64,000 nt of DNA from Bacillus niameyensis (GTDB lineage: Bacteria; Bacillota; Bacilli; Bacillales; Bacillaceae_C): assembly GCF_001375535.1 (NCBI RefSeq), contig NZ_LN831197.1, positions 2,788,099 through 2,852,098 of the forward strand, given 5' to 3'. Below the pieces are notes generated by a model. That model ran no database searches. It saw only the letters and a program-made list of their open reading frames with translations, and was not told the origin of the DNA. Both the position numbers and the translations under genes were made by a program. Every line of letters begins with the position of its first letter. Position 1 is the first letter of the stretch. Positions 1 to 64,000 of this stretch are shown here, piece by piece.

Positions 1-592
1 GGTTTTCGGATGTATTGATTACATACGAAGCGCCTAGATTGAGCAGCTCTTCTGTATGTTTATTATTTCTTGTTATTGCAATTAAGAGAAAACCAAGTAT
101 CTTAGATAATTGAGCGAAAAGATGCCCGATTGAAGAACCACACGCATTTACTAACAGGATTTCATCTTGTTTTAATCGCAGCACTTCCGTACAAATAACC
201 CATGCAGTTATTGGATTAATGTAAATCTGAGCTGCCGTAAAGTCATCTATAGAATCAGGGATAGGGATGGCAAATTCTACTTTTGTTTTCACTATTTCTT
301 GCCAAGTACCTTCTCCGCGCAAAGGTAAAACACGTTGACCAATCAAGTCACGTGAAACAGAAGAACCTACTTCCTCTACAATGCCAACTCCTTCATAACC
401 AGGAATATAAGGTAACGAAATCCGATGAGAATAAGACCCTCTAATCGGTATTAAGTCAGAAGGGTTGATAGGACGAGCTAACATTCGAACAAGGACTTCA
501 TTATCTTTTGCCGGCAGGATCTCTTTATATTCAACTTTTAAGACGTCTTGAGGAGGACCGAATTCAGAGTGTCTTATACATTTAGCATACAA
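1..592 (-). CDS. Zinc-type alcohol dehydrogenase-like / quinone oxidoreductase (MDR superfamily), C-terminus cut off by window edge
   Basis: About 197 codons of the N-terminal part of a medium-chain dehydrogenase/reductase. The translation shows the GroES-like catalytic domain (VLVRMLARPINPSDL near residue 40, then YIPGYEGVGIVEEVG) and the start of the NAD(P)-binding domain (LLVNACGSSIGHLFAQLSK). It lacks the Cys/His structural zinc ligands at the usual places, so it fits the quinone oxidoreductase or enoyl reductase branch (MECR-like) better than true alcohol dehydrogenases. The start is TTG at 592 with AAAGGAGA about 8 bases upstream; the nearby ATG is out of frame and stops at once. The 3' end lies beyond base 1. 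The substrate cannot be told. Confidence 0.85.
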   Translation of the reverse strand, partial: MYAKCIRHSEFGPPQDVLKVEYKEILPAKDNEVLVRMLARPINPSDLIPIRGSYSHRISLPYIPGYEGVGIVEEVGSSVSRDLIGQRVLPLRGEGTWQEIVKTKVEFAIPIPDSIDDFTAAQIYINPITAWVICTEVLRLKQDEILLVNACGSSIGHLFAQLSKILGFLLIAITRNNKHTEELLNLGASYVINTSEN

Positions 593-673
593 AATAGGAA
601 TCTCCTTTAATAGAATTTCGTTAACTATATAATAGCATCCCTTGTCAGGATGTTTATGTATTTCTTCCATGCA

Positions 674-708
674 GAAAAAAGCCTGTTTTTAATAAAACAA
701 GCTTTTCT
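674..708. terminator. Bidirectional terminator-like hairpin
   Basis: AAAAGCCTGTTTT and AAAACAAGCTTTT form a stem with one bulge, flanked by A-runs and T-runs on both sides. It lies just after the stop of the YfkAB-like gene (minus strand) and before the oxidoreductase start, so it most likely ends yfkAB transcription. Confidence 0.5.
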
Positions 709-715
709 CATCTCC

Positions 716-1840
716 TTAAAAGGATATTCTTGACTTCTTTGTTTGAAAGTCTATGTCTTGATAATAAGTATTTTTTACGAGCAAGTTCGGACCTAGACAT
801 TTGACAGCTGGACAATGGCAGTTAAGCGAGTTTGCCGTCTTGCTCTCCATCCATTTCGAAAAGGCATCTGGTAATGTAGTTGTTTCAATATTCCCAAGCG
901 AAGGTTCATCTCCGAAGTCCGTCACAATTACTTCCCCTGTAAAAATATTCACATTGAGGCGTGAGCGTCCATCAGGATCATTTCGAGTTGTCACATTTGG
1001 CGCTTTATAAAGACGCTTAAGCAGTTCCAAGTCTTCTTCCGATGCACTGCATGGATAAAAGGGTAATGTCCCAAACATCATCCAAATATTTTTATTATGA
1101 TAATCAAGTAATCTATTAATACCTTGCCTAATCTCATTCAATGACAATGTTTCTAGAGTGCTAGCAAAATCTACAGGATACATAGGGTGAATTTCATGGC
1201 GAGCACATCCCATTTCAACAACTTCTTGGTGAATTTTTTCTAAATGAGGAAACGTCCGTTTATTTAACATCGTTTCAGCGGCAACTAATACTCCAGTCTT
1301 TGATAAAGCTTTGGCATTTTCGAACATTTGCGCTAATAGCTTTGCTCGAGTTTCCTTAGAAGGCTTCCTCTCCATATTCGCAAATCCTGTTTCAGTAAAC
1401 TCGTCAACAGTCCCCCAGTTATGAGAAATATGCATAACATCCAAATAAGGAATAATCGATTCATATCGTTCGTAAGGTAGAGTCAAATTAGAGTTAACTT
1501 GCGTTCGAACACCGCGTTTATGTGCGTATTCCAGCAAAGGTTTCACATATTCTCTGACAGACCTCTTCGACATCATCGGCTCTCCGCCCGTTATACTCAA
1601 TGTGCGCAGATGTGGAATTTCCTCCAATCGCTTAAGGAGCAAATCAATAGGCAGTGCCTCCGGGTCTCTGCTCTGCAACTGATACCCGACAGCACAATGG
1701 GCACAACGCATATTACATAATGTCGTTGTTGTAAATTCAATATTTGATAAAACCATACTACCATGCTCTTCAACATCCATATACGCTTCCCATGGATCAT
1801 AAGAGGGTGATATAGGTGTTAATGTTTCTTTGAGACTCAT
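716..1840 (-). CDS. yfkAB: Radical SAM / CxCxxxxC motif protein, YfkAB family
   Basis: A 374-residue radical SAM enzyme. The 4Fe-4S/SAM motif is C-x3-C-x2-C at Cys42, Cys46 and Cys49 (CNMRCAHC), followed by the SAM-contacting ITGGEP motif near residue 84. The C-terminus carries the second cysteine cluster that names the family (CHCPAVKC). The length and both clusters match Bacillus YfkAB, which was split in two in early B. subtilis annotation and is a single intact frame here. Its reaction is unknown; the SPASM-like C-terminal cysteines suggest an auxiliary iron-sulfur cluster. It stands alone, with a hairpin downstream. Confidence 0.88.
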   Translation of the reverse strand: MSLKETLTPISPSYDPWEAYMDVEEHGSMVLSNIEFTTTTLCNMRCAHCAVGYQLQSRDPEALPIDLLLKRLEEIPHLRTLSITGGEPMMSKRSVREYVKPLLEYAHKRGVRTQVNSNLTLPYERYESIIPYLDVMHISHNWGTVDEFTETGFANMERKPSKETRAKLLAQMFENAKALSKTGVLVAAETMLNKRTFPHLEKIHQEVVEMGCARHEIHPMYPVDFASTLETLSLNEIRQGINRLLDYHNKNIWMMFGTLPFYPCSASEEDLELLKRLYKAPNVTTRNDPDGRSRLNVNIFTGEVIVTDFGDEPSLGNIETTTLPDAFSKWMESKTANSLNCHCPAVKCLGPNLLVKNTYYQDIDFQTKKSRISF

Positions 1841-2095
1841 TTAACAAACGTCCTTTTCCTTTAAAATATATTCTATTTAAAGCTATGTATGAAAATGATG
1901 GACTATCACTATGGATGCCATTTATAAGGGAATCAAGCATAATAAATCGAGACTGAGGAATTGCTGGTCGAGATTGTGACTCAACTTATAGGAATATCCG
2001 CTATTTGGCAGATGTTATCCACTGTACTTTACTTTTATCCGCGATATTACTCTTTAATCCGCTATCCAGTTTTGGCGGTGCCTCATAGAGGAAAT

Positions 2096-2689
2096 TTATC
2101 TTTTTTGAAAGACACTTTGGACAACATGGGCAAGACCAGTATGGCCGTGTCCCTCAATGCGCTCCTCTTCGCCAATAAAAAAGTGCTTAACAAAGTAGCG
2201 ATCAAACTTCTCTAATAAAGCTTTTGGATCACAAAGTAGCTCTAAATCACCAGGTCCCCCTGTTCCATACTTTAACTGTTCCTTTGTATACAATTCACTA
2301 ACATATAACCCACCTGGTTTAAGAGACCTTTGAATTCCAGCCATCGTTCTGTCAAAAAGCGGCTTCGGAAAATGCCCAAAAATATGAACGATCGCATCCC
2401 ACTTTTCTTCTTCCCACTCTACTTCTGTTAGATCACTTAATTCCGTTTTTACTCCGACTCCACGTTCGGCTGCGAGGTTCTTTATTTTTTCTATTCCGGA
2501 AGGTGCATAGTCCCATGCCGTTACATCGTGACCTTTAGTTGCAAGGTAAACTGAATTTCTTCCCTCTCCTTCTGCAATACACAAAACCTTGCCTCTCGAA
2601 ATCAAATGCTCTGCCTCTACTACAAACGCATTTGGCTCCTTCCCAAAAACGTACTCTTCCACTGAAAATCTGTTATGCCATTTATTCAT
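2096..2689 (-). CDS. Class I SAM-dependent methyltransferase (TehB/UbiE-like)
   Basis: A 197-residue protein with a Rossmann-type methyltransferase fold. Motif I is CIAEGEGRN (residues 37-45, in place of the usual VLDxGxGxG), followed by the acidic residue of motif II (VTAWDYAP) and the post-motif segment KWDAIVHIFGHFP. There is no membrane segment and no added domain. The small size and the EGEGRNS motif fit the TehB-like group, members of which methylate tellurite, thiols or small molecules; the substrate here is unknown. It appears monocistronic, divergent from the methionine genes to its right. Confidence 0.82.
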   Translation of the reverse strand: MNKWHNRFSVEEYVFGKEPNAFVVEAEHLISRGKVLCIAEGEGRNSVYLATKGHDVTAWDYAPSGIEKIKNLAAERGVGVKTELSDLTEVEWEEEKWDAIVHIFGHFPKPLFDRTMAGIQRSLKPGGLYVSELYTKEQLKYGTGGPGDLELLCDPKALLEKFDRYFVKHFFIGEEERIEGHGHTGLAHVVQSVFQKR

Positions 2690-2840
2690 TAAGCTGACCT
2701 CCGCCCTCGCTTTTATTTAAGTTTATCATATACTACTTTCTAAAGTTTATTTTGAAAACGTAATTTACCTCTTGCGTATTTTTAGAATATGTAATATAGT
2801 AAAAACAATTAAACCAATCAAATAACTTAATACGATTTTT

Positions 2841-2940
2841 CTTATCAAGAGAGACGGAGGGATTGGCCCGATGAAGTCTCAGCAACCGGCCAGGTATGGC
2901 AAAGGTGCTAATTCCAATGGGTTTATACCTAGAAGATAAG
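2841..2940 (+). promoter_or_regulatory. SAM-I (S-box) riboswitch
   Basis: Typical S-box core: P1 formed by CTTATC (2841-2846) and GATAAG (2935-2940); the conserved GAGAGACGGAGGGA segment; GATGAAGTCTCAGCAACC; and GGCAAAGGTGCTAATTCC. It is followed by a Rho-independent terminator, so it is expected to stop transcription of the methionine genes when SAM is plentiful. Confidence 0.95.
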
Positions 2941-2958
2941 AAGCTTCTTTTATCATTG

Positions 2959-2996
2959 AGAACCTTCTATTTTCTAGAGGGTTCTTTATTTTTTAT
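2959..2996 (+). terminator. Terminator of the SAM riboswitch expression platform
   Basis: AGAACCTTCT and AGAGGGTTCT form a 10-bp stem (with a G-U pair) around a 7-base loop, followed by a T-rich tract. It sits 18 bases after the aptamer, as in other S-box leaders. Confidence 0.88.
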
Positions 2997-3072
2997 AAAA
3001 GGAATGGAGACTTGCTCGTTTGTGACAAGATTATAACTCCATCATGCTACTACAATGAAAAGGATGAGCAAC

Positions 3073-4176
3073 GTGAGAGACAACAGTATTGAAACAAAAT
3101 TAGTACAGCTTGGTAATAAAAGTGATGAAAAAACCGGAGCAGTGAATCCACCTCTTTATCTATCAACAGCTTATCAGCATCAAGGCCTTGGACTATCTAC
3201 CGGATATGATTATTCACGGACTAAAAACCCTACAAGAGCTCTTCTTGAAGAAGGTGTTGCTAGTTTAGAGTCAGGGGATGTAGGGTTTGCTTGTAGTTCT
3301 GGGATGGCAGCAATCCAATTGGTCCTTTCCCTTTTTAAGGCTGGGGATGAGCTTATTGCCTCTGCGGATATTTATGGCGGTACATATCGACTACTAAAAT
3401 ATTACTCTGACCAATACGGCATTGGCACAACATATTCAGAATTTACGAGTTGTCGTGAAACAGAGACTTTGATCACTGATAAAACTAGAGCATTATTAAT
3501 TGAGTCACCAACAAATCCGCTTATGCAGGAAGTCGACATACAACAATTTGCGGAACTTGCGAAAAAACACAATCTATTACTGATCGTCGACAATACCTTT
3601 TATACCCCGTATTATCAGAGACCACTAGAATTAGGGGCAGATATCGTCATTCATAGTGCAACTAAATATATTGGTGGGCATAACGATGTGCTAGCTGGGT
3701 TGGTTGTGGCACAGGGAGCTGAACTTTGCGAACAATTGGCAACTAATCACAATGCTTCAGGAGCTGTCCTTTCGCCGACAGATTCATGGCTATTAATTAG
3801 AGGGTTAAAAACACTGCATTTACGAATGAAGCAACATACAGAAAACGCACGTAAAATAGTAGAATTCCTACAAAACGAACCTTTAGTTATTGATGTTCTA
3901 TATCCAGGACAAGGAGGTATGCTCTCTTTCCGTCTTAAAGAAAGTGAGTGGGTAGATACCTTTTTAAAGAGTTTACAGTTGATTACATTTGCTGAGAGTC
4001 TAGGTGGAGTTGAAAGTTTTATAACTTATCCTGCCACGCAAACACATGCTGATATTCCACGTGAAGAGCGTATTGAAAGAGGAGTCTGTGATCGTTTGCT
4101 TCGTTTTTCAGTTGGAGTTGAAGATATAGATGATTTATTAGCAGATCTTAAGAATACTTTTGCTGCATTAAAATAA
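3073..4176 (+). CDS. metI: Cystathionine gamma-synthase / O-acetylhomoserine thiolyase, MetI type
   Basis: A Cys/Met-metabolism PLP enzyme of 367 residues. It closely resembles B. subtilis MetI along its length, including TNPLMQE, DNTFYTP, the PLP lysine in SATKYIGGHND (Lys198 from this start) and SLGGVESFITYPATQTH. It makes cystathionine from O-acylhomoserine and cysteine, or homocysteine directly with sulfide. The longest frame starts at ATG 3055 without a ribosome site. GTG 3073 has AAAAGGA about 9 bases upstream and gives the N-terminus closest to MetI, so I prefer it. The gene follows an S-box riboswitch. A perfect 8-bp hairpin without a T-run (4193-4214) separates it from the next gene, suggesting a processing or attenuation point in one operon. 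Confidence 0.9.
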   Translation: MRDNSIETKLVQLGNKSDEKTGAVNPPLYLSTAYQHQGLGLSTGYDYSRTKNPTRALLEEGVASLESGDVGFACSSGMAAIQLVLSLFKAGDELIASADIYGGTYRLLKYYSDQYGIGTTYSEFTSCRETETLITDKTRALLIESPTNPLMQEVDIQQFAELAKKHNLLLIVDNTFYTPYYQRPLELGADIVIHSATKYIGGHNDVLAGLVVAQGAELCEQLATNHNASGAVLSPTDSWLLIRGLKTLHLRMKQHTENARKIVEFLQNEPLVIDVLYPGQGGMLSFRLKESEWVDTFLKSLQLITFAESLGGVESFITYPATQTHADIPREERIERGVCDRLLRFSVGVEDIDDLLADLKNTFAALK

Positions 4177-4282
4177 AGAAACTGCAATTCACGGGGATTC
4201 CTTATAGAATCCCCCACCTACAATAGCAAGGTTTCTTCCAAACCCTTCTATATAAAATTTTTGAGAAAAGGAGATTCATACG

Positions 4283-5389
4283 ATGACAAAAACATTAACA
4301 AAAGCTCCATTCAGAGCTGATCATGTCGGCAGTCTATTACGCCCAGCCAATTTGCATAAAGCAAGAAAGGAATTTAAAGAGGGTGTTATCAGTGCCGCAC
4401 AATTACGTGAGGTTGAGACTCAAGAAATTAAACGAATCGTTGACAAGCAAATTGAAGTTGGCTTAGAGCTTGTTTCCGACGGTGAGTTCAGAAGGAGATT
4501 CTGGCATACGGATTTTCTAGAACATCTAAATGGGATTGAAGGATATGTTCCAGAAGTAGGATATATTTTCAATGGTGATGAGGAAACAGAGCGATATAAC
4601 GTTCGCAATACGGGTAAAGTTTCCTTTAATTCCGACCATCCCCATGTGAAAGATTTTATTGAGTTTAATGAAATTGTTGCTGGTCGTGCCGTTGCCAAAC
4701 AAACAATTCCAAGTCCAAACCAATTGTTTAATATTGGAATTCGTGATGAGAGCATCTATCCAGATATCGAAGAATATGCTAATGATGTTATTCAAGCTTA
4801 TCGTGATGCTATTCAGGCTTTCTATGATGCAGGCTGCCGCTATTTACAATTAGATGATGTTTACATTGCTGGCCTCTCCTCTCCTGATATACCATTTAAT
4901 GATGGAGCCTATTCAAGGGAGTACTTAATCGACTTAGCCCTTCGTGTTGTGAACGGCGTACTAGAAGGGAAGCCCGAAGATTTAACAGTCACTACTCATC
5001 TATGCCGTGGAAATTACCGCTCCAATTGGGCATTTGAAGGAAGTTATGCACTAATTGCTCCAACATTATTTGCGAAAGAAAAAGTAAATGGATTCTTCCT
5101 GGAATATGATGATGATCGTTCTGGTGACTTTAAGCCACTAGAATATATTCCAAATGGTGGTGCAAGAGTCGTCCTTGGCCTCATTACATCGAAAAGAGGC
5201 GAACTAGAAGATAAGGACGCCATTCTCGCTCGTATCAAAGAGGCCTCGCAATATGTGCCACTTGAACAATTGTGCCTAAGTCCACAATGTGGCTTTGCCT
5301 CTACTCACCATGGTAATTTATTAACAGAAGATGAGCAGTGGGCAAAACTAAAATATATTGTCGACATCGCCAAAGAAGTTTGGAGTTAA
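4283..5389 (+). CDS. yxjG: MetE C-terminal-domain-like methyltransferase (YxjG/YxjH family)
   Basis: A 368-residue protein equal to the C-terminal catalytic half of cobalamin-independent methionine synthase. The zinc ligands are visible: His239 and Cys241 in HLCRGN and Cys336 in PQCGFAST, with SDGEFRR and LQLDDVY as further family segments. B. subtilis YxjG and YxjH have the same size and are S-box regulated, so this gene is probably read through from the riboswitch upstream of metI. Stand-alone homologues are thought to methylate homocysteine, but the methyl donor is unsettled since the N-terminal folate-binding half is missing. It starts at ATG with AAAAGGAGA. A repeat copy begins at the base after the stop codon. 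Confidence 0.88.
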   Translation: MTKTLTKAPFRADHVGSLLRPANLHKARKEFKEGVISAAQLREVETQEIKRIVDKQIEVGLELVSDGEFRRRFWHTDFLEHLNGIEGYVPEVGYIFNGDEETERYNVRNTGKVSFNSDHPHVKDFIEFNEIVAGRAVAKQTIPSPNQLFNIGIRDESIYPDIEEYANDVIQAYRDAIQAFYDAGCRYLQLDDVYIAGLSSPDIPFNDGAYSREYLIDLALRVVNGVLEGKPEDLTVTTHLCRGNYRSNWAFEGSYALIAPTLFAKEKVNGFFLEYDDDRSGDFKPLEYIPNGGARVVLGLITSKRGELEDKDAILARIKEASQYVPLEQLCLSPQCGFASTHHGNLLTEDEQWAKLKYIVDIAKEVWS

Positions 5390-5602
5390 GAAAAGCGGAA
5401 GTGCCCGTTTAGCGACGTACAAACTTTTAAAAGGGGATGAACGGCTAAAGACGCGCCGTCCTGGCGCGACGCCGTTCTGACCAACGTCCTGTTGGCCCGA
5501 GATAAAGGAAACACGGTGAATCCGATAGGATGAACCGATGTTGACTTATCGTAGAAAGAAGCTGAAAGTTTGCTAGTCACTGCCGGCTGGAGCTAGACAA
5601 TT
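5390..5602 (+). repeat. Single dispersed copy of the element that builds the 8-kb array (long form)
   Basis: It begins with GAAAAGCGGAAGTGCCCG and ends with GGCTGGAGCTAGACAATT. Inside lie the same blocks as in the array: GTACAAACTT, the nested hairpin GATGAACGGCTAAA...ACGCCGTTCTGACC, GTCCTGTTGGCCCGAG, GACTTATCGTAG and AAAGTTTGCTAG. The ends are imperfectly complementary, so the element can fold into one long hairpin with branches. It differs from array units at many positions. It starts right after the yxjG stop. Confidence 0.85.
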
Positions 5603-5629
5603 AAGAAAGTTACAGGCTAAAAAGTGAAT

Positions 5630-5811
5630 CTTGTCTCTGACAACAACTATCAGAGACATATTTACTGATTCTTGAGCTTGATTTGTCTCTGATCATGTCC
5701 CTCAGAGACATTTTTTATATTAAACGCAGATTTTTGTCTCTGACAACAACTATCAGAGACATACTTGCTGATTCCTGAGCTTGATTTGTCTCTGATCATA
5801 TATTAAACGCG
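5630..5811 (+). repeat. Two tandem copies of a TGTCTCTGA palindrome repeat
   Basis: Two direct repeats (about 5630-5729 and 5731-5811) share TTGTCTCTGACAACAACTAT, then CAGAGACAT, GAGCTTGATTTGTCTCTGATCAT and TATTAAACGC. Each contains TGTCTCTGA and TCAGAGACA as a 9-bp inverted repeat; the first copy has a second such hairpin followed by TTTTTT (near 5682-5715). A fragment resembling the tail of the other repeat (GTCGCAGCTAGACAG) follows at 5823, as if one element had inserted into another. Confidence 0.7.
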
Positions 5812-5898
5812 ACGTCCTAACCGTCGCAGCTAGACAGAACGGATGGATGTTCCTTTAAATTTAGACCCAGAGAATTCTGACATTCTCTAGGCTCCTGG

Positions 5899-5925
5899 TT
5901 AATTTTTACAGGAAGGTGCCGATAT
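5899..5925 (+). promoter_or_regulatory. Sigma-D (flagellar) promoter
   Basis: TTAA (5899-5902), a spacer of exactly 15 bases, then GCCGATAT (5918-5925). This matches the Bacillus sigma-D consensus TAAA-N15-GCCGATAT, perfectly in the -10 element. It lies about 30 bases upstream of the flagellin start. Confidence 0.88.
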
Positions 5926-5956
5926 AACCTTTAATAGGAATTATGAGGTGAGAGGC

Positions 5957-6769
5957 ATGTTAGGAAAATGGTATAGTTCCGGACTAACAATGATCAACCA
6001 AATGAACCGGCACCTTTCCATTTCTCAACGTTCATTAGAAAGAATATCAACAGGGATGCGGATTAACCGCGCTAGTGATGATCCTGCTGGACTTGCTATT
6101 TCTGAAAAAATGCGTGCCCAAATTAGAGGATTAAATATGGCTGGGCGGAATATTCAAGATGGGATCTCCCTCCTCCAAACAGCTGAAGGAGCTTTGAATG
6201 AGACACATTCCATTTTGCAGCGAATGAGGGAATTAAGTGTTCAGGCCGCTAATGATACGTTGACGGATGAAGACAGAAAAGCACTTGCTTTAGAGTTTGA
6301 ACAATTGAAGGAAGCAGTGGAGCAAATTTCAAAGGATACTCAGTTCAATACGATGCGACTTTTGGATGGCTCCAAAGATTCTATTCATATTCAGGCAGGT
6401 GCCAACGCTGGGCAATCGATTGAATTGTCGTTTGGGAATATGAATGCAGATGCCCTAGGTATAAGTGATCTATCTATTGATGATCGCGATTCGGCAGAAG
6501 AAGCTATGGAGGCACTGGACGGTGCCATTCAAAAGGTCTCATCCGAGCGCTCAAAAATGGGCGCTTATATGAACAGGCTTGACCATGCCTATAATAATGT
6601 TTTAACTATGGAGGAAAATCTCATCGCCGCTGAATCAAGAATTCGTGATGCTGATTTAGCGAAGGAAATGATGAATTACACAAAATCGATGGTATTGCTA
6701 CAGGCGAACCAATATGTCATGAAATTGCATATGCAACAGGCGTACTCCGTTCTGCAATTACTAAAGTAA
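5957..6769 (+). CDS. Flagellin-like protein (orphan, without central variable domain)
   Basis: A 270-residue protein with the conserved flagellin D0/D1 regions at both ends: an N-terminal stretch with ERISTGMRINRASDDPAGLAIS (here cut to its core words), MRAQIRGL and IQDGISLLQTAEGAL, and a C-terminal helix ESRIRDADLAKEM...VLLQANQ. Between them lie only about 60 residues, so the surface-exposed D2/D3 domain is essentially absent. The usual first residues (MRINHNI) are replaced by MLGKWYSSGLTMI. The ATG at 5957 is preceded by GAGGTG at a 6-base spacing; a GTG at 5948 is less likely. A sigma-D promoter lies upstream and a strong terminator downstream, so it is a single-gene unit away from any flagellar operon. 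It could be a minor filament flagellin; a hook-associated role is possible but less likely. Confidence 0.88.
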   Translation: MLGKWYSSGLTMINQMNRHLSISQRSLERISTGMRINRASDDPAGLAISEKMRAQIRGLNMAGRNIQDGISLLQTAEGALNETHSILQRMRELSVQAANDTLTDEDRKALALEFEQLKEAVEQISKDTQFNTMRLLDGSKDSIHIQAGANAGQSIELSFGNMNADALGISDLSIDDRDSAEEAMEALDGAIQKVSSERSKMGAYMNRLDHAYNNVLTMEENLIAAESRIRDADLAKEMMNYTKSMVLLQANQYVMKLHMQQAYSVLQLLK

Positions 6770-6814
6770 AAAGAGTATTTACGATCGTATTATTCATTCG
6801 TAAATACTCTTTTT
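6768..6814 (+). terminator. Strong Rho-independent terminator after the flagellin gene
   Basis: AAAGAGTATTTACGA and TCGTAAATACTCTTT form a perfect 15-bp stem followed by T-rich sequence; symmetric A-runs make it usable on both strands. Confidence 0.9.
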
Positions 6815-6865
6815 CCTATTAGTGAGGATTGCAACTGCTACGGATATTAGCGCATGATCAAAAAG

Positions 6866-6911
6866 GCAGTTTCAAATCGCTCATTCATTTGAATCGATAT
6901 AAAACTGCCTA
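6866..6911 (-). terminator. Terminator after glmM
   Basis: Read on the minus strand, AGGCAGTTT and AAACTGCCT pair with further complementarity inside, followed by TTTTT. It ends the cdaA-cdaR-glmM unit. There is no glmS gene or glmS ribozyme downstream. Confidence 0.85.
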
Positions 6912-6920
6912 AAGATTCTA

Positions 6921-8273
6921 TTATTCCTCGCTTAACCCCATCTCGGCTTCTACAACAGCTGCAATTCGGTTCACGTACTCTAAACATTCCCCTTCTGAAG
7001 CTGCTTCTACCATGATGCGAACGAGTGGCTCTGTCCCCGAAGGACGAACAAGAACACGTCCGTTACCGTTCATTTCGCTTTCTACCTGTTCAATCACTTC
7101 TTTAACCTTCTCGTTATCTGTAACATGATATTTATCAACTACTCGAATGTTGACCAATCTTTGAGGGTATTTATCCATACCTTTAGCAAGCTCAGATAAT
7201 GGCTTTCCAGTTAACTTCATAATGTTAACGAGTTGAAGACCAGTCAAAAGCCCATCGCCTGTTGTATTGTAGTCTAAAAAGACAATATGGCCAGATTGTT
7301 CGCCACCAAGATTATAGTTGTTTTTCCGCATTTCTTCGACTACATAACGGTCCCCTACTGCTGTTTTAACACTTTGGATTCCTTCGTCTTCAAGAGCTTT
7401 GTAAAAACCAAGGTTACTCATCACAGTTGAGACAACAGTAGAATTCTTTAAACGAGCTTCCTTATGCAAAAACTTCGCACATATATATAAAATATAGTCA
7501 CCATCAATGATCTTTCCATTCTCATCAATAGCTATCAGTCGGTCCCCATCACCATCAAAGGCTAGTCCGATGTCAGCCTCTTTTTCCTTGAGGAATTCCG
7601 CTAATGCTTCAGGGTGCGTAGAACCCACACCTTCATTAATATTAAGTCCATTAGGAGAAGATCCCATCGTAGATATATCAGCATCAAGGTCAGCAAACAG
7701 ATGAGTCGCTAATGCTGATGTCGCACCATTTGCACAATCAAGCGCAACATGAATACCTGAAAAATCCTCATCAACTGATTGCTTCAGATATTGCAAATAT
7801 TTTTGTCCACCTTCAAAATAGTCATTCACTACACCTAGTTCCGCACCGACTGGGCGAGGCAAATGATCTTCCTCTTGCTCCAATAATCTTTCAATTTCTT
7901 CCTCTTGCTCATCAGATAATTTAAACCCATCTGGTCCAAAAAATTTTATTCCATTATCCGAAACAGGATTATGCGAAGCAGAAATCATGACACCTGCTTG
8001 AGCACCAAGTACCTTTGTTAAATAAGCAACACCTGGAGTCGAAATCACACCTAAGCGCATAACTTCCGCTCCTATTGATAATAATCCTGCTACAAGAGCG
8101 CCCTCAAGCATATGACCTGAAATGCGGGTATCACGGCCGATAAGAATTTTGGGGCGTTCTGTATTTTCAGCTAAAACGTAACCACCAAACCGTCCTAGCT
8201 TAAAAGCTAATTCTGGAGTCAACTCCGAATTCGCAACCCCTCTTACTCCATCCGTTCCAAAATATTTACCCAT
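6921..8273 (-). CDS. glmM: Phosphoglucosamine mutase
   Basis: A 450-residue protein of the alpha-D-phosphohexomutase family. It converts glucosamine-6-phosphate to glucosamine-1-phosphate for UDP-GlcNAc and peptidoglycan synthesis in the cytoplasm. The phosphoserine loop is ISASHNP (Ser100), the metal loop DGDGDR lies near residue 240, the sugar loop GGEQSGH near 325, and the phosphate-binding loop [10 protein letters not shown] near 410. Length and start ([12 protein letters not shown]) are standard. It is the last gene of the conserved cdaA-cdaR-glmM operon; in B. subtilis GlmM also binds and inhibits CdaA. The usual downstream glmS is missing here. Confidence 0.97.
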
Positions 8274-8305
8274 TCTACTTTCGCTCCTTCTTCGGAATAT
8301 GTCGA

Positions 8306-9547
8306 TTAGACATTTTCTTTTTCTTTTAATCGAATTTTTGCTTTACTATCAGATAATTCCCATTCGATATTTTCTGGGCCCTTCACTTTCAAGTTCACCT
8401 CATGATCACCTGCATTAAGACCTGCTAAGTCTAAAATCACATGGAAATCATCTTTATTCACCTTTTCCAAGTCAGCTTTCGTTCCATGTAGTTTTAATGA
8501 AACCATTCCGCTCGTAGGTGATAATAACTCAAACTCAAGGCCCTGCTTAATTCCCTGTTTTTCAATAACGATATCTTCCATATCTTGTTCTTGCTTTTTC
8601 TGTTCAGCTATTATTTTAACTTTAATTTTCTCAGGAGTTACTTTGTTAACACCCACTGGAACCTTCAGAGGCACTTCTACTTCTGTATCTTCATGAATTC
8701 CACTAACATCAACAGAAACTTCTAATTCATCGATATCTTTTAATATTTCTGTTGTGCCAAAAATCATCACTTCAGGTGTAGCTGTACTAACTGTTTTAAT
8801 ATCGATATCCTCTGGCGGAGTTCCTGTTTGATTTATTTTAACAGAAACATTCTTCCTAGGATTCGTTACTGGGATCGTGACCGAAACAGTGGCTGGCTCT
8901 ACAATCACATCAAGCTTGTTCAATTCTCGGTCAAGCACAGTAACACGTGCTTCCCTCTTAATTGTATCGTTAATTAGTCCGCTTGCATCTATAGTTGCCT
9001 TAACATAGGAAATCTTTTCAATGACGTCCTTGGCACCTGTTATTTTAACAGTTTTAGGACTAACTTCTGGCTGTTCTGCTTCAAATCCTTCCGCCAATAT
9101 ACTTCGATTAAATTCAGCTTCTACTCTGTGGTCTTCTGTTATCTTTTCCTGCAGAGAAATATCTGCATAGGAAGGTTCAATTGTCACCTTCAGCTTTTCA
9201 GAAATATCTTTATATAAAATATCGACACGATGTTTCCCAATTTCTGTATTAGAAAGGTCCACATATACCGTAAAATCACGTTGCCTTTTTGTTGCTTCTA
9301 CAAAGCGCCTTTGACCTTGTATTTTCACGTCAACAGTTTTAGGAACTCCTGTTACTACAAGATTTTCCGAATCGTAATAGATTTCTACAGGTACATTAGT
9401 AATCGTGTCTGTATCATTATTTTCCATATCATTCGGATTACTGTTACCATCTTTCCCACCAATATCATTCGCTGACAAGAATAGAAAGACAGCTAAAAAC
9501 AAGGCAATAATTCTGACAAACCACGGATTCTCCATAAAATTATCCAT
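8306..9547 (-). CDS. cdaR: CdaA regulatory protein (YbbR-domain membrane-anchored protein)
   Basis: A 413-residue protein: a short cytoplasmic start (MDNFMENPW), one membrane segment (residues about 10-27) and a long extracytoplasmic part made of several YbbR repeats of about 80 residues each, recognisable by recurring VxVxGxxxxI and LDLSG-like words. It regulates the diadenylate cyclase CdaA. The longest frame starts 60 bases earlier, but ATG 9547 has GGGAGA at a good distance and gives the family N-terminus. Its start overlaps the cdaA stop by 8 bases (ATGGATAA), pointing to translational coupling. glmM follows after 32 bases. Confidence 0.94.
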
Positions 9548-10370
9548 TATTTGTCTTCTCCCTTCTTTTCCAAAGTGACGAGGAAGACGTTTTGGATTTC
9601 GTGTCATCCATTAGTTCATTTCCTAAAATTTCCTTTAATTTTTCAGTTGATAAATCTCGAAGTAACTCACCATTCTTTGTTACGGAGACATCTCCAGTTT
9701 CCTCAGAAACAACTATAGTTAAACTGTCTGTTACTTCACTAATTCCTAATGCAGCCCTATGTCTTGTACCTAGCTCTTTTGAGATAAACGGGCTTTCTGA
9801 TAAAGGAAGATAACATGCAGCTGCTGCAATTTTTGTTTTTTGAATAATCACTGCTCCGTCATGAAGTGGTGTATTCGGTATAAAAATATTTATTAATAAT
9901 TCATGTGACAAGTTGGAATTCATGGGGATCCCTGTTTCAATATAATCGCCCATGCCTGTTTCCTTTTCGATTGAAATTAGGGCGCCAATTCGCCTTTTAG
10001 CCATATAATTGACAGCATTCATAATCGCCTCAACTCTATGCTTCTGTTCCTCTTCTTCGTGGACACCACTCCTTGCAAAGAATTTTCCACGTCCTAGCTG
10101 TTCAAGGGCACGCCTCAATTCTGGCTGGAAAATAATGATAATCGCAAGGAACCCCCAGGTCAACACCGTTTCCATCATCCAACTCAATGTATTGAGATGG
10201 AGGAAGTCACTTAATAATTTTACGATAATAATGACGAAAATTCCTTTAAGTAACTGAACGGCTTTTGTGCCACGAATGACCATGATCAATTTATATATAA
10301 CAAACCACACGAGGAAAATATCAACAATCCGAGATAGATAAGTCAGGATGGGAAGGTCAGTAAACGGCAT
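9540..10370 (-). CDS. cdaA: Diadenylate cyclase CdaA (c-di-AMP synthase)
   Basis: A 276-residue membrane enzyme that joins two ATP into cyclic di-AMP, which controls potassium, osmotic and cell-wall homeostasis. Three membrane helices fill residues 10-80. The DAC domain follows, with both catalytic motifs: DGA at 171-173 (LHDGAVII) and RHR at 203-205 (GTRHRAALG). This is the CdaA (DacA) layout and not that of DisA or CdaS. It is the first gene of cdaA-cdaR-glmM. An extended -10 box lies about 70 bases upstream. Confidence 0.96.
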   Translation of the reverse strand: MPFTDLPILTYLSRIVDIFLVWFVIYKLIMVIRGTKAVQLLKGIFVIIIVKLLSDFLHLNTLSWMMETVLTWGFLAIIIIFQPELRRALEQLGRGKFFARSGVHEEEEQKHRVEAIMNAVNYMAKRRIGALISIEKETGMGDYIETGIPMNSNLSHELLINIFIPNTPLHDGAVIIQKTKIAAAACYLPLSESPFISKELGTRHRAALGISEVTDSLTIVVSEETGDVSVTKNGELLRDLSTEKLKEILGNELMDDTKSKTSSSSLWKRREKTNNG

Positions 10371-10441
10371 TATCTTTCCTCCATCTATTTAGTCAAAGTG
10401 GTGTTTATTCACGATCCATTCTTAATGATTAAAGCCTTTTT

Positions 10442-10450
10442 ATTATACCA
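10442..10450 (-). promoter_or_regulatory. Extended -10 promoter element upstream of cdaA
   Basis: On the minus strand TGGTATAAT is an extended -10 (TGn-TATAAT) about 70 bases upstream of the cdaA start. No good -35 box is visible at 16-18 bases, as is common for extended -10 promoters. Confidence 0.5.
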
Positions 10451-10493
10451 CATATAACGAGCAAGTCACTATTTCCATGAAAGGAACAAACAC

Positions 10494-10562
10494 GCTAGCA
10501 CAACACCATACAAATTTCCTAGCTTCTGACTTATCGTAGGATAAAGCGTAGAGATTTGCTAG
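10494..10562 (+). repeat. Decayed fragment of the dispersed array-type repeat
   Basis: CATACAAATTTCCTAGCTTC, TGACTTATCGTAGGA and GAGATTTGCTAG follow the order of the array element, but most of the middle and both ends are missing. It lies between rsiW and cdaA in a 260-base gap that otherwise holds only the cdaA promoter. Confidence 0.6.
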
Positions 10563-10631
10563 TTAATATGTACCCGCACAATTTCCAAGTGCAGGAAAAA
10601 AGATGGGACCGCTAATGTGTAAGCAGCCCCA

Positions 10632-11264
10632 TTACTCATCCTCAAATAAATCAATAATTTCCCTTCCGCCCTCTTTAATTTTATACCATAACCATTCAAA
10701 TATTTGATTTATTTCTTCAATCTCCCCAGTAACATTTCCTGCAGAAGCCATATATTTTTCCCCGTTAATAATCGTAACATTTCCCTTAACTTCGCCTTCA
10801 ATTCGCAGATTTCCATTTTTCACGGTTAAATTCCCATCCACTACTTCTCCCTCTGGAACAATTACTGTATCGTTTTCAACGACAAGATTAGGTTGTTTAG
10901 TGAATGTAAATTTTTGATCATCATTCCACGAATTAAAAATCCCTCCACCCATCAAAAGAATAAATAAAGAGGCTGCTGCTAGTAAAGGATGGTGTCTAAA
11001 CCATCGTTTTACACTTGCAGATCTTTTTTCCTTTGGTAGGTTAGCCATTACATTTAATGTAAAATCATTTGAAGGTTTTATATGTGAAGTGCTTTTTATA
11101 TAGGCAACCGTTCTTTTTAATTCTTGAAAGTGCTTTTGGCAAGATGAGCATTGTTGGAGGTGCTCTTTCAATATTTGCTCTTTCTCATATGATAATTCAT
11201 TATCAAGGTATTCATGCATATAAAGAACGATTTCTTCAGGACACGCCTTCAATTTACTTCTCAC
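10632..11264 (-). CDS. rsiW: Anti-sigma-W factor RsiW
   Basis: A 210-residue single-pass membrane protein. The N-terminal zinc-binding anti-sigma domain has the H-x3-C-x2-C motif (His35, Cys39, Cys42 in HLQQCSSC). One membrane helix lies at about 92-108, and the outer part is a small domain with beta-type repeats (VVDGNLTVKNGNLRIEGEVKGNVTI). It holds sigma-W inactive until cut by site-1 and site-2 proteases under envelope stress. Length and context match B. subtilis RsiW (208 residues). It starts 5 bases after the sigW stop. Confidence 0.95.
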   Translation of the reverse strand: MRSKLKACPEEIVLYMHEYLDNELSYEKEQILKEHLQQCSSCQKHFQELKRTVAYIKSTSHIKPSNDFTLNVMANLPKEKRSASVKRWFRHHPLLAAASLFILLMGGGIFNSWNDDQKFTFTKQPNLVVENDTVIVPEGEVVDGNLTVKNGNLRIEGEVKGNVTIINGEKYMASAGNVTGEIEEINQIFEWLWYKIKEGGREIIDLFEDE

Positions 11265-11269
11265 CTTTC

Positions 11270-11839
11270 CTACAAATTGTTCAGCTGTTTACGAAGCGCT
11301 TCTCTTGCACGATGAATACGCGTCTTCACTGTACCTAACGGCATCTCCAATACTTCACTGATTTCATTAAGTGAAAGTTCGTCAATATATCGCAAAATAA
11401 CGACAATCCTGTACTTATCTGGTAGCCGCGAGATTTCCCGTTGAACAATTTCTTGAAGTTCCATTGTTTCTACTTCAGAATCTGGGGCATTCCCCTCTGC
11501 CGCAATCTGGGAATACATATTTAAACCGTCCGTCCCAGCCACTTCGGCATCAAGGAAATAATCCGGTTTCTTCTTTCTTATTCGATCAATACAAAGATTT
11601 GTTGCAATTCGGTATAGCCATGTGGAGAATTTTTTGTTCTGGTTAAAACTATGGATGTTCACATAAGCTCTTACAAAAGCTTCTTGAGCAATATCTTCTG
11701 CCTCATGGCGATTGCCTAGCATTCTGTAACAAAGCTGAAAAACCTTTTCTCTGAACAATTCCACTATTTCTCCAAAAGCTTCTTGATCTCCTCTTAATAC
11801 TTGTTTAATTCTTTGGTTAACAATGACATCCATTCCCAT
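11270..11839 (-). CDS. sigW: ECF RNA polymerase sigma factor SigW
   Basis: A 189-residue extracytoplasmic-function sigma factor. Region 2 is seen in LCYRMLGNRHEAEDIAQEAF and the -10 recognising FSTWLYRIATNLCIDRIRKK; region 4 helix-turn-helix is LSLNEISEVLEMPLGTVKTRIHRARE (core words quoted). It is close to B. subtilis SigW throughout, including KPDYFLDAEVAGT. It directs the antibiotic and envelope-stress regulon. A consensus sigma-W promoter immediately upstream indicates autoregulation. Co-transcribed with rsiW. Confidence 0.97.
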   Translation of the reverse strand: MGMDVIVNQRIKQVLRGDQEAFGEIVELFREKVFQLCYRMLGNRHEAEDIAQEAFVRAYVNIHSFNQNKKFSTWLYRIATNLCIDRIRKKKPDYFLDAEVAGTDGLNMYSQIAAEGNAPDSEVETMELQEIVQREISRLPDKYRIVVILRYIDELSLNEISEVLEMPLGTVKTRIHRAREALRKQLNNL

Positions 11840-11871
11840 ATTACCCCCCGCTCTATGCGGTCATCCATTTA

Positions 11872-11897
11872 TACGTATTAAATAAAAAAAGGTTTCA
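11872..11897 (-). promoter_or_regulatory. Sigma-W autoregulatory promoter
   Basis: On the minus strand TGAAAC (11892-11897), a 16-base spacer with a T-run, and CGTA (11872-11875). This is the textbook sigma-W promoter, 33 bases upstream of the sigW start codon. Confidence 0.93.
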
Positions 11898-11999
11898 TTT
11901 ATTATTTAGACATATCACATACTATCTTATCAAATTTTCACTCCTTCTGTTTAATAAATTCAAAAAAGGGAAAATAATAAATATAGGAGGTAGATATCT

Positions 12000-12164
12000 A
12001 TGAATACAAATGAGTTATTGCAAAGTATTGAAGAATATCGGTCTCAAATGGTCAAACTCGGCATGGCCTCTTCTTTCTCAGATGAACAAGTAGTACAAAT
12101 AAGTGATCAATTAGATCAACTGTTATATAAATACCAAGCAACTGTCTTCCATTCAAAAGAGTAG
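12000..12164 (+). CDS. Spo0E-like aspartyl-phosphate phosphatase
   Basis: A 54-residue protein of the Spo0E family: two helices with the signature around QISDQLDQLLYKYQ, equivalent to the SQELDxLLNxY motif of Spo0E/YnzD. Such proteins remove the phosphate from Spo0A and delay sporulation. The start at 12000 has GGAGG about 9 bases upstream. A terminator overlaps its stop codon, so it is a single-gene unit divergent from sigW. It is placed among sporulation genes, which fits the role; the exact paralogue cannot be named. Confidence 0.82.
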   Translation: MNTNELLQSIEEYRSQMVKLGMASSFSDEQVVQISDQLDQLLYKYQATVFHSKE

Positions 12165-12191
12165 CGATCTTTACAGGATCGCTACTCTTTT
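12157..12191 (+). terminator. Terminator overlapping the stop of the Spo0E-like gene
   Basis: AAAGAGTAGCGATC and GATCGCTACTCTTT form a perfect 14-bp stem with a 7-base loop; the stop codon is in the left arm. Confidence 0.9.
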
Positions 12192-12213
12192 ACTCTTCGG
12201 AAAATCTCAAAAG

Positions 12214-12246
12214 ACCAAAAACGCACATATCTTTAGGACATGTGCG
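12214..12246 (-). terminator. Terminator of the tRNA operon
   Basis: On the minus strand CGCACAT and ATGTGCG pair and are followed by TTTTT, about 25 bases past the 3' end of tRNA-Lys. Confidence 0.8.
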
Positions 12247-12270
12247 AAAAATTGTTATTTAGAAATATAA

Positions 12271-12346
12271 TGGTGAGCCATGCAGGATTCGAACCTGCGA
12301 CCCTCTGATTAAAAGTCAGATGCTCTACCAACTGAGCTAATGGCTC
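12271..12346 (-). tRNA. tRNA-Lys (anticodon TTT)
   Basis: A complete cloverleaf: acceptor GAGCCAT/ATGGCTC, anticodon loop CTTTTAA, GGTTCGAATCC T-arm. The 3' CCA is encoded. It is the last tRNA of the cluster. Confidence 0.97.
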
Positions 12347-12347
12347 A

Positions 12348-12422
12348 TGGCTGGGCTAGCTGGATTCGAACCAACGAATGACGGAGTCAAAGTCCGTTGC
12401 CTTACCGCTTGGCTATAGCCCA
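12348..12422 (-). tRNA. tRNA-Gln (anticodon TTG)
   Basis: A cloverleaf beginning TGGGCTATAGCC with anticodon loop CTTTGAC and T-arm GGTTCGAATCC. CCA is encoded. It is separated from tRNA-Lys by one base. Confidence 0.97.
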
Positions 12423-12480
12423 TCGTGTGCAATGATATTATGTATAATGACCATTCGCCGAAAATATATTCATAAAAGAA

Positions 12481-12565
12481 TGGTGGTGGGGGACGGATTC
12501 GAACCGCCGAACCCGGAGGGAGCGGATTTACAGTCCGCCGCGTTTAGCCACTTCGCTACCCCACC
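12481..12565 (-). tRNA. tRNA-Tyr (anticodon GTA)
   Basis: An 85-base class II tRNA with a long variable arm (CTCCCTCCGGGTTCGG region), anticodon loop CTGTAAA, and encoded CCA. Confidence 0.96.
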
Positions 12566-12576
12566 AATATGACCAG

Positions 12577-12649
<73 letters not shown>

Positions 12650-12661
12650 TTGAAATCAAAA

Positions 12662-12734
12662 TGGAGGATGACGGGATCGAACCGCCGACCCTCTGCTTGT
12701 AAGGCAGATGCTCTCCCAGCTGAGCTAATCCTCC
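12662..12734 (-). tRNA. tRNA-Val (anticodon TAC)
   Basis: Acceptor GGAGGAT/ATCCTCC, anticodon loop CTTACAA, T-arm GGTTCGATCCC. CCA is not encoded. Confidence 0.96.
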
Positions 12735-12751
12735 ATGATTTTAAAAACAAG

Positions 12752-12823
12752 TGACCCCTACGGGATTCGAACCCGTGTTACCGCCGTGAAAGGGCGGTGT
12801 CTTAACCGCTTGACCAAGGGGCC
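12752..12823 (-). tRNA. tRNA-Glu (anticodon TTC)
   Basis: Begins GGCCCCTTGGTCAAGCGG, anticodon loop CTTTCAC, T-arm GGTTCGAATCC. CCA is not encoded. It is the first tRNA after an independent promoter. Confidence 0.96.
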
Positions 12824-12863
12824 ATACTATAAAATGGGCTTGTCTTTTTAAGACCCAAAAAAG

Positions 12864-12893
12864 AGTATAAATGATAGACAACCTAAATGTCAA
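12864..12893 (-). promoter_or_regulatory. Sigma-A promoter for the tRNA-Glu to tRNA-Lys group
   Basis: On the minus strand TTGACA (12888-12893), an 18-base spacer and TATACT (12864-12869). The predicted start is about 30-35 bases before tRNA-Glu. Confidence 0.75.
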
Positions 12894-12944
12894 TAACAAA
12901 TTAAAAATTTCTCTACTTTTTTAGAAAGCTAAATTTAAGCTTTC

Positions 12945-12976
12945 CAAAATAAAAAAGACTCCTGTCTGACGTAGTC
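12945..12976 (-). terminator. Terminator after tRNA-Thr(GGT)
   Basis: On the minus strand GACTAC and GGAGTC pair (one mismatch) around an 8-base loop and are followed by TTTTTTATTTT. It lies between tRNA-Thr(GGT) and the promoter of the next tRNA group. Confidence 0.6.
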
Positions 12977-12996
12977 TGTAGGTTTGAGCTTATCAG

Positions 12997-13069
12997 AGCT
13001 TCCAGCCGGGCTTGAACCGGCGACCTCATCCTTACCATGGATGCACTCTACCTACTGAGCTATGGAAGC
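12997..13069 (-). tRNA. tRNA-Thr (anticodon GGT)
   Basis: Acceptor GCTTCCA/TGGAAGC, anticodon loop ATGGTAA, T-arm GGTTCAAGCCC. CCA is not encoded. A second threonine tRNA with a different anticodon lies at 12577-12649. Confidence 0.95.
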
Positions 13070-13070
13070 A

Positions 13071-13145
13071 TGGCTCCGCAGGTAGGATTCGAACCTACGA
13101 CCGATCGGTTAACAGCCGATAGCTCTACCACTGAGCTACTGCGGA
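13071..13145 (-). tRNA. tRNA-Asn (anticodon GTT)
   Basis: Acceptor TCCGCAG/CTGCGGA, anticodon loop CTGTTAA, T-arm GGTTCGAATCC, encoded CCA. It follows 5S rRNA by 8 bases. Confidence 0.97.
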
Positions 13146-13153
13146 ATATCCAA

Positions 13154-13269
<116 letters not shown>

Positions 13270-13291
13270 CAAAACTTCTAAGACAAATTTT

Positions 13292-13319
13292 ATTATAACC
13301 AAAATTTTATTTATTTCAA
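13292..13319 (-). promoter_or_regulatory. Sigma-A promoter directly upstream of 5S rRNA
   Basis: On the minus strand TTGAAA (13314-13319), a 16-base spacer and TATAAT (13292-13297), leaving about 22 bases to the 5S 5' end. Its presence shows that the 5S gene is expressed on its own. Confidence 0.8.
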
Positions 13320-13468
13320 CCCCTAAACAAATTGTTTTTAAAAACTTTTTAAAAACACAAGGAAATCGCTGCTCCTACAAATGGGAAACCTATTTTAGCT
13401 TTTCTATTCATATATTACGCTTCAAGAGGCATAGATTATATTGGACGGGCATTAAAGGGGGAGTAACT

Positions 13469-14218
13469 ATGAATTTTTTTGTAGCCGTTAACGGACGCAA
13501 AGTGAAACAAGGAATGTTTTTAATCTTAATTTCCTTTTTTACAGCACTTTTATTTTTCTCTCAATCAAGCTTATATACGCCGGTATTTGGAACTAAAGAT
13601 GGACCAAAGGCAATTTATAAAGGGGAAGAAGGAATTAGTTTAACTTTTAATATTGGATGGGGTGATATACAGGCGGACCCAATTCTAGATATTCTAGAAA
13701 AAGGGAAAGTTCGTTCTGCCACCTTCTTTCTTTCCGGTTCGTGGGCAGAAAAAAATCCTGAGACGGTGAAGCGGATATTAGACCTCGGATATGAGGTTGG
13801 AAGTCTCGGCTATGCTTATGAGGATTATACAGAACTGGAAGATGAGAAAGTAAGACGCGATATTTTAAAATCTATTGATGTTCTTAAAAAGCTGGATGTC
13901 AAAGAGATTAAGCTTCTGCGTTCACCAACTGGACACTTTGATAAGCGTACTCTTGGAATTGCTGATAAACTTGGACTAACGATGGTCCATTGGAGTATCA
14001 ACTCTCAAGATTGGAAAAACCCTGGCGTGGAGGAAATTATCGAAAATGTAAAGAAGGCGAAAAAAGGAGATATTATCTTAATGCACGCCTCCGATTCGGC
14101 AACTCAAACAGCACAAGCATTACCTGAGATTCTCAAGGTTCTCGAAGGAAAGGATCAGCTTGTCAAAGTTTCTATCTTAATGGCAAACGGTAAAGTACAA
14201 ACAAAACTTGTTCCATAA
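13469..14218 (+). CDS. pdaB: Polysaccharide deacetylase family sporulation protein PdaB
   Basis: A 249-residue protein with an N-terminal signal anchor (residues about 15-33) and a NodB/polysaccharide deacetylase domain: LTFNIGWGD, ATFFLSGSWAEKNPE, LLRSPTGHF, VHWSINSQDWKNPG and ILMHASDSA. It matches B. subtilis PdaB (YbaN), needed for late spore and cortex maintenance. The Asp-Asp and His-x3-His metal motifs of true deacetylases are changed (FNIGWGD), so enzymatic activity is uncertain, as in B. subtilis. The longest frame reaches back through tRNA and 5S genes and is false there; ATG 13469 has GGGGGAG upstream and gives the family start. Confidence 0.94.
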   Translation: MNFFVAVNGRKVKQGMFLILISFFTALLFFSQSSLYTPVFGTKDGPKAIYKGEEGISLTFNIGWGDIQADPILDILEKGKVRSATFFLSGSWAEKNPETVKRILDLGYEVGSLGYAYEDYTELEDEKVRRDILKSIDVLKKLDVKEIKLLRSPTGHFDKRTLGIADKLGLTMVHWSINSQDWKNPGVEEIIENVKKAKKGDIILMHASDSATQTAQALPEILKVLEGKDQLVKVSILMANGKVQTKLVP

Positions 14219-14222
14219 GGGT

Positions 14223-14256
14223 GAAAAAAGCGATCTCCTAACGAGTCGCTTTTTCC
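14223..14256. terminator. Bidirectional terminator between pdaB and kbaA
   Basis: AAAAAAGCGA and TCGCTTTTTC flank CTCCTAACGAG. The convergent genes pdaB and kbaA end on either side; the kbaA 3' end lies inside it. Confidence 0.85.
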
Positions 14257-14921
14257 TTTTTATTCTTTAAGCCATTCACAGCTACATTTGTTTTCAAAGC
14301 TTTACGTTTTTCCCTTTCTTCCATGGACAATCGGTTAAATTTCGGTAACATTAAAATTTGATAGGCGTTACAGGCGATCAATGGGAAAATCATTAAATAA
14401 ATCCAGTCCGCATCATTAGGACGTAAAACTGGTAACCACTCTAAAATTGTAATTACGACCATAAAGAAGAGGGCAGAAACAAAAGTAGCTCTATTCGTCA
14501 TTTTCGCCTTAAAATAAGCGACGATTAAGCCTGCAATTAATATAAATACCGCCAAACCTATATAAGGCAGAATGCTTTCTTCTTTTCCTGCAAAGGCCTG
14601 AAAGCGAAAATAAATTAGATCGAAAAGAACGAATGTAACTATGACTAGCTGCACCGCATTCCAAAGGCCAATTGATCGGAATATCCCAAGTCCAAACTGA
14701 TGAATAAATAAATAGGCAAAATACCCAACCTGACTAACTACAGCGAAAATAAAGCCTACTCCAACTAACCAAATAAACGTTGATAAAATAGCTCCAATAT
14801 TAAAATCTGTAAAATAAGGTTGAAATTCTCCCCAACGAATGAGAAAACCTAGAACACCTGTTAATAATCCACCCAATAAAAGTGAGTTAAATAAAAATTT
14901 AATTAAATTACGAATGGTCAC
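14238..14921 (-). CDS. kbaA: KinB signalling pathway activator KbaA
   Basis: A 227-residue integral membrane protein with six hydrophobic segments (about 10-28, 43-68, 84-103, 119-137, 147-163 and 173-190) and a basic cytoplasmic tail (KRKALK...KNKKEKATR). Sequence and neighbourhood (pdaB, gerD) match B. subtilis KbaA, which is needed for KinB to feed the sporulation phosphorelay. There is no catalytic motif. It is convergent with pdaB and divergent from gerD. Confidence 0.92.
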   Translation of the reverse strand: MTIRNLIKFLFNSLLLGGLLTGVLGFLIRWGEFQPYFTDFNIGAILSTFIWLVGVGFIFAVVSQVGYFAYLFIHQFGLGIFRSIGLWNAVQLVIVTFVLFDLIYFRFQAFAGKEESILPYIGLAVFILIAGLIVAYFKAKMTNRATFVSALFFMVVITILEWLPVLRPNDADWIYLMIFPLIACNAYQILMLPKFNRLSMEEREKRKALKTNVAVNGLKNKKEKATR

Positions 14922-15094
14922 TGCCCTTATCCCCCGTATCTATACTTATCACACCGATTTTATCAGTCTTTATTTGAAAAATCTACGTATAGCTAATTTG
15001 TGCATAAATTCTTCACAATGTTTCATATTAAATAGTAGCGGATTCCTTATTCCTTAAATGATTCAGACCTTCCTTATAGAAAGGAGCGTTCCTC

Positions 15095-15691
15095 ATGAAG
15101 AAGGGAGTTTCTTTGCTCCTCATGGCCATCGTTCTCATTCTTGCTTCTTGTTCTGGAAATGATGTAGGAAAAGAACTTGACTATGACCAAACGAAAAAAA
15201 TGATTGTGGATATATTAAAAACTGATGAAGGTAAAAAGGCGATCCAAGATATTATTAGTGAAGAGAGTACAAAACAAAAGTTAGTCATGGATCAGGGCAT
15301 CGTCAGAGAAACCATTGAACAAACGCTTGTCTCTGAAAAGGGAGCTGACTTTTGGAAGAACTCCTTTCAAGATCCAAAATTCGCGGAATCTGTAGCCAAA
15401 AGTATGAAGACTGAACACGAAGCCCTTTTAAAGGATTTAATGAAAGACCCCGAATATCAGGAGCTTATGATGAGTATTTTAAAAGATCCTGAAATGCAAA
15501 AGGAATACGGGGATCTTGTTAAAAGTAAGGAATTCAGAAAACATTTGCAAAAAGTAGTATCCGACACCATTGAAAGTCCAACCTATAAAGCAAAAATTCA
15601 AGAGCTTTTGCTAAAGGCAGCAAAGGAAACTGAAGAAAAGTCTGGCAAGGATGAAAAAAAGGATGAAGATGCTAGTGGCGGGGGTAGTTAG
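15095..15691 (+). CDS. gerD: Spore germination lipoprotein GerD
   Basis: A 198-residue lipoprotein with a signal peptide and a lipobox (ILASC, Cys19). The body is alpha-helical with heptad-like KDPEYQ/KDPEMQ repeats, and the tail is glycine- and charge-rich (EKKDEDASGGGS), all typical of GerD. GerD gathers nutrient germinant receptors into the germinosome in the spore inner membrane. ATG 15095 follows AAAGGAG. The context between kbaA and salA is as in B. subtilis. Confidence 0.95.
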   Translation: MKKGVSLLLMAIVLILASCSGNDVGKELDYDQTKKMIVDILKTDEGKKAIQDIISEESTKQKLVMDQGIVRETIEQTLVSEKGADFWKNSFQDPKFAESVAKSMKTEHEALLKDLMKDPEYQELMMSILKDPEMQKEYGDLVKSKEFRKHLQKVVSDTIESPTYKAKIQELLLKAAKETEEKSGKDEKKDEDASGGGS

Positions 15692-15782
15692 AAAGTGCGA
15701 CGACCAATATTAGTGACGCTATTAAGACATCCTATCTCGTTGTAACGACAGACACCTTGCTCTAATAAAGAGACTTTAAAAA

Positions 15783-15830
15783 AGTTGTCCCCAAAGAGCG
15801 CTTCCATTGCTCAAAAGGGACAACCTCTTT
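15783..15830. terminator. Bidirectional terminator between gerD and salA
   Basis: GTTGTCCC and GGGACAAC form a stem with extra internal pairing (GAGCGC/TTGCTC), flanked by A-rich and T-rich runs. Confidence 0.75.
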
Positions 15831-15835
15831 TCATT

Positions 15836-16897
15836 TTAACCCAATATACTTATGACTTTTTCAGCCATTTCTCCATATATCTTTCCAATCTTATGTGTTT
15901 CGTCGTAAACAGATGGCGCAAAATCCTCTTCATTCCAATCTGGCTGTTGCAATGGAAGTCTTCCAAGAAGTTCTGTTTGCAGTTCCTCCGCAAGCTTATC
16001 TCCGCCGCCTTTTCCGAAAACATATTCCTTTTCGCCAGTTACATTGCTTTCGAAATAGGCCATATTCTCAATAACACCTAATAGTTCATGGTTCGTGCGA
16101 AGTGCCATTGCACCTGCTCTTGCAGCTACAAAAGCAGCCGTTGGATGTGGTGTTGTAACAACGATTTCTTTACAGCTTGGCAGCATTGTATGCACATCTA
16201 ACGCCATATCCCCTGTTCCTGGTGGCAAATCAAGTAGAAGATAGTCAAGTTCGCCCCACTCTACCTCGGAAAAAAAGTTATTAAGCATTTTCCCTAACAT
16301 TGGTCCACGCCAAATAACAGGAGCATTATCCTCCACAAAAAATCCCATTGAAATCACTTGAACACCAAACCGTTCAACAGGAATAATTCGATCTCCCCTT
16401 AACTTCGGTCTACTTGTAATTCCCATCATATCCGGAACACTAAATCCATATATATCCGCATCAACCAATCCAACCTTTTTTCCTAATCGCGCAAGAGCAA
16501 TAGCTAAATTAACAGATACAGTTGATTTACCTACTCCACCTTTTCCACTCGCAATCGCAATAAAGGTCGTTTTGCTATTTGGCGAAAGCAATCCACCAGG
16601 TCCCTCTCCAGGAATAGCTCCTGCAGCACGATGCTTGTCCAATTCTTCCGCCGGTAGTTGCGCAAAGCGAATTCCAACCGTTTCAGCTCCTGCATTCTTT
16701 AACGCTTCCACGACCTTCGTTTGAAACTGAAGTTGCTCTGGAGTACCAGTCTTGGCAATCGCTAATTTGACGCTAATATGTGACTTCTCTTCCTTAACCT
16801 TCACCTCAAGAATACCATTTGTCTCTTGTAGCGTTTTATGTAGTAATGGATCTTCCATTTTATTTAATATTTCTAGCGCTTGTTCTTGGGTAACCAA
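15836..16897 (-). CDS. salA: Mrp/NBP35-family P-loop ATPase, SalA
   Basis: About 353 residues. The N-terminal part (1-95) is a MIP18/DUF59-like domain; the C-terminal part is the Mrp ATPase with a deviant Walker A SGKGGVGKST, then VDADIYGFSVPDMMG and LLLDLPPGTGD. It matches B. subtilis SalA, a regulator that represses scoC and so favours protease production; Mrp proteins generally also carry Fe-S clusters, but no CxxC pair is present here. The longest frame starts at GTG 16906 directly on the ribosome site. TTG 16897 has AAGGAAGG at 8 bases and gives the SalA-like N-terminus, so I use it. Confidence 0.93.
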   Translation of the reverse strand: MVTQEQALEILNKMEDPLLHKTLQETNGILEVKVKEEKSHISVKLAIAKTGTPEQLQFQTKVVEALKNAGAETVGIRFAQLPAEELDKHRAAGAIPGEGPGGLLSPNSKTTFIAIASGKGGVGKSTVSVNLAIALARLGKKVGLVDADIYGFSVPDMMGITSRPKLRGDRIIPVERFGVQVISMGFFVEDNAPVIWRGPMLGKMLNNFFSEVEWGELDYLLLDLPPGTGDMALDVHTMLPSCKEIVVTTPHPTAAFVAARAGAMALRTNHELLGVIENMAYFESNVTGEKEYVFGKGGGDKLAEELQTELLGRLPLQQPDWNEEDFAPSVYDETHKIGKIYGEMAEKVISILG

Positions 16898-16984
16898 AAT
16901 ACGCACCTTCCTTATTATGGATTTGCTTTCTCTTCCAGTATAACATAATGTACTTCTTTCAGAATGTTATACGCTTGCAAGGAA

Positions 16985-17287
16985 GAAAAGCGTAAGCGCA
17001 TTGCTTATCGACGTACAAACTTCTTAGCTTCTGACGAGATATAGGAAACACAGCGAGGAACGAGCTGATGTTGACTTATCGTAGGAAGAAGCGGAGAAGT
17101 TTGCTAGGCGATATGCGCTGGAGCTAGACAATGAAAAGCGGAAGGCAGCGGTTAGCGCCGTACAAACTTTTTAGGCTTTCTGACGAGATATAGGAAACAC
17201 AGCGAGTCCGATAGGACGAACTGATGTTAACTTATCGTAGGAAGAAACCGAAAGTTTGCTAGGCGCTGCTGCCTGAAGCTAGACAAT
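16985..17287 (+). repeat. Left edge of the tandem array (diverged first unit)
   Basis: A 148-base A-type copy without the internal hairpin block (it has CTTCTGACGAG where full units have the 64-base larger insert), then a normal 155-base B-type copy at 17133. The short A form resembles the single dispersed copies, so it may be the ancestral form. Confidence 0.9.
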
Positions 17288-20200
17288 GAAAAGCGTAAGC
17301 GCATTGCTTATCGACGTACAAACTTCTTAATATGGATGAACGGCTAAAAACGCGCCGTCCCTGGCGCAACGCCGTTCTGACCAACGTCCTGTTGGCCCGA
17401 GATATAGGAAACACAGCGAGGAACGAGCTGATGTTGACTTATCGTAGGAAGAAGCGGAGAAGTTTGCTAGGCGATATGCGCTGGAGCTAGACAATGAAAA
17501 GCGGAAGGCAGCGGTTAGCGCCGTACAAACTTTTTAGGCTTTCTGACGAGATATAGGAAACACAGCGAGTCCGATAGGACGAACTGATGTTAACTTATCG
17601 TAGGAAGAAACCGAAAGTTTGCTAGGCGCTGCTGCCTGAAGCTAGACAATGAAAAGCGTAAGCGCATTGCTTATCGACGTACAAACTTCTTAATATGGAT
17701 GAACGGCTAAAAACGCGCCGTCCCTGGCGCAACGCCGTTCTGACCAACGTCCTGTTGGCCCGAGATATAGGAAACACAGCGAGGAACGAGCTGATGTTGA
17801 CTTATCGTAGGAAGAAGCGGAGAAGTTTGCTAGGCGATATGCGCTGGAGCTAGACAATGAAAAGCGGAAGGCAGCGGTTAGCGCCGTACAAACTTTTTAG
17901 GCTTTCTGACGAGATATAGGAAACACAGCGAGTCCGATAGGACGAACTGATGTTAACTTATCGTAGGAAGAAACCGAAAGTTTGCTAGGCGCTGCTGCCT
18001 GAAGCTAGACAATGAAAAGCGTAAGCGCATTGCTTATCGACGTACAAACTTCTTAATATGGATGAACGGCTAAAAACGCGCCGTCCCTGGCGCAACGCCG
18101 TTCTGACCAACGTCCTGTTGGCCCGAGATATAGGAAACACAGCGAGGAACGAGCTGATGTTGACTTATCGTAGGAAGAAGCGGAGAAGTTTGCTAGGCGA
18201 TATGCGCTGGAGCTAGACAATGAAAAGCGGAAGGCAGCGGTTAGCGCCGTACAAACTTTTTAGGCTTTCTGACGAGATATAGGAAACACAGCGAGTCCGA
18301 TAGGACGAACTGATGTTAACTTATCGTAGGAAGAAACCGAAAGTTTGCTAGGCGCTGCTGCCTGAAGCTAGACAATGAAAAGCGTAAGCGCATTGCTTAT
18401 CGACGTACAAACTTCTTAATATGGATGAACGGCTAAAAACGCGCCGTCCCTGGCGCAACGCCGTTCTGACCAACGTCCTGTTGGCCCGAGATATAGGAAA
18501 CACAGCGAGGAACGAGCTGATGTTGACTTATCGTAGGAAGAAGCGGAGAAGTTTGCTAGGCGATATGCGCTGGAGCTAGACAATGAAAAGCGGAAGGCAG
18601 CGGTTAGCGCCGTACAAACTTTTTAGGCTTTCTGACGAGATATAGGAAACACAGCGAGTCCGATAGGACGAACTGATGTTAACTTATCGTAGGAAGAAAC
18701 CGAAAGTTTGCTAGGCGCTGCTGCCTGAAGCTAGACAATGAAAAGCGTAAGCGCATTGCTTATCGACGTACAAACTTCTTAATATGGATGAACGGCTAAA
18801 AACGCGCCGTCCCTGGCGCAACGCCGTTCTGACCAACGTCCTGTTGGCCCGAGATATAGGAAACACAGCGAGGAACGAGCTGATGTTGACTTATCGTAGG
18901 AAGAAGCGGAGAAGTTTGCTAGGCGATATGCGCTGGAGCTAGACAATGAAAAGCGGAAGGCAGCGGTTAGCGCCGTACAAACTTTTTAGGCTTTCTGACG
19001 AGATATAGGAAACACAGCGAGTCCGATAGGACGAACTGATGTTAACTTATCGTAGGAAGAAACCGAAAGTTTGCTAGGCGCTGCTGCCTGAAGCTAGACA
19101 ATGAAAAGCGTAAGCGCATTGCTTATCGACGTACAAACTTCTTAATATGGATGAACGGCTAAAAACGCGCCGTCCCTGGCGCAACGCCGTTCTGACCAAC
19201 GTCCTGTTGGCCCGAGATATAGGAAACACAGCGAGGAACGAGCTGATGTTGACTTATCGTAGGAAGAAGCGGAGAAGTTTGCTAGGCGATATGCGCTGGA
19301 GCTAGACAATGAAAAGCGGAAGGCAGCGGTTAGCGCCGTACAAACTTTTTAGGCTTTCTGACGAGATATAGGAAACACAGCGAGTCCGATAGGACGAACT
19401 GATGTTAACTTATCGTAGGAAGAAACCGAAAGTTTGCTAGGCGCTGCTGCCTGAAGCTAGACAATGAAAAGCGTAAGCGCATTGCTTATCGACGTACAAA
19501 CTTCTTAATATGGATGAACGGCTAAAAACGCGCCGTCCCTGGCGCAACGCCGTTCTGACCAACGTCCTGTTGGCCCGAGATATAGGAAACACAGCGAGGA
19601 ACGAGCTGATGTTGACTTATCGTAGGAAGAAGCGGAGAAGTTTGCTAGGCGATATGCGCTGGAGCTAGACAATGAAAAGCGGAAGGCAGCGGTTAGCGCC
19701 GTACAAACTTTTTAGGCTTTCTGACGAGATATAGGAAACACAGCGAGTCCGATAGGACGAACTGATGTTAACTTATCGTAGGAAGAAACCGAAAGTTTGC
19801 TAGGCGCTGCTGCCTGAAGCTAGACAATGAAAAGCGTAAGCGCATTGCTTATCGACGTACAAACTTCTTAATATGGATGAACGGCTAAAAACGCGCCGTC
19901 CCTGGCGCAACGCCGTTCTGACCAACGTCCTGTTGGCCCGAGATATAGGAAACACAGCGAGGAACGAGCTGATGTTGACTTATCGTAGGAAGAAGCGGAG
20001 AAGTTTGCTAGGCGATATGCGCTGGAGCTAGACAATGAAAAGCGGAAGGCAGCGGTTAGCGCCGTACAAACTTTTTAGGCTTTCTGACGAGATATAGGAA
20101 ACACAGCGAGTCCGATAGGACGAACTGATGTTAACTTATCGTAGGAAGAAACCGAAAGTTTGCTAGGCGCTGCTGCCTGAAGCTAGACAATGAAAAGCGT

Positions 20201-23200
20201 AAGCGCATTGCTTATCGACGTACAAACTTCTTAATATGGATGAACGGCTAAAAACGCGCCGTCCCTGGCGCAACGCCGTTCTGACCAACGTCCTGTTGGC
20301 CCGAGATATAGGAAACACAGCGAGGAACGAGCTGATGTTGACTTATCGTAGGAAGAAGCGGAGAAGTTTGCTAGGCGATATGCGCTGGAGCTAGACAATG
20401 AAAAGCGGAAGGCAGCGGTTAGCGCCGTACAAACTTTTTAGGCTTTCTGACGAGATATAGGAAACACAGCGAGTCCGATAGGACGAACTGATGTTAACTT
20501 ATCGTAGGAAGAAACCGAAAGTTTGCTAGGCGCTGCTGCCTGAAGCTAGACAATGAAAAGCGTAAGCGCATTGCTTATCGACGTACAAACTTCTTAATAT
20601 GGATGAACGGCTAAAAACGCGCCGTCCCTGGCGCAACGCCGTTCTGACCAACGTCCTGTTGGCCCGAGATATAGGAAACACAGCGAGGAACGAGCTGATG
20701 TTGACTTATCGTAGGAAGAAGCGGAGAAGTTTGCTAGGCGATATGCGCTGGAGCTAGACAATGAAAAGCGGAAGGCAGCGGTTAGCGCCGTACAAACTTT
20801 TTAGGCTTTCTGACGAGATATAGGAAACACAGCGAGTCCGATAGGACGAACTGATGTTAACTTATCGTAGGAAGAAACCGAAAGTTTGCTAGGCGCTGCT
20901 GCCTGAAGCTAGACAATGAAAAGCGTAAGCGCATTGCTTATCGACGTACAAACTTCTTAATATGGATGAACGGCTAAAAACGCGCCGTCCCTGGCGCAAC
21001 GCCGTTCTGACCAACGTCCTGTTGGCCCGAGATATAGGAAACACAGCGAGGAACGAGCTGATGTTGACTTATCGTAGGAAGAAGCGGAGAAGTTTGCTAG
21101 GCGATATGCGCTGGAGCTAGACAATGAAAAGCGGAAGGCAGCGGTTAGCGCCGTACAAACTTTTTAGGCTTTCTGACGAGATATAGGAAACACAGCGAGT
21201 CCGATAGGACGAACTGATGTTAACTTATCGTAGGAAGAAACCGAAAGTTTGCTAGGCGCTGCTGCCTGAAGCTAGACAATGAAAAGCGTAAGCGCATTGC
21301 TTATCGACGTACAAACTTCTTAATATGGATGAACGGCTAAAAACGCGCCGTCCCTGGCGCAACGCCGTTCTGACCAACGTCCTGTTGGCCCGAGATATAG
21401 GAAACACAGCGAGGAACGAGCTGATGTTGACTTATCGTAGGAAGAAGCGGAGAAGTTTGCTAGGCGATATGCGCTGGAGCTAGACAATGAAAAGCGGAAG
21501 GCAGCGGTTAGCGCCGTACAAACTTTTTAGGCTTTCTGACGAGATATAGGAAACACAGCGAGTCCGATAGGACGAACTGATGTTAACTTATCGTAGGAAG
21601 AAACCGAAAGTTTGCTAGGCGCTGCTGCCTGAAGCTAGACAATGAAAAGCGTAAGCGCATTGCTTATCGACGTACAAACTTCTTAATATGGATGAACGGC
21701 TAAAAACGCGCCGTCCCTGGCGCAACGCCGTTCTGACCAACGTCCTGTTGGCCCGAGATATAGGAAACACAGCGAGGAACGAGCTGATGTTGACTTATCG
21801 TAGGAAGAAGCGGAGAAGTTTGCTAGGCGATATGCGCTGGAGCTAGACAATGAAAAGCGGAAGGCAGCGGTTAGCGCCGTACAAACTTTTTAGGCTTTCT
21901 GACGAGATATAGGAAACACAGCGAGTCCGATAGGACGAACTGATGTTAACTTATCGTAGGAAGAAACCGAAAGTTTGCTAGGCGCTGCTGCCTGAAGCTA
22001 GACAATGAAAAGCGTAAGCGCATTGCTTATCGACGTACAAACTTCTTAATATGGATGAACGGCTAAAAACGCGCCGTCCCTGGCGCAACGCCGTTCTGAC
22101 CAACGTCCTGTTGGCCCGAGATATAGGAAACACAGCGAGGAACGAGCTGATGTTGACTTATCGTAGGAAGAAGCGGAGAAGTTTGCTAGGCGATATGCGC
22201 TGGAGCTAGACAATGAAAAGCGGAAGGCAGCGGTTAGCGCCGTACAAACTTTTTAGGCTTTCTGACGAGATATAGGAAACACAGCGAGTCCGATAGGACG
22301 AACTGATGTTAACTTATCGTAGGAAGAAACCGAAAGTTTGCTAGGCGCTGCTGCCTGAAGCTAGACAATGAAAAGCGTAAGCGCATTGCTTATCGACGTA
22401 CAAACTTCTTAATATGGATGAACGGCTAAAAACGCGCCGTCCCTGGCGCAACGCCGTTCTGACCAACGTCCTGTTGGCCCGAGATATAGGAAACACAGCG
22501 AGGAACGAGCTGATGTTGACTTATCGTAGGAAGAAGCGGAGAAGTTTGCTAGGCGATATGCGCTGGAGCTAGACAATGAAAAGCGGAAGGCAGCGGTTAG
22601 CGCCGTACAAACTTTTTAGGCTTTCTGACGAGATATAGGAAACACAGCGAGTCCGATAGGACGAACTGATGTTAACTTATCGTAGGAAGAAACCGAAAGT
22701 TTGCTAGGCGCTGCTGCCTGAAGCTAGACAATGAAAAGCGTAAGCGCATTGCTTATCGACGTACAAACTTCTTAATATGGATGAACGGCTAAAAACGCGC
22801 CGTCCCTGGCGCAACGCCGTTCTGACCAACGTCCTGTTGGCCCGAGATATAGGAAACACAGCGAGGAACGAGCTGATGTTGACTTATCGTAGGAAGAAGC
22901 GGAGAAGTTTGCTAGGCGATATGCGCTGGAGCTAGACAATGAAAAGCGGAAGGCAGCGGTTAGCGCCGTACAAACTTTTTAGGCTTTCTGACGAGATATA
23001 GGAAACACAGCGAGTCCGATAGGACGAACTGATGTTAACTTATCGTAGGAAGAAACCGAAAGTTTGCTAGGCGCTGCTGCCTGAAGCTAGACAATGAAAA
23101 GCGTAAGCGCATTGCTTATCGACGTACAAACTTCTTAATATGGATGAACGGCTAAAAACGCGCCGTCCCTGGCGCAACGCCGTTCTGACCAACGTCCTGT

Positions 23201-24547
23201 TGGCCCGAGATATAGGAAACACAGCGAGGAACGAGCTGATGTTGACTTATCGTAGGAAGAAGCGGAGAAGTTTGCTAGGCGATATGCGCTGGAGCTAGAC
23301 AATGAAAAGCGGAAGGCAGCGGTTAGCGCCGTACAAACTTTTTAGGCTTTCTGACGAGATATAGGAAACACAGCGAGTCCGATAGGACGAACTGATGTTA
23401 ACTTATCGTAGGAAGAAACCGAAAGTTTGCTAGGCGCTGCTGCCTGAAGCTAGACAATGAAAAGCGTAAGCGCATTGCTTATCGACGTACAAACTTCTTA
23501 ATATGGATGAACGGCTAAAAACGCGCCGTCCCTGGCGCAACGCCGTTCTGACCAACGTCCTGTTGGCCCGAGATATAGGAAACACAGCGAGGAACGAGCT
23601 GATGTTGACTTATCGTAGGAAGAAGCGGAGAAGTTTGCTAGGCGATATGCGCTGGAGCTAGACAATGAAAAGCGGAAGGCAGCGGTTAGCGCCGTACAAA
23701 CTTTTTAGGCTTTCTGACGAGATATAGGAAACACAGCGAGTCCGATAGGACGAACTGATGTTAACTTATCGTAGGAAGAAACCGAAAGTTTGCTAGGCGC
23801 TGCTGCCTGAAGCTAGACAATGAAAAGCGTAAGCGCATTGCTTATCGACGTACAAACTTCTTAATATGGATGAACGGCTAAAAACGCGCCGTCCCTGGCG
23901 CAACGCCGTTCTGACCAACGTCCTGTTGGCCCGAGATATAGGAAACACAGCGAGGAACGAGCTGATGTTGACTTATCGTAGGAAGAAGCGGAGAAGTTTG
24001 CTAGGCGATATGCGCTGGAGCTAGACAATGAAAAGCGGAAGGCAGCGGTTAGCGCCGTACAAACTTTTTAGGCTTTCTGACGAGATATAGGAAACACAGC
24101 GAGTCCGATAGGACGAACTGATGTTAACTTATCGTAGGAAGAAACCGAAAGTTTGCTAGGCGCTGCTGCCTGAAGCTAGACAATGAAAAGCGTAAGCGCA
24201 TTGCTTATCGACGTACAAACTTCTTAATATGGATGAACGGCTAAAAACGCGCCGTCCCTGGCGCAACGCCGTTCTGACCAACGTCCTGTTGGCCCGAGAT
24301 ATAGGAAACACAGCGAGGAACGAGCTGATGTTGACTTATCGTAGGAAGAAGCGGAGAAGTTTGCTAGGCGATATGCGCTGGAGCTAGACAATGAAAAGCG
24401 GAAGGCAGCGGTTAGCGCCGTACAAACTTTTTAGGCTTTCTGACGAGATATAGGAAACACAGCGAGTCCGATAGGACGAACTGATGTTAACTTATCGTAG
24501 GAAGAAACCGAAAGTTTGCTAGGCGCTGCTGCCTGAAGCTAGACAAT
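17288..24547 (+). repeat. Tandem array of 20 apparently identical 363-bp units
   Basis: The phrase GAAAAGCGTAAGCGC recurs at 17288, 17651, 18014, 18377 and on to 24548, always 363 bases apart: twenty units, 7,260 bases, no difference seen by eye. Each unit is an A copy (208 bases, from GAAAAGCGTAAGCGC to GGAGCTAGACAAT) joined to a diverged B copy (155 bases, from GAAAAGCGGAAGGCAG to GAAGCTAGACAAT). A begins AGCGCAT...GACGTACAAACTTC and ends GAAGTTTGC...ATGCGCT, so it folds back on itself. Nested inside are GAACGGC/GCCGTTC, GCGCC/GGCGC and CCAAC/GTTGG hairpins. No frame of 60 codons is open. The unit is visibly richer in G+C than the genes around it. There are no spacers, so it is not a CRISPR array. 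Confidence 0.97.
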
Positions 24548-24957
24548 GAAAAGCGTAAGCGCATTGCTTATCGACGTACAAACTTCTTAATATGGATGAA
24601 CGGCTAAAAACGCGCCGTCCTGGCGCAACGCCGTTCTGACCAACATCCTGTTGGCCCGAGATATAGGAAACACAGCAAGGAACGAGCTGATGTTGACTTA
24701 TCGTAGGAAGAAGCGGAGAAGTTTGCTAGGCGATATGCGCTGGAGCTAGACAATGAAAAGCGGAAGGCAGCGGTTGGCGCCGTACAAACTTTTTTTTATG
24801 GATGAACGGCTAAAAACGCGCCGTCCTGGCGCAACGCCACTCTGACCAACGTCCTGTTGGCCCGAGATATAGGAAACACAGTGAGTCCGATAGGACGAAC
24901 TGATGTTAACTTATCGTAGGAAGAAACCGAAAGTTTGCTAAGCGCTGCTGCCTGAGC
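24548..24957 (+). repeat. Right edge of the tandem array (diverged last unit)
   Basis: The 21st A copy has one base lost (GTCCTGG for GTCCCTGG) and point changes (CAACATCC for CAACGTCC, CAGCAAGG for CAGCGAGG). The 21st B copy (from 24755) carries the hairpin insert normally seen only in A, plus further changes, and loses its end at CTGCCTGAGCTGTG. Edge decay with a uniform centre is the pattern expected from recent unequal exchange. Confidence 0.92.
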
Positions 24958-24998
24958 TGTGTAAAAAAGCGAAGATACAATTCGACATACTTCGGGGC

Positions 24999-25029
24999 GT
25001 GACAGGCACGTGTCGAAAGTGCCTGTCAC
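24999..25029. repeat. GTGACAGGCAC palindromic repeat at the cwlD stop
   Basis: GTGACAGGCAC (24999-25009) and GTGCCTGTCAC (25019-25029) form a perfect 11-bp stem around a 9-base loop. The same words with CCCCGAA next to them recur at 32811-32870. The cwlD stop codon lies in the right arm. Confidence 0.85.
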
Positions 25030-25769
25030 TTGGGAATTTCAAGACTTTTTTCTTGTGAAAAATAACGCATGATGCCTTTATAGATTGAAAAGGACACTTT
25101 ATCTTGATATTCAGTTGACATTAAGTTTTGTCGTTCTTCTGGATTGGATAAAAAGCCAATTTCTACTAAAGCACCAGGCTTTTCAGAATGATCCAAAATA
25201 AAGATATTGTTAATGATCTTCGCTTGACGATTAGTATTTTCCAATGTATGCACTAGTTCGTCTTGTATAAAAGTTGCTGCACGCTTATTATTGACATCGT
25301 GTGGAGAATAAAATGTCTGGGCACCTCGCCATCGTGGTGAAGGGATTGAGTTTAAATGAATACTAAGAAATAAGTCCGCTTCTGAATCATTAATCATTTT
25401 CAACCTTTTATGGAGATCATCAGTCTTTCTACGACTAAGACCATTAATATCAGGTTCAGCTAAATCACGGTCATCTTCTCTTGTCATAAGAACAAGGGCC
25501 CCCTGCTCTTGAAGATAATCACGCAGTTTTTTGGATACATCCAATGCAATATCCTTCTCTAAAGCTTCCTGATCACCAGCCCCCCCATCAGGCCCCCCAT
25601 GACCAGGGTCTAAGTAAATAATTTTCCCGGACAATGGCAAATTCCAACTATCAAAAGAATCCTTTGGAATAAATTGATACTGCAAAAGAAGAAACAAAAT
25701 AACAGCACCAATTGAAAATAATACTATCTTGTTTTTCCTTCTCATCCTATTTTCCCCTTCACAATTCAT
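25026..25769 (-). CDS. cwlD: N-acetylmuramoyl-L-alanine amidase CwlD
   Basis: A 247-residue protein with an N-terminal signal anchor (residues 11-27) and an Amidase_3 domain: zinc ligands in YLDPGHGGPDGG, a second His in FLSIHLNS, and catalytic Glu in ALVEIGFLSNP. CwlD removes peptide side chains during muramic-delta-lactam formation in the spore cortex, together with PdaA. The end (KSLEIPK) is followed by TGA that belongs to a palindromic repeat, so the last residues may have been set by that insertion. It starts at ATG near RBS GGGGAAA. Its context next to salA and ybaK is conserved. Confidence 0.95.
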   Translation of the reverse strand: MNCEGENRMRRKNKIVLFSIGAVILFLLLQYQFIPKDSFDSWNLPLSGKIIYLDPGHGGPDGGAGDQEALEKDIALDVSKKLRDYLQEQGALVLMTREDDRDLAEPDINGLSRRKTDDLHKRLKMINDSEADLFLSIHLNSIPSPRWRGAQTFYSPHDVNNKRAATFIQDELVHTLENTNRQAKIINNIFILDHSEKPGALVEIGFLSNPEERQNLMSTEYQDKVSFSIYKGIMRYFSQEKSLEIPK

Positions 25770-25881
25770 TCTTCCACAGCTTATGGGACAAGAAGGGCTT
25801 TTAGAACAAGATAAAAGAAACGGTATGCTATATTTTAGCGAGCAGTTATTGATTTAAATACTGTGCAATAAAGCTAAAACA

Positions 25882-25909
25882 GAAAGAAGTAGGTTTATTT
25901 CACCTACTC
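25882..25909 (-). terminator. Terminator after the YbaK-like gene
   Basis: On the minus strand AGTAGGT and ACCTACT pair around GAAATAA and are followed by TCTTTCTGTTTT, between the YbaK-like gene and cwlD. Confidence 0.65.
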
Positions 25910-25916
25910 CCTAACT

Positions 25917-26357
25917 TTAATGCAAACGCAACTTATATCGACGTTCTCCTTTTTCATATCCTTGCATCCACCATTCATCTACAAAATGCGCACATGCCGC
26001 AAAAGCCTTCTCCTCATCGATGGACTTATGACCATAATCCATATAGAGCCAAAAATTATACATTGTATCGCCTAATTTTTCCCGATCCTCTTCCGACCGA
26101 TTCCTAATCATTTCAAAAGTCTCACCATAAAGGACAAATCGACTATACTCACCACCGCATAAGAACGCTTCAATCGCTATATCAAAGCATGCTTCCTCCA
26201 CTCCATCCGGGATAAAGCTTGCCCATATTCCAACATGATTAAAGTGCTGCAAAACACTCTTTTTTAACTTTTCAATGGAAAGATCGCGCAACAGTTTTCG
26301 TTCACTAGTTAACTGTTTTTCCCTTTTTCTTTTTTCAAACGTTGTCACAATCGTCAT
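25917..26357 (-). CDS. ybaK: YbaK family protein (DUF2521)
   Basis: A 146-residue soluble protein rich in charged and aromatic residues (CFDIAIEAFLCGGEYSRF, MYNFWLYMDYG, HFVDEWWMQGYEKGERRY). Its length and its position beside cwlD match B. subtilis YbaK (147 residues, DUF2521). No function is known and no catalytic motif is clear. It is not related to the Cys-tRNA(Pro) deacylase that shares the name in E. coli. A terminator follows. Confidence 0.85.
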   Translation of the reverse strand: MTIVTTFEKRKREKQLTSERKLLRDLSIEKLKKSVLQHFNHVGIWASFIPDGVEEACFDIAIEAFLCGGEYSRFVLYGETFEMIRNRSEEDREKLGDTMYNFWLYMDYGHKSIDEEKAFAACAHFVDEWWMQGYEKGERRYKLRLH

Positions 26358-26501
26358 GTTTGTTTCATCCTCCTAATTATAGTTTCAACGAACCGATAAA
26401 AGTCATACACGAGGATATCGAAAAAAGGCACCAAAAATTTCCGTTCTTTTTGAAACGTTTATACCATCATAATCGTCTATATATATAGGTGGTGACCGTT
26501 T

Positions 26502-27197
26502 GTGAGAAAATGGATAGTTAGCGCTTGCTTGATATTGCTTGTAGGTTGCTCTCATGTCATTATTGATTGGGAAGATTTTCTTCAGTTCCATGGGGAAAAA
26601 TACTTTTCTGATGCTGGGGTCGAATTATCAGACCTCAAGTTTATTGGTGAAAATATTGGAGAGATTAAATACACACTAAAGGATAACGTCAAAAAATCCA
26701 ATTATCGTTCCAAAGATGGGGATGCTGCATATTTAAAAACGGGGACAAAATTATATGCTGTCATAAATCATCCAGATCTCATTGCTATTTCTGATCCTGA
26801 GAAGATAAATGGTTATAAATTATATGTAAGAGAAGGCGATCAAAACATACTAGATATTCCGACCTTCCTTCCAGAGGAGCCTATAAAAAAAATAGAAATA
26901 TTTGAGGAATTGGAGAATAACGAATACATATTTAACACGATGATTGATCAGAAAGAGAAAATTCAATCATTTATTGAATTATTTCAAACAAGTCAATCTG
27001 ACACATCACTCGAATATCGGGATGACGACCCAAAATCAAAATCCTATGCTATTATTTTATATTCATCATCTCCAATGGCCAGTAAACATTCGATATATTT
27101 CGATGGAGGAAAATACTTTTGGCTAAACAAGGAATATGAAATTCTGTCTGATCGAATAAACGAATTCTTGACTCCAGCAAATGAAGAAAAGGTGTAA
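26502..27197 (+). CDS. Uncharacterised lipoprotein
   Basis: A 231-residue protein starting at GTG (GTGGTG-type upstream sequence, ribosome site weak) with a lipoprotein signal peptide and lipobox (LILLVGC, Cys16). The mature part has alternating strands and charged loops (DVGVELSDLKF-like, KLYAVINHPDL, YKLYVREGDQ, AIILYSSSPMASKHSIYFDGGKYFWL). I do not recognise the family; the C-terminal half resembles the many small Bacillus surface lipoproteins in composition only. A terminator follows. It could be a spore or cell-surface protein, but that is a guess. Confidence 0.75.
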   Translation: MRKWIVSACLILLVGCSHVIIDWEDFLQFHGEKYFSDAGVELSDLKFIGENIGEIKYTLKDNVKKSNYRSKDGDAAYLKTGTKLYAVINHPDLIAISDPEKINGYKLYVREGDQNILDIPTFLPEEPIKKIEIFEELENNEYIFNTMIDQKEKIQSFIELFQTSQSDTSLEYRDDDPKSKSYAIILYSSSPMASKHSIYFDGGKYFWLNKEYEILSDRINEFLTPANEEKV

Positions 27198-27278
27198 AAA
27201 TAGCTGTTTTAAAGAGGCACTAATAACTTTCTAGATTTTGAAAAGGATCATACTTTTCTTCAGACAACTTTAAATTTG

Positions 27279-27311
27279 AACTGCACCCAAATAGAAGGTG
27301 CAGTTTTTTTA
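27279..27311 (+). terminator. Terminator upstream of the manganese transport operon
   Basis: ACTGCACC and GGTGCAGT form a stem followed by TTTTTTT. It ends transcription from the lipoprotein gene. Confidence 0.88.
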
Positions 27312-27441
27312 TGTAAGAATATCCAAATAGGTTTATTTTGTTAATTTAAAAACTTTCCCTTGTCAAACTATTTTTTAATAAGTAAAATGTTATGTGTAAG
27401 GTGAAAAGAGTCTAGAAGATAAACCATTATATTTTTTTCAC

Positions 27442-27467
27442 CAAATGTTGCCCTCGGCTAACATTTG
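27442..27467. promoter_or_regulatory. Palindromic operator candidate of the metal transporter operon
   Basis: CAAATGTT and AACATTTG are perfect 8-base arms about the centre GCCCTCGGCT, 62 bases before the mntB-like start. A DtxR/MntR-type or other metal-responsive repressor is plausible, but the sequence is not a clear match to the B. subtilis MntR consensus. Confidence 0.4.
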
Positions 27468-27528
27468 TGTAGTAAGCTAATATACTTATAGAAACAGACC
27501 AATTTTTCGTAAAAAGGAGTGGAAAAGC

Positions 27529-28275
27529 ATGTCTTCTGCAATTTCAATTAAAGACCTTCACGTTTCCTATTTCGGAAGTGAGGCAGTAAAGGGGGTTAGC
27601 CTTTCCCTTGAGGCTGGTAATTTAGTAGGAATTATCGGTCCAAACGGAGCTGGTAAGTCTACGTTTATAAAGGCTATTCTTAATCTTATTCCAAAAGATA
27701 AAGGGGAAGTGAAAATATTTGGGCACATCATTAAGGACGTAAGAAGAAAAATTGCATACGTTCCACAGCGGAATGATATTGATTGGGATTTTCCAATTAC
27801 AGTTTTTGATACTGTACTTATTGGCACATATCCAAATATGGGAATATTTCGCCGTCCCAAAAGAGAGGAAAAGGAGTGGGCTCTTCAATGTCTTGCAAAG
27901 GTGGGTATGGAGGAATTCTCCAATAAGCAAATTGGTGAGCTATCAGGTGGTCAACAACAGCGAGTCTTTCTTGCAAGGGCTCTTGCTCAGAAAGCAGATT
28001 TATTCTTCCTAGATGAACCTTTTGTTGGTGTCGACGCATCAAGCGAAGAGACAATCGTCCATATATTAAAGGAATTATGTAGTAATGGAAAGACTGTCGT
28101 TGTCGTTCACCATGATTTAAGTAAAGCAAACGATTATTTCAATGAACTGATTTTATTAAATAAGGAATTAATTTCTTATGGACCTGTTAATGAAGTATTC
28201 CAGCCTGGGATCATCGAAAAAGCCTATAAAGGACAGTTTGCTTTTATGAAAGAGATAGGAGTGTCCATATCATGA
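27529..28275 (+). CDS. mntB: Manganese-type ABC transporter, ATP-binding protein
   Basis: A 248-residue ABC ATPase with Walker A GPNGAGKST, Q-loop VPQRNDIDW, signature LSGGQQQR, Walker B LFFLDEPFVG and the H-loop VVVHHD. The Q-loop word QRNDIDWDFP is typical of the Mn/Zn/Fe (cluster 9, TroB/MntB/ScaC) group. It starts at ATG after AAAGGAG and its stop overlaps the next start (ATGA). The partner binding protein indicates manganese as the likely substrate, though zinc or iron cannot be excluded. Confidence 0.9.
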   Translation: MSSAISIKDLHVSYFGSEAVKGVSLSLEAGNLVGIIGPNGAGKSTFIKAILNLIPKDKGEVKIFGHIIKDVRRKIAYVPQRNDIDWDFPITVFDTVLIGTYPNMGIFRRPKREEKEWALQCLAKVGMEEFSNKQIGELSGGQQQRVFLARALAQKADLFFLDEPFVGVDASSEETIVHILKELCSNGKTVVVVHHDLSKANDYFNELILLNKELISYGPVNEVFQPGIIEKAYKGQFAFMKEIGVSIS

Positions 28276-29129
28276 TTTTTATCGATGCTGTCATGCAATA
28301 CGGATTTTTACAAAAAGCTTTGTTGACGTCTATAATGGTCGGAATCATCTGTGGGGTTATCGGCTGTTTCATCATACTTAGAGGTATGGCTCTTATGGGA
28401 GATGCAATCTCTCATGCAGTATTGCCTGGTGTCGCTATCTCCTATATGTTCGGTGTTAACTTCTTTATAGGCGCAGTCTTTACTGGAGTATTAACAGCAA
28501 TTGCCATTGGGTTCGTCACCCAAAACAGCCGTATCAAACATGATACTTCCATAGGAATTATGTTTACTGCCGCATTTGCTTTAGGAATTATCATTATTAC
28601 GATGCTGAAAAGCAGTACAGATTTATATCACATCTTATTTGGCAATGTATTAGCTGTTAGATCATCCGATATGTGGATTACATTATTTATCGGTTTAATT
28701 GTGCTAAGTGCTGTTTACTTATTCTACAAAGAACTATTAGTTTCATCCTTTGATTCGACAATGGCTGCGGCTTACGGTTTGCCAGTTCGATTCATCCATT
28801 ATTTTTTGATGACACTTTTGACGATGGTTACTGTCGCATCACTACAAACAGTCGGCATTGTGCTCGTTGTTGCAATGTTAATAACTCCTGCTGCAACAGC
28901 GTACCTACTAACCGAACGTTTATGGGTAATGATTTTCCTTGCATCCGGAATTGGTGCGTTATCATCAGTGATCGGACTTTACTTTAGTTTCACCTATAAT
29001 CTCGCATCAGGGGCAACAATTGTTCTCGCGGCCACAGCTATTTTCACAATCGTGTTCCTGCTGTCACCTAAACACGGACTCATATGGAAATCAATAAAGG
29101 CTAAAAGGAAAAGAGCCTCATTGGCTTAA
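28272..29129 (+). CDS. mntC: Manganese-type ABC transporter, permease
   Basis: A 285-residue integral membrane protein of the ABC-3 family, with about eight or nine hydrophobic segments. The EAA-like coupling region is seen in STMAAAYGLPVRFIHYFLM, and the family words GCFIILRGMALMGDAISHAVLPG and VGIVLVVAMLITPAATAYLL (quoted in part) are intact. It overlaps mntB by four bases. One permease gene suggests a homodimeric channel, in contrast to the two permease genes of the B. subtilis mntABCD operon. Confidence 0.92.
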   Translation: MIFIDAVMQYGFLQKALLTSIMVGIICGVIGCFIILRGMALMGDAISHAVLPGVAISYMFGVNFFIGAVFTGVLTAIAIGFVTQNSRIKHDTSIGIMFTAAFALGIIIITMLKSSTDLYHILFGNVLAVRSSDMWITLFIGLIVLSAVYLFYKELLVSSFDSTMAAAYGLPVRFIHYFLMTLLTMVTVASLQTVGIVLVVAMLITPAATAYLLTERLWVMIFLASGIGALSSVIGLYFSFTYNLASGATIVLAATAIFTIVFLLSPKHGLIWKSIKAKRKRASLA

Positions 29130-29146
29130 TATTAGGGGGATATAAG

Positions 29147-30091
29147 ATGATGAAAAAAACAATTACGTTACTATTCACAACAGCTTTTGCACTTTCAATG
29201 TTGATAGCTTGTACTAATGACCAAAGTAATGTGAATGAAAAAAACGGTGATCAAAAGGTCCAGGTCGTCACTACCTACTCTATAATTTATGATATCGTTA
29301 AAAATATAGGCGGAGATTTGGTCGAAATCCATAGTTTAGCACCGATTGGATCAAACCCCCATGAATATGACCCATTGCCTGCAGATGTACAAAAAACGAC
29401 AGATGCTGATGCTGTTTTCTATAACGGATTAAATCTTGAGGCCGGAAATGCGTGGTTTAACAAATTAATGGAGACTGCAGGAAAAGACGGAGAAAATGCA
29501 CCAGTTTTTCTTATGAGTAAGGGTGTGGACGCAAAATATCTGACTACGAAAGGAAATGAAGGCGAAGAAGATCCTCACGCTTGGTTAAATGTTAAAAATG
29601 GAATTATCTATGCAGAAAATGCCAGGGATGGGTTAATTAAAGTTGACCCAGAAAATGAGGAGATCTACAAAAAAAACGCTGATGAATATATTGAGAAATT
29701 AGAGGAACTTCATCAAAAGGCTATCGATGAATATAATAAAATTCCTAGAGACAAACGCATTCTCGTTACAAGCGAAGGTGCATTTAAATATTTTTCTGAA
29801 GCTTATGAGTTTGACGCAGAATATATTTGGGAAATTAATCAAGAAAATCAAGGAACACCAGACCAGATTACAAGAATTGTTGATATTATAAAAGATAAAA
29901 ATATTCAAGCATTATTTTTAGAAACGAGCATCGATCCCCGAAGTATGGAAGCCGTATCTGCAGAAACAAATGTCCCTATTAAGGGGAAAATCTTCACTGA
30001 TTCCTTAGCACACCCTGGTGAAGAGGGAGATACGTATATTTCCATGATGGAATGGAATATTAAAACAATTCTTGAAGGATTATCTGAATAA
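29147..30091 (+). CDS. mntA: Manganese-binding lipoprotein (TroA/PsaA/MntA family)
   Basis: A 314-residue cluster-9 substrate-binding lipoprotein; lipobox LIAC at Cys22. The four metal ligands are visible: His in NPHEYDPLP, His in DPHAWLN, Glu in VTSEGAFKYF and Asp in IFTDSLA. The Glu ligand and the YIWEINQENQGTPDQ segment are the PsaA/MntA pattern for manganese, whereas zinc-binding ZnuA/AdcA has His there and a His-rich loop, which is absent. It is the last gene of the mntB-mntC-mntA unit. Confidence 0.92.
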   Translation: MMKKTITLLFTTAFALSMLIACTNDQSNVNEKNGDQKVQVVTTYSIIYDIVKNIGGDLVEIHSLAPIGSNPHEYDPLPADVQKTTDADAVFYNGLNLEAGNAWFNKLMETAGKDGENAPVFLMSKGVDAKYLTTKGNEGEEDPHAWLNVKNGIIYAENARDGLIKVDPENEEIYKKNADEYIEKLEELHQKAIDEYNKIPRDKRILVTSEGAFKYFSEAYEFDAEYIWEINQENQGTPDQITRIVDIIKDKNIQALFLETSIDPRSMEAVSAETNVPIKGKIFTDSLAHPGEEGDTYISMMEWNIKTILEGLSE

Positions 30092-30149
30092 CTTTTATAA
30101 TCAGCAGGAGTTCCCTTCCCTACTGTTGAACGAACTGACTTAGCTTTTT

Positions 30150-30187
30150 CCGGCTGTAAGATCTCCTCGAAGAGAGCCTACAGCCGG
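30150..30187. repeat. Hairpin after mntA
   Basis: CCGGCTGTA and TACAGCCGG form a 9-bp stem with more pairing inside (CTC/GAG). No T-run follows on the plus strand, so it may act as an mRNA 3' stabiliser more than as an intrinsic terminator. The rest of the 326-base gap holds only the pflB promoter. Confidence 0.5.
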
Positions 30188-30315
30188 TTCATTCTGGATA
30201 ACGAGAACCTTGTTATTTGAATAAATAAACATGAAGCATAATGAACGCTTTCCCCCTACCAAATCAATGACAACAGGATTTTTTCGTCCAAATGGTTCCA
30301 CAATCAAGAAAAAGA

Positions 30316-30324
30316 TGGTATAAT
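30316..30324 (+). promoter_or_regulatory. Extended -10 promoter of pflB
   Basis: TGGTATAAT is an extended -10 box about 94 bases upstream of the pflB start; the -35 region is poor. No clear Rex or Fnr palindrome was seen in the leader. Confidence 0.5.
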
Positions 30325-30417
30325 AAAATTGTAATGTTGATCATCATTCCGTAATTTTACATTGATTTGCTCAGTTTTTCACAAAAGACTGTATCTCTAT
30401 CTTAAGGAGGTTTTACA

Positions 30418-32646
30418 ATGACATTTTGGAATGGTTTTAAAGAAGGTCGTTGGCAAACAGAAGTAGACGTTAGGAATTTTATCGTACAAAACTATACATT
30501 ATATGAAGGCAATGAAGAGTTTCTAGAAGAACCTACAGAAGCCACTACTGCTCTTTGGGATCAAGTTATGGAGCTTTCGAAACTGGAACGAGAAAATGGT
30601 GGAGTGCTCGATATGGATACGAAAGTCGTATCCACTATTACATCCCATGGTCCAGGATATTTAAAAAAAGAATTAGAACAAATCGTCGGATTTCAAACTG
30701 AAAAACCTTTTAAAAGATCTCTACAACCATTTGGTGGTATTCGGATGGCTGAAGCAGCTGCTGAATCATATGGATTTAAAATTGATGATGAAATTCATGA
30801 GATTTTTACAAAATATCGCAAAACCCACAATCAAGGTGTCTTTGATGTCTATACACCGGAAATGCGTCTAGCTCGAAAAGTTGGGATTATTACCGGTCTT
30901 CCAGATGCTTATGGACGTGGAAGAATTATTGGTGACTACAGAAGAGTTGCTTTATACGGAATTGAATTCCTAGTTAAGGAAAAAATGAACGACCTAGAAA
31001 TAGTAAGCAACGGAACAATGACGGAAGATGTCATTCGTGAACGTGAGGAAATAGCAGAGCAAGTTAGAGCTCTACACGAATTACAAGAACTTGCGAGTCT
31101 CTATGGTTATGATATTTCTAAACCTGCTGCAAATGCTAAAGAAGCATTCCAATGGCTATATTTTGCCTATCTTGCAGCGATTAAAGAACAAAACGGTGCT
31201 GCCATGAGTTTAGGTCGTGTCTCCACTTTCCTCGATATTTACATCGAGAGAGACATCGAGAATGGCACGATCACTGAAAAAGAGGCTCAAGAACTCGTTG
31301 ACCATTTCGTAATGAAGCTACGTCTCGTTAAATTTGCTAGAACTCCTGATTATAATGAATTGTTTAGTGGTGATCCAACTTGGGTAACGGAATCAATTGG
31401 AGGAATTAGTATAGAGGGAAAACCGCTTGTGACGAAAAACTCCTTCCGCTTCCTTCATACATTAGATAATTTAGGTCCAGCACCAGAACCAAACTTAACG
31501 ATCCTATGGTCGACGAAACTACCAGATAATTTCAAGAAATATTGTGCTAATATGTCGATTAAGACAAGTTCCGTTCAATACGAAAATGATGATATTATGC
31601 GTGAACACTATGGAGACGACTATGGCATTGCTTGCTGTGTATCCGCTATGCGCATTGGAAAACAAATGCAATTTTTCGGAGCCCGTGCAAACTTGGCGAA
31701 AGCACTTCTTTATGCAATTAACGGCGGTGTAGACGAACTGAAAAATGTTCAAGTAACTCCGAAGTTTGCGCCAATTACATCTGAGTACTTAGATTACAAC
31801 GAAGTCGCCGAGAGATTTGATCAACTAATGGATTGGCTTGCTGAATTGTATATGAATACTCTTAATGTTATTCATTATATGCATGATAAATATAGCTATG
31901 AACGAATTGAAATGGCCCTCCATGATCGTCATATTTTACGTACAATGGCAGGAGGAATTGCTGGTCTATCTGTTGTAGCAGACTCCCTAAGTGCGATTAA
32001 ATATGCAAAAGTAAAACCAATCCGTAATGAAAATGGTGTAGCAATTGACTTTGAGATTGAAGGAGATTTTCCTAAATACGGAAACAATGACTCTCGCGTT
32101 GACGATATTGCTATTGATGTTGTCAAAACATTTATGAATAAGTTTCAAAAGCACCATGCTTACCGTGAAGCAACTCCAACCTTATCAGTCTTAACGATTA
32201 CATCAAATGTTGTCTATGGTAAAAAGACTGGTAATACTCCTGATGGCAGACGCAAAGGAGAACCATTCGCACCTGGAGCCAACCCGCTTCACGGCCGTGA
32301 TCAAAAAGGAGCCATCGCTTCATTAAGCTCTGTTGCGAAATTACCATACGAGTATGCTTTAGATGGAATTTCTAACACATTCTCCATTGTTCCAAAGGCA
32401 CTCGGACGTGAAGAAGAAACGAGAATTTCTAATCTAGCTGCTATTCTAGATGGGTATATCATAAAAGAAGGTCACCATTTAAACATAAATGTATTCAACA
32501 GAGAAACTTTACTTGATGCAATGGAACAGCCAGAAAAATACCCACAACTCACAATTCGTGTCTCTGGTTACGCCGTCAACTTTATCAAACTCACAAGAGA
32601 ACAACAAATTGACGTCATCAACCGAACATTCCACGAAACAATGTGA
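30418..32646 (+). CDS. pflB: Formate C-acetyltransferase (pyruvate formate-lyase)
   Basis: A 742-residue glycyl-radical enzyme that converts pyruvate and CoA to acetyl-CoA and formate without oxygen. The adjacent active-site cysteines are Cys406-Cys407 (GIACCVSAM), and the radical glycine is Gly717 in RVSGYAVNF, 25 residues before the end. The N-terminal and middle parts match the PflB subfamily ([35 protein letters not shown], quoted in part). It starts at ATG after AAGGAGG. Its activase pflA follows after a 247-base gap that holds two repeats. It shows that the organism can ferment. Confidence 0.97.
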
Positions 32647-32649
32647 GTA

Positions 32650-32803
32650 GAAAAGCGGAAGTCGGCGTTTAGCGATGTACAAACTTTTTAGGGTTCTGAC
32701 GAGATAAAGGAAACACAGTGAGTCCGACAGGACGAACTGATGTTGACTTATCGTAGGAAGAAACCGAAAGTTTGCTAATCGCTGCCGACTGGAGCTAGAC
32801 AGT
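32650..32803 (+). repeat. Single dispersed copy of the array-type element (short B form)
   Basis: It runs from GAAAAGCGGAAGTCGGCG to CTGGAGCTAGACAGT and lacks the nested hairpin, like the B copies of the array, including GAGTCCGACAGGACGAACTG and GAAGAAACCGAAAGTTTGCTA. It begins three bases after the pflB stop. Its ends (GAAGTCGGCG, CTGCCGACTGG) are complementary to each other in their own variant, a sign of compensating change. Confidence 0.9.
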
Positions 32804-32810
32804 AAACCAA

Positions 32811-32858
32811 GTGCCTGTCACCACCCGGATCTTGTCGAATTCGGGTGGTGACAGGCAC
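32811..32858. repeat. GTGCCTGTCACC palindromic repeat between pflB and pflA
   Basis: GTGCCTGTCACCACCCG (32811-32827) and CGGGTGGTGACAGGCAC (32842-32858) form a perfect 17-bp stem around a 14-base loop, followed by GCCCCGAA. It is the same family as the hairpin at 24999-25029. Confidence 0.88.
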
Positions 32859-32893
32859 GCCCCGAAAATTGTCGAAAAGGAGGATGTAAGGAT

Positions 32894-33655
32894 ATGAAGA
32901 TTCAAACACGTATTCACTCAGTAGAATCTTGTGGAACTGTTGACGGGCCTGGGCTTAGGTATGTGATCTTTACACAAGGATGTCTCTTGCGTTGCCTCTA
33001 TTGCCATAATCCAGATACATGGACATTTGGTAATGAGGAAGGAAAAGAGGTTTCGATTGAATCCTTGATGAAAGATATTAAAGATTATCTTCCATTCCTT
33101 CAAGCCTCTGGAGGCGGTGTAACCGTTAGTGGTGGAGAGCCACTATTACATGTTGATTTTTTATATGAATTGTTTACAGAGTGCAAAAAACTCGGAATCC
33201 ATACATGCATCGATAGTTCTGGCGGTTGTTTTACGCGTAAAGAACGATTTATTCATTCGTTAGATCGCCTTATGGAAGTAACGGACCTAGTTCTATTAGA
33301 TTTAAAACATATTGATGAGGAAAAACATCGAAAGCTAACAGCTGTATCAAATAAACACATTTTAGATTTTGCCCATTACCTTGAGGAAAAGCAAAAGCCT
33401 GTCTGGGTTCGGCATGTCCTCGTTCCAGGGTTTACTGATGGCGAAGAAGATCTAAGAAGACTATCAGCTTTTATTCATACATTATCCAATGTCGAAAAAA
33501 TTGAAATCCTCCCCTATCACCAATTAGGGGTTTACAAATATGAAGCGCTCGGCCTTGACTATAAACTTAAAGGTGTTTCTTCCCCAACAGATGAAAAAGT
33601 TAAGTGGGCGCATGCAATATTAACAAATAGAGAGCAGGATCAACCTACATCATAA
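32894..33655 (+). CDS. pflA: Pyruvate formate-lyase activating enzyme
   Basis: A 253-residue radical SAM enzyme that installs the glycyl radical on PflB. The iron-sulfur motif C-x3-C-x2-C is Cys30, Cys34 and Cys37 (CLLRCLYCHNPDTW), followed by the SAM motif VTVSGGEPLLH. Length and N-terminus (GRIHSVESxGTVDGPG type) are those of PflA. It starts at ATG with GGAGG. It may be read through from pflB if the two hairpin repeats between them allow it. Confidence 0.96.
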   Translation: MKIQTRIHSVESCGTVDGPGLRYVIFTQGCLLRCLYCHNPDTWTFGNEEGKEVSIESLMKDIKDYLPFLQASGGGVTVSGGEPLLHVDFLYELFTECKKLGIHTCIDSSGGCFTRKERFIHSLDRLMEVTDLVLLDLKHIDEEKHRKLTAVSNKHILDFAHYLEEKQKPVWVRHVLVPGFTDGEEDLRRLSAFIHTLSNVEKIEILPYHQLGVYKYEALGLDYKLKGVSSPTDEKVKWAHAILTNREQDQPTS

Positions 33656-33721
33656 GATAGCGAAATACAAAAAATATGATTCTGGAATAGACCGCCAATA
33701 GGTATAGGAAGGATGAATGAA

Positions 33722-34348
33722 ATGGCAAACCTTTTGTATATTAAAGTCAATCCAAAAGACGATGAGCAATCCCGTTCTTCTAGATTAGCCAATCACTTTT
33801 TGGAGAAATATAAACAAAAGCATCCTGAAGATAACATTGAAATACTCGATTTATATCACGCTGATATTCCTTTTCTAGATGTTGACGTTTTTAGTGCTTG
33901 GGGGAAGTTCGCTTCACACGAAAAATTAACAGAAAACGAAATGATAAAGGCCCTCCAAATGGATCAATTAACTAGCCAATTCTTAAGAGCAGACAAACTC
34001 GTCTTTTCATTACCTTTCTGGAATTTATCTTATCCTCCTATGTTTAAGGCTTATATTGATACAATTTGTATTGCCGGTAAAACATTCCACTATACTGAAA
34101 ATGGTCCAGAAGGATTAGTTCCTGATAAACCTGTTTTATTAATTGAGTCTAGGGGCGGTGTTTATTCGGATGGACCGGCGGCTAATATGGAATTCTCGCA
34201 GCGATATTTTAATACGATCCTCAATTTCATGGGAATTCAAAACATACATTCAGTTATTGCTGAGGGATTAGATATAGACCCAAATAGGGAAAAAGATATC
34301 CTTGTTGAGGCAAAGAATAAACTCAATGCCCTTGCACCAAACTTTTGA
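33722..34348 (+). CDS. azoR: FMN-dependent NADH:quinone oxidoreductase / azoreductase
   Basis: A 208-residue flavodoxin-fold protein of the AzoR/AcpD family: ANLLYIKVNPKDDEQSRSSRLA at the FMN phosphate site, FSLPFWNLSYPPMFKAYID around the flavin ring, and ESRGGVYSDGP. It reduces quinones and azo compounds with NADH. The frame opens at ATG 33713, but ATG 33722 has GGAAGG at 9 bases and is preferred. It is close behind pflA but may be separate; a terminator follows. Confidence 0.9.
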   Translation: MANLLYIKVNPKDDEQSRSSRLANHFLEKYKQKHPEDNIEILDLYHADIPFLDVDVFSAWGKFASHEKLTENEMIKALQMDQLTSQFLRADKLVFSLPFWNLSYPPMFKAYIDTICIAGKTFHYTENGPEGLVPDKPVLLIESRGGVYSDGPAANMEFSQRYFNTILNFMGIQNIHSVIAEGLDIDPNREKDILVEAKNKLNALAPNF

Positions 34349-34350
34349 GC

Positions 34351-34407
34351 AAAAAGAGAGGAGTTTGTAGAGAACCAAAAGCGTCCCTACGAACTCCTCT
34401 CCTTTTT
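34351..34407. terminator. Bidirectional terminator between azoR and the kdgK-like gene
   Basis: GAGAGGAGTTTGTAG and CTACGAACTCCTCTC form a stem with one mismatch; A-run on the left, TTTTT on the right. Confidence 0.9.
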
Positions 34408-34414
34408 AACATTT

Positions 34415-35431
34415 TCATCTTATGATGTCTCCAATATTTTCATTCATCGCCCGAATTACTTCAGCTTCTGAAGATAAAGGCGTATCCCCCACAATTGTGT
34501 GGGCAAGCACAGCTGCTGTGACTGCGAAGTCAACCGTTTGCTCCGGTAGAAAATCCCCCATTTCTCCATGAAGAATACCACTTGTAAAAGCATCCCCTGC
34601 CCCGATTCGATCAAGTACCGGAAAGCTGACAATCTTAGAAAAGGTAAAGTCGTCATTCTTAAACATAAAACCTTGTAAAGTATGAGATTGATGATCGTGA
34701 ATTGTACGATGGGTTCCAGCAATAAGGCTAACTTGAAACCTGTCCGCCACTTTAGGAATTAAATCGATTAGTTGTTCTTTACGATCAATCATTCCTGTTT
34801 TCATTCCAAGCACAAACATGGCATCCTTTTCGTTCATCATAACGATATCAGCGAAACCTAACATTTCTTCATAATGACGTTTTGCTTTCTCATAACCATT
34901 TTCTCCCCATAGGGAAGGACGATAATTACAATCAAAGACAACTAACCCGCCATTCTCTTTTACTAACTTAGCAAGAACTTTCATTTGATTACGAACCTGA
35001 TCATTCATAGAAAGTGTAATTCCACAAAAGTGCATTAGATCTACAGATTTGGCAATTTCCTCAAATGGATAAACAGATTGGGCTGCTGTATTAAAACTAC
35101 TTTCCTGTCGGTTCGTATATGTAACTCGGCTAGTCCTGATTCCAAATCCGTTTTCTAGAAAATAAATCCCTATATAATTTCCTGAACGTTGAACGAATTC
35201 TGTTTTGACACCAAGCTTACGTAAATAACTAACTGCTGCGTCTCCAATGGCATTACTTGGTAAAGCCGAAACAAGATAACCCGAATGCCCAAAGTGGGAA
35301 AGAGCTGCAGCAATATTCACACCTGTGCCAGAAAAGGAATAATTCAACGTGTTAGCTTGCGACAGTAATTCATAGCCTGGCACTTGCATTCGCATCATTA
35401 CTTCTCCAAATGCCGCTATTTTTTTACTCAT
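34415..35431 (-). CDS. kdgK: PfkB-family sugar kinase, 2-dehydro-3-deoxygluconate kinase-like
   Basis: A 338-residue ribokinase-fold protein with the N-terminal GEVMMRMQVPGYELLSQ, the glycine-rich FSGTGVNIAAALSHFG, and the C-terminal PfkB signature DRIGAGDAFTSG with catalytic Asp. It phosphorylates a keto-deoxy sugar acid, probably KDG to KDPG, for the aldolase encoded upstream. The start ATGAGTAA overlaps the stop of the aldolase gene; an ATG six bases earlier is possible. It is the last gene of a four-gene unit. Confidence 0.85.
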   Translation of the reverse strand: MSKKIAAFGEVMMRMQVPGYELLSQANTLNYSFSGTGVNIAAALSHFGHSGYLVSALPSNAIGDAAVSYLRKLGVKTEFVQRSGNYIGIYFLENGFGIRTSRVTYTNRQESSFNTAAQSVYPFEEIAKSVDLMHFCGITLSMNDQVRNQMKVLAKLVKENGGLVVFDCNYRPSLWGENGYEKAKRHYEEMLGFADIVMMNEKDAMFVLGMKTGMIDRKEQLIDLIPKVADRFQVSLIAGTHRTIHDHQSHTLQGFMFKNDDFTFSKIVSFPVLDRIGAGDAFTSGILHGEMGDFLPEQTVDFAVTAAVLAHTIVGDTPLSSEAEVIRAMNENIGDIIR

Positions 35432-36179
35432 AAGCATTCACTAGCTTTTTAACGATTTCTAATAGTTCCTTAACATCATCTGTGTTGGTTTTTCCAGTTT
35501 CTGAATCTATAATTGAAGAGTAAACATGTGGTATTACTTTAGGAACATTTGCCTCTAAGGCAATTCGCAAAATCTGTTCAAAATTATCTTTATCAATACC
35601 ACCTGTCGGCTCTAGTGCAAATCCTTCCTCTCCACAGGCTTCCGCAACCGCTCGATACTCCTCTTCACAGTTTAATCCCTTCATCGGGAAAAACTTCAGC
35701 GCATTGCCTCCCATATCCCGGACTAGAGCGATCGCCGACTTTATCGGCACAATCGCATGTTCCGAATTTGCTGCACTGTGAGGACCTGTAGAAATATTAA
35801 CCATTCCTACTTTTCCTGTTGGGGAAACCAAACTGTTAATCCAGCTTTCCTTTTCACCTAAATTAGCACGCGTTGCCCCAACGGCAGGAAAAACTTGGTT
35901 AATATGTTTACCAGCGTAATATTTGGAAATTTCAGCCACAACGGCTGCTTGGCGATTATCCCCCGCTCCTAATCCAATAGAGACAGCATCCTCAATTTCA
36001 CTGCCATATTCTTCCATAGCCGTAACAGCTTCTGGTACTGTTGGATAATCTTTTGATAACACCCCTACAAGAACATATCCTTCTGCGGCTTCATACACTT
36101 CCCTTGCATTTCCAATATTACTTGCTAACACATTTAAACAGACACGACCCTTATAAAAATGTTTCTCAATCTCTAACAT
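35424..36179 (-). CDS. dgaF: 2-dehydro-3-deoxy-phosphogluconate aldolase, DgaF family
   Basis: A 251-residue TIM-barrel-type aldolase of the KDGP group, distinct from the 210-residue Eda type. Recognisable segments are RVCLNVLASN, GLGAGDNRQAAVVAEIS, INQVFPAVGATRA, NALKFFPMKGL (probable Schiff-base lysine) and LEPTGGIDKDNF. It would split KDPG or KDGP to pyruvate and glyceraldehyde-3-phosphate. DgaF of Salmonella works in D-glucosaminate use. It is separated by 3 bases from dgaE and overlaps the kinase gene. Confidence 0.87.
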   Translation of the reverse strand: MLEIEKHFYKGRVCLNVLASNIGNAREVYEAAEGYVLVGVLSKDYPTVPEAVTAMEEYGSEIEDAVSIGLGAGDNRQAAVVAEISKYYAGKHINQVFPAVGATRANLGEKESWINSLVSPTGKVGMVNISTGPHSAANSEHAIVPIKSAIALVRDMGGNALKFFPMKGLNCEEEYRAVAEACGEEGFALEPTGGIDKDNFEQILRIALEANVPKVIPHVYSSIIDSETGKTNTDDVKELLEIVKKLVNAYE

Positions 36180-36182
36180 TTT

Positions 36183-37286
36183 TTAAGCCCCCTTGGCAAT
36201 TTCCCTGATTCTTGTTTCAATTATATGTATATCATCCCCAGCTAAAGATCTTGGGTCGATATCAAAAAAACCTTGCTTTGTTCCATAGTCGCGTATGTAA
36301 ATGGCTATCTCTCCATCACGCAATTTCTCGGCCATTTCAACTGCTGAAATACCAATGTTCGTTGAATCAATTTGAACACGTGCCCGAAAAATCGCTCTCC
36401 CAGCCTCATCTTGAACAATCGAAACATGAATTCCTTTAATTTCATTTAATGATAGCAAATTTTCTAATATTGCTCGTTCAGCGTCACTATGATCTTCTTT
36501 ATGCATATATTCATCAAGTGCCTGAAGCAACCCAAAAACAGATTCTTTTCCAACCTTCATACTTCTTCCGATTCCGTGGAGATTAACTTTAATCCATTCA
36601 ATATATTCCTTTTTCCCTGCAACAATTCCCGTTGTCGGTCCTTCAATCGCCTTTGATCCACTATATATAACTAAGTCGGATACTTTTACATATTTTTGCA
36701 AGTCTTCCTCTGCTGCCGCATCGATAATAAGTGGAATTGAGTGACTTTGCGCCACTTCCCATGCTTCCTCAACGGAAAGCATATTCTTTTGAACGGCATG
36801 ATGTGATTTTATATAAAGAATGGCAACCGTTGAAGAAGTAATAGCTTCCTTTATGTGCTCAGCCCTGCCCTCATTGGCATATCCCACTTCAACAAGTTTA
36901 CCGCCTCCAAGGAATACCATTGTTTCCACGGGTGCGCCGTATTGAACATTATGTCCTTTCAACATAATTACTTCATTTTTAGGTATTACTTCTTGATGTA
37001 ACCTTTCACTTAAACGTTTATTCCCCTTTGTGATCAACCCTGCAATAGAAAGGGCGATTCCACTGGAAGCAGAATTAACAACGACAGCCGCTTCCGCTCC
37101 AAGTAGACTAGCAATATGGGTACCCGATTTATTTACAAGATCGGCGATTTCAACATAATTTTGACCACCATGCTTCATCGCCTCCATCACAGTATCAGAT
37201 GGTGACGATACGCCTAAAATGCTCATTCTTCCACTTGCATTAATGACTCGCTTTAGACCATACTTTGCATTCAATGAACTCGCCAT
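36183..37286 (-). CDS. dgaE: PLP-dependent ammonia-lyase, DgaE family (SelA-like fold)
   Basis: A 367-residue fold-type I PLP enzyme resembling SelA: VINASGRMSILG, VNSASSGIALSIA and the PLP lysine in YSGSKAIEGPTTG. In Salmonella, DgaE converts D-glucosaminate-6-phosphate to KDGP and ammonia. ATG 37286 has AAAGGGAG at 9 bases; TTG 37292 is the longer alternative. Its first 47 bases overlap the 3' end of the amidohydrolase gene in another frame, an unusually long overlap. The substrate may differ, as no glucosaminate PTS is present here. Confidence 0.85.
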   Translation of the reverse strand: MASSLNAKYGLKRVINASGRMSILGVSSPSDTVMEAMKHGGQNYVEIADLVNKSGTHIASLLGAEAAVVVNSASSGIALSIAGLITKGNKRLSERLHQEVIPKNEVIMLKGHNVQYGAPVETMVFLGGGKLVEVGYANEGRAEHIKEAITSSTVAILYIKSHHAVQKNMLSVEEAWEVAQSHSIPLIIDAAAEEDLQKYVKVSDLVIYSGSKAIEGPTTGIVAGKKEYIEWIKVNLHGIGRSMKVGKESVFGLLQALDEYMHKEDHSDAERAILENLLSLNEIKGIHVSIVQDEAGRAIFRARVQIDSTNIGISAVEMAEKLRDGEIAIYIRDYGTKQGFFDIDPRSLAGDDIHIIETRIREIAKGA

Positions 37287-38364
37287 TTGCAACGACTCCC
37301 TTTGCTTTAATCATTTCTTTAGCTATACGCTGTTCTCCCTCAGAATCAACCAATGAAGTTGGATTCCTTTCGATTGTAAATAACGTTAAATTAGCCACAT
37401 CACCAACTTGGATTCTACCTAACTCAGGCCTTTTCAACCATTTAGCTGCATTATAAGTAACTGCATTTATAACTTCCTGCAAGGAGTAACCTAGATATAG
37501 AAACTTTGATAACACATGAGCTAAACTGAACACAGGGCCATGCAGACGATTTCCGCGATAAATATCTGAACTAATCGTCCCTAATGGTATATTGTATTTC
37601 TTCGCAGCTTCCGCAACCTCAAACGAAAAACTTGCACTACCATGCCCAACGTCTAATTGGACACCTCTATTTATAGCTTCGATCAATACATGTAAGGGCT
37701 TACTATTTTCATGAAAAGGATTGTTCCTTTTTCCATTTAAATAATGTGTGATAATGTCGTCTTCCTTTAATAATGAAACAATCTCATCAATATTTGGAGG
37801 GCCCGAACCAATGTGAACCATAACTGGCAAAGAGGTTTCTTTTGAAAGCTGCTGTGCTATCTGAAGCGGTTGGACACCATTTTCGCCTACTACACTCTTA
37901 CTAATTCGAGCTTTTAAACCGACGATATATTTTGGATGAGCTGAAATAGTTGCTAAAAGTTTTTCACGATTGATCCATTCCAAATTACTTAATTCATCTA
38001 CCCGTTGTAATCCTATCTCCGATACATTTAAAAAGGCTAATAAATTCGTTTTACTAGACTCAGAGTATTGTAGTAACTTTTCAAAATCGTCTGCTCCACA
38101 ACTACCTGCATCTACAACAGTAGCAACCCCTTGTTTAATACCAATTTCATCAAGTTCATCACCGTATGGAGCAAAATCAGGGAAAGCGTGCACGTGCAGA
38201 TCAATCCACCCACTCGAAACGAAGAGCCCTGTACAATCAATGATGATCTTCCCAGTACCGCTTCCTCCACTTGTGATTTCCTTAATCTTTCCATTTTCAA
38301 TCACTATATCTTTTATTTTCCCGTCCATAAAAACCGTATTTTTTAACACATAGGAATCTTCCAA
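37240..38364 (-). CDS. Amidohydrolase/deacetylase family metallohydrolase
   Basis: About 374 residues of an amidohydrolase-superfamily barrel: metal pair HVH in GWIDLHVHAF, a lysine-type bridging segment in VGLKARIS, His in PVMVHIGSG, His in DIITHYLNG, and Asp in LGTISSDIYRG. It is close to the EF_0837-like group found next to dgaE/dgaF genes. It probably deacylates or opens an N-acyl or cyclic amino compound to feed DgaE. ATG 38379 has no ribosome site; TTG 38364 has GGAGG 8 bases upstream, within the longer frame, and is preferred. It is the first gene of the unit. Confidence 0.85.
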   Translation of the reverse strand: MEDSYVLKNTVFMDGKIKDIVIENGKIKEITSGGSGTGKIIIDCTGLFVSSGWIDLHVHAFPDFAPYGDELDEIGIKQGVATVVDAGSCGADDFEKLLQYSESSKTNLLAFLNVSEIGLQRVDELSNLEWINREKLLATISAHPKYIVGLKARISKSVVGENGVQPLQIAQQLSKETSLPVMVHIGSGPPNIDEIVSLLKEDDIITHYLNGKRNNPFHENSKPLHVLIEAINRGVQLDVGHGSASFSFEVAEAAKKYNIPLGTISSDIYRGNRLHGPVFSLAHVLSKFLYLGYSLQEVINAVTYNAAKWLKRPELGRIQVGDVANLTLFTIERNPTSLVDSEGEQRIAKEMIKAKGVVANGEFIECKVWSKASH

Positions 38365-38379
38365 TAGCACCACCTCCAT

Positions 38380-38687
38380 TTTACTAGTTGATCATTTTAT
38401 CTATATATTACCACTTTGTTAAAAATTTTGTTATATAGTGTAGTATTTTATCTTTGAAACTATCATATCGCAGAACAGTTTTCTACCAATTCATAATTAA
38501 CGTAAAACTAATTGAAATAAATTATACCCTCATTTATAATCATGTATAGACAACCGATTCATTCATATATAAAATAATGGGCATTCCCTTTACAAAAATG
38601 CAAAATGAAATATTCATTTCCCTATTATGGGGAGTGATTCACTTTTTATGACAACTCACTAATAATCTAAAAAAGGAAGATTGTCTG
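38380..38687. other. Intergenic region between the amidohydrolase and srtD
   Basis: About 308 AT-rich bases between divergent genes. It must hold both promoters, but no -35/-10 pair, operator or terminator convinced me. Confidence 0.4.
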
Positions 38688-39275
38688 ATGAAAAAAATCA
38701 TCCCACTCCTGCTAATTGTTGGAGGCGGTTTTCTTATACTTTTTAGTGTATGGCAAATATGGCAAGGCAATCAGCTACAGGAAAAAGCCTTTCAGGAAGC
38801 AAAATCAAGAATTGAACAATCAAATCACAATAAAGAAGTCTCCGCAGATGGGACAGTTGAATTCCATGCTGAGCAGGGAGATAAAATTGGGATTTTAAAA
38901 ATTCCTCGGTTAGAAAGAGAACTTCCGATTGTATACGGAGTAGATGAAGAGGAGCTTAAACAAGGAGTTGGACATTATCCAGATACCTCCTATCCCGGGC
39001 AGAAAAGCCAAATCGTTTTATCAGGACACCGTGACACTGTTTTTCGCCAATTTGGTGAACTTGAAATTGGTGACAGCTTTATTGTTGAGATGCCCTACGG
39101 AAATTATGAATATGTCATTAAAGAAACAAAAATTGTTGAAGCCGATGATCGTACTGTCATAGATCCAGCGTCCTATGACGAAGAAATGCTTACGGTCACT
39201 ACATGCTATCCTTTTCATTACATTGGAAATGCTCCAGATCGATATATTGTTTATGCAACTCCGAAAGATTCATAA
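38688..39275 (+). CDS. srtD: Class D sortase
   Basis: A 195-residue protein with an N-terminal membrane anchor (residues 4-22) and a sortase beta-barrel. The catalytic residues are His114 (LSGHRDT), Cys173 (TVTTCYPF) and Arg185 (APDRYIVYA). The size and the TLxTC-type motif TVTTC match class D, like B. subtilis YhcS. It transfers LPXTG-type proteins to the wall. No substrate gene with such a motif lies in the window; YhcS normally sits beside its substrate YhcR. Confidence 0.92.
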   Translation: MKKIIPLLLIVGGGFLILFSVWQIWQGNQLQEKAFQEAKSRIEQSNHNKEVSADGTVEFHAEQGDKIGILKIPRLERELPIVYGVDEEELKQGVGHYPDTSYPGQKSQIVLSGHRDTVFRQFGELEIGDSFIVEMPYGNYEYVIKETKIVEADDRTVIDPASYDEEMLTVTTCYPFHYIGNAPDRYIVYATPKDS

Positions 39276-39360
39276 ACAGCTAAAGAGACTGGGACAAAAG
39301 TTTTTTAACCCATGATATATCCGATTGTAGATTGTGGATTTACTCGCTCCCATATAATAG

Positions 39361-39386
39361 AAAAAGCAGAGATTTCCTCCGCTTTT
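39361..39386. terminator. Bidirectional terminator between srtD and the lactonase gene
   Basis: AAAAGCAGAG and CTCCGCTTTT pair with one mismatch around a 6-base loop, flanked by A-runs and T-runs. Confidence 0.7.
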
Positions 39387-39393
39387 CTTCTCA

Positions 39394-40446
39394 TTAATCT
39401 TCGATTTTTATAACTTTTAGACAAACTGGTTTATTTACAGTTGCAATTTCACCCGTTACATGAAGCTTGCCATTTTCCCTCATTCTCATAACAACAATGT
39501 TATTCGTATGCTCATTCGCCACTAGCATATATTGATCTCCTGGTATGATGGCAAAATTGCGTGGCCATTCTCCAGCAGATGATGTTTGTGTCATTGCTTC
39601 TAGTAACCCATCTTTACCTATTTTAAAAGTAGTGATGGAATGATGTCCCCGGTTCGAAGCGTATAAATAGGTTCCAGATGCATCTATATGGATGTCCGCA
39701 CAATAACTTTTCCCCTCAAATTCATCAGGTAAAGTAGAAAGAGTTTGTAAAATCTCAAGACTTGTTGCCTTTTCATTGTATGTACAAACGGTAACAGTTG
39801 AGTCTAACTCATTAACAACGTAAACTTTTCGTAACTTCGGATGAAAAGCTATATGCCTTGGTCCAGATCCTTTTGTCATTTCTATTTCATTAATAAGTAG
39901 AAGCTTGGATTGAGAACGGTCTAATTCATAAAGAAAGAGACGATCTAACCCTAAATCAGTAACTAGATATTTATTCGTGTTCGGTATGTTACGAATCGTA
40001 TGCGGGTGGGAAGCAACCCCTAAGTCAACTGCCTTTTCTTTAAAGTCATGAATATCACACGCCGATTCTATGAATCCACTCGTATCCAATGGATGAACAG
40101 TGATATTCCCCTCTCCGTAATTTACGGTAAAAAGGTATTGATCATCTTTATCTACTTCTGTAAAACAAGGTGCCCAGCCGTGTACAGATCTTCTATTTAA
40201 TTCTCTCAAACTCTTTGTTGGATAATCAATCTCAAAGCTAACAACCTCCCCTGCTTCCACTTCACTTACTGCATACAATCGATTTTCAACCGAATTAAGG
40301 GCGATAAACGAAGGATTTTCTATCCCAGAAAAGGATGAGACTGTTTCCAGTTTACCTTGTTCAGAATCAAATCGTAACCAATGCAACGATTCTTGCTCAT
40401 TCTCTCCATAGCATCCTACAAAAACATTAAATTGGCTTGTCGTCAT
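39394..40446 (-). CDS. Lactonase family protein (6-phosphogluconolactonase-like beta-propeller)
   Basis: About 350 residues of a seven-bladed propeller of the Pgl/YkgB family: FVGCYGENEQESLHWLRFD, NPSFIALNSVENRLYAVSE, ASHPHTIRNIPNTNKYLVTDLGLDR (quoted in part), GSGPRHIAFHPK, and EWPRNFAIIPGDQYMLVANE. The PRH and PRNFA words are family hallmarks. It probably hydrolyses 6-phosphogluconolactone, or another lactone. The start at ATG 40446 has AGAGG upstream; the longer frame adds six residues. Confidence 0.87.
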   Translation of the reverse strand: MTTSQFNVFVGCYGENEQESLHWLRFDSEQGKLETVSSFSGIENPSFIALNSVENRLYAVSEVEAGEVVSFEIDYPTKSLRELNRRSVHGWAPCFTEVDKDDQYLFTVNYGEGNITVHPLDTSGFIESACDIHDFKEKAVDLGVASHPHTIRNIPNTNKYLVTDLGLDRLFLYELDRSQSKLLLINEIEMTKGSGPRHIAFHPKLRKVYVVNELDSTVTVCTYNEKATSLEILQTLSTLPDEFEGKSYCADIHIDASGTYLYASNRGHHSITTFKIGKDGLLEAMTQTSSAGEWPRNFAIIPGDQYMLVANEHTNNIVVMRMRENGKLHVTGEIATVNKPVCLKVIKIED

Positions 40447-40608
40447 GATATCGATTCCTCTCATTAAATCGTTATAAGATTCCCATTTCTCAGTTATCCG
40501 GCTAAATCTAGTATACTATAAGCAGTACATGAATTCTTCTAAGTATTGTATATAGAATGTAGGATGAGCCAATATAAAGACATATGTATCTTATTGGAGG
40601 AATGCACA

Positions 40609-41148
40609 ATGGAAAAAATCCCATTATATATGACTCATAATTTAAAGAACATAGATTTCTTTCCTCTAACCGATGGCTATAAGCTTCGTTTCTTTGAAGA
40701 AGGAGACCAAAAAAATTGGGCGGACATCGTTACTAAAACGAACGAATTTGCATCAGAAGAAAAGGCACTTCAACGATTTTCTCAAGAATTTCAACCTTTT
40801 TTAGAAGATGTTAAACATCGTATGATTTTTTTAGAAACTGTTAACGGTGAAGTCATCGGCACTTGTACAGCATGGTATGGAAGCTGGAAAGGTAAAGAAA
40901 TTGGCCGCTTGCATTGGGTAGAGATTATCCCAGAACACCAAGGGAAAAAATTAGCAAAACCATTAGTTACGGCTGCCTTGAATTGTCTTCATGAATTTCA
41001 TGATCAAGCATTTTTAAAAACACAAACAACAAGTCTGCCTGCTGTTCGAATGTATATTCAACTGGGGTTTATTCCTGAAATTTTGAATTCTAATGAGGAA
41101 CGCGGTTGGAGATTGATTGAAGAAAGGTTAGAATGGTCTATCTTATAA
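40609..41148 (+). CDS. GNAT family N-acetyltransferase
   Basis: A 179-residue protein with an acetyltransferase fold: strand WVEIIPEHQGKKLAKPLVTAAL carries the acetyl-CoA loop (R/Q-x-x-G-K/A written here as QGKKLA), then FLKTQTTSLPAVRMYIQLGFIPE with the typical A-x-x-x-Y-x-x-x-G-F ending. The substrate is unknown. The frame opens 63 bases earlier, but ATG 40609 follows TTGGAGGA at 7 bases. It is a single gene ended by a strong hairpin. Confidence 0.85.
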   Translation: MEKIPLYMTHNLKNIDFFPLTDGYKLRFFEEGDQKNWADIVTKTNEFASEEKALQRFSQEFQPFLEDVKHRMIFLETVNGEVIGTCTAWYGSWKGKEIGRLHWVEIIPEHQGKKLAKPLVTAALNCLHEFHDQAFLKTQTTSLPAVRMYIQLGFIPEILNSNEERGWRLIEERLEWSIL

Positions 41149-41201
41149 CCCTTGGAGCAAAGTAACCGATTTTTTCCTTCACTGTCACTTACATTTAAAA
41201 T

Positions 41202-41242
41202 AACAAAAGCAGGTAAGAAAGATTTCAATACCTGCTTTTGTT
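41202..41242. terminator. Bidirectional terminator between the GNAT and PTS genes
   Basis: AACAAAAGCAGGTA and TACCTGCTTTTGTT form a perfect 14-bp stem with a 13-base loop. Confidence 0.9.
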
Positions 41243-41245
41243 CGT

Positions 41246-43189
41246 TTATTCAATTTCATCTAATAGCCTATACGCTTCTTCTGTTGATTGAACATTTAAT
41301 AATTGCTCTCTAAAGTTTTCATCCATTAGCCTACGTGATAGCATTTGCAAGATCTTCAAATGGGCATCCCCGGCACTTTCTTCTGGAACAGCTATCATAA
41401 AAATAATCTTGGCGGGAGTACCATCCAAACTATTCCAATCGACTCCCTCTTTGTGTAAACCAAACGCGACTGCAGGTCTTCGTACAGCTGCAGATTTTCC
41501 ATGCGGGATCGCTACATTCGTACCTATCCCCGTCGTGCTTTGGGCTTCACGATCTAAAATGGCTTGCTTATACTTCTCCTTCGATTCCACTACACCTTCA
41601 GTTGCAAATTTTTCAATTAGTTCATCAATGACGGTATCTCGAGTTGGGCTACTTAAATGAACATCGATCAGGCCCTCATTTGTAATATCTGTCAGTTTGT
41701 GAATTTCTTCTTGAGCTTCTCCTGCGGATACTACAGGTTCAGGCCCGACAGTAGAATGTACTTTGACATCTGGAACCTCTTGTACAATTTCAACATTCCT
41801 CTTTAAAAGGTTTACCATAAGGGCTGTAACAAAAATACCAACTAACACAGCAATGAAGAACATGAGAACATTATCAACCGCTCCGAGGACTGCAACAATC
41901 GGTCCACCGTGTGCAACGCGATCTCCTACATTCCCTATCATTGCAATAACTGCCCCAGTCATGGAGCCTGCCATAATACTCGGAATAACCCTGAGTGGAT
42001 CTTGAGCAGCAAAAGGAATCGCTCCTTCAGTAATTCCAAACAACCCCATTGTGAAAGAGGCCTTTCCCGCTTCTCTTTCTGCAGGACGATATTTACGTCT
42101 ATTTAAGAAAGTAGCTAATCCCATTCCTATTGGAGGAATACAAATCGCGACTGCAATCGGCCCCATGATTTCATAGTTTCCTTCTCCAATCATCGCTGAT
42201 CCAAATAAAAATGCTACCTTATTAACTGGACCTCCCATATCAAAGGAAATCATCGCCCCCAAAATAAGTGCAAGCAGAATGGAACTTGTGCCTTGCATTC
42301 CCGCTAGCCAATCTGTTAAAGATTCAAATACTTGAGCAACAGGTGCTCCGATAAGATAAATAAAGACTGTCCCGACTACTAGCGAAGATAGAATAGGAAT
42401 AATAATAATGGGCATAATCGGCTGTATCGCCTTCGGAACTTTGAGCTTTTTAACAGCAAGAGCTACATACCCCGCCAAAAATCCAGCAATAATCCCGCCT
42501 AAAAATCCAGCACCAGCTTCACTTCCATAAAAACTACCATTTGCAGCAATATAACCGCCAATAATACCCGGTGCAAGTCCCGGACGATCCGCTATGCTCA
42601 CCGCGATAAAGCCTGCTAGGATCGGTACCATAAAAGTAAAGGATGCAGCACCTATACTTTCAATCCTTTTCCAAAAAGAATCTTCAGGAATGACGATTCC
42701 ACCTGGCGTTTGTTCTCCACCTAGCGTAAGAGCAATTGCAATTAATAATCCACCGACTACGATAAAGGGAATCATATAAGATACACCATTCATCAAATGA
42801 CGGTAAATGGGATTTTGTTTACTACCTTTCTTTCCTGTATCATCCGCTAACTTTTCAACACTACGTTCCGCCGAATTATATACAGGAACATTGCCTGATT
42901 GAAGACGGTTAATTAACTCCTCAGGCTTTCTAATCCCATCCTGGACCCCAGTTACGATTACCCTTTTCCCTGCAAAGCGCTCTTTATCAATAGCCTTATC
43001 GGCAGCAATAATAATACCATCTGCTTCGGCAATATCCTGTTCCGTTAGACCATTCTCAACACCTGTCGATCCTTGGGTTTCTACTTTAATATCGATTCCC
43101 AGCTTTTCTCCGGCCTTTTGCAAACTCTCGGCCGCCATATAAGTGTGAGCGATCCCAACTGGACAGGCTGTGACAGCTAGTATTTTCAT
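41246..43189 (-). CDS. fruA: PTS fructose transporter, IIBCA fusion
   Basis: A 647-residue fusion. The IIB domain (1-100) has the phosphocysteine Cys9 in TACPVGIAHTYMAAE; the IIC membrane domain (about 125-460) has GGxxGxIIGGYIA-type segments and AIPFAAQDPLRVIP; the IIA domain at the C-terminus has phosphohistidine His563 in AIPHGKS. It imports and phosphorylates fructose or a related sugar. It starts at ATG after GAGGAGG. The usual partners fruR and fruK are not adjacent, so the gene is an orphan and fructose is only the best guess (mannitol, 2-O-mannosylglycerate-type relatives exist). Confidence 0.93.
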   Translation of the reverse strand: MKILAVTACPVGIAHTYMAAESLQKAGEKLGIDIKVETQGSTGVENGLTEQDIAEADGIIIAADKAIDKERFAGKRVIVTGVQDGIRKPEELINRLQSGNVPVYNSAERSVEKLADDTGKKGSKQNPIYRHLMNGVSYMIPFIVVGGLLIAIALTLGGEQTPGGIVIPEDSFWKRIESIGAASFTFMVPILAGFIAVSIADRPGLAPGIIGGYIAANGSFYGSEAGAGFLGGIIAGFLAGYVALAVKKLKVPKAIQPIMPIIIIPILSSLVVGTVFIYLIGAPVAQVFESLTDWLAGMQGTSSILLALILGAMISFDMGGPVNKVAFLFGSAMIGEGNYEIMGPIAVAICIPPIGMGLATFLNRRKYRPAEREAGKASFTMGLFGITEGAIPFAAQDPLRVIPSIMAGSMTGAVIAMIGNVGDRVAHGGPIVAVLGAVDNVLMFFIAVLVGIFVTALMVNLLKRNVEIVQEVPDVKVHSTVGPEPVVSAGEAQEEIHKLTDITNEGLIDVHLSSPTRDTVIDELIEKFATEGVVESKEKYKQAILDREAQSTTGIGTNVAIPHGKSAAVRRPAVAFGLHKEGVDWNSLDGTPAKIIFMIAVPEESAGDAHLKILQMLSRRLMDENFREQLLNVQSTEEAYRLLDEIE

Positions 43190-43466
43190 GCATGAACCTC
43201 CTCGAATTGATCAATATAACTACATAGTGAACTTAATATTCCCTTGAATATCCAAAATAAACTATTCATTCCGCAAATATAGAGTATAAACGACTAGAAC
43301 TAAAACCTTTGAATAAATTTCCTCCTTTTGGATAGAAAATAATGGTAGCAACTACATTTCTCCTATTAGTAGGTTTTTCCTTACCTTCTAATACAAGAAT
43401 TAGGAATCTTACAACCAGTAAAAATTAGATAGATGATCTCAACCTCAAAGATAACGTAGAAATGAC

Positions 43467-45017
43467 GTGAAAGAAATGAACTCATTATTGAACACTGCTT
43501 TTTTACAAAAAGTATATCCTTCTAAAAAGCGACCCACCTATACTATTTATAATCAGACAATAAAAAGAAAGAAAAACTATTTCATTTCTGTCATCACCCC
43601 CGTTTACAATGGTGAACGCTTTTTACAAAAAACATTGGAATCGGTTATAAACCAAACATTGGATTTTAAACATATTGAGTTCATTTTAATCGACGATTGT
43701 TCCACAGACCGCTCAAAGGAAATATTATTAGATTTCGAAAAAAACTATGAGAACATTATCGTAGTATCGTTAGACTGTAATTCTGGTTCACCTGGACTTC
43801 CTCGTAATATTGGGATTGAGTTAGCCAGTTCACCCTATATCACATTTCTAGATGCGGATGATTGGCTAGATCCTAATGGTTTACTAACACTTTATAAGAT
43901 TGCTGAAGAAACAGGCGACCCTTATGTTGTAGGCAAAACCATTCAAGTGGAAAATGGGGGAACAAAAGTTGTCGGTGAACACCAATCCTGTAGGGAAAGA
44001 AGAAGCGTCTCCCCTTTTTCCATCCCGCATATTTTCCACCATCTTGGTCCAACTGCAAGAATAATACGGACCAACTTTATTAAAGAGCAGCAGATCCAAT
44101 TCCCTGAGATGAAATTTGCTGAAGATAAGCAATTCTTTATAGATGTACTAACTCATTGTAAAACGATCTCAACGACAACCAAGCCTGTTTATTATATAAA
44201 TCGGTTAGATGACACAAGAAAAACGCGATTAACTAACCAAACAAATATTCTTCAAAAAACCAATTGCAATTTACAAGTCGTTCAATATATTCTAAGTCGA
44301 AAATTAGATATTGAAATTGAAAAAATGGTTGTAAACCGAATATTTGAATTTGATTTATTGAGGCGGTTTTTTACAACTCCACATTTTCAAAACACTAGGT
44401 TAAAACTGCTGTATTACTATAAATTCAAGCAAACTTTAAAAATAACTAGGAAATTAACCTATAATTTCTCGGAGAATTTCTTACAACCGATTAATAAGAT
44501 CATATATGATTTGATCCTTGATGGTAAGTATGGAATGGTTACAAGATTGTTGGATTGGGATAGATCGATGAAGGTGAAAGAAGTAGTGATAAAAAATCAA
44601 AAGCCATATTTCGTCATCCCCTTTATGGAAGGGAAACATAAGTATATTCCTTTGCCCTTATACATCACTTTTACAAAGCACTTTTGCCAAGGAGACCATT
44701 ACATGCTGCACTTTCAAGTATACGGCGAGGATAAGCACTCCATAACAGATGTATTAATTCGCGATGGGAAAAATGCTCATAATGAGTACATCTTGCCTGT
44801 CACTATAAAAAAGAACGGAACAGGAGTGATCAAGTTAAAATTAGATTCGTTAAGGAACTTACCATCCGCACATTACTCTATTTTCGTGAGGTATAATGAT
44901 TATATGAAAATAAACATTAGACAACTAATTAAGAATGAAATTAAACATCGTTTGGAAAATAGAGAATTTACCTTTTATCATTCCGCTTTTTCCAATGTTG
45001 CTCTTAAAATAAAGTGA
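43467..45017 (+). CDS. Glycosyltransferase family 2 protein
   Basis: A 516-residue protein. The GT-A domain at about 35-240 has SVITPVYNGERFLQKTLESV, LIDDCSTDRS, PGLPRNIGIELASSPYITFLDADD (DxD) and FAEDKQFF; the C-terminal 250 residues show no recognised domain and resemble the tails of teichoic-acid and wall-polysaccharide transferases in composition. There is no membrane segment. The start at GTG 43467 or ATG 43476 lacks a strong ribosome site. Acceptor and sugar are unknown. It is flanked by AT-rich gaps and a terminator. Confidence 0.87.
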   Translation: MKEMNSLLNTAFLQKVYPSKKRPTYTIYNQTIKRKKNYFISVITPVYNGERFLQKTLESVINQTLDFKHIEFILIDDCSTDRSKEILLDFEKNYENIIVVSLDCNSGSPGLPRNIGIELASSPYITFLDADDWLDPNGLLTLYKIAEETGDPYVVGKTIQVENGGTKVVGEHQSCRERRSVSPFSIPHIFHHLGPTARIIRTNFIKEQQIQFPEMKFAEDKQFFIDVLTHCKTISTTTKPVYYINRLDDTRKTRLTNQTNILQKTNCNLQVVQYILSRKLDIEIEKMVVNRIFEFDLLRRFFTTPHFQNTRLKLLYYYKFKQTLKITRKLTYNFSENFLQPINKIIYDLILDGKYGMVTRLLDWDRSMKVKEVVIKNQKPYFVIPFMEGKHKYIPLPLYITFTKHFCQGDHYMLHFQVYGEDKHSITDVLIRDGKNAHNEYILPVTIKKNGTGVIKLKLDSLRNLPSAHYSIFVRYNDYMKINIRQLIKNEIKHRLENREFTFYHSAFSNVALKIK

Positions 45018-45149
45018 AACTTCAATAAGCGAGGCTCTACAGCCAATTAGTATAGGGAAAAGGAACACTAGATAGTTTTGCGGCATGCGTGCGGGTTGTA
45101 CAAAGCTAATCGTATATACTGCATCATTCTTTTAAGGAATAGAAACGAT

Positions 45150-45181
45150 AAGAGTACTTTGACAAATTGTCTAGTACTCTT
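45150..45181. terminator. Terminator-like hairpin between the glycosyltransferase and the GGDEF-EAL gene
   Basis: AAGAGTACT and AGTACTCTT form a 9-bp stem; it covers the stop codon of the minus-strand gene. Confidence 0.6.
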
Positions 45182-47312
45182 TAAGTATCGTCTCTGATAT
45201 TGTTCCTGCATTCTTTAAGTATTCTTCAAAGTCATCACTAGACAATGGTTTACTGAAAAAATATCCTTGCCCAACATTACATCCATCTTCATTGAGTACG
45301 GCCATTTGTTTTTGAGTTTCGATTCCCTCAGCAACTACATTTAATCCAAGGGTTTGGGCTAATGTCAAAACCGCTTTGACGATTGCTTTACTTTCTTCAT
45401 TTTGATCAATATCACTAATAAAGGAACGATCTACTTTCAATGTATCTACAGGTAAATATTTGATATAGCTAAAAGAACTATACCCTGTACCAAAGTCATC
45501 AATGGAAATCTGAATGCCTAAATCTCTGATTTCTTGAAGAACACGGGCTGAATGGTGGTTATCAGCAAACACACTCTCTGTCACTTCTAATTCTATCCAC
45601 TTTGGATCCAAATTCGTTTCCTTGATAATATCGATAACTTTATCAACAAAATCTGGAGCTTCTAATTGTCGAACAGATATGTTTACAGATGCAACAAGCG
45701 GTGAAAGTCCTTGATCTTGCCAACGTTTATTTTGTTCACATACTTCCTTTAGTATCCATTCCCCAAGCGGTACGATTAATCCCGTCTCCTCAGCCATCGG
45801 GATAAAGCGATCAGGGGCAATTCTCCCTAGCTCTGGATGGATCCATCTTACAAGGGCTTCTACACCAATCAATTTCCCCTCAGAAAAATTTAATTTTGGT
45901 TGATAATCAATATAGAATTGTTCTTTTTGAATAGCTTTCCCTAATTCATTTTCAAGTAGAATCTTCTCCAAAGACTTCTCTTCCATCTCTGGTTGATATA
46001 AAGCAAAGCCATTCCGTCCGCGTTTCTTTACAGAATAAAGGGCTGTATCTGACTTTGTTAACAGTTCATCCGCTGTTTTCCCATTTTCAGGATAAAGTGC
46101 GATTCCCATGCTACATGTAAGTGTATACGGTTGATTATTAATTTCGATCGGTTCTTGTAAAGCTTTTTGAATCTTCTCCGCGCTTGCCAAAGCATCCTTT
46201 TCGCTTTGAATATTCGTTAACATCACTGTAAATTCATCCCCGCCTAAACGGGCAATAAGATCATAAGAACGGAGAGCCTTTTTAATTCTCGTTGCTACTT
46301 CCGTTAAAATATAGTCTCCAGCGTCATGCCCCCAGGAATCATTCACATATTTAAATCGATCAACATCAATGAACATAACAGCAATTTTTGTAGGTTGATC
46401 ATTCCAAGTAATTTCTTTTCGAAGCTGATTCATGAATAAACGCCTATTTGGCAAATCCGTCAAAGAATCATGGTAAGCAAGATGATAAATTCTTTGCTCA
46501 GATTTTTTTCGTTCCGTAATATCTCGCATGACTAAGACCATGTTTCCTTTTGAAGAAGATTCCTCCATTATAAGATTAATCGTCGTTTCAACATCGATAA
46601 GGCGACCTCGGCTATTTCGAATTTGAAATTCTAATTGCGAAGAGACCCTTTTTTTATCTGCTAACATATCAATTTCTTTTTCTACACGTTTTCGATCCTT
46701 TTCATCGATCCAATCATAGATTTTTCCGGACTTCAAATTATCTAACGAAACACCTAACAGCCCTCTATGTGAGGGAGAGACATATTGAAAATTCCCTTCT
46801 TGATCAATAACGGATATTAAATCAGACGAATTTTCCGTAATCAAGCGATATTTTTCTTCGCTATTCTTTATTTCCTCTTCCATTTGTTTCTTCTTTGTAA
46901 TATCATTACGAATTGCAATATATTGATAGGGCTTTCCTCGTTCGTTTAAAAAAGGAACGATCGTCGTATCGACCCAATAATAAGTCCCATCTTTTGCCCG
47001 ATTGCGAATTTCTCCGCGCCAAGTATGGCCTCTGCCAATGGTTGCCCACATCTCTTTGAAAAATTCATGAGGATGATATTGGGAATTCAAAATTCGATGA
47101 TCTTGACCAATTAATTCATCACGCTCATACTTTGAAATCTTCGTTAATAAATCATTTACATATAAAATTATTCCGCGTCGATCTGTAATGGCAACGATAG
47201 ATGATTGATCTAGCGCAAATTTAATATCAGCCAATTCTTTCAGTGAGTCTTGGATTTTCGTAGGTTGATCCTGAAGCATATCCTCCGCGTTTTTAAATTG
47301 TTCATGATGCAT
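45171..47312 (-). CDS. PAS-PAS-GGDEF-EAL signalling protein
   Basis: A 713-residue soluble protein. Two PAS domains (about 30-150 and 155-275, each with a PAC-type tail such as [12 protein letters not shown] and [12 protein letters not shown]) are followed by GGDEF (about 280-445) with the intact RLGGDEF motif, and by EAL (about 455-700) with GVEALVRW, the metal-binding DDFGTGYSS and the KVDRSFI motif. Both catalytic centres look intact, so it may both make and break c-di-GMP. ATG 47312 has GAGGTGA just upstream; the longest frame starts at 47345. There is no membrane helix, so it probably senses a cytosolic signal such as redox or oxygen. Confidence 0.93.
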
Positions 47313-47498
47313 TATCCTCACCTCTATAATCATGCCTTTTGGCAAATTACTCTATTTAGATAATAGCATGAGAGAATAGAGTTTAAAATAATATGATTTG
47401 ATAGAAAAGAGAACTTTCACTCCACTCGAAAATATTTTTTCAAATGTTTGACAAATATTACCGTCATGATATGCTAAAGAAAATAAAATCATTTTGTT

Positions 47499-47591
47499 TC
47501 TACTAGGGGTGCCTTTGAAAGGCTGAGACTAAAGTGAACTTTAGGACTCTTGGAACCTGAACTGGTTAATACCAGCGGAGGGAAGTGGAAT
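47499..47591 (+). promoter_or_regulatory. TPP riboswitch (THI element)
   Basis: The conserved words ACTAGGGGTGCC, GGCTGAGACT, GAACCTGAACTGGTTAATACC and GCGGAGGGAAGTGG follow in the correct order. It precedes tenA by about 100 bases. Downstream, CGCTTAT and ATAAGCG (about 47592 and 47630) could form the switching hairpin, so control may be at termination or translation. Confidence 0.96.
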
Positions 47592-47692
47592 CGCTTATTT
47601 TCGTCATATCGACAACTAATTGTTTCATTTATAAGCGACAATACCTTCCTGCTTGTTCCATTGGAAACAATGATTACAAGGAGGATTTTATT

Positions 47693-48376
47693 ATGCGTTT
47701 TACAGATACTTTAAAGAAGGCAACAGGAGAAAGCTGGAAACTAAGTTTAAACCATCCCTTTGTCCTTGGGATTAAAAATGGAGATCTACCTTTAGAGACT
47801 TTTAAGTTTTATATTCTCCAAGACATCTACTATTTGAAACATTATGGAAAGATCCATGCAATGGCTGCTGCTCAAGCGGATGATTTTTCACATACAGCCA
47901 TGCTTGCCGAAAAAGCTAAGCTAACTGCTCAGGCGGAACTGACAGTACATAACGAGCATGCAAAAATTCTTAACATTTCGGATAGGGAAATGGAAAACTT
48001 CCAACCCGCTCCAACAGCCTATGCTTATACTTCTCACTTATACAGGGCGGCCCTTTCTGGCAGTTTCGGTCAAACAATAGCGGCCATGCTTCCTTGTTAT
48101 TGGCTGTACGCCGATATTGGCAAGACTTATCAAGACGCGAAGCCAAAAGAACCAATCTATCAGAACTGGCTTGCTACTTATGCAAGCGACTGGTTTCAAA
48201 CTTCTACACAAGAACAGATCGACCTATTGGATCAGATTGCGGAAGAAGTAAGTGAAAAGGAAAGAGAAAAGATTAAGGAACAGTTCATTATTGCTAAGGA
48301 GTATGAATTGGCTTTTTGGGAAATGGCGTATACGAAAGAAACGTGGCTCTCTAATAAACGGGCCGCTTTAATTTAG
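47693..48376 (+). CDS. tenA: Aminopyrimidine aminohydrolase TenA (thiaminase II)
   Basis: A 227-residue TENA/THI-4 family helical protein. The catalytic pair is Cys135 (MLPCYWLY) and Glu205 (AKEYELAFWEMAY), numbered as in B. subtilis TenA; the substrate-stacking aromatic residues (YYLKHYGKIHAMA) are present. It salvages the pyrimidine of broken thiamin (aminopyrimidine to HMP). ATG 47693 follows AAGGAGGA; the longer frame runs into the riboswitch. It is a single-gene unit, whereas in B. subtilis tenA heads a large thiamin operon. Confidence 0.94.
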   Translation: MRFTDTLKKATGESWKLSLNHPFVLGIKNGDLPLETFKFYILQDIYYLKHYGKIHAMAAAQADDFSHTAMLAEKAKLTAQAELTVHNEHAKILNISDREMENFQPAPTAYAYTSHLYRAALSGSFGQTIAAMLPCYWLYADIGKTYQDAKPKEPIYQNWLATYASDWFQTSTQEQIDLLDQIAEEVSEKEREKIKEQFIIAKEYELAFWEMAYTKETWLSNKRAALI

Positions 48377-48382
48377 AGTGAA

Positions 48383-48416
48383 AGTAAGTAGCTAAGCTAC
48401 TTACTTCTCTTTTTTA
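48383..48416 (+). terminator. Terminator after tenA
   Basis: AGTAAGTAGC and GCTACTTACT form a perfect stem with loop TAA, followed by TCTCTTTTTT. Confidence 0.92.
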
Positions 48417-48449
48417 TTCTATTCATCAGGAATCGAGGTTTGTTCTTAG

Positions 48450-50069
48450 TTACTCTAATTGGTCAATCAACCTATCTGCACCAGATGTAAGGGCCTTATA
48501 AGCTTCATCAAAAATTTGCCCTTCTTTCTTTTGATGATCCAATAAATAGTTTAATCCCTTTAAATGCTTTACAACTTTTTCTTCCTCACCCTTTTGTTCA
48601 TATAGCTCTAAAGCCGTTAGATGAACACCTAAAGCACGTTTACTAGTCGCCGTAAAGTCACCAGCTGCATCGTAATACTCTACCAACTCTTTTAGATCAG
48701 TTACACTCGAAATTGGATGCTCCTTTTGATAGACTCTTACATAATCTACCTTCATAGTTGTTCGATCTCCCCAGCGGGTTGTCTCATTAACATTTTCAGC
48801 CCATCCACCTCCAGTTGCAACGTTTAATATTAAATAGAAATTCCTGTTAAATGGTGCAGGATATTCCCTTTCTTTAATATCGCCGCTTTCTGAATCAATC
48901 ACCCAGTTCTTCCAATCACGAATTTCCGCAACTAACTGATCATCAACATAAAAGCTGAGCCTATCTGGTTCCCATTCCAAAGAATATACGTGATAGTCAT
49001 CATAATAAGTTCCACGATCTATCGTCAATGTGCTGCCGCCATTAAAATAATAACTAGTATTGTAAACTCCAGAATGAACCGTAGACCAGACTCTGTTAGG
49101 TTGTTGGGAAATTAGTTCCATAATATCGATCTCACCTGCCATTGGCCATCCGTAATCCGGATTTGCAGGCATCATCCAAATAGCTGGCCACATACCAGTT
49201 TCACTAGGGATCTTTGCTCTAACATCAACTCTCCCATATCTAAAATCAAACTTATTTTCAGTAGAAATAGCACCAGATGTAGAACTGAAATTACCATCGC
49301 CCTCATATTTCTTCGCTTGAATGTGCAGATTTCCATCCTTTACCCAAATATTTTCACCTTCACCAACGACATTAGCGTAATGATGAGTTCCATTTTCAGG
49401 AGTAGTACGCAACGCCCACTTTTCATTATCAATTTCAGCCGAATCAAATTCATCATTAAATATGAGGCGCATATTTTCATACTCCTTAATATCTTCCGTA
49501 TTACTGATTACTGGATCTGTGAAGTGTAATTGCGTATTGGCCCAATCGCCATAACTAGAGGCATTTCCATTCTCACTATCAACTACTAATTTAAGTTTTT
49601 GAGCTGCTTGAATATGTACTCTAACATATTCCATCGGGGTTGTATGTTTCATCGCCTTACTTTTGTATTTAAGTTCATCATCAACATAAATTTTAAATTG
49701 AATTGATGCATTAGGATCAGTCGTTTTGCTATCAACTCCGACCCATGTCGTAAGATATTTATAATCCAACCCAGATACATCATAAACGATCTCCGAGTTT
49801 GCATGAATTCCAATACCTTTTTCAAATTCAACAGGTTTTCTATTATTGTCTGTAAGTGTTATTGTACCCCCATCTGCTGAAGCATCTTTTTGTGGAAGCT
49901 CACCCTGTCCACTGATAGCACTCTCCCATTCTATTTCGGATAAATATATAGAAACATTATCAATACCTTCTGCGTTTAAAGATTTCGGCTGAACAAAAAT
50001 GGTGAAAAGAATACTCAAAAGCATTAATGATAACCCTACATTCCTAGCGAAGGATTTCCTTTTACTCAT
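48450..50069 (-). CDS. Secreted GH16 beta-glucanase with NPCBM and FIMAH-like domains
   Basis: A 539-residue secreted enzyme. A signal peptide ends near LNAEG; an NPCBM-type carbohydrate-binding domain spans about 35-185 (FEKGIGIHANSEIVYDVSGLDYKYLTTWVGVD, quoted in part); the GH16 domain covers about 200-460 with the catalytic E-x-D-x-M-E motif (GEIDIMEL) and the substrate-site MWPAIWMMP. The last 75 residues form an all-helical FIMAH-like module (HLTALELYEQKG, VVKHLKGLNYLLDHQ). It probably cuts beta-1,3 or mixed beta-glucans such as laminarin. ATG 50069 is preferred; GTG 50075 is possible. A cre-like site lies upstream. Confidence 0.9.
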   Translation of the reverse strand: MSKRKSFARNVGLSLMLLSILFTIFVQPKSLNAEGIDNVSIYLSEIEWESAISGQGELPQKDASADGGTITLTDNNRKPVEFEKGIGIHANSEIVYDVSGLDYKYLTTWVGVDSKTTDPNASIQFKIYVDDELKYKSKAMKHTTPMEYVRVHIQAAQKLKLVVDSENGNASSYGDWANTQLHFTDPVISNTEDIKEYENMRLIFNDEFDSAEIDNEKWALRTTPENGTHHYANVVGEGENIWVKDGNLHIQAKKYEGDGNFSSTSGAISTENKFDFRYGRVDVRAKIPSETGMWPAIWMMPANPDYGWPMAGEIDIMELISQQPNRVWSTVHSGVYNTSYYFNGGSTLTIDRGTYYDDYHVYSLEWEPDRLSFYVDDQLVAEIRDWKNWVIDSESGDIKEREYPAPFNRNFYLILNVATGGGWAENVNETTRWGDRTTMKVDYVRVYQKEHPISSVTDLKELVEYYDAAGDFTATSKRALGVHLTALELYEQKGEEEKVVKHLKGLNYLLDHQKKEGQIFDEAYKALTSGADRLIDQLE

Positions 50070-50093
50070 TTCCACAAACGCTCCTTTAAACAA

Positions 50094-50990
50094 AATTTAT
50101 ATCCATAATGATTGACTCAACTTCTTTAGAAACGAAAATCCTTTTTAATGGTTTTATCCTTCTTACGAAACGGATTTTCCCTTTTTGTGAGTTCAAGATA
50201 TTTGACTCAAAAAGTTCCAAGTTTATTATTTGAACCTTTGTACGGTCCAGAGATCCACAAAAAATACTTTTCCTACTTGATGCCTTGAGAAAAACGCCTT
50301 GTGCTAGCGCTTACCTCCCCGTTAATCCTAATTTTAATAGACTATAAGTTATACCATTACTCACCTCCTTAAATAACCTTTATTCTTTGTATTAACTGAT
50401 TGGATTTTTCGTTAATTCCTACCTTTAATGATCGTCTGGACGTTATGGGCGATTTATGAACGGTATATAAAAACAATTGGTTAAACTACAGTAGTGAAAA
50501 TCATTAGCCTGTTCGCTAATCGTTCTTGATGAGAATCTTGAAATGTGAATACTGTGGGATATATCTTGAGGAATATAATGGAATTGCATATTAAAGTTAA
50601 ACCTAACTCCATGCACAAAAAGAAAATACATTGTACAAACTGGGATAACTAAATATTTGTAATAAATACAATCTTATATGGGGTAATTTAAAAAGTAAAC
50701 TGATTTTACCATTAATTTCCAAAAGGGGGATAATATCCTATACCCTTTAACCTAATTATAGTCTAGTCGATATGGACCTGATACCGAATAATTAGCCAAA
50801 CGAATTGAAAACTAGTGTGAGCGACTTGTGGAAGAAACAAGTGAGGAGGAGAGGAAGTTAGTCAAAGCAAAATGCACAATCACTAATATCTATAAGTCAG
50901 TTTTTGAAAGTTCACGTATAATCGCGCTACTATGATTTAGATTGAGGAAATAAATAACCTAGGCTACTTATTCCCTCCCCTTTATTCAAT
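50094..50990. other. Long gene-free region upstream of the glucanase
   Basis: Nearly 900 bases, AT-rich. It holds a cre-like site at 50302-50315, a hairpin GAAAATCC/GGATTTTC (50134-50179) that could act as a leader attenuator, and an orphan ribosome-site-like AAGGAGGTGAG on the minus strand near 50365 followed by ATG-GTA-TAA. No coding frame has a plausible start and composition. It may be the decayed remains of genes; nothing else was seen. Confidence 0.5.
50302..50315. promoter_or_regulatory. cre-like site (CcpA binding) upstream of the glucanase
   Basis: TGCTAGCGCTTACC agrees with the catabolite-responsive consensus TGWAARCGYTWWCW at most positions, with the central GCGC palindrome intact. 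It lies about 230 bases before the GH16 start; carbon repression of a polysaccharidase is expected. Confidence 0.5.
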
Positions 50991-51956
50991 TCACACTCGG
51001 CGACCCTCCGGCTGATGCTCTGGTTGCTCATATACTACAGTGCCATCATTTTGGCGAATCCACGTTTCAAAATCCCGCTCGCCCTCTTTCAATTTAATGA
51101 CCCGTGCCCCTGTTGGGAAATGATCATTACGAACACCGTCTAAATAGCTTACATATTTTGTAGACCGACCATAACAGAGCCGAATACCGTGAAAAGTACT
51201 ACAAAAATCATTAGCATGATCATGGCCGACAAACGTACCCATTACATCTCCCATTTCCACCATGGCTGAGAAGAACCCTGAATTTAACGCCGGGCTACTA
51301 CACACACCATCTAACCGCTGCCCGTGACTAACATGGAAATCCCATGCATCATTATATTCTGGTAGTGGTATATGAAAAAAGGAAAGTGCTGGTAATGGTT
51401 CCCCGCCATTCTGCTCAGTGAATTCCTGGGACTCAGAAACATACCAGTTAATCTGATCTCTCCGAATCCAGTCATATCCTCCATAAGGCGAGTAATCTCC
51501 ACTATCTAAAAAGTAGAGCACAGCCCCCACTTCTTCTTGATTACTTAAAATTGACAATGTGAAGTTACCAGCTCCACTTACTCCTGAAGGATCTTCTTTA
51601 GCGACACAAAATTCATGTTCAAGCTGAAGCTTATGCATTGCTTTCCTCGAAACACTTCCTTCTGAATCATGGTTGCCAAACACAGCAGCCCACGGAGTCC
51701 GACTTTCTTCGGCAATGGAAACTGCGTTACGAAAGGATTGTATCGGATCTTTCGTTCTTGCACTGGCAATAACATCTCCACAAAACACAATCAAATCCGG
51801 TTGTTCCTCACGAATAACCATCTCCATTAACCGGCGAGTATCTTCGTCCAATTTAGGTGAATCAGGATCATAATCAAACTTATCGATAAACTCTATATCT
51901 GAAAATTGGACAATTACAAATGTGCCATCGTTACGAAACTTTAAGTTATCTTTCAT
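50991..51956 (-). CDS. Calcineurin-like metallophosphoesterase
   Basis: A 321-residue protein with the metallophosphoesterase motifs in order: QFSDIEFIDKF (the usual D-x-H is changed here to D-I-E), FCGDVI, GNHDSEG, FHIPLPEY and GHDHANDF. It resembles the Dcr2/plant PAP28-like and B. subtilis YvnB group. ATG 51956 (MKDNLKFRNDG) is preferred over the longest start. There is no signal peptide at this start. The substrate is unknown. The replacement of the first metal His by Glu or a shifted alignment deserves care. Confidence 0.82.
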   Translation of the reverse strand: MKDNLKFRNDGTFVIVQFSDIEFIDKFDYDPDSPKLDEDTRRLMEMVIREEQPDLIVFCGDVIASARTKDPIQSFRNAVSIAEESRTPWAAVFGNHDSEGSVSRKAMHKLQLEHEFCVAKEDPSGVSGAGNFTLSILSNQEEVGAVLYFLDSGDYSPYGGYDWIRRDQINWYVSESQEFTEQNGGEPLPALSFFHIPLPEYNDAWDFHVSHGQRLDGVCSSPALNSGFFSAMVEMGDVMGTFVGHDHANDFCSTFHGIRLCYGRSTKYVSYLDGVRNDHFPTGARVIKLKEGERDFETWIRQNDGTVVYEQPEHQPEGRRV

Positions 51957-52174
51957 CTTCGATTTCCCCCCATTTATAGACACTATGATAATTCTCCACT
52001 TGTACGGAATTTTCCTACCTTTATACGCAAATTTCTTTAATCCGATTAAATAGAAAAAACTCATCCCCCTTCGTCAAAAAACTGTTAGGCTTGTGTCTTA
52101 CTTTCTCTTGCCTTAATAGATAACTAAGTTGGAAATTTTGTTTGAAAAACTCTATTTTGTGTTATAATAAAAGT

Positions 52175-52312
52175 AATTTAGCATACATTAAAAAAGACCT
52201 TTCCAGTGTGACAGCACCGAAAAGGTCGATTAATAGAATCGCTTCAAAAGCGATCAGCAATATTGCAGAAATAGTCCGCTCCTTGCTGCTAGGCTCAGGG
52301 CGGATTATTTCT
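52175..52312 (+). ncRNA. Predicted antisense antitoxin RNA
   Basis: On the plus strand, TTGAAA (52142-52147) and TATAAT (52163-52168) form a sigma-A-like promoter with a short 15-base spacer. The transcript would run toward the toxin gene and end at the hairpin AATAGTCCGC/GCGGATTATT (52270-52309), which is followed by TTCTT. It would overlap the 3' end of the toxin mRNA by roughly 120 bases, the arrangement of TxpA/RatA and BsrG/SR4. Confidence 0.55.
52190..52227 (-). terminator. Terminator of the toxin mRNA
   Basis: On the minus strand GACCTTTTC and GGAAAGGTC pair and are followed by TTTTTT. Confidence 0.8.
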
Positions 52313-52388
52313 TATGTGAAAGTGCGATAACAGCTACGATTAGACTTGCAAAGCTAATCATTAAAACCAAAGCCTGGAATACACTCAC
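52305..52388 (-). CDS. Type I toxin, putative holin-like toxin family (27 residues)
   Basis: A 27-residue peptide starting MSVFQALVLMISFASL and ending ALSHKK: one membrane helix with a short basic tail, as in the small holin-like toxins of Bacillus (Fst/TxpA-like, Hol_Tox). It starts at GTG 52388 with GGAGG 8 bases upstream. On the minus strand an extended -10 TGGTATAGT lies at 52478-52486. In the 5' leader CAGCACCT is perfectly complementary to AGGTGCTG at the ribosome site (52392-52399 with 52438-52445), so translation is probably held back by folding. Convergent antisense RNA is predicted. Confidence 0.75.
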   Translation of the reverse strand: MSVFQALVLMISFASLIVAVIALSHKK

Positions 52389-52578
52389 TAGCAGCACCTC
52401 CTCTCTGTCTGAAACTTCCATGACAGGGACGAAAAACAGGTGCTGACCGCCCTTGAAAAACCTATTCTATTAATAAAACTATACCATAAAACCAATGGTG
52501 ATTAGCTATAGAACGGAAATGAGGAAAGATAACTTTATTAAATAAGTCTTGAGCAAAGTATCGTCCTTCTCCTCTTGT

Positions 52579-53781
52579 CTAGAGACTTGATTCTTTAACA
52601 CGCTTTTTTACAACCGAATAAAATAATAAACCAAGCATTAGGATCGTTTGTCCTATGAACACAACTGCATCCCAAAAAGAGGAACTCCCTGCAGGATCAG
52701 TTAGATTAGAAAAAATAAGTGAGTACGCGTAAAAGACTTGAGGTAAAAAGTAAATAGCAAATAAACTAAATGTAAGCAATATGCCACATATATACAGCAC
52801 ACTATATAAGCGAATAGTTTTCGTCTCTCCCTGAAATGCTGCGGTTGTGGGATCGTACTTTATAAAAGGTATCCATTTGCTTAAATACTGTTTCCCATTT
52901 TCCATCAGATTGTAACAACCAGTTACATTTTCAAAGAAATAATAAACATCTGTTTTCATATAAAAACAGCATTGATATATCGTTTTAATAAATAGATCAA
53001 AGATTACGATCCCTAAAATTCCAATAAAAATGGCTCCACTTTCTGGAAAGAGAATTTTTATAGTAAATGCGATAAAAATAAGCGACTGTTCCAAGGCCAT
53101 CCCTGCAAAATATAAGACATTTCTTTGCCTTGAGGGCAGTTTCCATGCCGAGGTTAAGTCTGTTTCAAACACAACGAATAACAGCCGATTCCCGATATCT
53201 AATTTAGCAGGCAAGTTGTGGGCACGTATCGCAAAAACATGGCCAAACTCATGAATGATTATTAATATGAAGGAAACGGCCATATAAGTAACCATATTCA
53301 GTACCATAGAATCAAATAAAAAAATATCTTTATAGGTTGGGATAAGGTTTGGATTCATTACTGCTAAAATAACATTTAACAAAAAGAAAAGTATGAAAAT
53401 CTTATTGGTCACCTTATTAAATATGATTTGCCCCACCTTAGGTGAAATCCATTGAAGTCCTCCTAGCGATCGGCCCCTTTCCTGTCTCCTTATTCTTTCA
53501 CCATCTACCTCTTCAACGAGACCAAGGTCGATCAGCTGCTCAGCAAATTCAATCATATTCACTTCTTCATTTGGATAATTCGCCTTTAATATAACCTCGA
53601 TATCTCCAAGCATTTCACCCTTATCGATCATCTCAATCGCATCAATACAAATTTTTGGCATTTCAAAAAAGTCACCTGAAGAAGGGTCTTCGACAATATA
53701 ATGTTTTTTATCTTTTTGAATAGATAGAGGGCATAATATTAGTTGAGATTGTGAGGATAAAACCAAAACTCGCACCACCAA
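52579..53781 (-). CDS. PqqD-like (RiPP-recognition) domain fused to an M50-type membrane zinc protease
   Basis: About 400 residues. Residues 10-95 look like a PqqD/RRE-type domain (HYIVEDPSSGDFFEMPK, then an acidic helix-rich part ending IDLGLVEEVDG). Residues 125-395 hold six or seven membrane segments, with the zinc motif HEFGH (177-181) in a helix and a later Asp in MKTDVYYFF as the possible third ligand. It belongs to the 'peptide zinc metalloprotease' group that handles small peptides. The start is uncertain: TTG 53781 is the longest and has no good ribosome site. Directly upstream is a 22-residue peptide gene with a stem-loop between. It probably cuts, matures or exports that peptide, or gives immunity. 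Confidence 0.82.
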   Translation of the reverse strand: MVVRVLVLSSQSQLILCPLSIQKDKKHYIVEDPSSGDFFEMPKICIDAIEMIDKGEMLGDIEVILKANYPNEEVNMIEFAEQLIDLGLVEEVDGERIRRQERGRSLGGLQWISPKVGQIIFNKVTNKIFILFFLLNVILAVMNPNLIPTYKDIFLFDSMVLNMVTYMAVSFILIIIHEFGHVFAIRAHNLPAKLDIGNRLLFVVFETDLTSAWKLPSRQRNVLYFAGMALEQSLIFIAFTIKILFPESGAIFIGILGIVIFDLFIKTIYQCCFYMKTDVYYFFENVTGCYNLMENGKQYLSKWIPFIKYDPTTAAFQGETKTIRLYSVLYICGILLTFSLFAIYFLPQVFYAYSLIFSNLTDPAGSSSFWDAVVFIGQTILMLGLLFYSVVKKRVKESSL

Positions 53782-53798
53782 TCGGTAAATATGAAAAT

Positions 53799-53822
53799 AG
53801 GGTGCTAATCAAATAGCACCCT
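53799..53822 (-). terminator. Stem-loop between the small peptide gene and the protease gene
   Basis: On the minus strand AGGGTGCTA and TAGCACCCT form a perfect 9-bp stem with a 6-base loop, followed by ATTTTCAT. It is a weak terminator or attenuator, as commonly seen after precursor peptide genes to make peptide exceed enzyme. Confidence 0.65.
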
Positions 53823-53829
53823 GTTCTAA

Positions 53830-53898
53830 TTAATGTTGTGGAACAAGCCAGCACCACCAGCAAGTAACTTTAATTTTCTTTAATTTACGGATTTTCAT
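53830..53898 (-). CDS. 22-residue cationic Cys/Trp peptide, candidate RiPP precursor or pheromone
   Basis: The frame starts at ATG 53898 with GGGGGAG seven bases upstream, and stops at TAA 53830. The first half is basic (MKIRKLKKIKV, six positive charges); the second half is TCWWCWLVPQH, with two Cys and three Trp in five positions. It has no signal peptide. It lies 35 bases after the HD-GYP gene and 50 bases before the PqqD-like/M50 protease gene, all on the minus strand. No known bacteriocin or pheromone was recognised. The cationic leader and aromatic core suggest a modified, secreted or membrane-active peptide. Confidence 0.6.
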   Translation of the reverse strand: MKIRKLKKIKVTCWWCWLVPQH

Positions 53899-53927
53899 GG
53901 ATATTCTCCCCCCTTAGTATATATTGT

Positions 53928-53950
53928 GACTATCATTTAGAATGATAGTC
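53928..53950. repeat. Perfect palindrome at the end of the HD-GYP gene
   Basis: GACTATCATT and AATGATAGTC surround a 3-base centre. The HD-GYP stop codon is inside. No T-run follows on the minus strand, so it may be a weak terminator, an mRNA-processing site, or an operator for the peptide gene 30 bases downstream. Confidence 0.6.
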
Positions 53951-55093
53951 TTTATGGAAGTCGACCCAACTAGGATATACTTGCTGAAAAGTATTTACCA
54001 ATTGCGGGTCAAACTGAGTCCCTTTTCCATCAAGAATACGTTTATACGCTTCTTCAAAAGAAAGTGCTGATCGATACGATCTTGAAGATGTCATAGCATC
54101 AAAGGCATCTGCAATAGCCGTAATTCTTGCAAGTAGAGGGATTTCATCTCGCTCTAACCCATCTGGGTAACCTTTACCATCCCATCGCTCATGGTGATGA
54201 TATATAACATCAATGTTTCCATCTATTCCTTCAACGCCTTGAACGGCTTTTGCTCCTACGGCAGGATGAGTCTTAATTAATTCATACTCTTCGTCCGTTA
54301 ATTTACTAGGCTTCGTTAAAATGGAATCGGGAATATTTACTTTACCTATGTCATGTAATAGACAAGCATAATAGAAATGTTTAAGTTCATAGTCTTTAAA
54401 CTTTCCCGTAGCTTTTGCAAGACTCATTGCATACTCAGCTACACGCTCACTGTGACCGCGAGTGTATGGATCCTTAAGTTCAAGGGTAGCAATAACTCCT
54501 TTAACTATGCCCTCAATTTGCAGGTCATAAGATTGCTTGAGCGCCTCTACATAATTTAAAAAGCGATGAAGAAGAATGTAAGCAATAATAGACAAAATGA
54601 AATTGAATAATATCGGAATTAAAACAACATGGTCATGAAGGATTAATCCCAATAATATATATTTAAAGATAGATCCAATTGAAACTAAATAGAAAAAACG
54701 TTTATTAATAAATATTGGTGAAAACAAAATAATAACTAACTCGACTAAGTTCCCACTACTATAGGAAATATCACTACCCCAATAGTACCAAATATCGGTT
54801 AACAAGTTAACAGAAATATAAGTTAAAAATAAAATATATTTTATAGATTCAGGCTTATTTTTCTTTATTAAATAAACTGTTATAGGAATTAGACCAAATA
54901 TAACGATATATTTTATATAATTTATATCGAGTCCAGCCGAATTTGTAAAATCACCTGACCACGGAGTGATTGGCAAAAGATAATAATAAAACAAATCATA
55001 AAAGAAGAAAACAATATAAAATAGCCACAAAAATAATATAGTAGACCGCTTTTCCTCCTGTAATAAGGACATACGGAGTGATTTTTTCTGCAT
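53933..55093 (-). CDS. Membrane HD-GYP domain protein (c-di-GMP phosphodiesterase type)
   Basis: A 386-residue protein with about six or seven membrane helices in residues 18-185, a short linker helix, and an HD-GYP domain (195-375): EGIVKGVIATLELKDPYTRGHSERVAEYA (quoted in part), CLLHDIGKVNIPD (HD), HPAVGAKAV, HHHERWDGKGYPDG (GYP motif) and ITAIADAFDAM. All metal ligands appear present. The membrane part has no recognised sensor domain. It starts at ATG after GAGGTAA. It is upstream of the small peptide and the M50 gene on the same strand, so it could be part of that unit as a sensor. Confidence 0.9.
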   Translation of the reverse strand: MQKKSLRMSLLQEEKRSTILFLWLFYIVFFFYDLFYYYLLPITPWSGDFTNSAGLDINYIKYIVIFGLIPITVYLIKKNKPESIKYILFLTYISVNLLTDIWYYWGSDISYSSGNLVELVIILFSPIFINKRFFYLVSIGSIFKYILLGLILHDHVVLIPILFNFILSIIAYILLHRFLNYVEALKQSYDLQIEGIVKGVIATLELKDPYTRGHSERVAEYAMSLAKATGKFKDYELKHFYYACLLHDIGKVNIPDSILTKPSKLTDEEYELIKTHPAVGAKAVQGVEGIDGNIDVIYHHHERWDGKGYPDGLERDEIPLLARITAIADAFDAMTSSRSYRSALSFEEAYKRILDGKGTQFDPQLVNTFQQVYPSWVDFHKDYHSK

Positions 55094-55454
55094 GTTTTTA
55101 CCTCACTTATATTTAACCAACTAGGTAATAACTATAAATAGGAGATATGATCGCTATTTACATTGATAAGATGATAAAACATTTCCTCCTGCAAAGGTCA
55201 TGATTTTAAATCTTGCAAATTATACTAGTCTTATATAGTATAGGCCATTTGGAGGAATACTGTAAATAACAATCACAATGTCAACAATTGGGATTTCACA
55301 GAAACTGCGGAAAACCTCCCCTAACGAATAAAAAGAGCTCCAACCAAACCGGTTGCGAGCCATAGATATGTAGAACTCCAGTATACAATCAGCATAATCT
55401 CCACTAGAAATAGCTGAAAAATGGAGCGATCCTCCATATCTATCTTTCGACTTG
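55094..55454. other. Gene-poor region between the HD-GYP gene and a pseudogene
   Basis: About 360 bases. A 101-codon open frame here overlaps the pseudogene and lacks a ribosome site and protein-like composition. No terminator or promoter was convincing. Confidence 0.4.
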
Positions 55455-55920
55455 TTAGCCGATGACCTTAACAATATTTCCATCTTGATCGGTAATATTC
55501 GTTTTAACAATTTGAAATGATACATCTTTTAATGAGGGTATTACAAATTCACTTTCCTTTGGATGTAATCTATCGCTTAACTCGGCAACTGCTATATTAT
55601 CCAAAGCAAAGCGTACCTCATGCGTTGTCCATATAAAACTCGCCTGCTCTGCTCGTTCAAAAATGACTTGAACATCTGGTCCTGCAAGTGTCAGCTTTTT
55701 CCCTTTTAAAATTCTTCCCCCGTAGCAGCTTTCCAATAATCTCTGCCTGCTTTGCCCCTAATTGAACAACAGCTGGAGATTTGCTGAACCACCTCTTCTT
55801 GCCTGGTTCCCATATGAGCTGATCGACAAATAATATGCCCGTATTAGAACCATCCCGCTCCATGCCTGTGTGTACAACCTCTGAAATAGAATCATAATTA
55901 ATATCATTTTTACGGAACTG
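55455..55920 (-). pseudogene. Frameshifted gene remnant of unknown family
   Basis: Two overlapping frames continue one another: the first runs from QFRKNDINYDSISEVVHTGM through GILFVDQLIWEPGKKRWFSKSPAVVQLGAK (quoted in part) to about 55735, the second from GGRILKGKKLTLAGPD to the end DQDGNIVKVIG. A one-base shift near 55735 breaks them. An in-frame stop precedes the first part near 55925. The family is not recognised. The composition (Val, Asp, Glu and aromatic residues) looks like a real protein. Confidence 0.6.
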
Positions 55921-56087
55921 ATTTGGGGTTTAGGTTTCTCATTATTACCATTTTATTCCAGCCCCTTTCCTAGAATAGTATACCATAAGATCTTTTACTG
56001 TAGATATTGCTAACTATTTTATTAGACAGCTTACAAGCATTTTTTAAATTGGATTATAGTCAATCGAGACTCAAAAAATCCAAAGCT

Positions 56088-57152
56088 TTAGTTAGCTTTG
56101 GATTTTTCAGATAAAACCTTTTTTAAGGTTTCGATATTCTTATTCATTATACTAAAGTAATCTTCATTATTTTTGAGATCATCCTCTGTAATATATTCCA
56201 AGTTGTGTAAAGTAACAGGTATTGCCTCTGTTTCCTTTTTAACGACATCAGCTACTTTTGTTATTGGATTTTGATCATAAATAATGTAGGATATACCATA
56301 TTCTTTAGCAGTCTCAATAATGGTTTGTAACTGTTTTTGCGATGGTTCATTATCGGGGCTCAAACCAGAAATACTAATTTGCTTGACTCCATATCGATGT
56401 TCCCAGTATCCGTAGGAAGCGTGTGAAACCAAAATTTCTTTATGGTCAGCAGCCTCAATCGTCACTTGTAGTTCTTTGTTCATTTGTTCTAGGGTTTGTT
56501 TAACCTCTTGAAAATTCCTTTCAAATTCATCTTTAGCAGAAGGCATAGCTTCAGTAAGAGAAATTTTAATATTTTCGGCCATTGCTATCGCACGTACAGG
56601 ATCTAGCCAAATATGTGGATCTTTGTCATGATGATGATGGAGATCGTGTTCGCCATCTGCATGACTTTCATCGTGATCCTCTTCATCCCCGTGGCTCTCA
56701 TCAGCATGTTCATCGTGATCTCCGTCATGATCATGCCCATGTCCGTGGTCATGATCATCATCCCCACTTAATAATTCGATTCCCTTTGAAGCTTCAACCA
56801 TTGTTACCTTTTCATTCGCTAGTGTACTTCTCGTTTTATTTACAAAAGGTTCGAGACCAGCTCCATTAAAAATGAATAAGTCTGCATCAGCAATGTCCAT
56901 CATCGTCCTCATCGTTGGTTCAAATGTATGGGCATCTGCTCCAGCCGGATACACACTTTTCACTTCAACATATTTCCCACCGATTTTCTTCGCAAAATCT
57001 TCAATTGGAAATATCGTTGTAAACACAGTTAACTTTTCCTCACCATTTTCCGTAACTGCTTGACTCGATTTAGCTGACGAATCCGGAGTGCATCCCCCTA
57101 AAAACGCCGCGGTGAGCAAAAATAATATGAAAAAGGTTGATTTTACTTTCAT
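56088..57152 (-). CDS. znuA: Zinc ABC transporter substrate-binding lipoprotein (ZnuA/AdcA family)
   Basis: A 354-residue cluster-9 binding protein. Lipobox LGGC at Cys21; metal ligands His in GADAHTFEPT, His in DPHIWLDP and His in LVSHASYGYW. A long His/Asp/Glu-rich loop (about 131-178, HDHGHGHDHDGDHDEH and onward) sits between the first and second ligand, the mark of zinc-specific ZnuA/AdcA. A Zur box lies 70 bases upstream. No permease or ATPase gene is adjacent, so it must work with a transporter encoded elsewhere. It starts at ATG near AAAGGAAAG. Confidence 0.94.
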   Translation of the reverse strand: MKVKSTFFILFLLTAAFLGGCTPDSSAKSSQAVTENGEEKLTVFTTIFPIEDFAKKIGGKYVEVKSVYPAGADAHTFEPTMRTMMDIADADLFIFNGAGLEPFVNKTRSTLANEKVTMVEASKGIELLSGDDDHDHGHGHDHDGDHDEHADESHGDEEDHDESHADGEHDLHHHHDKDPHIWLDPVRAIAMAENIKISLTEAMPSAKDEFERNFQEVKQTLEQMNKELQVTIEAADHKEILVSHASYGYWEHRYGVKQISISGLSPDNEPSQKQLQTIIETAKEYGISYIIYDQNPITKVADVVKKETEAIPVTLHNLEYITEDDLKNNEDYFSIMNKNIETLKKVLSEKSKAN

Positions 57153-57220
57153 TAAAACTTTCCTTTCTTTTTAAAATTGGTCCTATCAACTTAGCATTAA
57201 TCAGACCACTTTAGGTTCAC

Positions 57221-57241
57221 AAAACGTAACCATTACGATTT
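57221..57241 (-). promoter_or_regulatory. Zur box upstream of znuA
   Basis: On the minus strand AATCGTAATGGTTACGTTT differs from the Bacillus Zur palindrome TCGTAATnATTACGA at few positions. It lies 69 bases before the znuA start, so zinc repression is expected. Confidence 0.82.
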
Positions 57242-57524
57242 AGAGAGCATACTATTCTATAAAATGTCCAATAAGGAGAGCGTCATATGTAAGGCTCAAT
57301 CTACACGTATTTTGAATGAATAAACATTTTATAAGTTGGTTTTCTATTATATTAGGTTTATTGCCATTTCATACCTAGACATACGGTTCTGTCATTCGAT
57401 CTGCGTATGTTCCATCCCAGCTTGCAACACATATTCACCCCTTTTATGTAAAATAAATTGTCACTTTAACTTCTAAATAGTCCTCAAAATACAGAAACGA
57501 TAATTTTAAAAAAATTTTATAGTT

Positions 57525-57545
57525 AAATCGTAACGATTACGATTT
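57525..57545 (+). promoter_or_regulatory. Second, near-perfect Zur box
   Basis: TCGTAACGATTACGA with AAA and TTT flanks is an almost perfect palindrome of the Zur consensus. TATAAT lies seven bases after it (57553-57558), so it overlaps a promoter that reads into the truncated ycgQ. Confidence 0.88.
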
Positions 57546-57645
57546 GTATGATATAATAAAAAAATCTAATTGGCAAGCTTTTTTTCATCATCGAATGAAT
57601 AATCAAATGTGATAATTTGCTAGGACGCAAACATAAAATGGTGAT

Positions 57646-58313
57646 TACGGGGGATTAAGTATGGCTCAGGTTTATATACTCAACCTCCTGAAATTAATGC
57701 TGACAGTTCCTTAGACACTTCGAATGCTGAAGAATATTTGAATGATCCTGAAGGTTATATGGCAAAGTTAGATGAAAGAGTCGAAGCTGGATATAGTGAT
57801 AGCGTAGACGAAAGCAATGAAAGTGGAATACTTGCAGACGAAAACAGTCTTGGAACAAATCCCGATGGAAGTGATATTTTAATCATGACATCCGAAGATC
57901 AAGAGAAGTTAAAAAATGAGCTGTTAAACAGCGAAAGGATTGTGGTGGATGATAACCGCTATCTCGCAATCCTGAACATTCTTCATGAATATCCTAGTTT
58001 ATTTGTTGGTAAAGAGATCGAGATTGTTGGGTTTGCCTATAAAGAACCAGACTTTGAAGACGATCAGTTCGTTATTGCACGGTTCGGAGTATCTTGTTGT
58101 GTTGCTGATGCGTCAGTATATGGAATCATCTCAACAATGGATGAGATAGGAAGTATTCAATATGAAGAGGATCAGTGGATTCGGGTAACCGGAAAACTTT
58201 CAACAACAATAATGAATGATTGGGAATTACCTCTTCTGCAAGTCACGAACGAAGAAAAAATAAACGAGCCAGAGAATCCGTATGTATATGAATATTACAT
58301 ACCGCTAAGTTAA
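57646..58313 (+). pseudogene. ycgQ: N-terminally truncated YcgQ-like protein (TIGR03943/DUF1980)
   Basis: About 222 codons open from just after a TGA near 57643: GIKYGSGLYTQPPEINADSS, then the conserved C-terminal part with GKEIEIVGFAYKEPDFEDDQFVIARF (quoted in part), GVSCCVADASVYG, DQWIRVTGKL and NPYVYEYY. This is the C-terminal domain of the YcgQ family, partner of the YcgR permease. The N-terminal membrane half and the ycgR gene are missing, while the Zur box and promoter are directly upstream; there is no proper start codon with a ribosome site (TTG 57738 is the first candidate). A deletion between promoter and mid-gene explains it. A short cytosolic product cannot be ruled out. Confidence 0.75.
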
Positions 58314-58317
58314 TACA

Positions 58318-58420
58318 AGCGTAAGAACCTGTTAGCAACGTACAAACTTCAGGGATTTTCACTTATCGTAGGAGAAGGCCAAGAAGTTTGTACATCGCTG
58401 GGCGCTGAGGTTAGACCGAT
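58318..58420 (+). repeat. Decayed copy of the dispersed array-type element
   Basis: AAGCGTAAGAACCTGTTAGC, AACGTACAAACTTC, CACTTATCGTAGGAG, AAGAAGTTTG and GCTGAGGTTAGACCGAT keep the order of the element, with the middle lost. It begins a few bases after the ycgQ stop, again at a gene 3' end. Confidence 0.75.
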
Positions 58421-58667
58421 CGTTTGCGCTACAACCCCATGTGAGATCAAACCTCATTCTAAATCCTCTGCAGCTGTAATTTCCCCAATACCTTTTTCAA
58501 CAATCCGCTAGAGCGAATAATCGTATATATTAACTCGCTTTTGCTCAAGAATTTTATCCGCAATAACAAAAGCTTTCATATTCGATCAAACTACTTATTT
58601 TTAATATCTATTTAATTCACACAGTGTATCTCCGCCTTTAGAATATTTCCTTTTAACATAGTGTGTC

Positions 58668-59462
58668 CTAATCATGAGTTACTTTTGAATGCACCCCTTC
58701 AATACGAGGCCTAGTTGCTCTAAACCAATGGAAGCAAAGGATGAAAATAAGAATAATATCGATGATATCCCCGCCATAATACATGAGCATGCCTCCAAAT
58801 TCGGCCTCTTCTAATGGTACTCCTTTAGGCGGCTGAGCGTAGATATACTTTGATAGAATTCCATGGCCAGCTAGAGCTATCACAAATACGAGAGCACGGT
58901 ACAAAAAAGAAACTCGATGGGGGGTCGGATCGATATAGATCATTGAGACTGTAAACAGATATCCAGCCAAGAACACGTGGAGATGCACGATTAAATGCAA
59001 AAGGGTACTCTCATGCATAAGTGAATATAGATTAGTAGTATACAACAACCATAATCCGCCTATATTAAGGAAGGATGTGACAATAGGATTTGTAAACACT
59101 CGCGATGGCCAGCTTTTAAGAACCTTCGAAAGCTTTCTCGCCAAAGGTATACTCAACATTCGCAGCACAAGAGTTATCGGGGCCGCTAATGCGAGAAGCA
59201 ACGGCGCCAACATCCCCAACAACAAATGGCCAAACATGTGAGCTGTAAAAGATACATGGGCACGGTTTGCTAAGGGACCTGCAACGGCAATAATCGCGAG
59301 GAGAATTCCCAAGGTCCAGCAAACAGTACGGTACATCGGCCATGGTTTATAACGTCTACTGGAAAAGATAACAGCAAGGATATACATAACGAAAGCCAAC
59401 ACAAATGGTAGTGCCAAAAGTAGCTGAGGGATGATCCCAACATGTTGAATATGATTATTCAT
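58668..59462 (-). CDS. ctaG: Cytochrome c oxidase assembly protein CtaG family
   Basis: A 264-residue integral membrane protein with about seven helices and the caa3_CtaG pattern: VSFTAHMFGHLLLGMLAPLLLALAAP (quoted in part), HLIVHLHVFLAGYLF and the conserved histidines of the putative copper path. It is needed for CuB insertion into caa3 oxidase in Bacillus. ATG 59462 overlaps the stop of the upstream gene (ATGAATAA) and has AAAGG before it. It is coupled to a DUF2243 gene, not to the cta operon. Confidence 0.92.
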   Translation of the reverse strand: MNNHIQHVGIIPQLLLALPFVLAFVMYILAVIFSSRRYKPWPMYRTVCWTLGILLAIIAVAGPLANRAHVSFTAHMFGHLLLGMLAPLLLALAAPITLVLRMLSIPLARKLSKVLKSWPSRVFTNPIVTSFLNIGGLWLLYTTNLYSLMHESTLLHLIVHLHVFLAGYLFTVSMIYIDPTPHRVSFLYRALVFVIALAGHGILSKYIYAQPPKGVPLEEAEFGGMLMYYGGDIIDIILIFILCFHWFRATRPRIEGVHSKVTHD

Positions 59463-59967
59463 GTGAGACAACCTTTCCATATTGTTTGCTACTTCGTGTA
59501 GAAAATACAAGACTGAGACCGATAATAATCATGAAAACAGCTACGATATTCCATATCAGATCATAAACAAATACGTTTTCAACATAACGAATCTGGTGGA
59601 TTTTCATCACTTTGTGTTGAACTGTACCATCGTATAACTGGAAACCGCCTGTACCAAGTAACACTCCTCCCCACCACCTCTTTAGCCACAATGCGTTTCG
59701 TCTTCGAAGATCTGCAAACATAAACAAACCCCCAATTGTGGCAAACCAACTAAAAGCATGAAACAGCCCATCAGAAATTAGCCCTATTTCGGTTGTGGAC
59801 TTATCATAGAAATGATGCCAACGCAATAGTTGATGAAAGACCGTCTCATCAAAAAAGGCAGCTAAGCCCATTCCAAACAGAATGCCTGACCATAGATTAC
59901 GACTTTTGTACTTGTTTTTATTTAAAGTACTCGAATAATTGTTTCGACTTCCATTTTTAATACCCAT
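59455..59967 (-). CDS. DUF2243 membrane protein
   Basis: A 170-residue protein with four membrane helices and the DUF2243 signature GILFGMGLAAFFDETVFHQLLRWHHFYD (quoted in core), GLFHAFSWFATIGGLFMFAD and GGFQLYDGTVQHKVMKIHQIRY. Conserved His residues (HQLLRWHH, QHKVMKIHQ) suggest metal or heme binding. The function is unknown, but it is known to neighbour CtaG-like genes. ATG 59967 has AAGGAG upstream; the longer frame adds 12 residues. Its stop overlaps the ctaG start. Confidence 0.88.
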   Translation of the reverse strand: MGIKNGSRNNYSSTLNKNKYKSRNLWSGILFGMGLAAFFDETVFHQLLRWHHFYDKSTTEIGLISDGLFHAFSWFATIGGLFMFADLRRRNALWLKRWWGGVLLGTGGFQLYDGTVQHKVMKIHQIRYVENVFVYDLIWNIVAVFMIIIGLSLVFSTRSSKQYGKVVSHE

Positions 59968-60176
59968 TTTCTTCTCCTTCGTGTAACTTTCACATATATA
60001 CATTTATCGTTTCCACATACTTCTCCTGATAAACAGCCTAAAGGGATTGGAATAATCCTGTGGAAATAAGCCCAAGAATCTGTTTTCCAGACCATGACCA
60101 AAATAATGAAAAAGCATTAGAGTTTTAACTAGGTGGTTCTGCACATTTGATCAATAGAGAGTGTTGGATCCAGTAT

Positions 60177-60284
60177 TCAATTATTTGGCGCGATCACTGG
60201 ATCACTCTTATTATTTTCCTCTTCGTTACCTGTTTGCGATTCCAAACAACCGATAAGTAGTATGGATAATAAAAATGCAACACA
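60177..60284 (-). pseudogene. Remnant of a small lipoprotein gene
   Basis: One frame reads AFLLSILLIGCLESQTGNEE and on to a TGA at 60177, which is a lipoprotein signal end with lipobox LIGC and a short charged tail. No start codon is in frame; the ribosome site AAGGAG near 60310 and a GTG lie in another frame, so a frameshift is likely. It stands upstream of the DUF2243-CtaG pair. Confidence 0.4.
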
Positions 60285-60957
60285 CTAGTTTTAAACACAC
60301 TATACTTACTCCTTCTTTTAAATTAATAAACTGAATCATTTATCTTTTAAAAGAAATCATTTCTCCTATATTAGAAAGCTTCAATAACTTATGATGATTA
60401 AACGCACGTTTTTTCATTTCAACTATACAAGGAGGCTTTCGATTTTAACGACCTTTTTGAAAAATCGTTTATAGCTATCCTTTATCTAAATATTCGTAGG
60501 CAATGCAATGAATCACTTCGTTTTCATTAAACAGAAACAGGCTATCTCACTTATGATGAGATAGCCTGTAAACGTTGATATATCCATATTTTTATTGTAA
60601 ACAAAGGTAAACAAGGGAACGTAAGAAATACGATCTTAAAAGCGCACCTCGTGCACCACAGTTCTCAAAACGTTAATTTCAGCATTATCAGTCATTTTGC
60701 TAATTCAACTGCAATTACACAAATAGAAAAAGCCATTATTTTGATCGTTAGTCGAACAAAGTAATAGCCATCAATTTTTATTTTAGAAGATTTTCCAAAG
60801 GAACCGACTTGTAAATAATTCTATTCTATTATTGCCTAATTCAATAGAATAAGTGAGGCTAGTATGGTTCCAATCCTCCAATACAAACATAGCCGATTGC
60901 AATTGCAAACAACTTCTTTCTTCTAATGGGATATTAAATCTCCACAATTTATGAACT
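60285..60957. other. Gene-free region with one strong hairpin
   Basis: About 670 AT-rich bases. ACAGGCTATCTCA and TGAGATAGCCTGT (60537-60569) form a perfect 13-bp stem with a 7-base loop and could end a lost gene on the minus strand (moderately T-rich after it). Nothing else was recognised. Confidence 0.5.
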
Positions 60958-61470
60958 TTAATTTTTTGATAAAATGTTACATTTCTTATTTTCCATATTC
61001 ATTCTATTGGATTTAATATACTTAGTAAATATATAACGAACTAGCGGTCCCATAATAATAACCTGTAAAGGTAATGCTATAATCAAGTTCCTACCAAAAA
61101 CTGTAAAATAATCTACAACCACTGAGTTAGAAGTAAAGCCATTATGAATATAAGTTGAAACTAATCCGTAAATAGACATAAAAAACGCCATTCCTAAAAC
61201 CATGCATATTGATATGGCCAGGACTGTATAGAGTTTCTTAGTTGTATTTATAGTTAATTTCAATGCTATCTTTTTAGCATTCGGCCCTACTATAAACATG
61301 TCAAGTATAAAAGCAATCACAAACCCAATAAAAAAATCAGATATTCCTTCTATAAAAGTCATTTTCCCGATACTTCCATTAAGGTAAAAATTATATATAG
61401 TCATAACTAATACCATCCCAAAACACATTATTAAACCAAATTGTAAACTTTCTTTCTTAGTTGTTGGCAA
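60958..61470 (-). CDS. DUF2798 membrane protein
   Basis: A 170-residue protein with four membrane helices in two repeats of about 75 residues. Each repeat ends in the DUF2798 motif: FIGFVIAFILDMFIVGPNAKKIA and NLIIALPLQVIIMGPLVRYIF. This doubled architecture is usual in the family. The function is unknown. It starts at ATG after AAAGGATG. It appears monocistronic. The repeats within the protein suggest an ancient gene duplication. Confidence 0.85.
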   Translation of the reverse strand: MPTTKKESLQFGLIMCFGMVLVMTIYNFYLNGSIGKMTFIEGISDFFIGFVIAFILDMFIVGPNAKKIALKLTINTTKKLYTVLAISICMVLGMAFFMSIYGLVSTYIHNGFTSNSVVVDYFTVFGRNLIIALPLQVIIMGPLVRYIFTKYIKSNRMNMENKKCNILSKN

Positions 61471-61859
61471 ATTTCATCATCCTTTCTTTTTCCTACCTTT
61501 GTAGTATAGGAATAGTAAGAACCTCCTCGTAAGTGAACATTTTGTGAACAAATATTTTGAATGATTCATTCTTGCCTTAACTTTTCTCAACAAAACTGCA
61601 CTTTAATTTAAGTAAACTTCCCAAAAGCCTTTTCCACGTTTTAACACTATTCTACAAAATGGCCCTTAATGGAATAGTGTGGAGGGGTTTCCATTGCTTC
61701 ATTCGAGAGTGTTCAGTATAGCACTATTTGATTTAAAAACTTCGTCCAGGAAAATTATGTGTGCTTCCGGCGTACTAAAACGTGTTAGAAGCCATTGGAA
61801 GTAATTCGTTTCTTGTTAAATCAGCAGACAATGCCAATTTTGCTGTACCCAGTGAGCCG
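61471..61859. other. Gene-free region before the integrase remnant
   Basis: About 390 bases without a plausible frame. It may contain more decayed mobile-element sequence, but nothing is recognisable. Confidence 0.35.
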
Positions 61860-62047
61860 ATCATCAGCATATGCTGTTTTTCATCCGGTGCTTGAATGAA
61901 AGATGTACAAATGCGTTTAGGTCATTCTAGGATTGTACAACAATAAATATATACACCCATGTCACAAAAGAAAGTGAAGAAAATATCATTAATATGTTAG
62001 TCGATTATTTGAGTACAGAAAGTCCAAGTGAAAGGAATGAAAAATGA
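61860..62047 (+). pseudogene. C-terminal remnant of a tyrosine recombinase (phage or ICE integrase)
   Basis: One frame gives MKDVQMRLGHSRI, the next gives TTINIYTHVTKESEENIINM and on to a TGA at 62047. Joined, they form the typical LGHSRI-x-TTINIYTHVTKE end of phage-type integrases, with the catalytic Tyr in NIYTHV. A frameshift near 61935 and earlier decay remove the rest. It marks a lost integrated element. Confidence 0.8.
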
Positions 62048-62095
62048 GATGGAAATTATTGGGGCAAAATTGGAGTCAATAGCCTTTTAAAGATA

Positions 62096-62125
62096 AAAAC
62101 AGCCCCTTCCGACGGAGCTGTTTTT
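62096..62125. terminator. Bidirectional terminator-like hairpin
   Basis: AAAAACAGC and GCTGTTTTT pair, with CC/GG inside, around TTCCGAC. It lies between the integrase remnant and the VOC gene and may serve both directions. Confidence 0.85.
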
Positions 62126-62281
62126 GATAATTTGAATGTGTAGTTCGATTTATCCCTTTTTGTCCAAACAGGAATCGTATCCCTATCTAGGAAACTAGCT
62201 TTTGATGTATAACTTTCTTCTTGTTCAACAAAACGAACGCCCCCGTTTAAGTACACTTGTTCACAAAAATTACTATTACCT

Positions 62282-62665
62282 TCAGTCTAGTTTAATCCCA
62301 AAAGCTATCCATCTTCCATCAATATCTTCGACTACAAATTCTTTATTGTTGTAATCAGTATGATCTAATGAACGGACTATCTTTACATTAGAATTGACAA
62401 ACTCTTCTTGTAGTTCTTTTTGGTTTTTGGTAATAAAATATGCATCGTACCCATAACCATATAATTTTCTATTTGGAATTACTTTTTGTCCATTAGATTT
62501 TGTTAAGATAATCTCTGTTGTGTCACGGTATAAACAAATATGTGGTTCATTGGAATTTAAATAATGAACAGCTTTAAATCCCATTTTCTTTTCATAAAAA
62601 TTAGCTGTTTGTATTATATCCTGCGTTGGAAATATACAGTGAGATAACAATAATAAGTTCTTCAT
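62282..62665 (-). CDS. VOC (glyoxalase/bleomycin-resistance-like) family protein
   Basis: A 127-residue protein with a single pair of beta-alpha-beta-beta-beta units: LLLSHCIFPTQDIIQTANFYEKKMGFKAVHY (quoted in part) at the front and KEFVVEDIDGRWIAFGI at the end. The usual metal Glu near the C-terminus is replaced, so it may bind a ligand without catalysis. It could be an antibiotic-binding or a metabolic protein; the substrate is unknown. It starts at ATG with GGAGA upstream. Confidence 0.8.
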   Translation of the reverse strand: MKNLLLLSHCIFPTQDIIQTANFYEKKMGFKAVHYLNSNEPHICLYRDTTEIILTKSNGQKVIPNRKLYGYGYDAYFITKNQKELQEEFVNSNVKIVRSLDHTDYNNKEFVVEDIDGRWIAFGIKLD

Positions 62666-62867
62666 TAACTGTCTCCTTATAAAAATGGTTTATTTATTAA
62701 TTTCTATAACCTTTTGTAAAATCCTTCTTCAACTTAACTACCTCGTTAGTTTAAGAGTAGCTCTCACAATTATTTGATATTATATAGAAAGATAAATTTA
62801 GAGTTTAGTTTATAGTTATAAAAATAAGTTATTTATACCCTTATAATTCTACAAAAAGGAGGAGTGT

Positions 62868-64000
62868 ATGAAAAAGACTATTGTTTTTGTATTAACGATA
62901 CTTATATTATTCTCAGGATTCGGAACACATAGTTATGCGTTGTCTGATTCGAAATCTGCGGCAATACAGTCATTGCTAGATGATGCCTGTCGTATATCAG
63001 GTGTGCCTGGAATATCAATCTCAATACTTGCTGATGGTGAAGTGTTCTACTTTTCTTCTGGGTATGCAGATCTTGAAAAGGGGTTGTCTGCAAGTGAAAA
63101 TACACTCTATGAGTTGGCCTCGGTGAGTAAAGCTTTTACTGGTATGGCGATTTTGCTATTGGAAGAGCAAGGGCTGCTATCAATGACTGACCCTATCCAA
63201 AAATATTTACCTTGGTTTACGTTAAAGTATCAAGGTAAACCTGTTGATATGCAAAGCCTTACACTAAATAACTTTCTTCACCATACCAGCGGCCTAACAA
63301 ATATAAAACATACTCAAAATATTCCACAAGGTAATACGCCTGATATGTTGCAAAAGACTGTGGAAACGCTGGTAGATGCAGAATTGGCGTTCTCTCCCGG
63401 TGAACAATATAACTATGGAACCGTTAATTATGACGTATTGGGTTTGGTTATTGAGATTGTATCACGGCAAAGCTATGAAGACTATATGAAGGAACAGGTA
63501 TTTCTACCCTTAGGTCTTCACCAGACGTATGTTTATAAAGAAGATGCTCAAGCCACTGGACAGTTAGCACAGGGCTACCGTTCTTCCTTTTTTATAACAA
63601 CTCCATTTAACGCTCCGGATTATGCAGGGAATAAACCTGCCGGCTATATCATTTCTAATTCAAAAGATATGGCGCGTTGGATGGGCATACAGATGGGTAT
63701 CGTGCAGGACATACCCGAAATATTTCACAGGGTTATCGAAAAATCACATAGGGGGGATATGTCTGTTTCGGCTGTCAATGATATGTATTATGCGGCAGGT
63801 TGGTCGGTAAACGCCGAACAAACGTTTATAGAACACACTGGGGGTAATCCAAATTTTAGAACCGAAGTAGCCATAATGCCAAATGAACGAACAGCCATCT
63901 CCTTACTGAGCAACGGCGCAAATACCAATATAAACCTGGTACTGAAGGTTAAAAATATATTAAACGGCAATCTAACTCAGTCATATGAGATAAGCGGCAC
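62868..64000 (+). CDS. Serine hydrolase, class C beta-lactamase-like (cut off by window edge)
   Basis: At least 377 codons. A Sec signal peptide (MKKTIVFVLTILILFSGFG) is followed by a beta-lactamase/penicillin-binding-type domain: catalytic S-x-x-K in LASVSKAFTGMA, Y-x-N in YGTVNYDVLG, and the third motif H-T-G in FIEHTGGNPNF. Such secreted enzymes include D-amino-acid peptidases and esterases, so beta-lactam resistance is not implied. ATG 62868 follows AAAGGAGGA. The frame stays open to the last base; a C-terminal membrane domain, common in this group, may lie beyond. Confidence 0.88.
   Translation, partial: MKKTIVFVLTILILFSGFGTHSYALSDSKSAAIQSLLDDACRISGVPGISISILADGEVFYFSSGYADLEKGLSASENTLYELASVSKAFTGMAILLLEEQGLLSMTDPIQKYLPWFTLKYQGKPVDMQSLTLNNFLHHTSGLTNIKHTQNIPQGNTPDMLQKTVETLVDAELAFSPGEQYNYGTVNYDVLGLVIEIVSRQSYEDYMKEQVFLPLGLHQTYVYKEDAQATGQLAQGYRSSFFITTPFNAPDYAGNKPAGYIISNSKDMARWMGIQMGIVQDIPEIFHRVIEKSHRGDMSVSAVNDMYYAAGWSVNAEQTFIEHTGGNPNFRTEVAIMPNERTAISLLSNGANTNINLVLKVKNILNGNLTQSYEISG

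Follow-up and report, generated by a model that had tools for sequence, protein, structure and literature searches.

Bacillus-like bacteria may carry an undescribed peptide signalling unit of an HD-GYP gene, a CWWC mini-peptide and an RRE-site-2 protease

A gene for a MASE12-HD-GYP protein, a 22-codon frame for a precursor-like peptide and a gene for an RRE-site-2-protease fusion lie together on the minus strand of the window (the whole stretch of 64,000 nucleotides of Bacillus niameyensis DNA that was analysed), and our analysis suggests that they form a so far undescribed unit of peptide signalling in Bacillus-like bacteria; neither the peptide nor the three-gene unit was found in the open PMC literature, subscription papers lying outside this scope. 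It is proposed that the three genes are inherited as one unit tying a very small peptide product to c-di-GMP signalling, a reading for which we consider the case evenly balanced. The first-pass annotation had described a two-gene system of peptide and protease; this is rejected, the HD-GYP gene being a constant third part in 36/36 loci. The cassette is very compact, consisting beside the HD-GYP gene of 22 codons and one enzyme that seemingly both binds and cuts.

The peptide MKIRKLKKIKVTCWWCWLVPQH (53830-53898, minus strand, stop included) is identified by its open reading frame, its conservation, its co-occurrence with the other two genes and codon-level selection. The first-annotated frame and its ribosome site, aaggggggagaatatcc-ATG, were confirmed and lie on the minus strand; the frame is short enough for gene callers to overlook. 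A CWWC-type peptide of the form MK[IV][RK][KR]L... plus CWWC precedes the protease in 35/35 homologous loci of the contig scan, with CYWC in L016, CFWC in L020 and two residues inserted before CWWC in one locus, and the frame is therefore not a chance one. Among 62 distinct in-register sequences (L019 and L048, with a two-residue insertion, were excluded from the codon count), pN/pS, counted pairwise with kinship ignored, is 0.21 for codons 2-12 of the leader (residues 1-12, 53863-53898, minus strand), 0.009 for the CWWC motif (residues 13-16, 53851-53862, minus strand), where synonymous sites come from the two Cys codons only, and 0.81 for codons 17-19 of the variable tail (residues 17-22, 53833-53850, minus strand). 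C13, W15 and C16 are kept in 62/62 of these sequences and W14 in 60/62, and residue 18 is W, F or Y in 49/62. A leader, a fixed motif and a variable tail are, as far as sequence tells, the layout of a maturing precursor, and the selection pattern across the 62 sequences is that of a ribosomal precursor with a conserved leader and a separate core, as in ribosomally made modified peptides (RiPPs). No curated NCBIfam family matched any of the 56 peptides scanned, which were drawn from a set of 59 (the other three have fewer than 20 residues) representing 79 peptide loci with repeats removed.

The gene 5' of the peptide (53933-55093, minus strand), the first of the unit, encodes a protein of 386 aa that Pfam places as a MASE12 membrane sensor protein (PF20971, E 2.5e-46, 158.2 bits against a cut-off of 27) with an HD_5 domain (E 7.4e-38). 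At least 97% of 35 aligned HD-GYP sequences, the window's among them, keep HD.GK and HHERWDG.GYP, which agree with the phosphodiesterase motifs HD.GK and HH..WDG.GYP, so that c-di-GMP phosphodiesterase is its putative activity. The HD-GYP gene lies 5' of the peptide in 36/36 loci, whole and adjoining in 35 and cut by the contig end in L018; in the 35 loci measured the peptide start falls between -23 and +35 nt of the HD-GYP end, with overlap in 17, the distance in the window being 34 nt. Clustering of neighbouring genes of at least 80 aa across the 36 loci (flanks of at most 8 kb, less where a contig ended) returned the protease and the HD-GYP protein in 36/36 each, and the third commonest family in 9/36. 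Within these flanks, no conserved neighbour family supplies the modifying enzyme expected of a RiPP cluster, a family-level count that agrees with the first-pass annotation, which had seen no such enzyme adjacent. A constant HD-GYP partner shifts the likely role from bacteriocin, one of the three products first offered (the others being a pheromone and a membrane-active signal), towards signalling. As a separate observation, a small protein family occurs 5' of HD-GYP in 6/36 loci (L007, at 5966-6616, L010, L014, L015, L022 and L030), and its L007 member is a GGDEF protein by Pfam.

The unit is narrowly and unevenly distributed. The contig scan returned 35 protease relatives of 36-65% identity in 15 named genera, including Virgibacillus, Sporosarcina, Oceanobacillus, Gracilibacillus and Solibacillus. 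Among 397 genomes of the host's order, a protease match at E ≤0.001 is present in 61 and one at E ≤1.4e-116 in 43 of these, the next match being at 3.0e-79 (L103, a second weak match of G085, and L102, from G418, were left out). All 43 carry the peptide and the upstream HD-GYP gene, L045 showing only the HD-GYP C-terminus at a contig end. With a threshold of E <1e-7, a peptide profile picks out exactly these 43 genomes, with the next match at 0.0028; at the loose limit of E ≤1, 158 of 397 have some match. In a sample of 398 genomes of the phylum the full-length protease is present in two, both of the host's order, with one partial match elsewhere (8.7e-11), and MASE12 is found in the same two; since no more than seven of its visible genomes belong to the order, this sample mainly shows rarity outside it. 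The protease match is absent from eight other genomes of the window's genus, and the distribution is therefore patchy. Carriage by phage or plasmid was set aside: there was no match in phage records and no relative among 96 pattern-matching stretches in viral contigs, and the 29 plasmid-record matches are all below 60% identity.

MASE12 follows the unit closely. It occurs in 54 of the 397 genomes of the order, in 52 of them above cut-off, namely 42 of the 43 unit genomes and ten without the unit; in those 42 (the exception being L045) a MASE12 protein above cut-off is encoded within 5.5 kb of the protease, and in the ten, one of which has a truncated protein, MASE12 is found on histidine kinases only. 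A second MASE12 protein is encoded within 5.5 kb of the protease in 23 of 43 unit genomes, two genomes having further copies elsewhere, and all 15 of these 23 neighbours that were fetched are kinases by motif. Pfam found MASE12, HisKA and HATPase_c in each of four kinases, two from beside the unit (L092, L116) and two from genomes without it (L104, L108). Over all fetched loci, which overlap and are not independent, the MASE12 proteins comprise 81 HD-GYP proteins and 33 kinases by motif. The best models for the kinase part of the MASE12 kinases (L104-L117 and others), which often lie beside the unit, are AtoS, ZraS and the sporulation kinase KinD, all under their cut-offs.

The protease gene begins within a longest open reading frame (52579-53781) of 400 aa, which opens with TTG 48 nt past the peptide stop, much as the "50 bases on" first reported. 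The TTG at 53766, giving a protein of 395 aa (52579-53766, minus strand) and a gap of 63 nt, is likelier because it is preceded by ggtggtg and is aligned with the starts chosen in homologues. The AlphaFold2 model of the protein has a mean pLDDT of 86.3. Its membrane part was modelled with a site-2-protease-like fold, the best solved matches being SpoIVFB and RseP, and with the HExxH motif in a membrane helix, as expected of an M50 protease, the class proposed in the first annotation; Pfam PF02163 matches 28/36 proteases, the window's at 19.5-19.9 bits, under the cut-off of 27.2. The HEFGH motif reported there is present (residues 172-176, 53239-53253, minus strand), with H172, E173, G175 and H176 invariant in 36/36 aligned proteases. 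A second motif, YQCCFYMKTD (residues 264-273, 52948-52977, minus strand), is invariant in the same 36 and differs in its CC part in other close homologues; D273 is proposed as the third zinc ligand, and the [ST]D of the motif is retained in 18/18 distant paralogues. A partnership of the CC by the zinc site with the CWWC dithiol was set aside, since YQCCFYMKTD occurs in just 17 of the 43 close order-sample loci, and AA, TA or LC replaces CC in several that still keep CWWC. Just 3' of the protease, at 52201-52475 on the minus strand, the window also contains a type I toxin RNA of the BsrG type (Rfam RF01412, 55.2 bits, cut-off 55; open reading frame 52305-52421).

The N-terminal domain (about residues 1-92, 53491-53766, minus strand) is RRE/PqqD-like by predicted fold, a leader-binding domain such as RiPP systems possess; matches in sequence are weak and found in some members only (PF05402 in 5/36 proteases, WgkC in 3/36). 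The PqqD-like domain of the first-pass annotation is upheld to this extent, and the peptide frame is kept beside protease homologues in related genomes with synonymous-biased change, so neither of the two outcomes that would have told against that annotation, loss of the frame or a fold unlike PqqD, was seen. In a tethered model, in which the window peptide, spacer and protease form one chain with stops read as Gly, and in which 17 of 36 alignment rows carry a peptide, the mean pLDDT is 85.1 and the peptide forms strands at residues 4-6 and 10-13. Residues 1-10 have a pLDDT of 87, and the linker (15-42), which is disordered and serves as an internal control, stays below 50; the RRE blocks reach 90-97, versus 82-95 without the peptide. 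Binding of the leader by the RRE-like domain is thus suggested by prediction. There is good support for the pairing of the peptide with the protease, and the peptide is very probably the substrate or ligand of the RRE-protease. The idea that it is the substrate, put forward at first reading, gains from the conserved pairing and from the ordered leader; cleavage itself is a prediction.

A terminator-like hairpin, AGGGTGCTA-TTTGAT-TAGCACCCT followed by ATTTTC (53799-53822, minus strand), separates peptide from protease. The loci of the contig scan (L002-L036) and of the order sample share some genomes and together give 79 loci with 64 distinct spacers. All 64 spacers contain a stem of 5 or more pairs that includes no fewer than 3 G/C, the shuffling control having been made at the 7-pair limit instead; at that limit, with the same G/C minimum, 61/64 spacers have a stem, compared with 21 on average and never more than 28 when the bases were shuffled 20 times. 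The arms are of the GGATG/GGGTG type in 55/64 spacers and different in the remainder, and a T-rich tail follows in 57/64. We infer that the protease is expressed less than the peptide owing to this hairpin.

The same enzyme type appears to recur in a second setting. Twenty loci with distant relatives were reduced to 18 (L068-L085) by dropping L086, a fragment with a stop, and L087, which has no protease match; these paralogues are 27-32% identical to the window protease. None of the 18 has a CWWC peptide within 500 nt upstream or an adjacent HD-GYP gene, the nearest case being L084, where an HD-GYP match of 34% lies some 2.5-3 kb off. A ThiF-like family is present in 18/18; in L085 it is encoded on the opposite strand, and in the other 17 it lies upstream in the orientation of the protease, with extra genes between the two in L081-L083. 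The one ThiF-like protein tested has PF00899, and the sole match of its N-terminus, to a winged-helix model (HTH_47, E 0.0068), stayed below the cut-off. In one to three copies within 350 nt, tiny peptides such as MKIKVKKTEKLKPT... or MKKIVVRKLETVSVPQLRPGT stand ahead of the ThiF-like gene in 17/17 loci scanned (L068-L084, L085 being left out). Judged on sequence, L068-L084 represent a parallel system of one to three tiny basic-leader peptides, a ThiF-like protein and a distant protease paralogue. Because the peptides adjoining the distant paralogues are similarly built, RRE-M50 proteins accompanied by tiny basic-leader peptides appear to make up a broader group of which the CWWC unit is the HD-GYP branch; the plasmid-record matches, of which 21 of 29 are from Streptomyces and the ten listed have 23.7-26.0% identity, likewise point to such a group. 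L081-L083 also contain a predicted substrate-binding protein (by record label) and an MFS-transporter-like protein (by eye).

We propose the following scheme. The HD-GYP and peptide genes, overlapping or close, would probably be read together, and the hairpin would limit read-through to the protease, so that more peptide than protease would be made. The RRE-like domain is predicted to bind peptide residues 1-12 by strand addition, after which the site-2-protease part would cut the peptide at or in the membrane. The product, a short CWWC-plus-tail peptide, possibly closed by a disulfide, would be released to the membrane or the outside, as the precedents of EpeP/EpeX and TglG in the passages cited from PMC10885120 and PMC7614699 lead us to infer. 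The product, or the balance of precursor and product, would then be read by the MASE12 domain of the HD-GYP protein, changing c-di-GMP; in many genomes a neighbouring MASE12 histidine kinase may also read it and change phosphorelay output. The case for sensing by MASE12 is drawn from the strict linkage, the restricted range and the presence of MASE12 kinases next to the unit, and action of the product through MASE12 is a reading to which we give slightly less than balanced weight. It would give this orphan sensor domain its first candidate ligand and link a small peptide directly to c-di-GMP. The fuller reading, cell-cell signalling in which the RRE-site-2 protease recognises the 22-residue precursor and MASE12 reads the product, leading to c-di-GMP breakdown and, through the kinases, to phosphorelay, is more tentative; if true, MASE12 would be a peptide receptor family. 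Mantel correlations over 35 loci for the tail (0.41 with the HD-GYP domain, 0.35 with MASE12, 0.32 with the protease, 0.29 with the RRE) and the leader (0.28 with the RRE, 0.23 with the protease, 0.22 with MASE12, 0.15 with HD-GYP) fall in an order that fits the model, with small differences that still include shared descent. Tail-MASE12 co-evolution was set aside as proof, the partial correlations being too weak and confounded: 0.18 when conditioned on the protease and 0.15 when conditioned on the HD-GYP domain, with tail-HD-GYP at 0.30 once the protease is controlled for.

Several other explanations have to be weighed. The peptide might act within one cell, uncut, as a membrane inhibitor or activator of the MASE12-HD-GYP protein until removed by the protease, as site-2 proteases act with anti-sigma factors. 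The tight and often overlapping junction of the peptide and HD-GYP genes, the resemblance of the membrane part to SpoIVFB and RseP and the lack of a conserved exporter nearby suit such regulated proteolysis; however, the role known for RRE domains elsewhere is in the maturation of peptides, and the near-free variation of the tail is more like that of a released specificity part than of a fixed inhibitor, and we consider this rather unlikely. An antimicrobial or cannibalism-type role, with a small membrane-active Trp/Cys peptide like EpeX whose production the HD-GYP protein merely times, is unlikely: the sequence is basic and Trp-rich, the tail varies and, among curated protease models, those for daptides and for epipeptides (LiaK/YydH) come closest, with the window protein far under their cut-offs, but no immunity or transporter family is conserved adjacent in the 36 loci, and the constant neighbour is a regulatory enzyme with one sensor type.

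An invariant CxxC flanked by a variable tail would also suit a sensor of redox state, metal or heme, its dithiol binding a metal or switching by disulfide and being presented to the protease. We consider this improbable, as the 36 loci share no adjacent metal or redox gene family, and the CC near the protease zinc site fails to track with CWWC. That the short frame serves as a translational attenuator or as a leader open reading frame without a product is hardly credible: a terminator-like hairpin does stand after it, yet its amino acids are kept despite many synonymous changes, the hairpin arms vary among loci and the gene that follows codes for an RRE-like domain. A unit that ties the peptide product to c-di-GMP signalling remains the reading that we prefer.

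Among known systems, the epipeptide systems EpeX/EpeP (YydF/YydH, LiaK) are similar in setting a small precursor beside a membrane M50 protease, which the passages cited from PMC10885120 and PMC7614699 describe as thought to cut and export EpeX. Unlike them, the window unit has no conserved radical SAM epimerase or EpeAB-type transporter family as a neighbour in 36 loci, its protease has an RRE-like domain and its constant partner is HD-GYP; six of 36 proteases match the LiaK/YydH NCBIfam model at E ≤0.01 (best 4.4e-06), and the window protease scores 15.9 bits against a cut-off of 225. The daptide intramembrane metalloprotease (NF041824) is weakly matched by 20/36 proteases (best E 2.3e-07), the window's reaching 13.7 bits against the daptide_HExxH cut-off of 300, and daptide systems differ in their modifying genes, of which none is conserved in the 36 neighbourhoods. 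In contrast to the lasso peptide B1 and PqqD recognition elements, the RRE-like domain is here fused to a membrane protease, with no further conserved gene besides HD-GYP. The distant paralogues, adjoining a ThiF-like protein and tiny peptides of comparable build, resemble the RRE-ThiF RiPP clusters of the microcin C and IndF type, from which the CWWC unit differs in having HD-GYP in the place of ThiF. Unlike the site-2 proteases SpoIVFB, RseP and MjS2P, the window protease carries an N-terminal RRE-like domain, and its likely substrate is a peptide of 22 residues.
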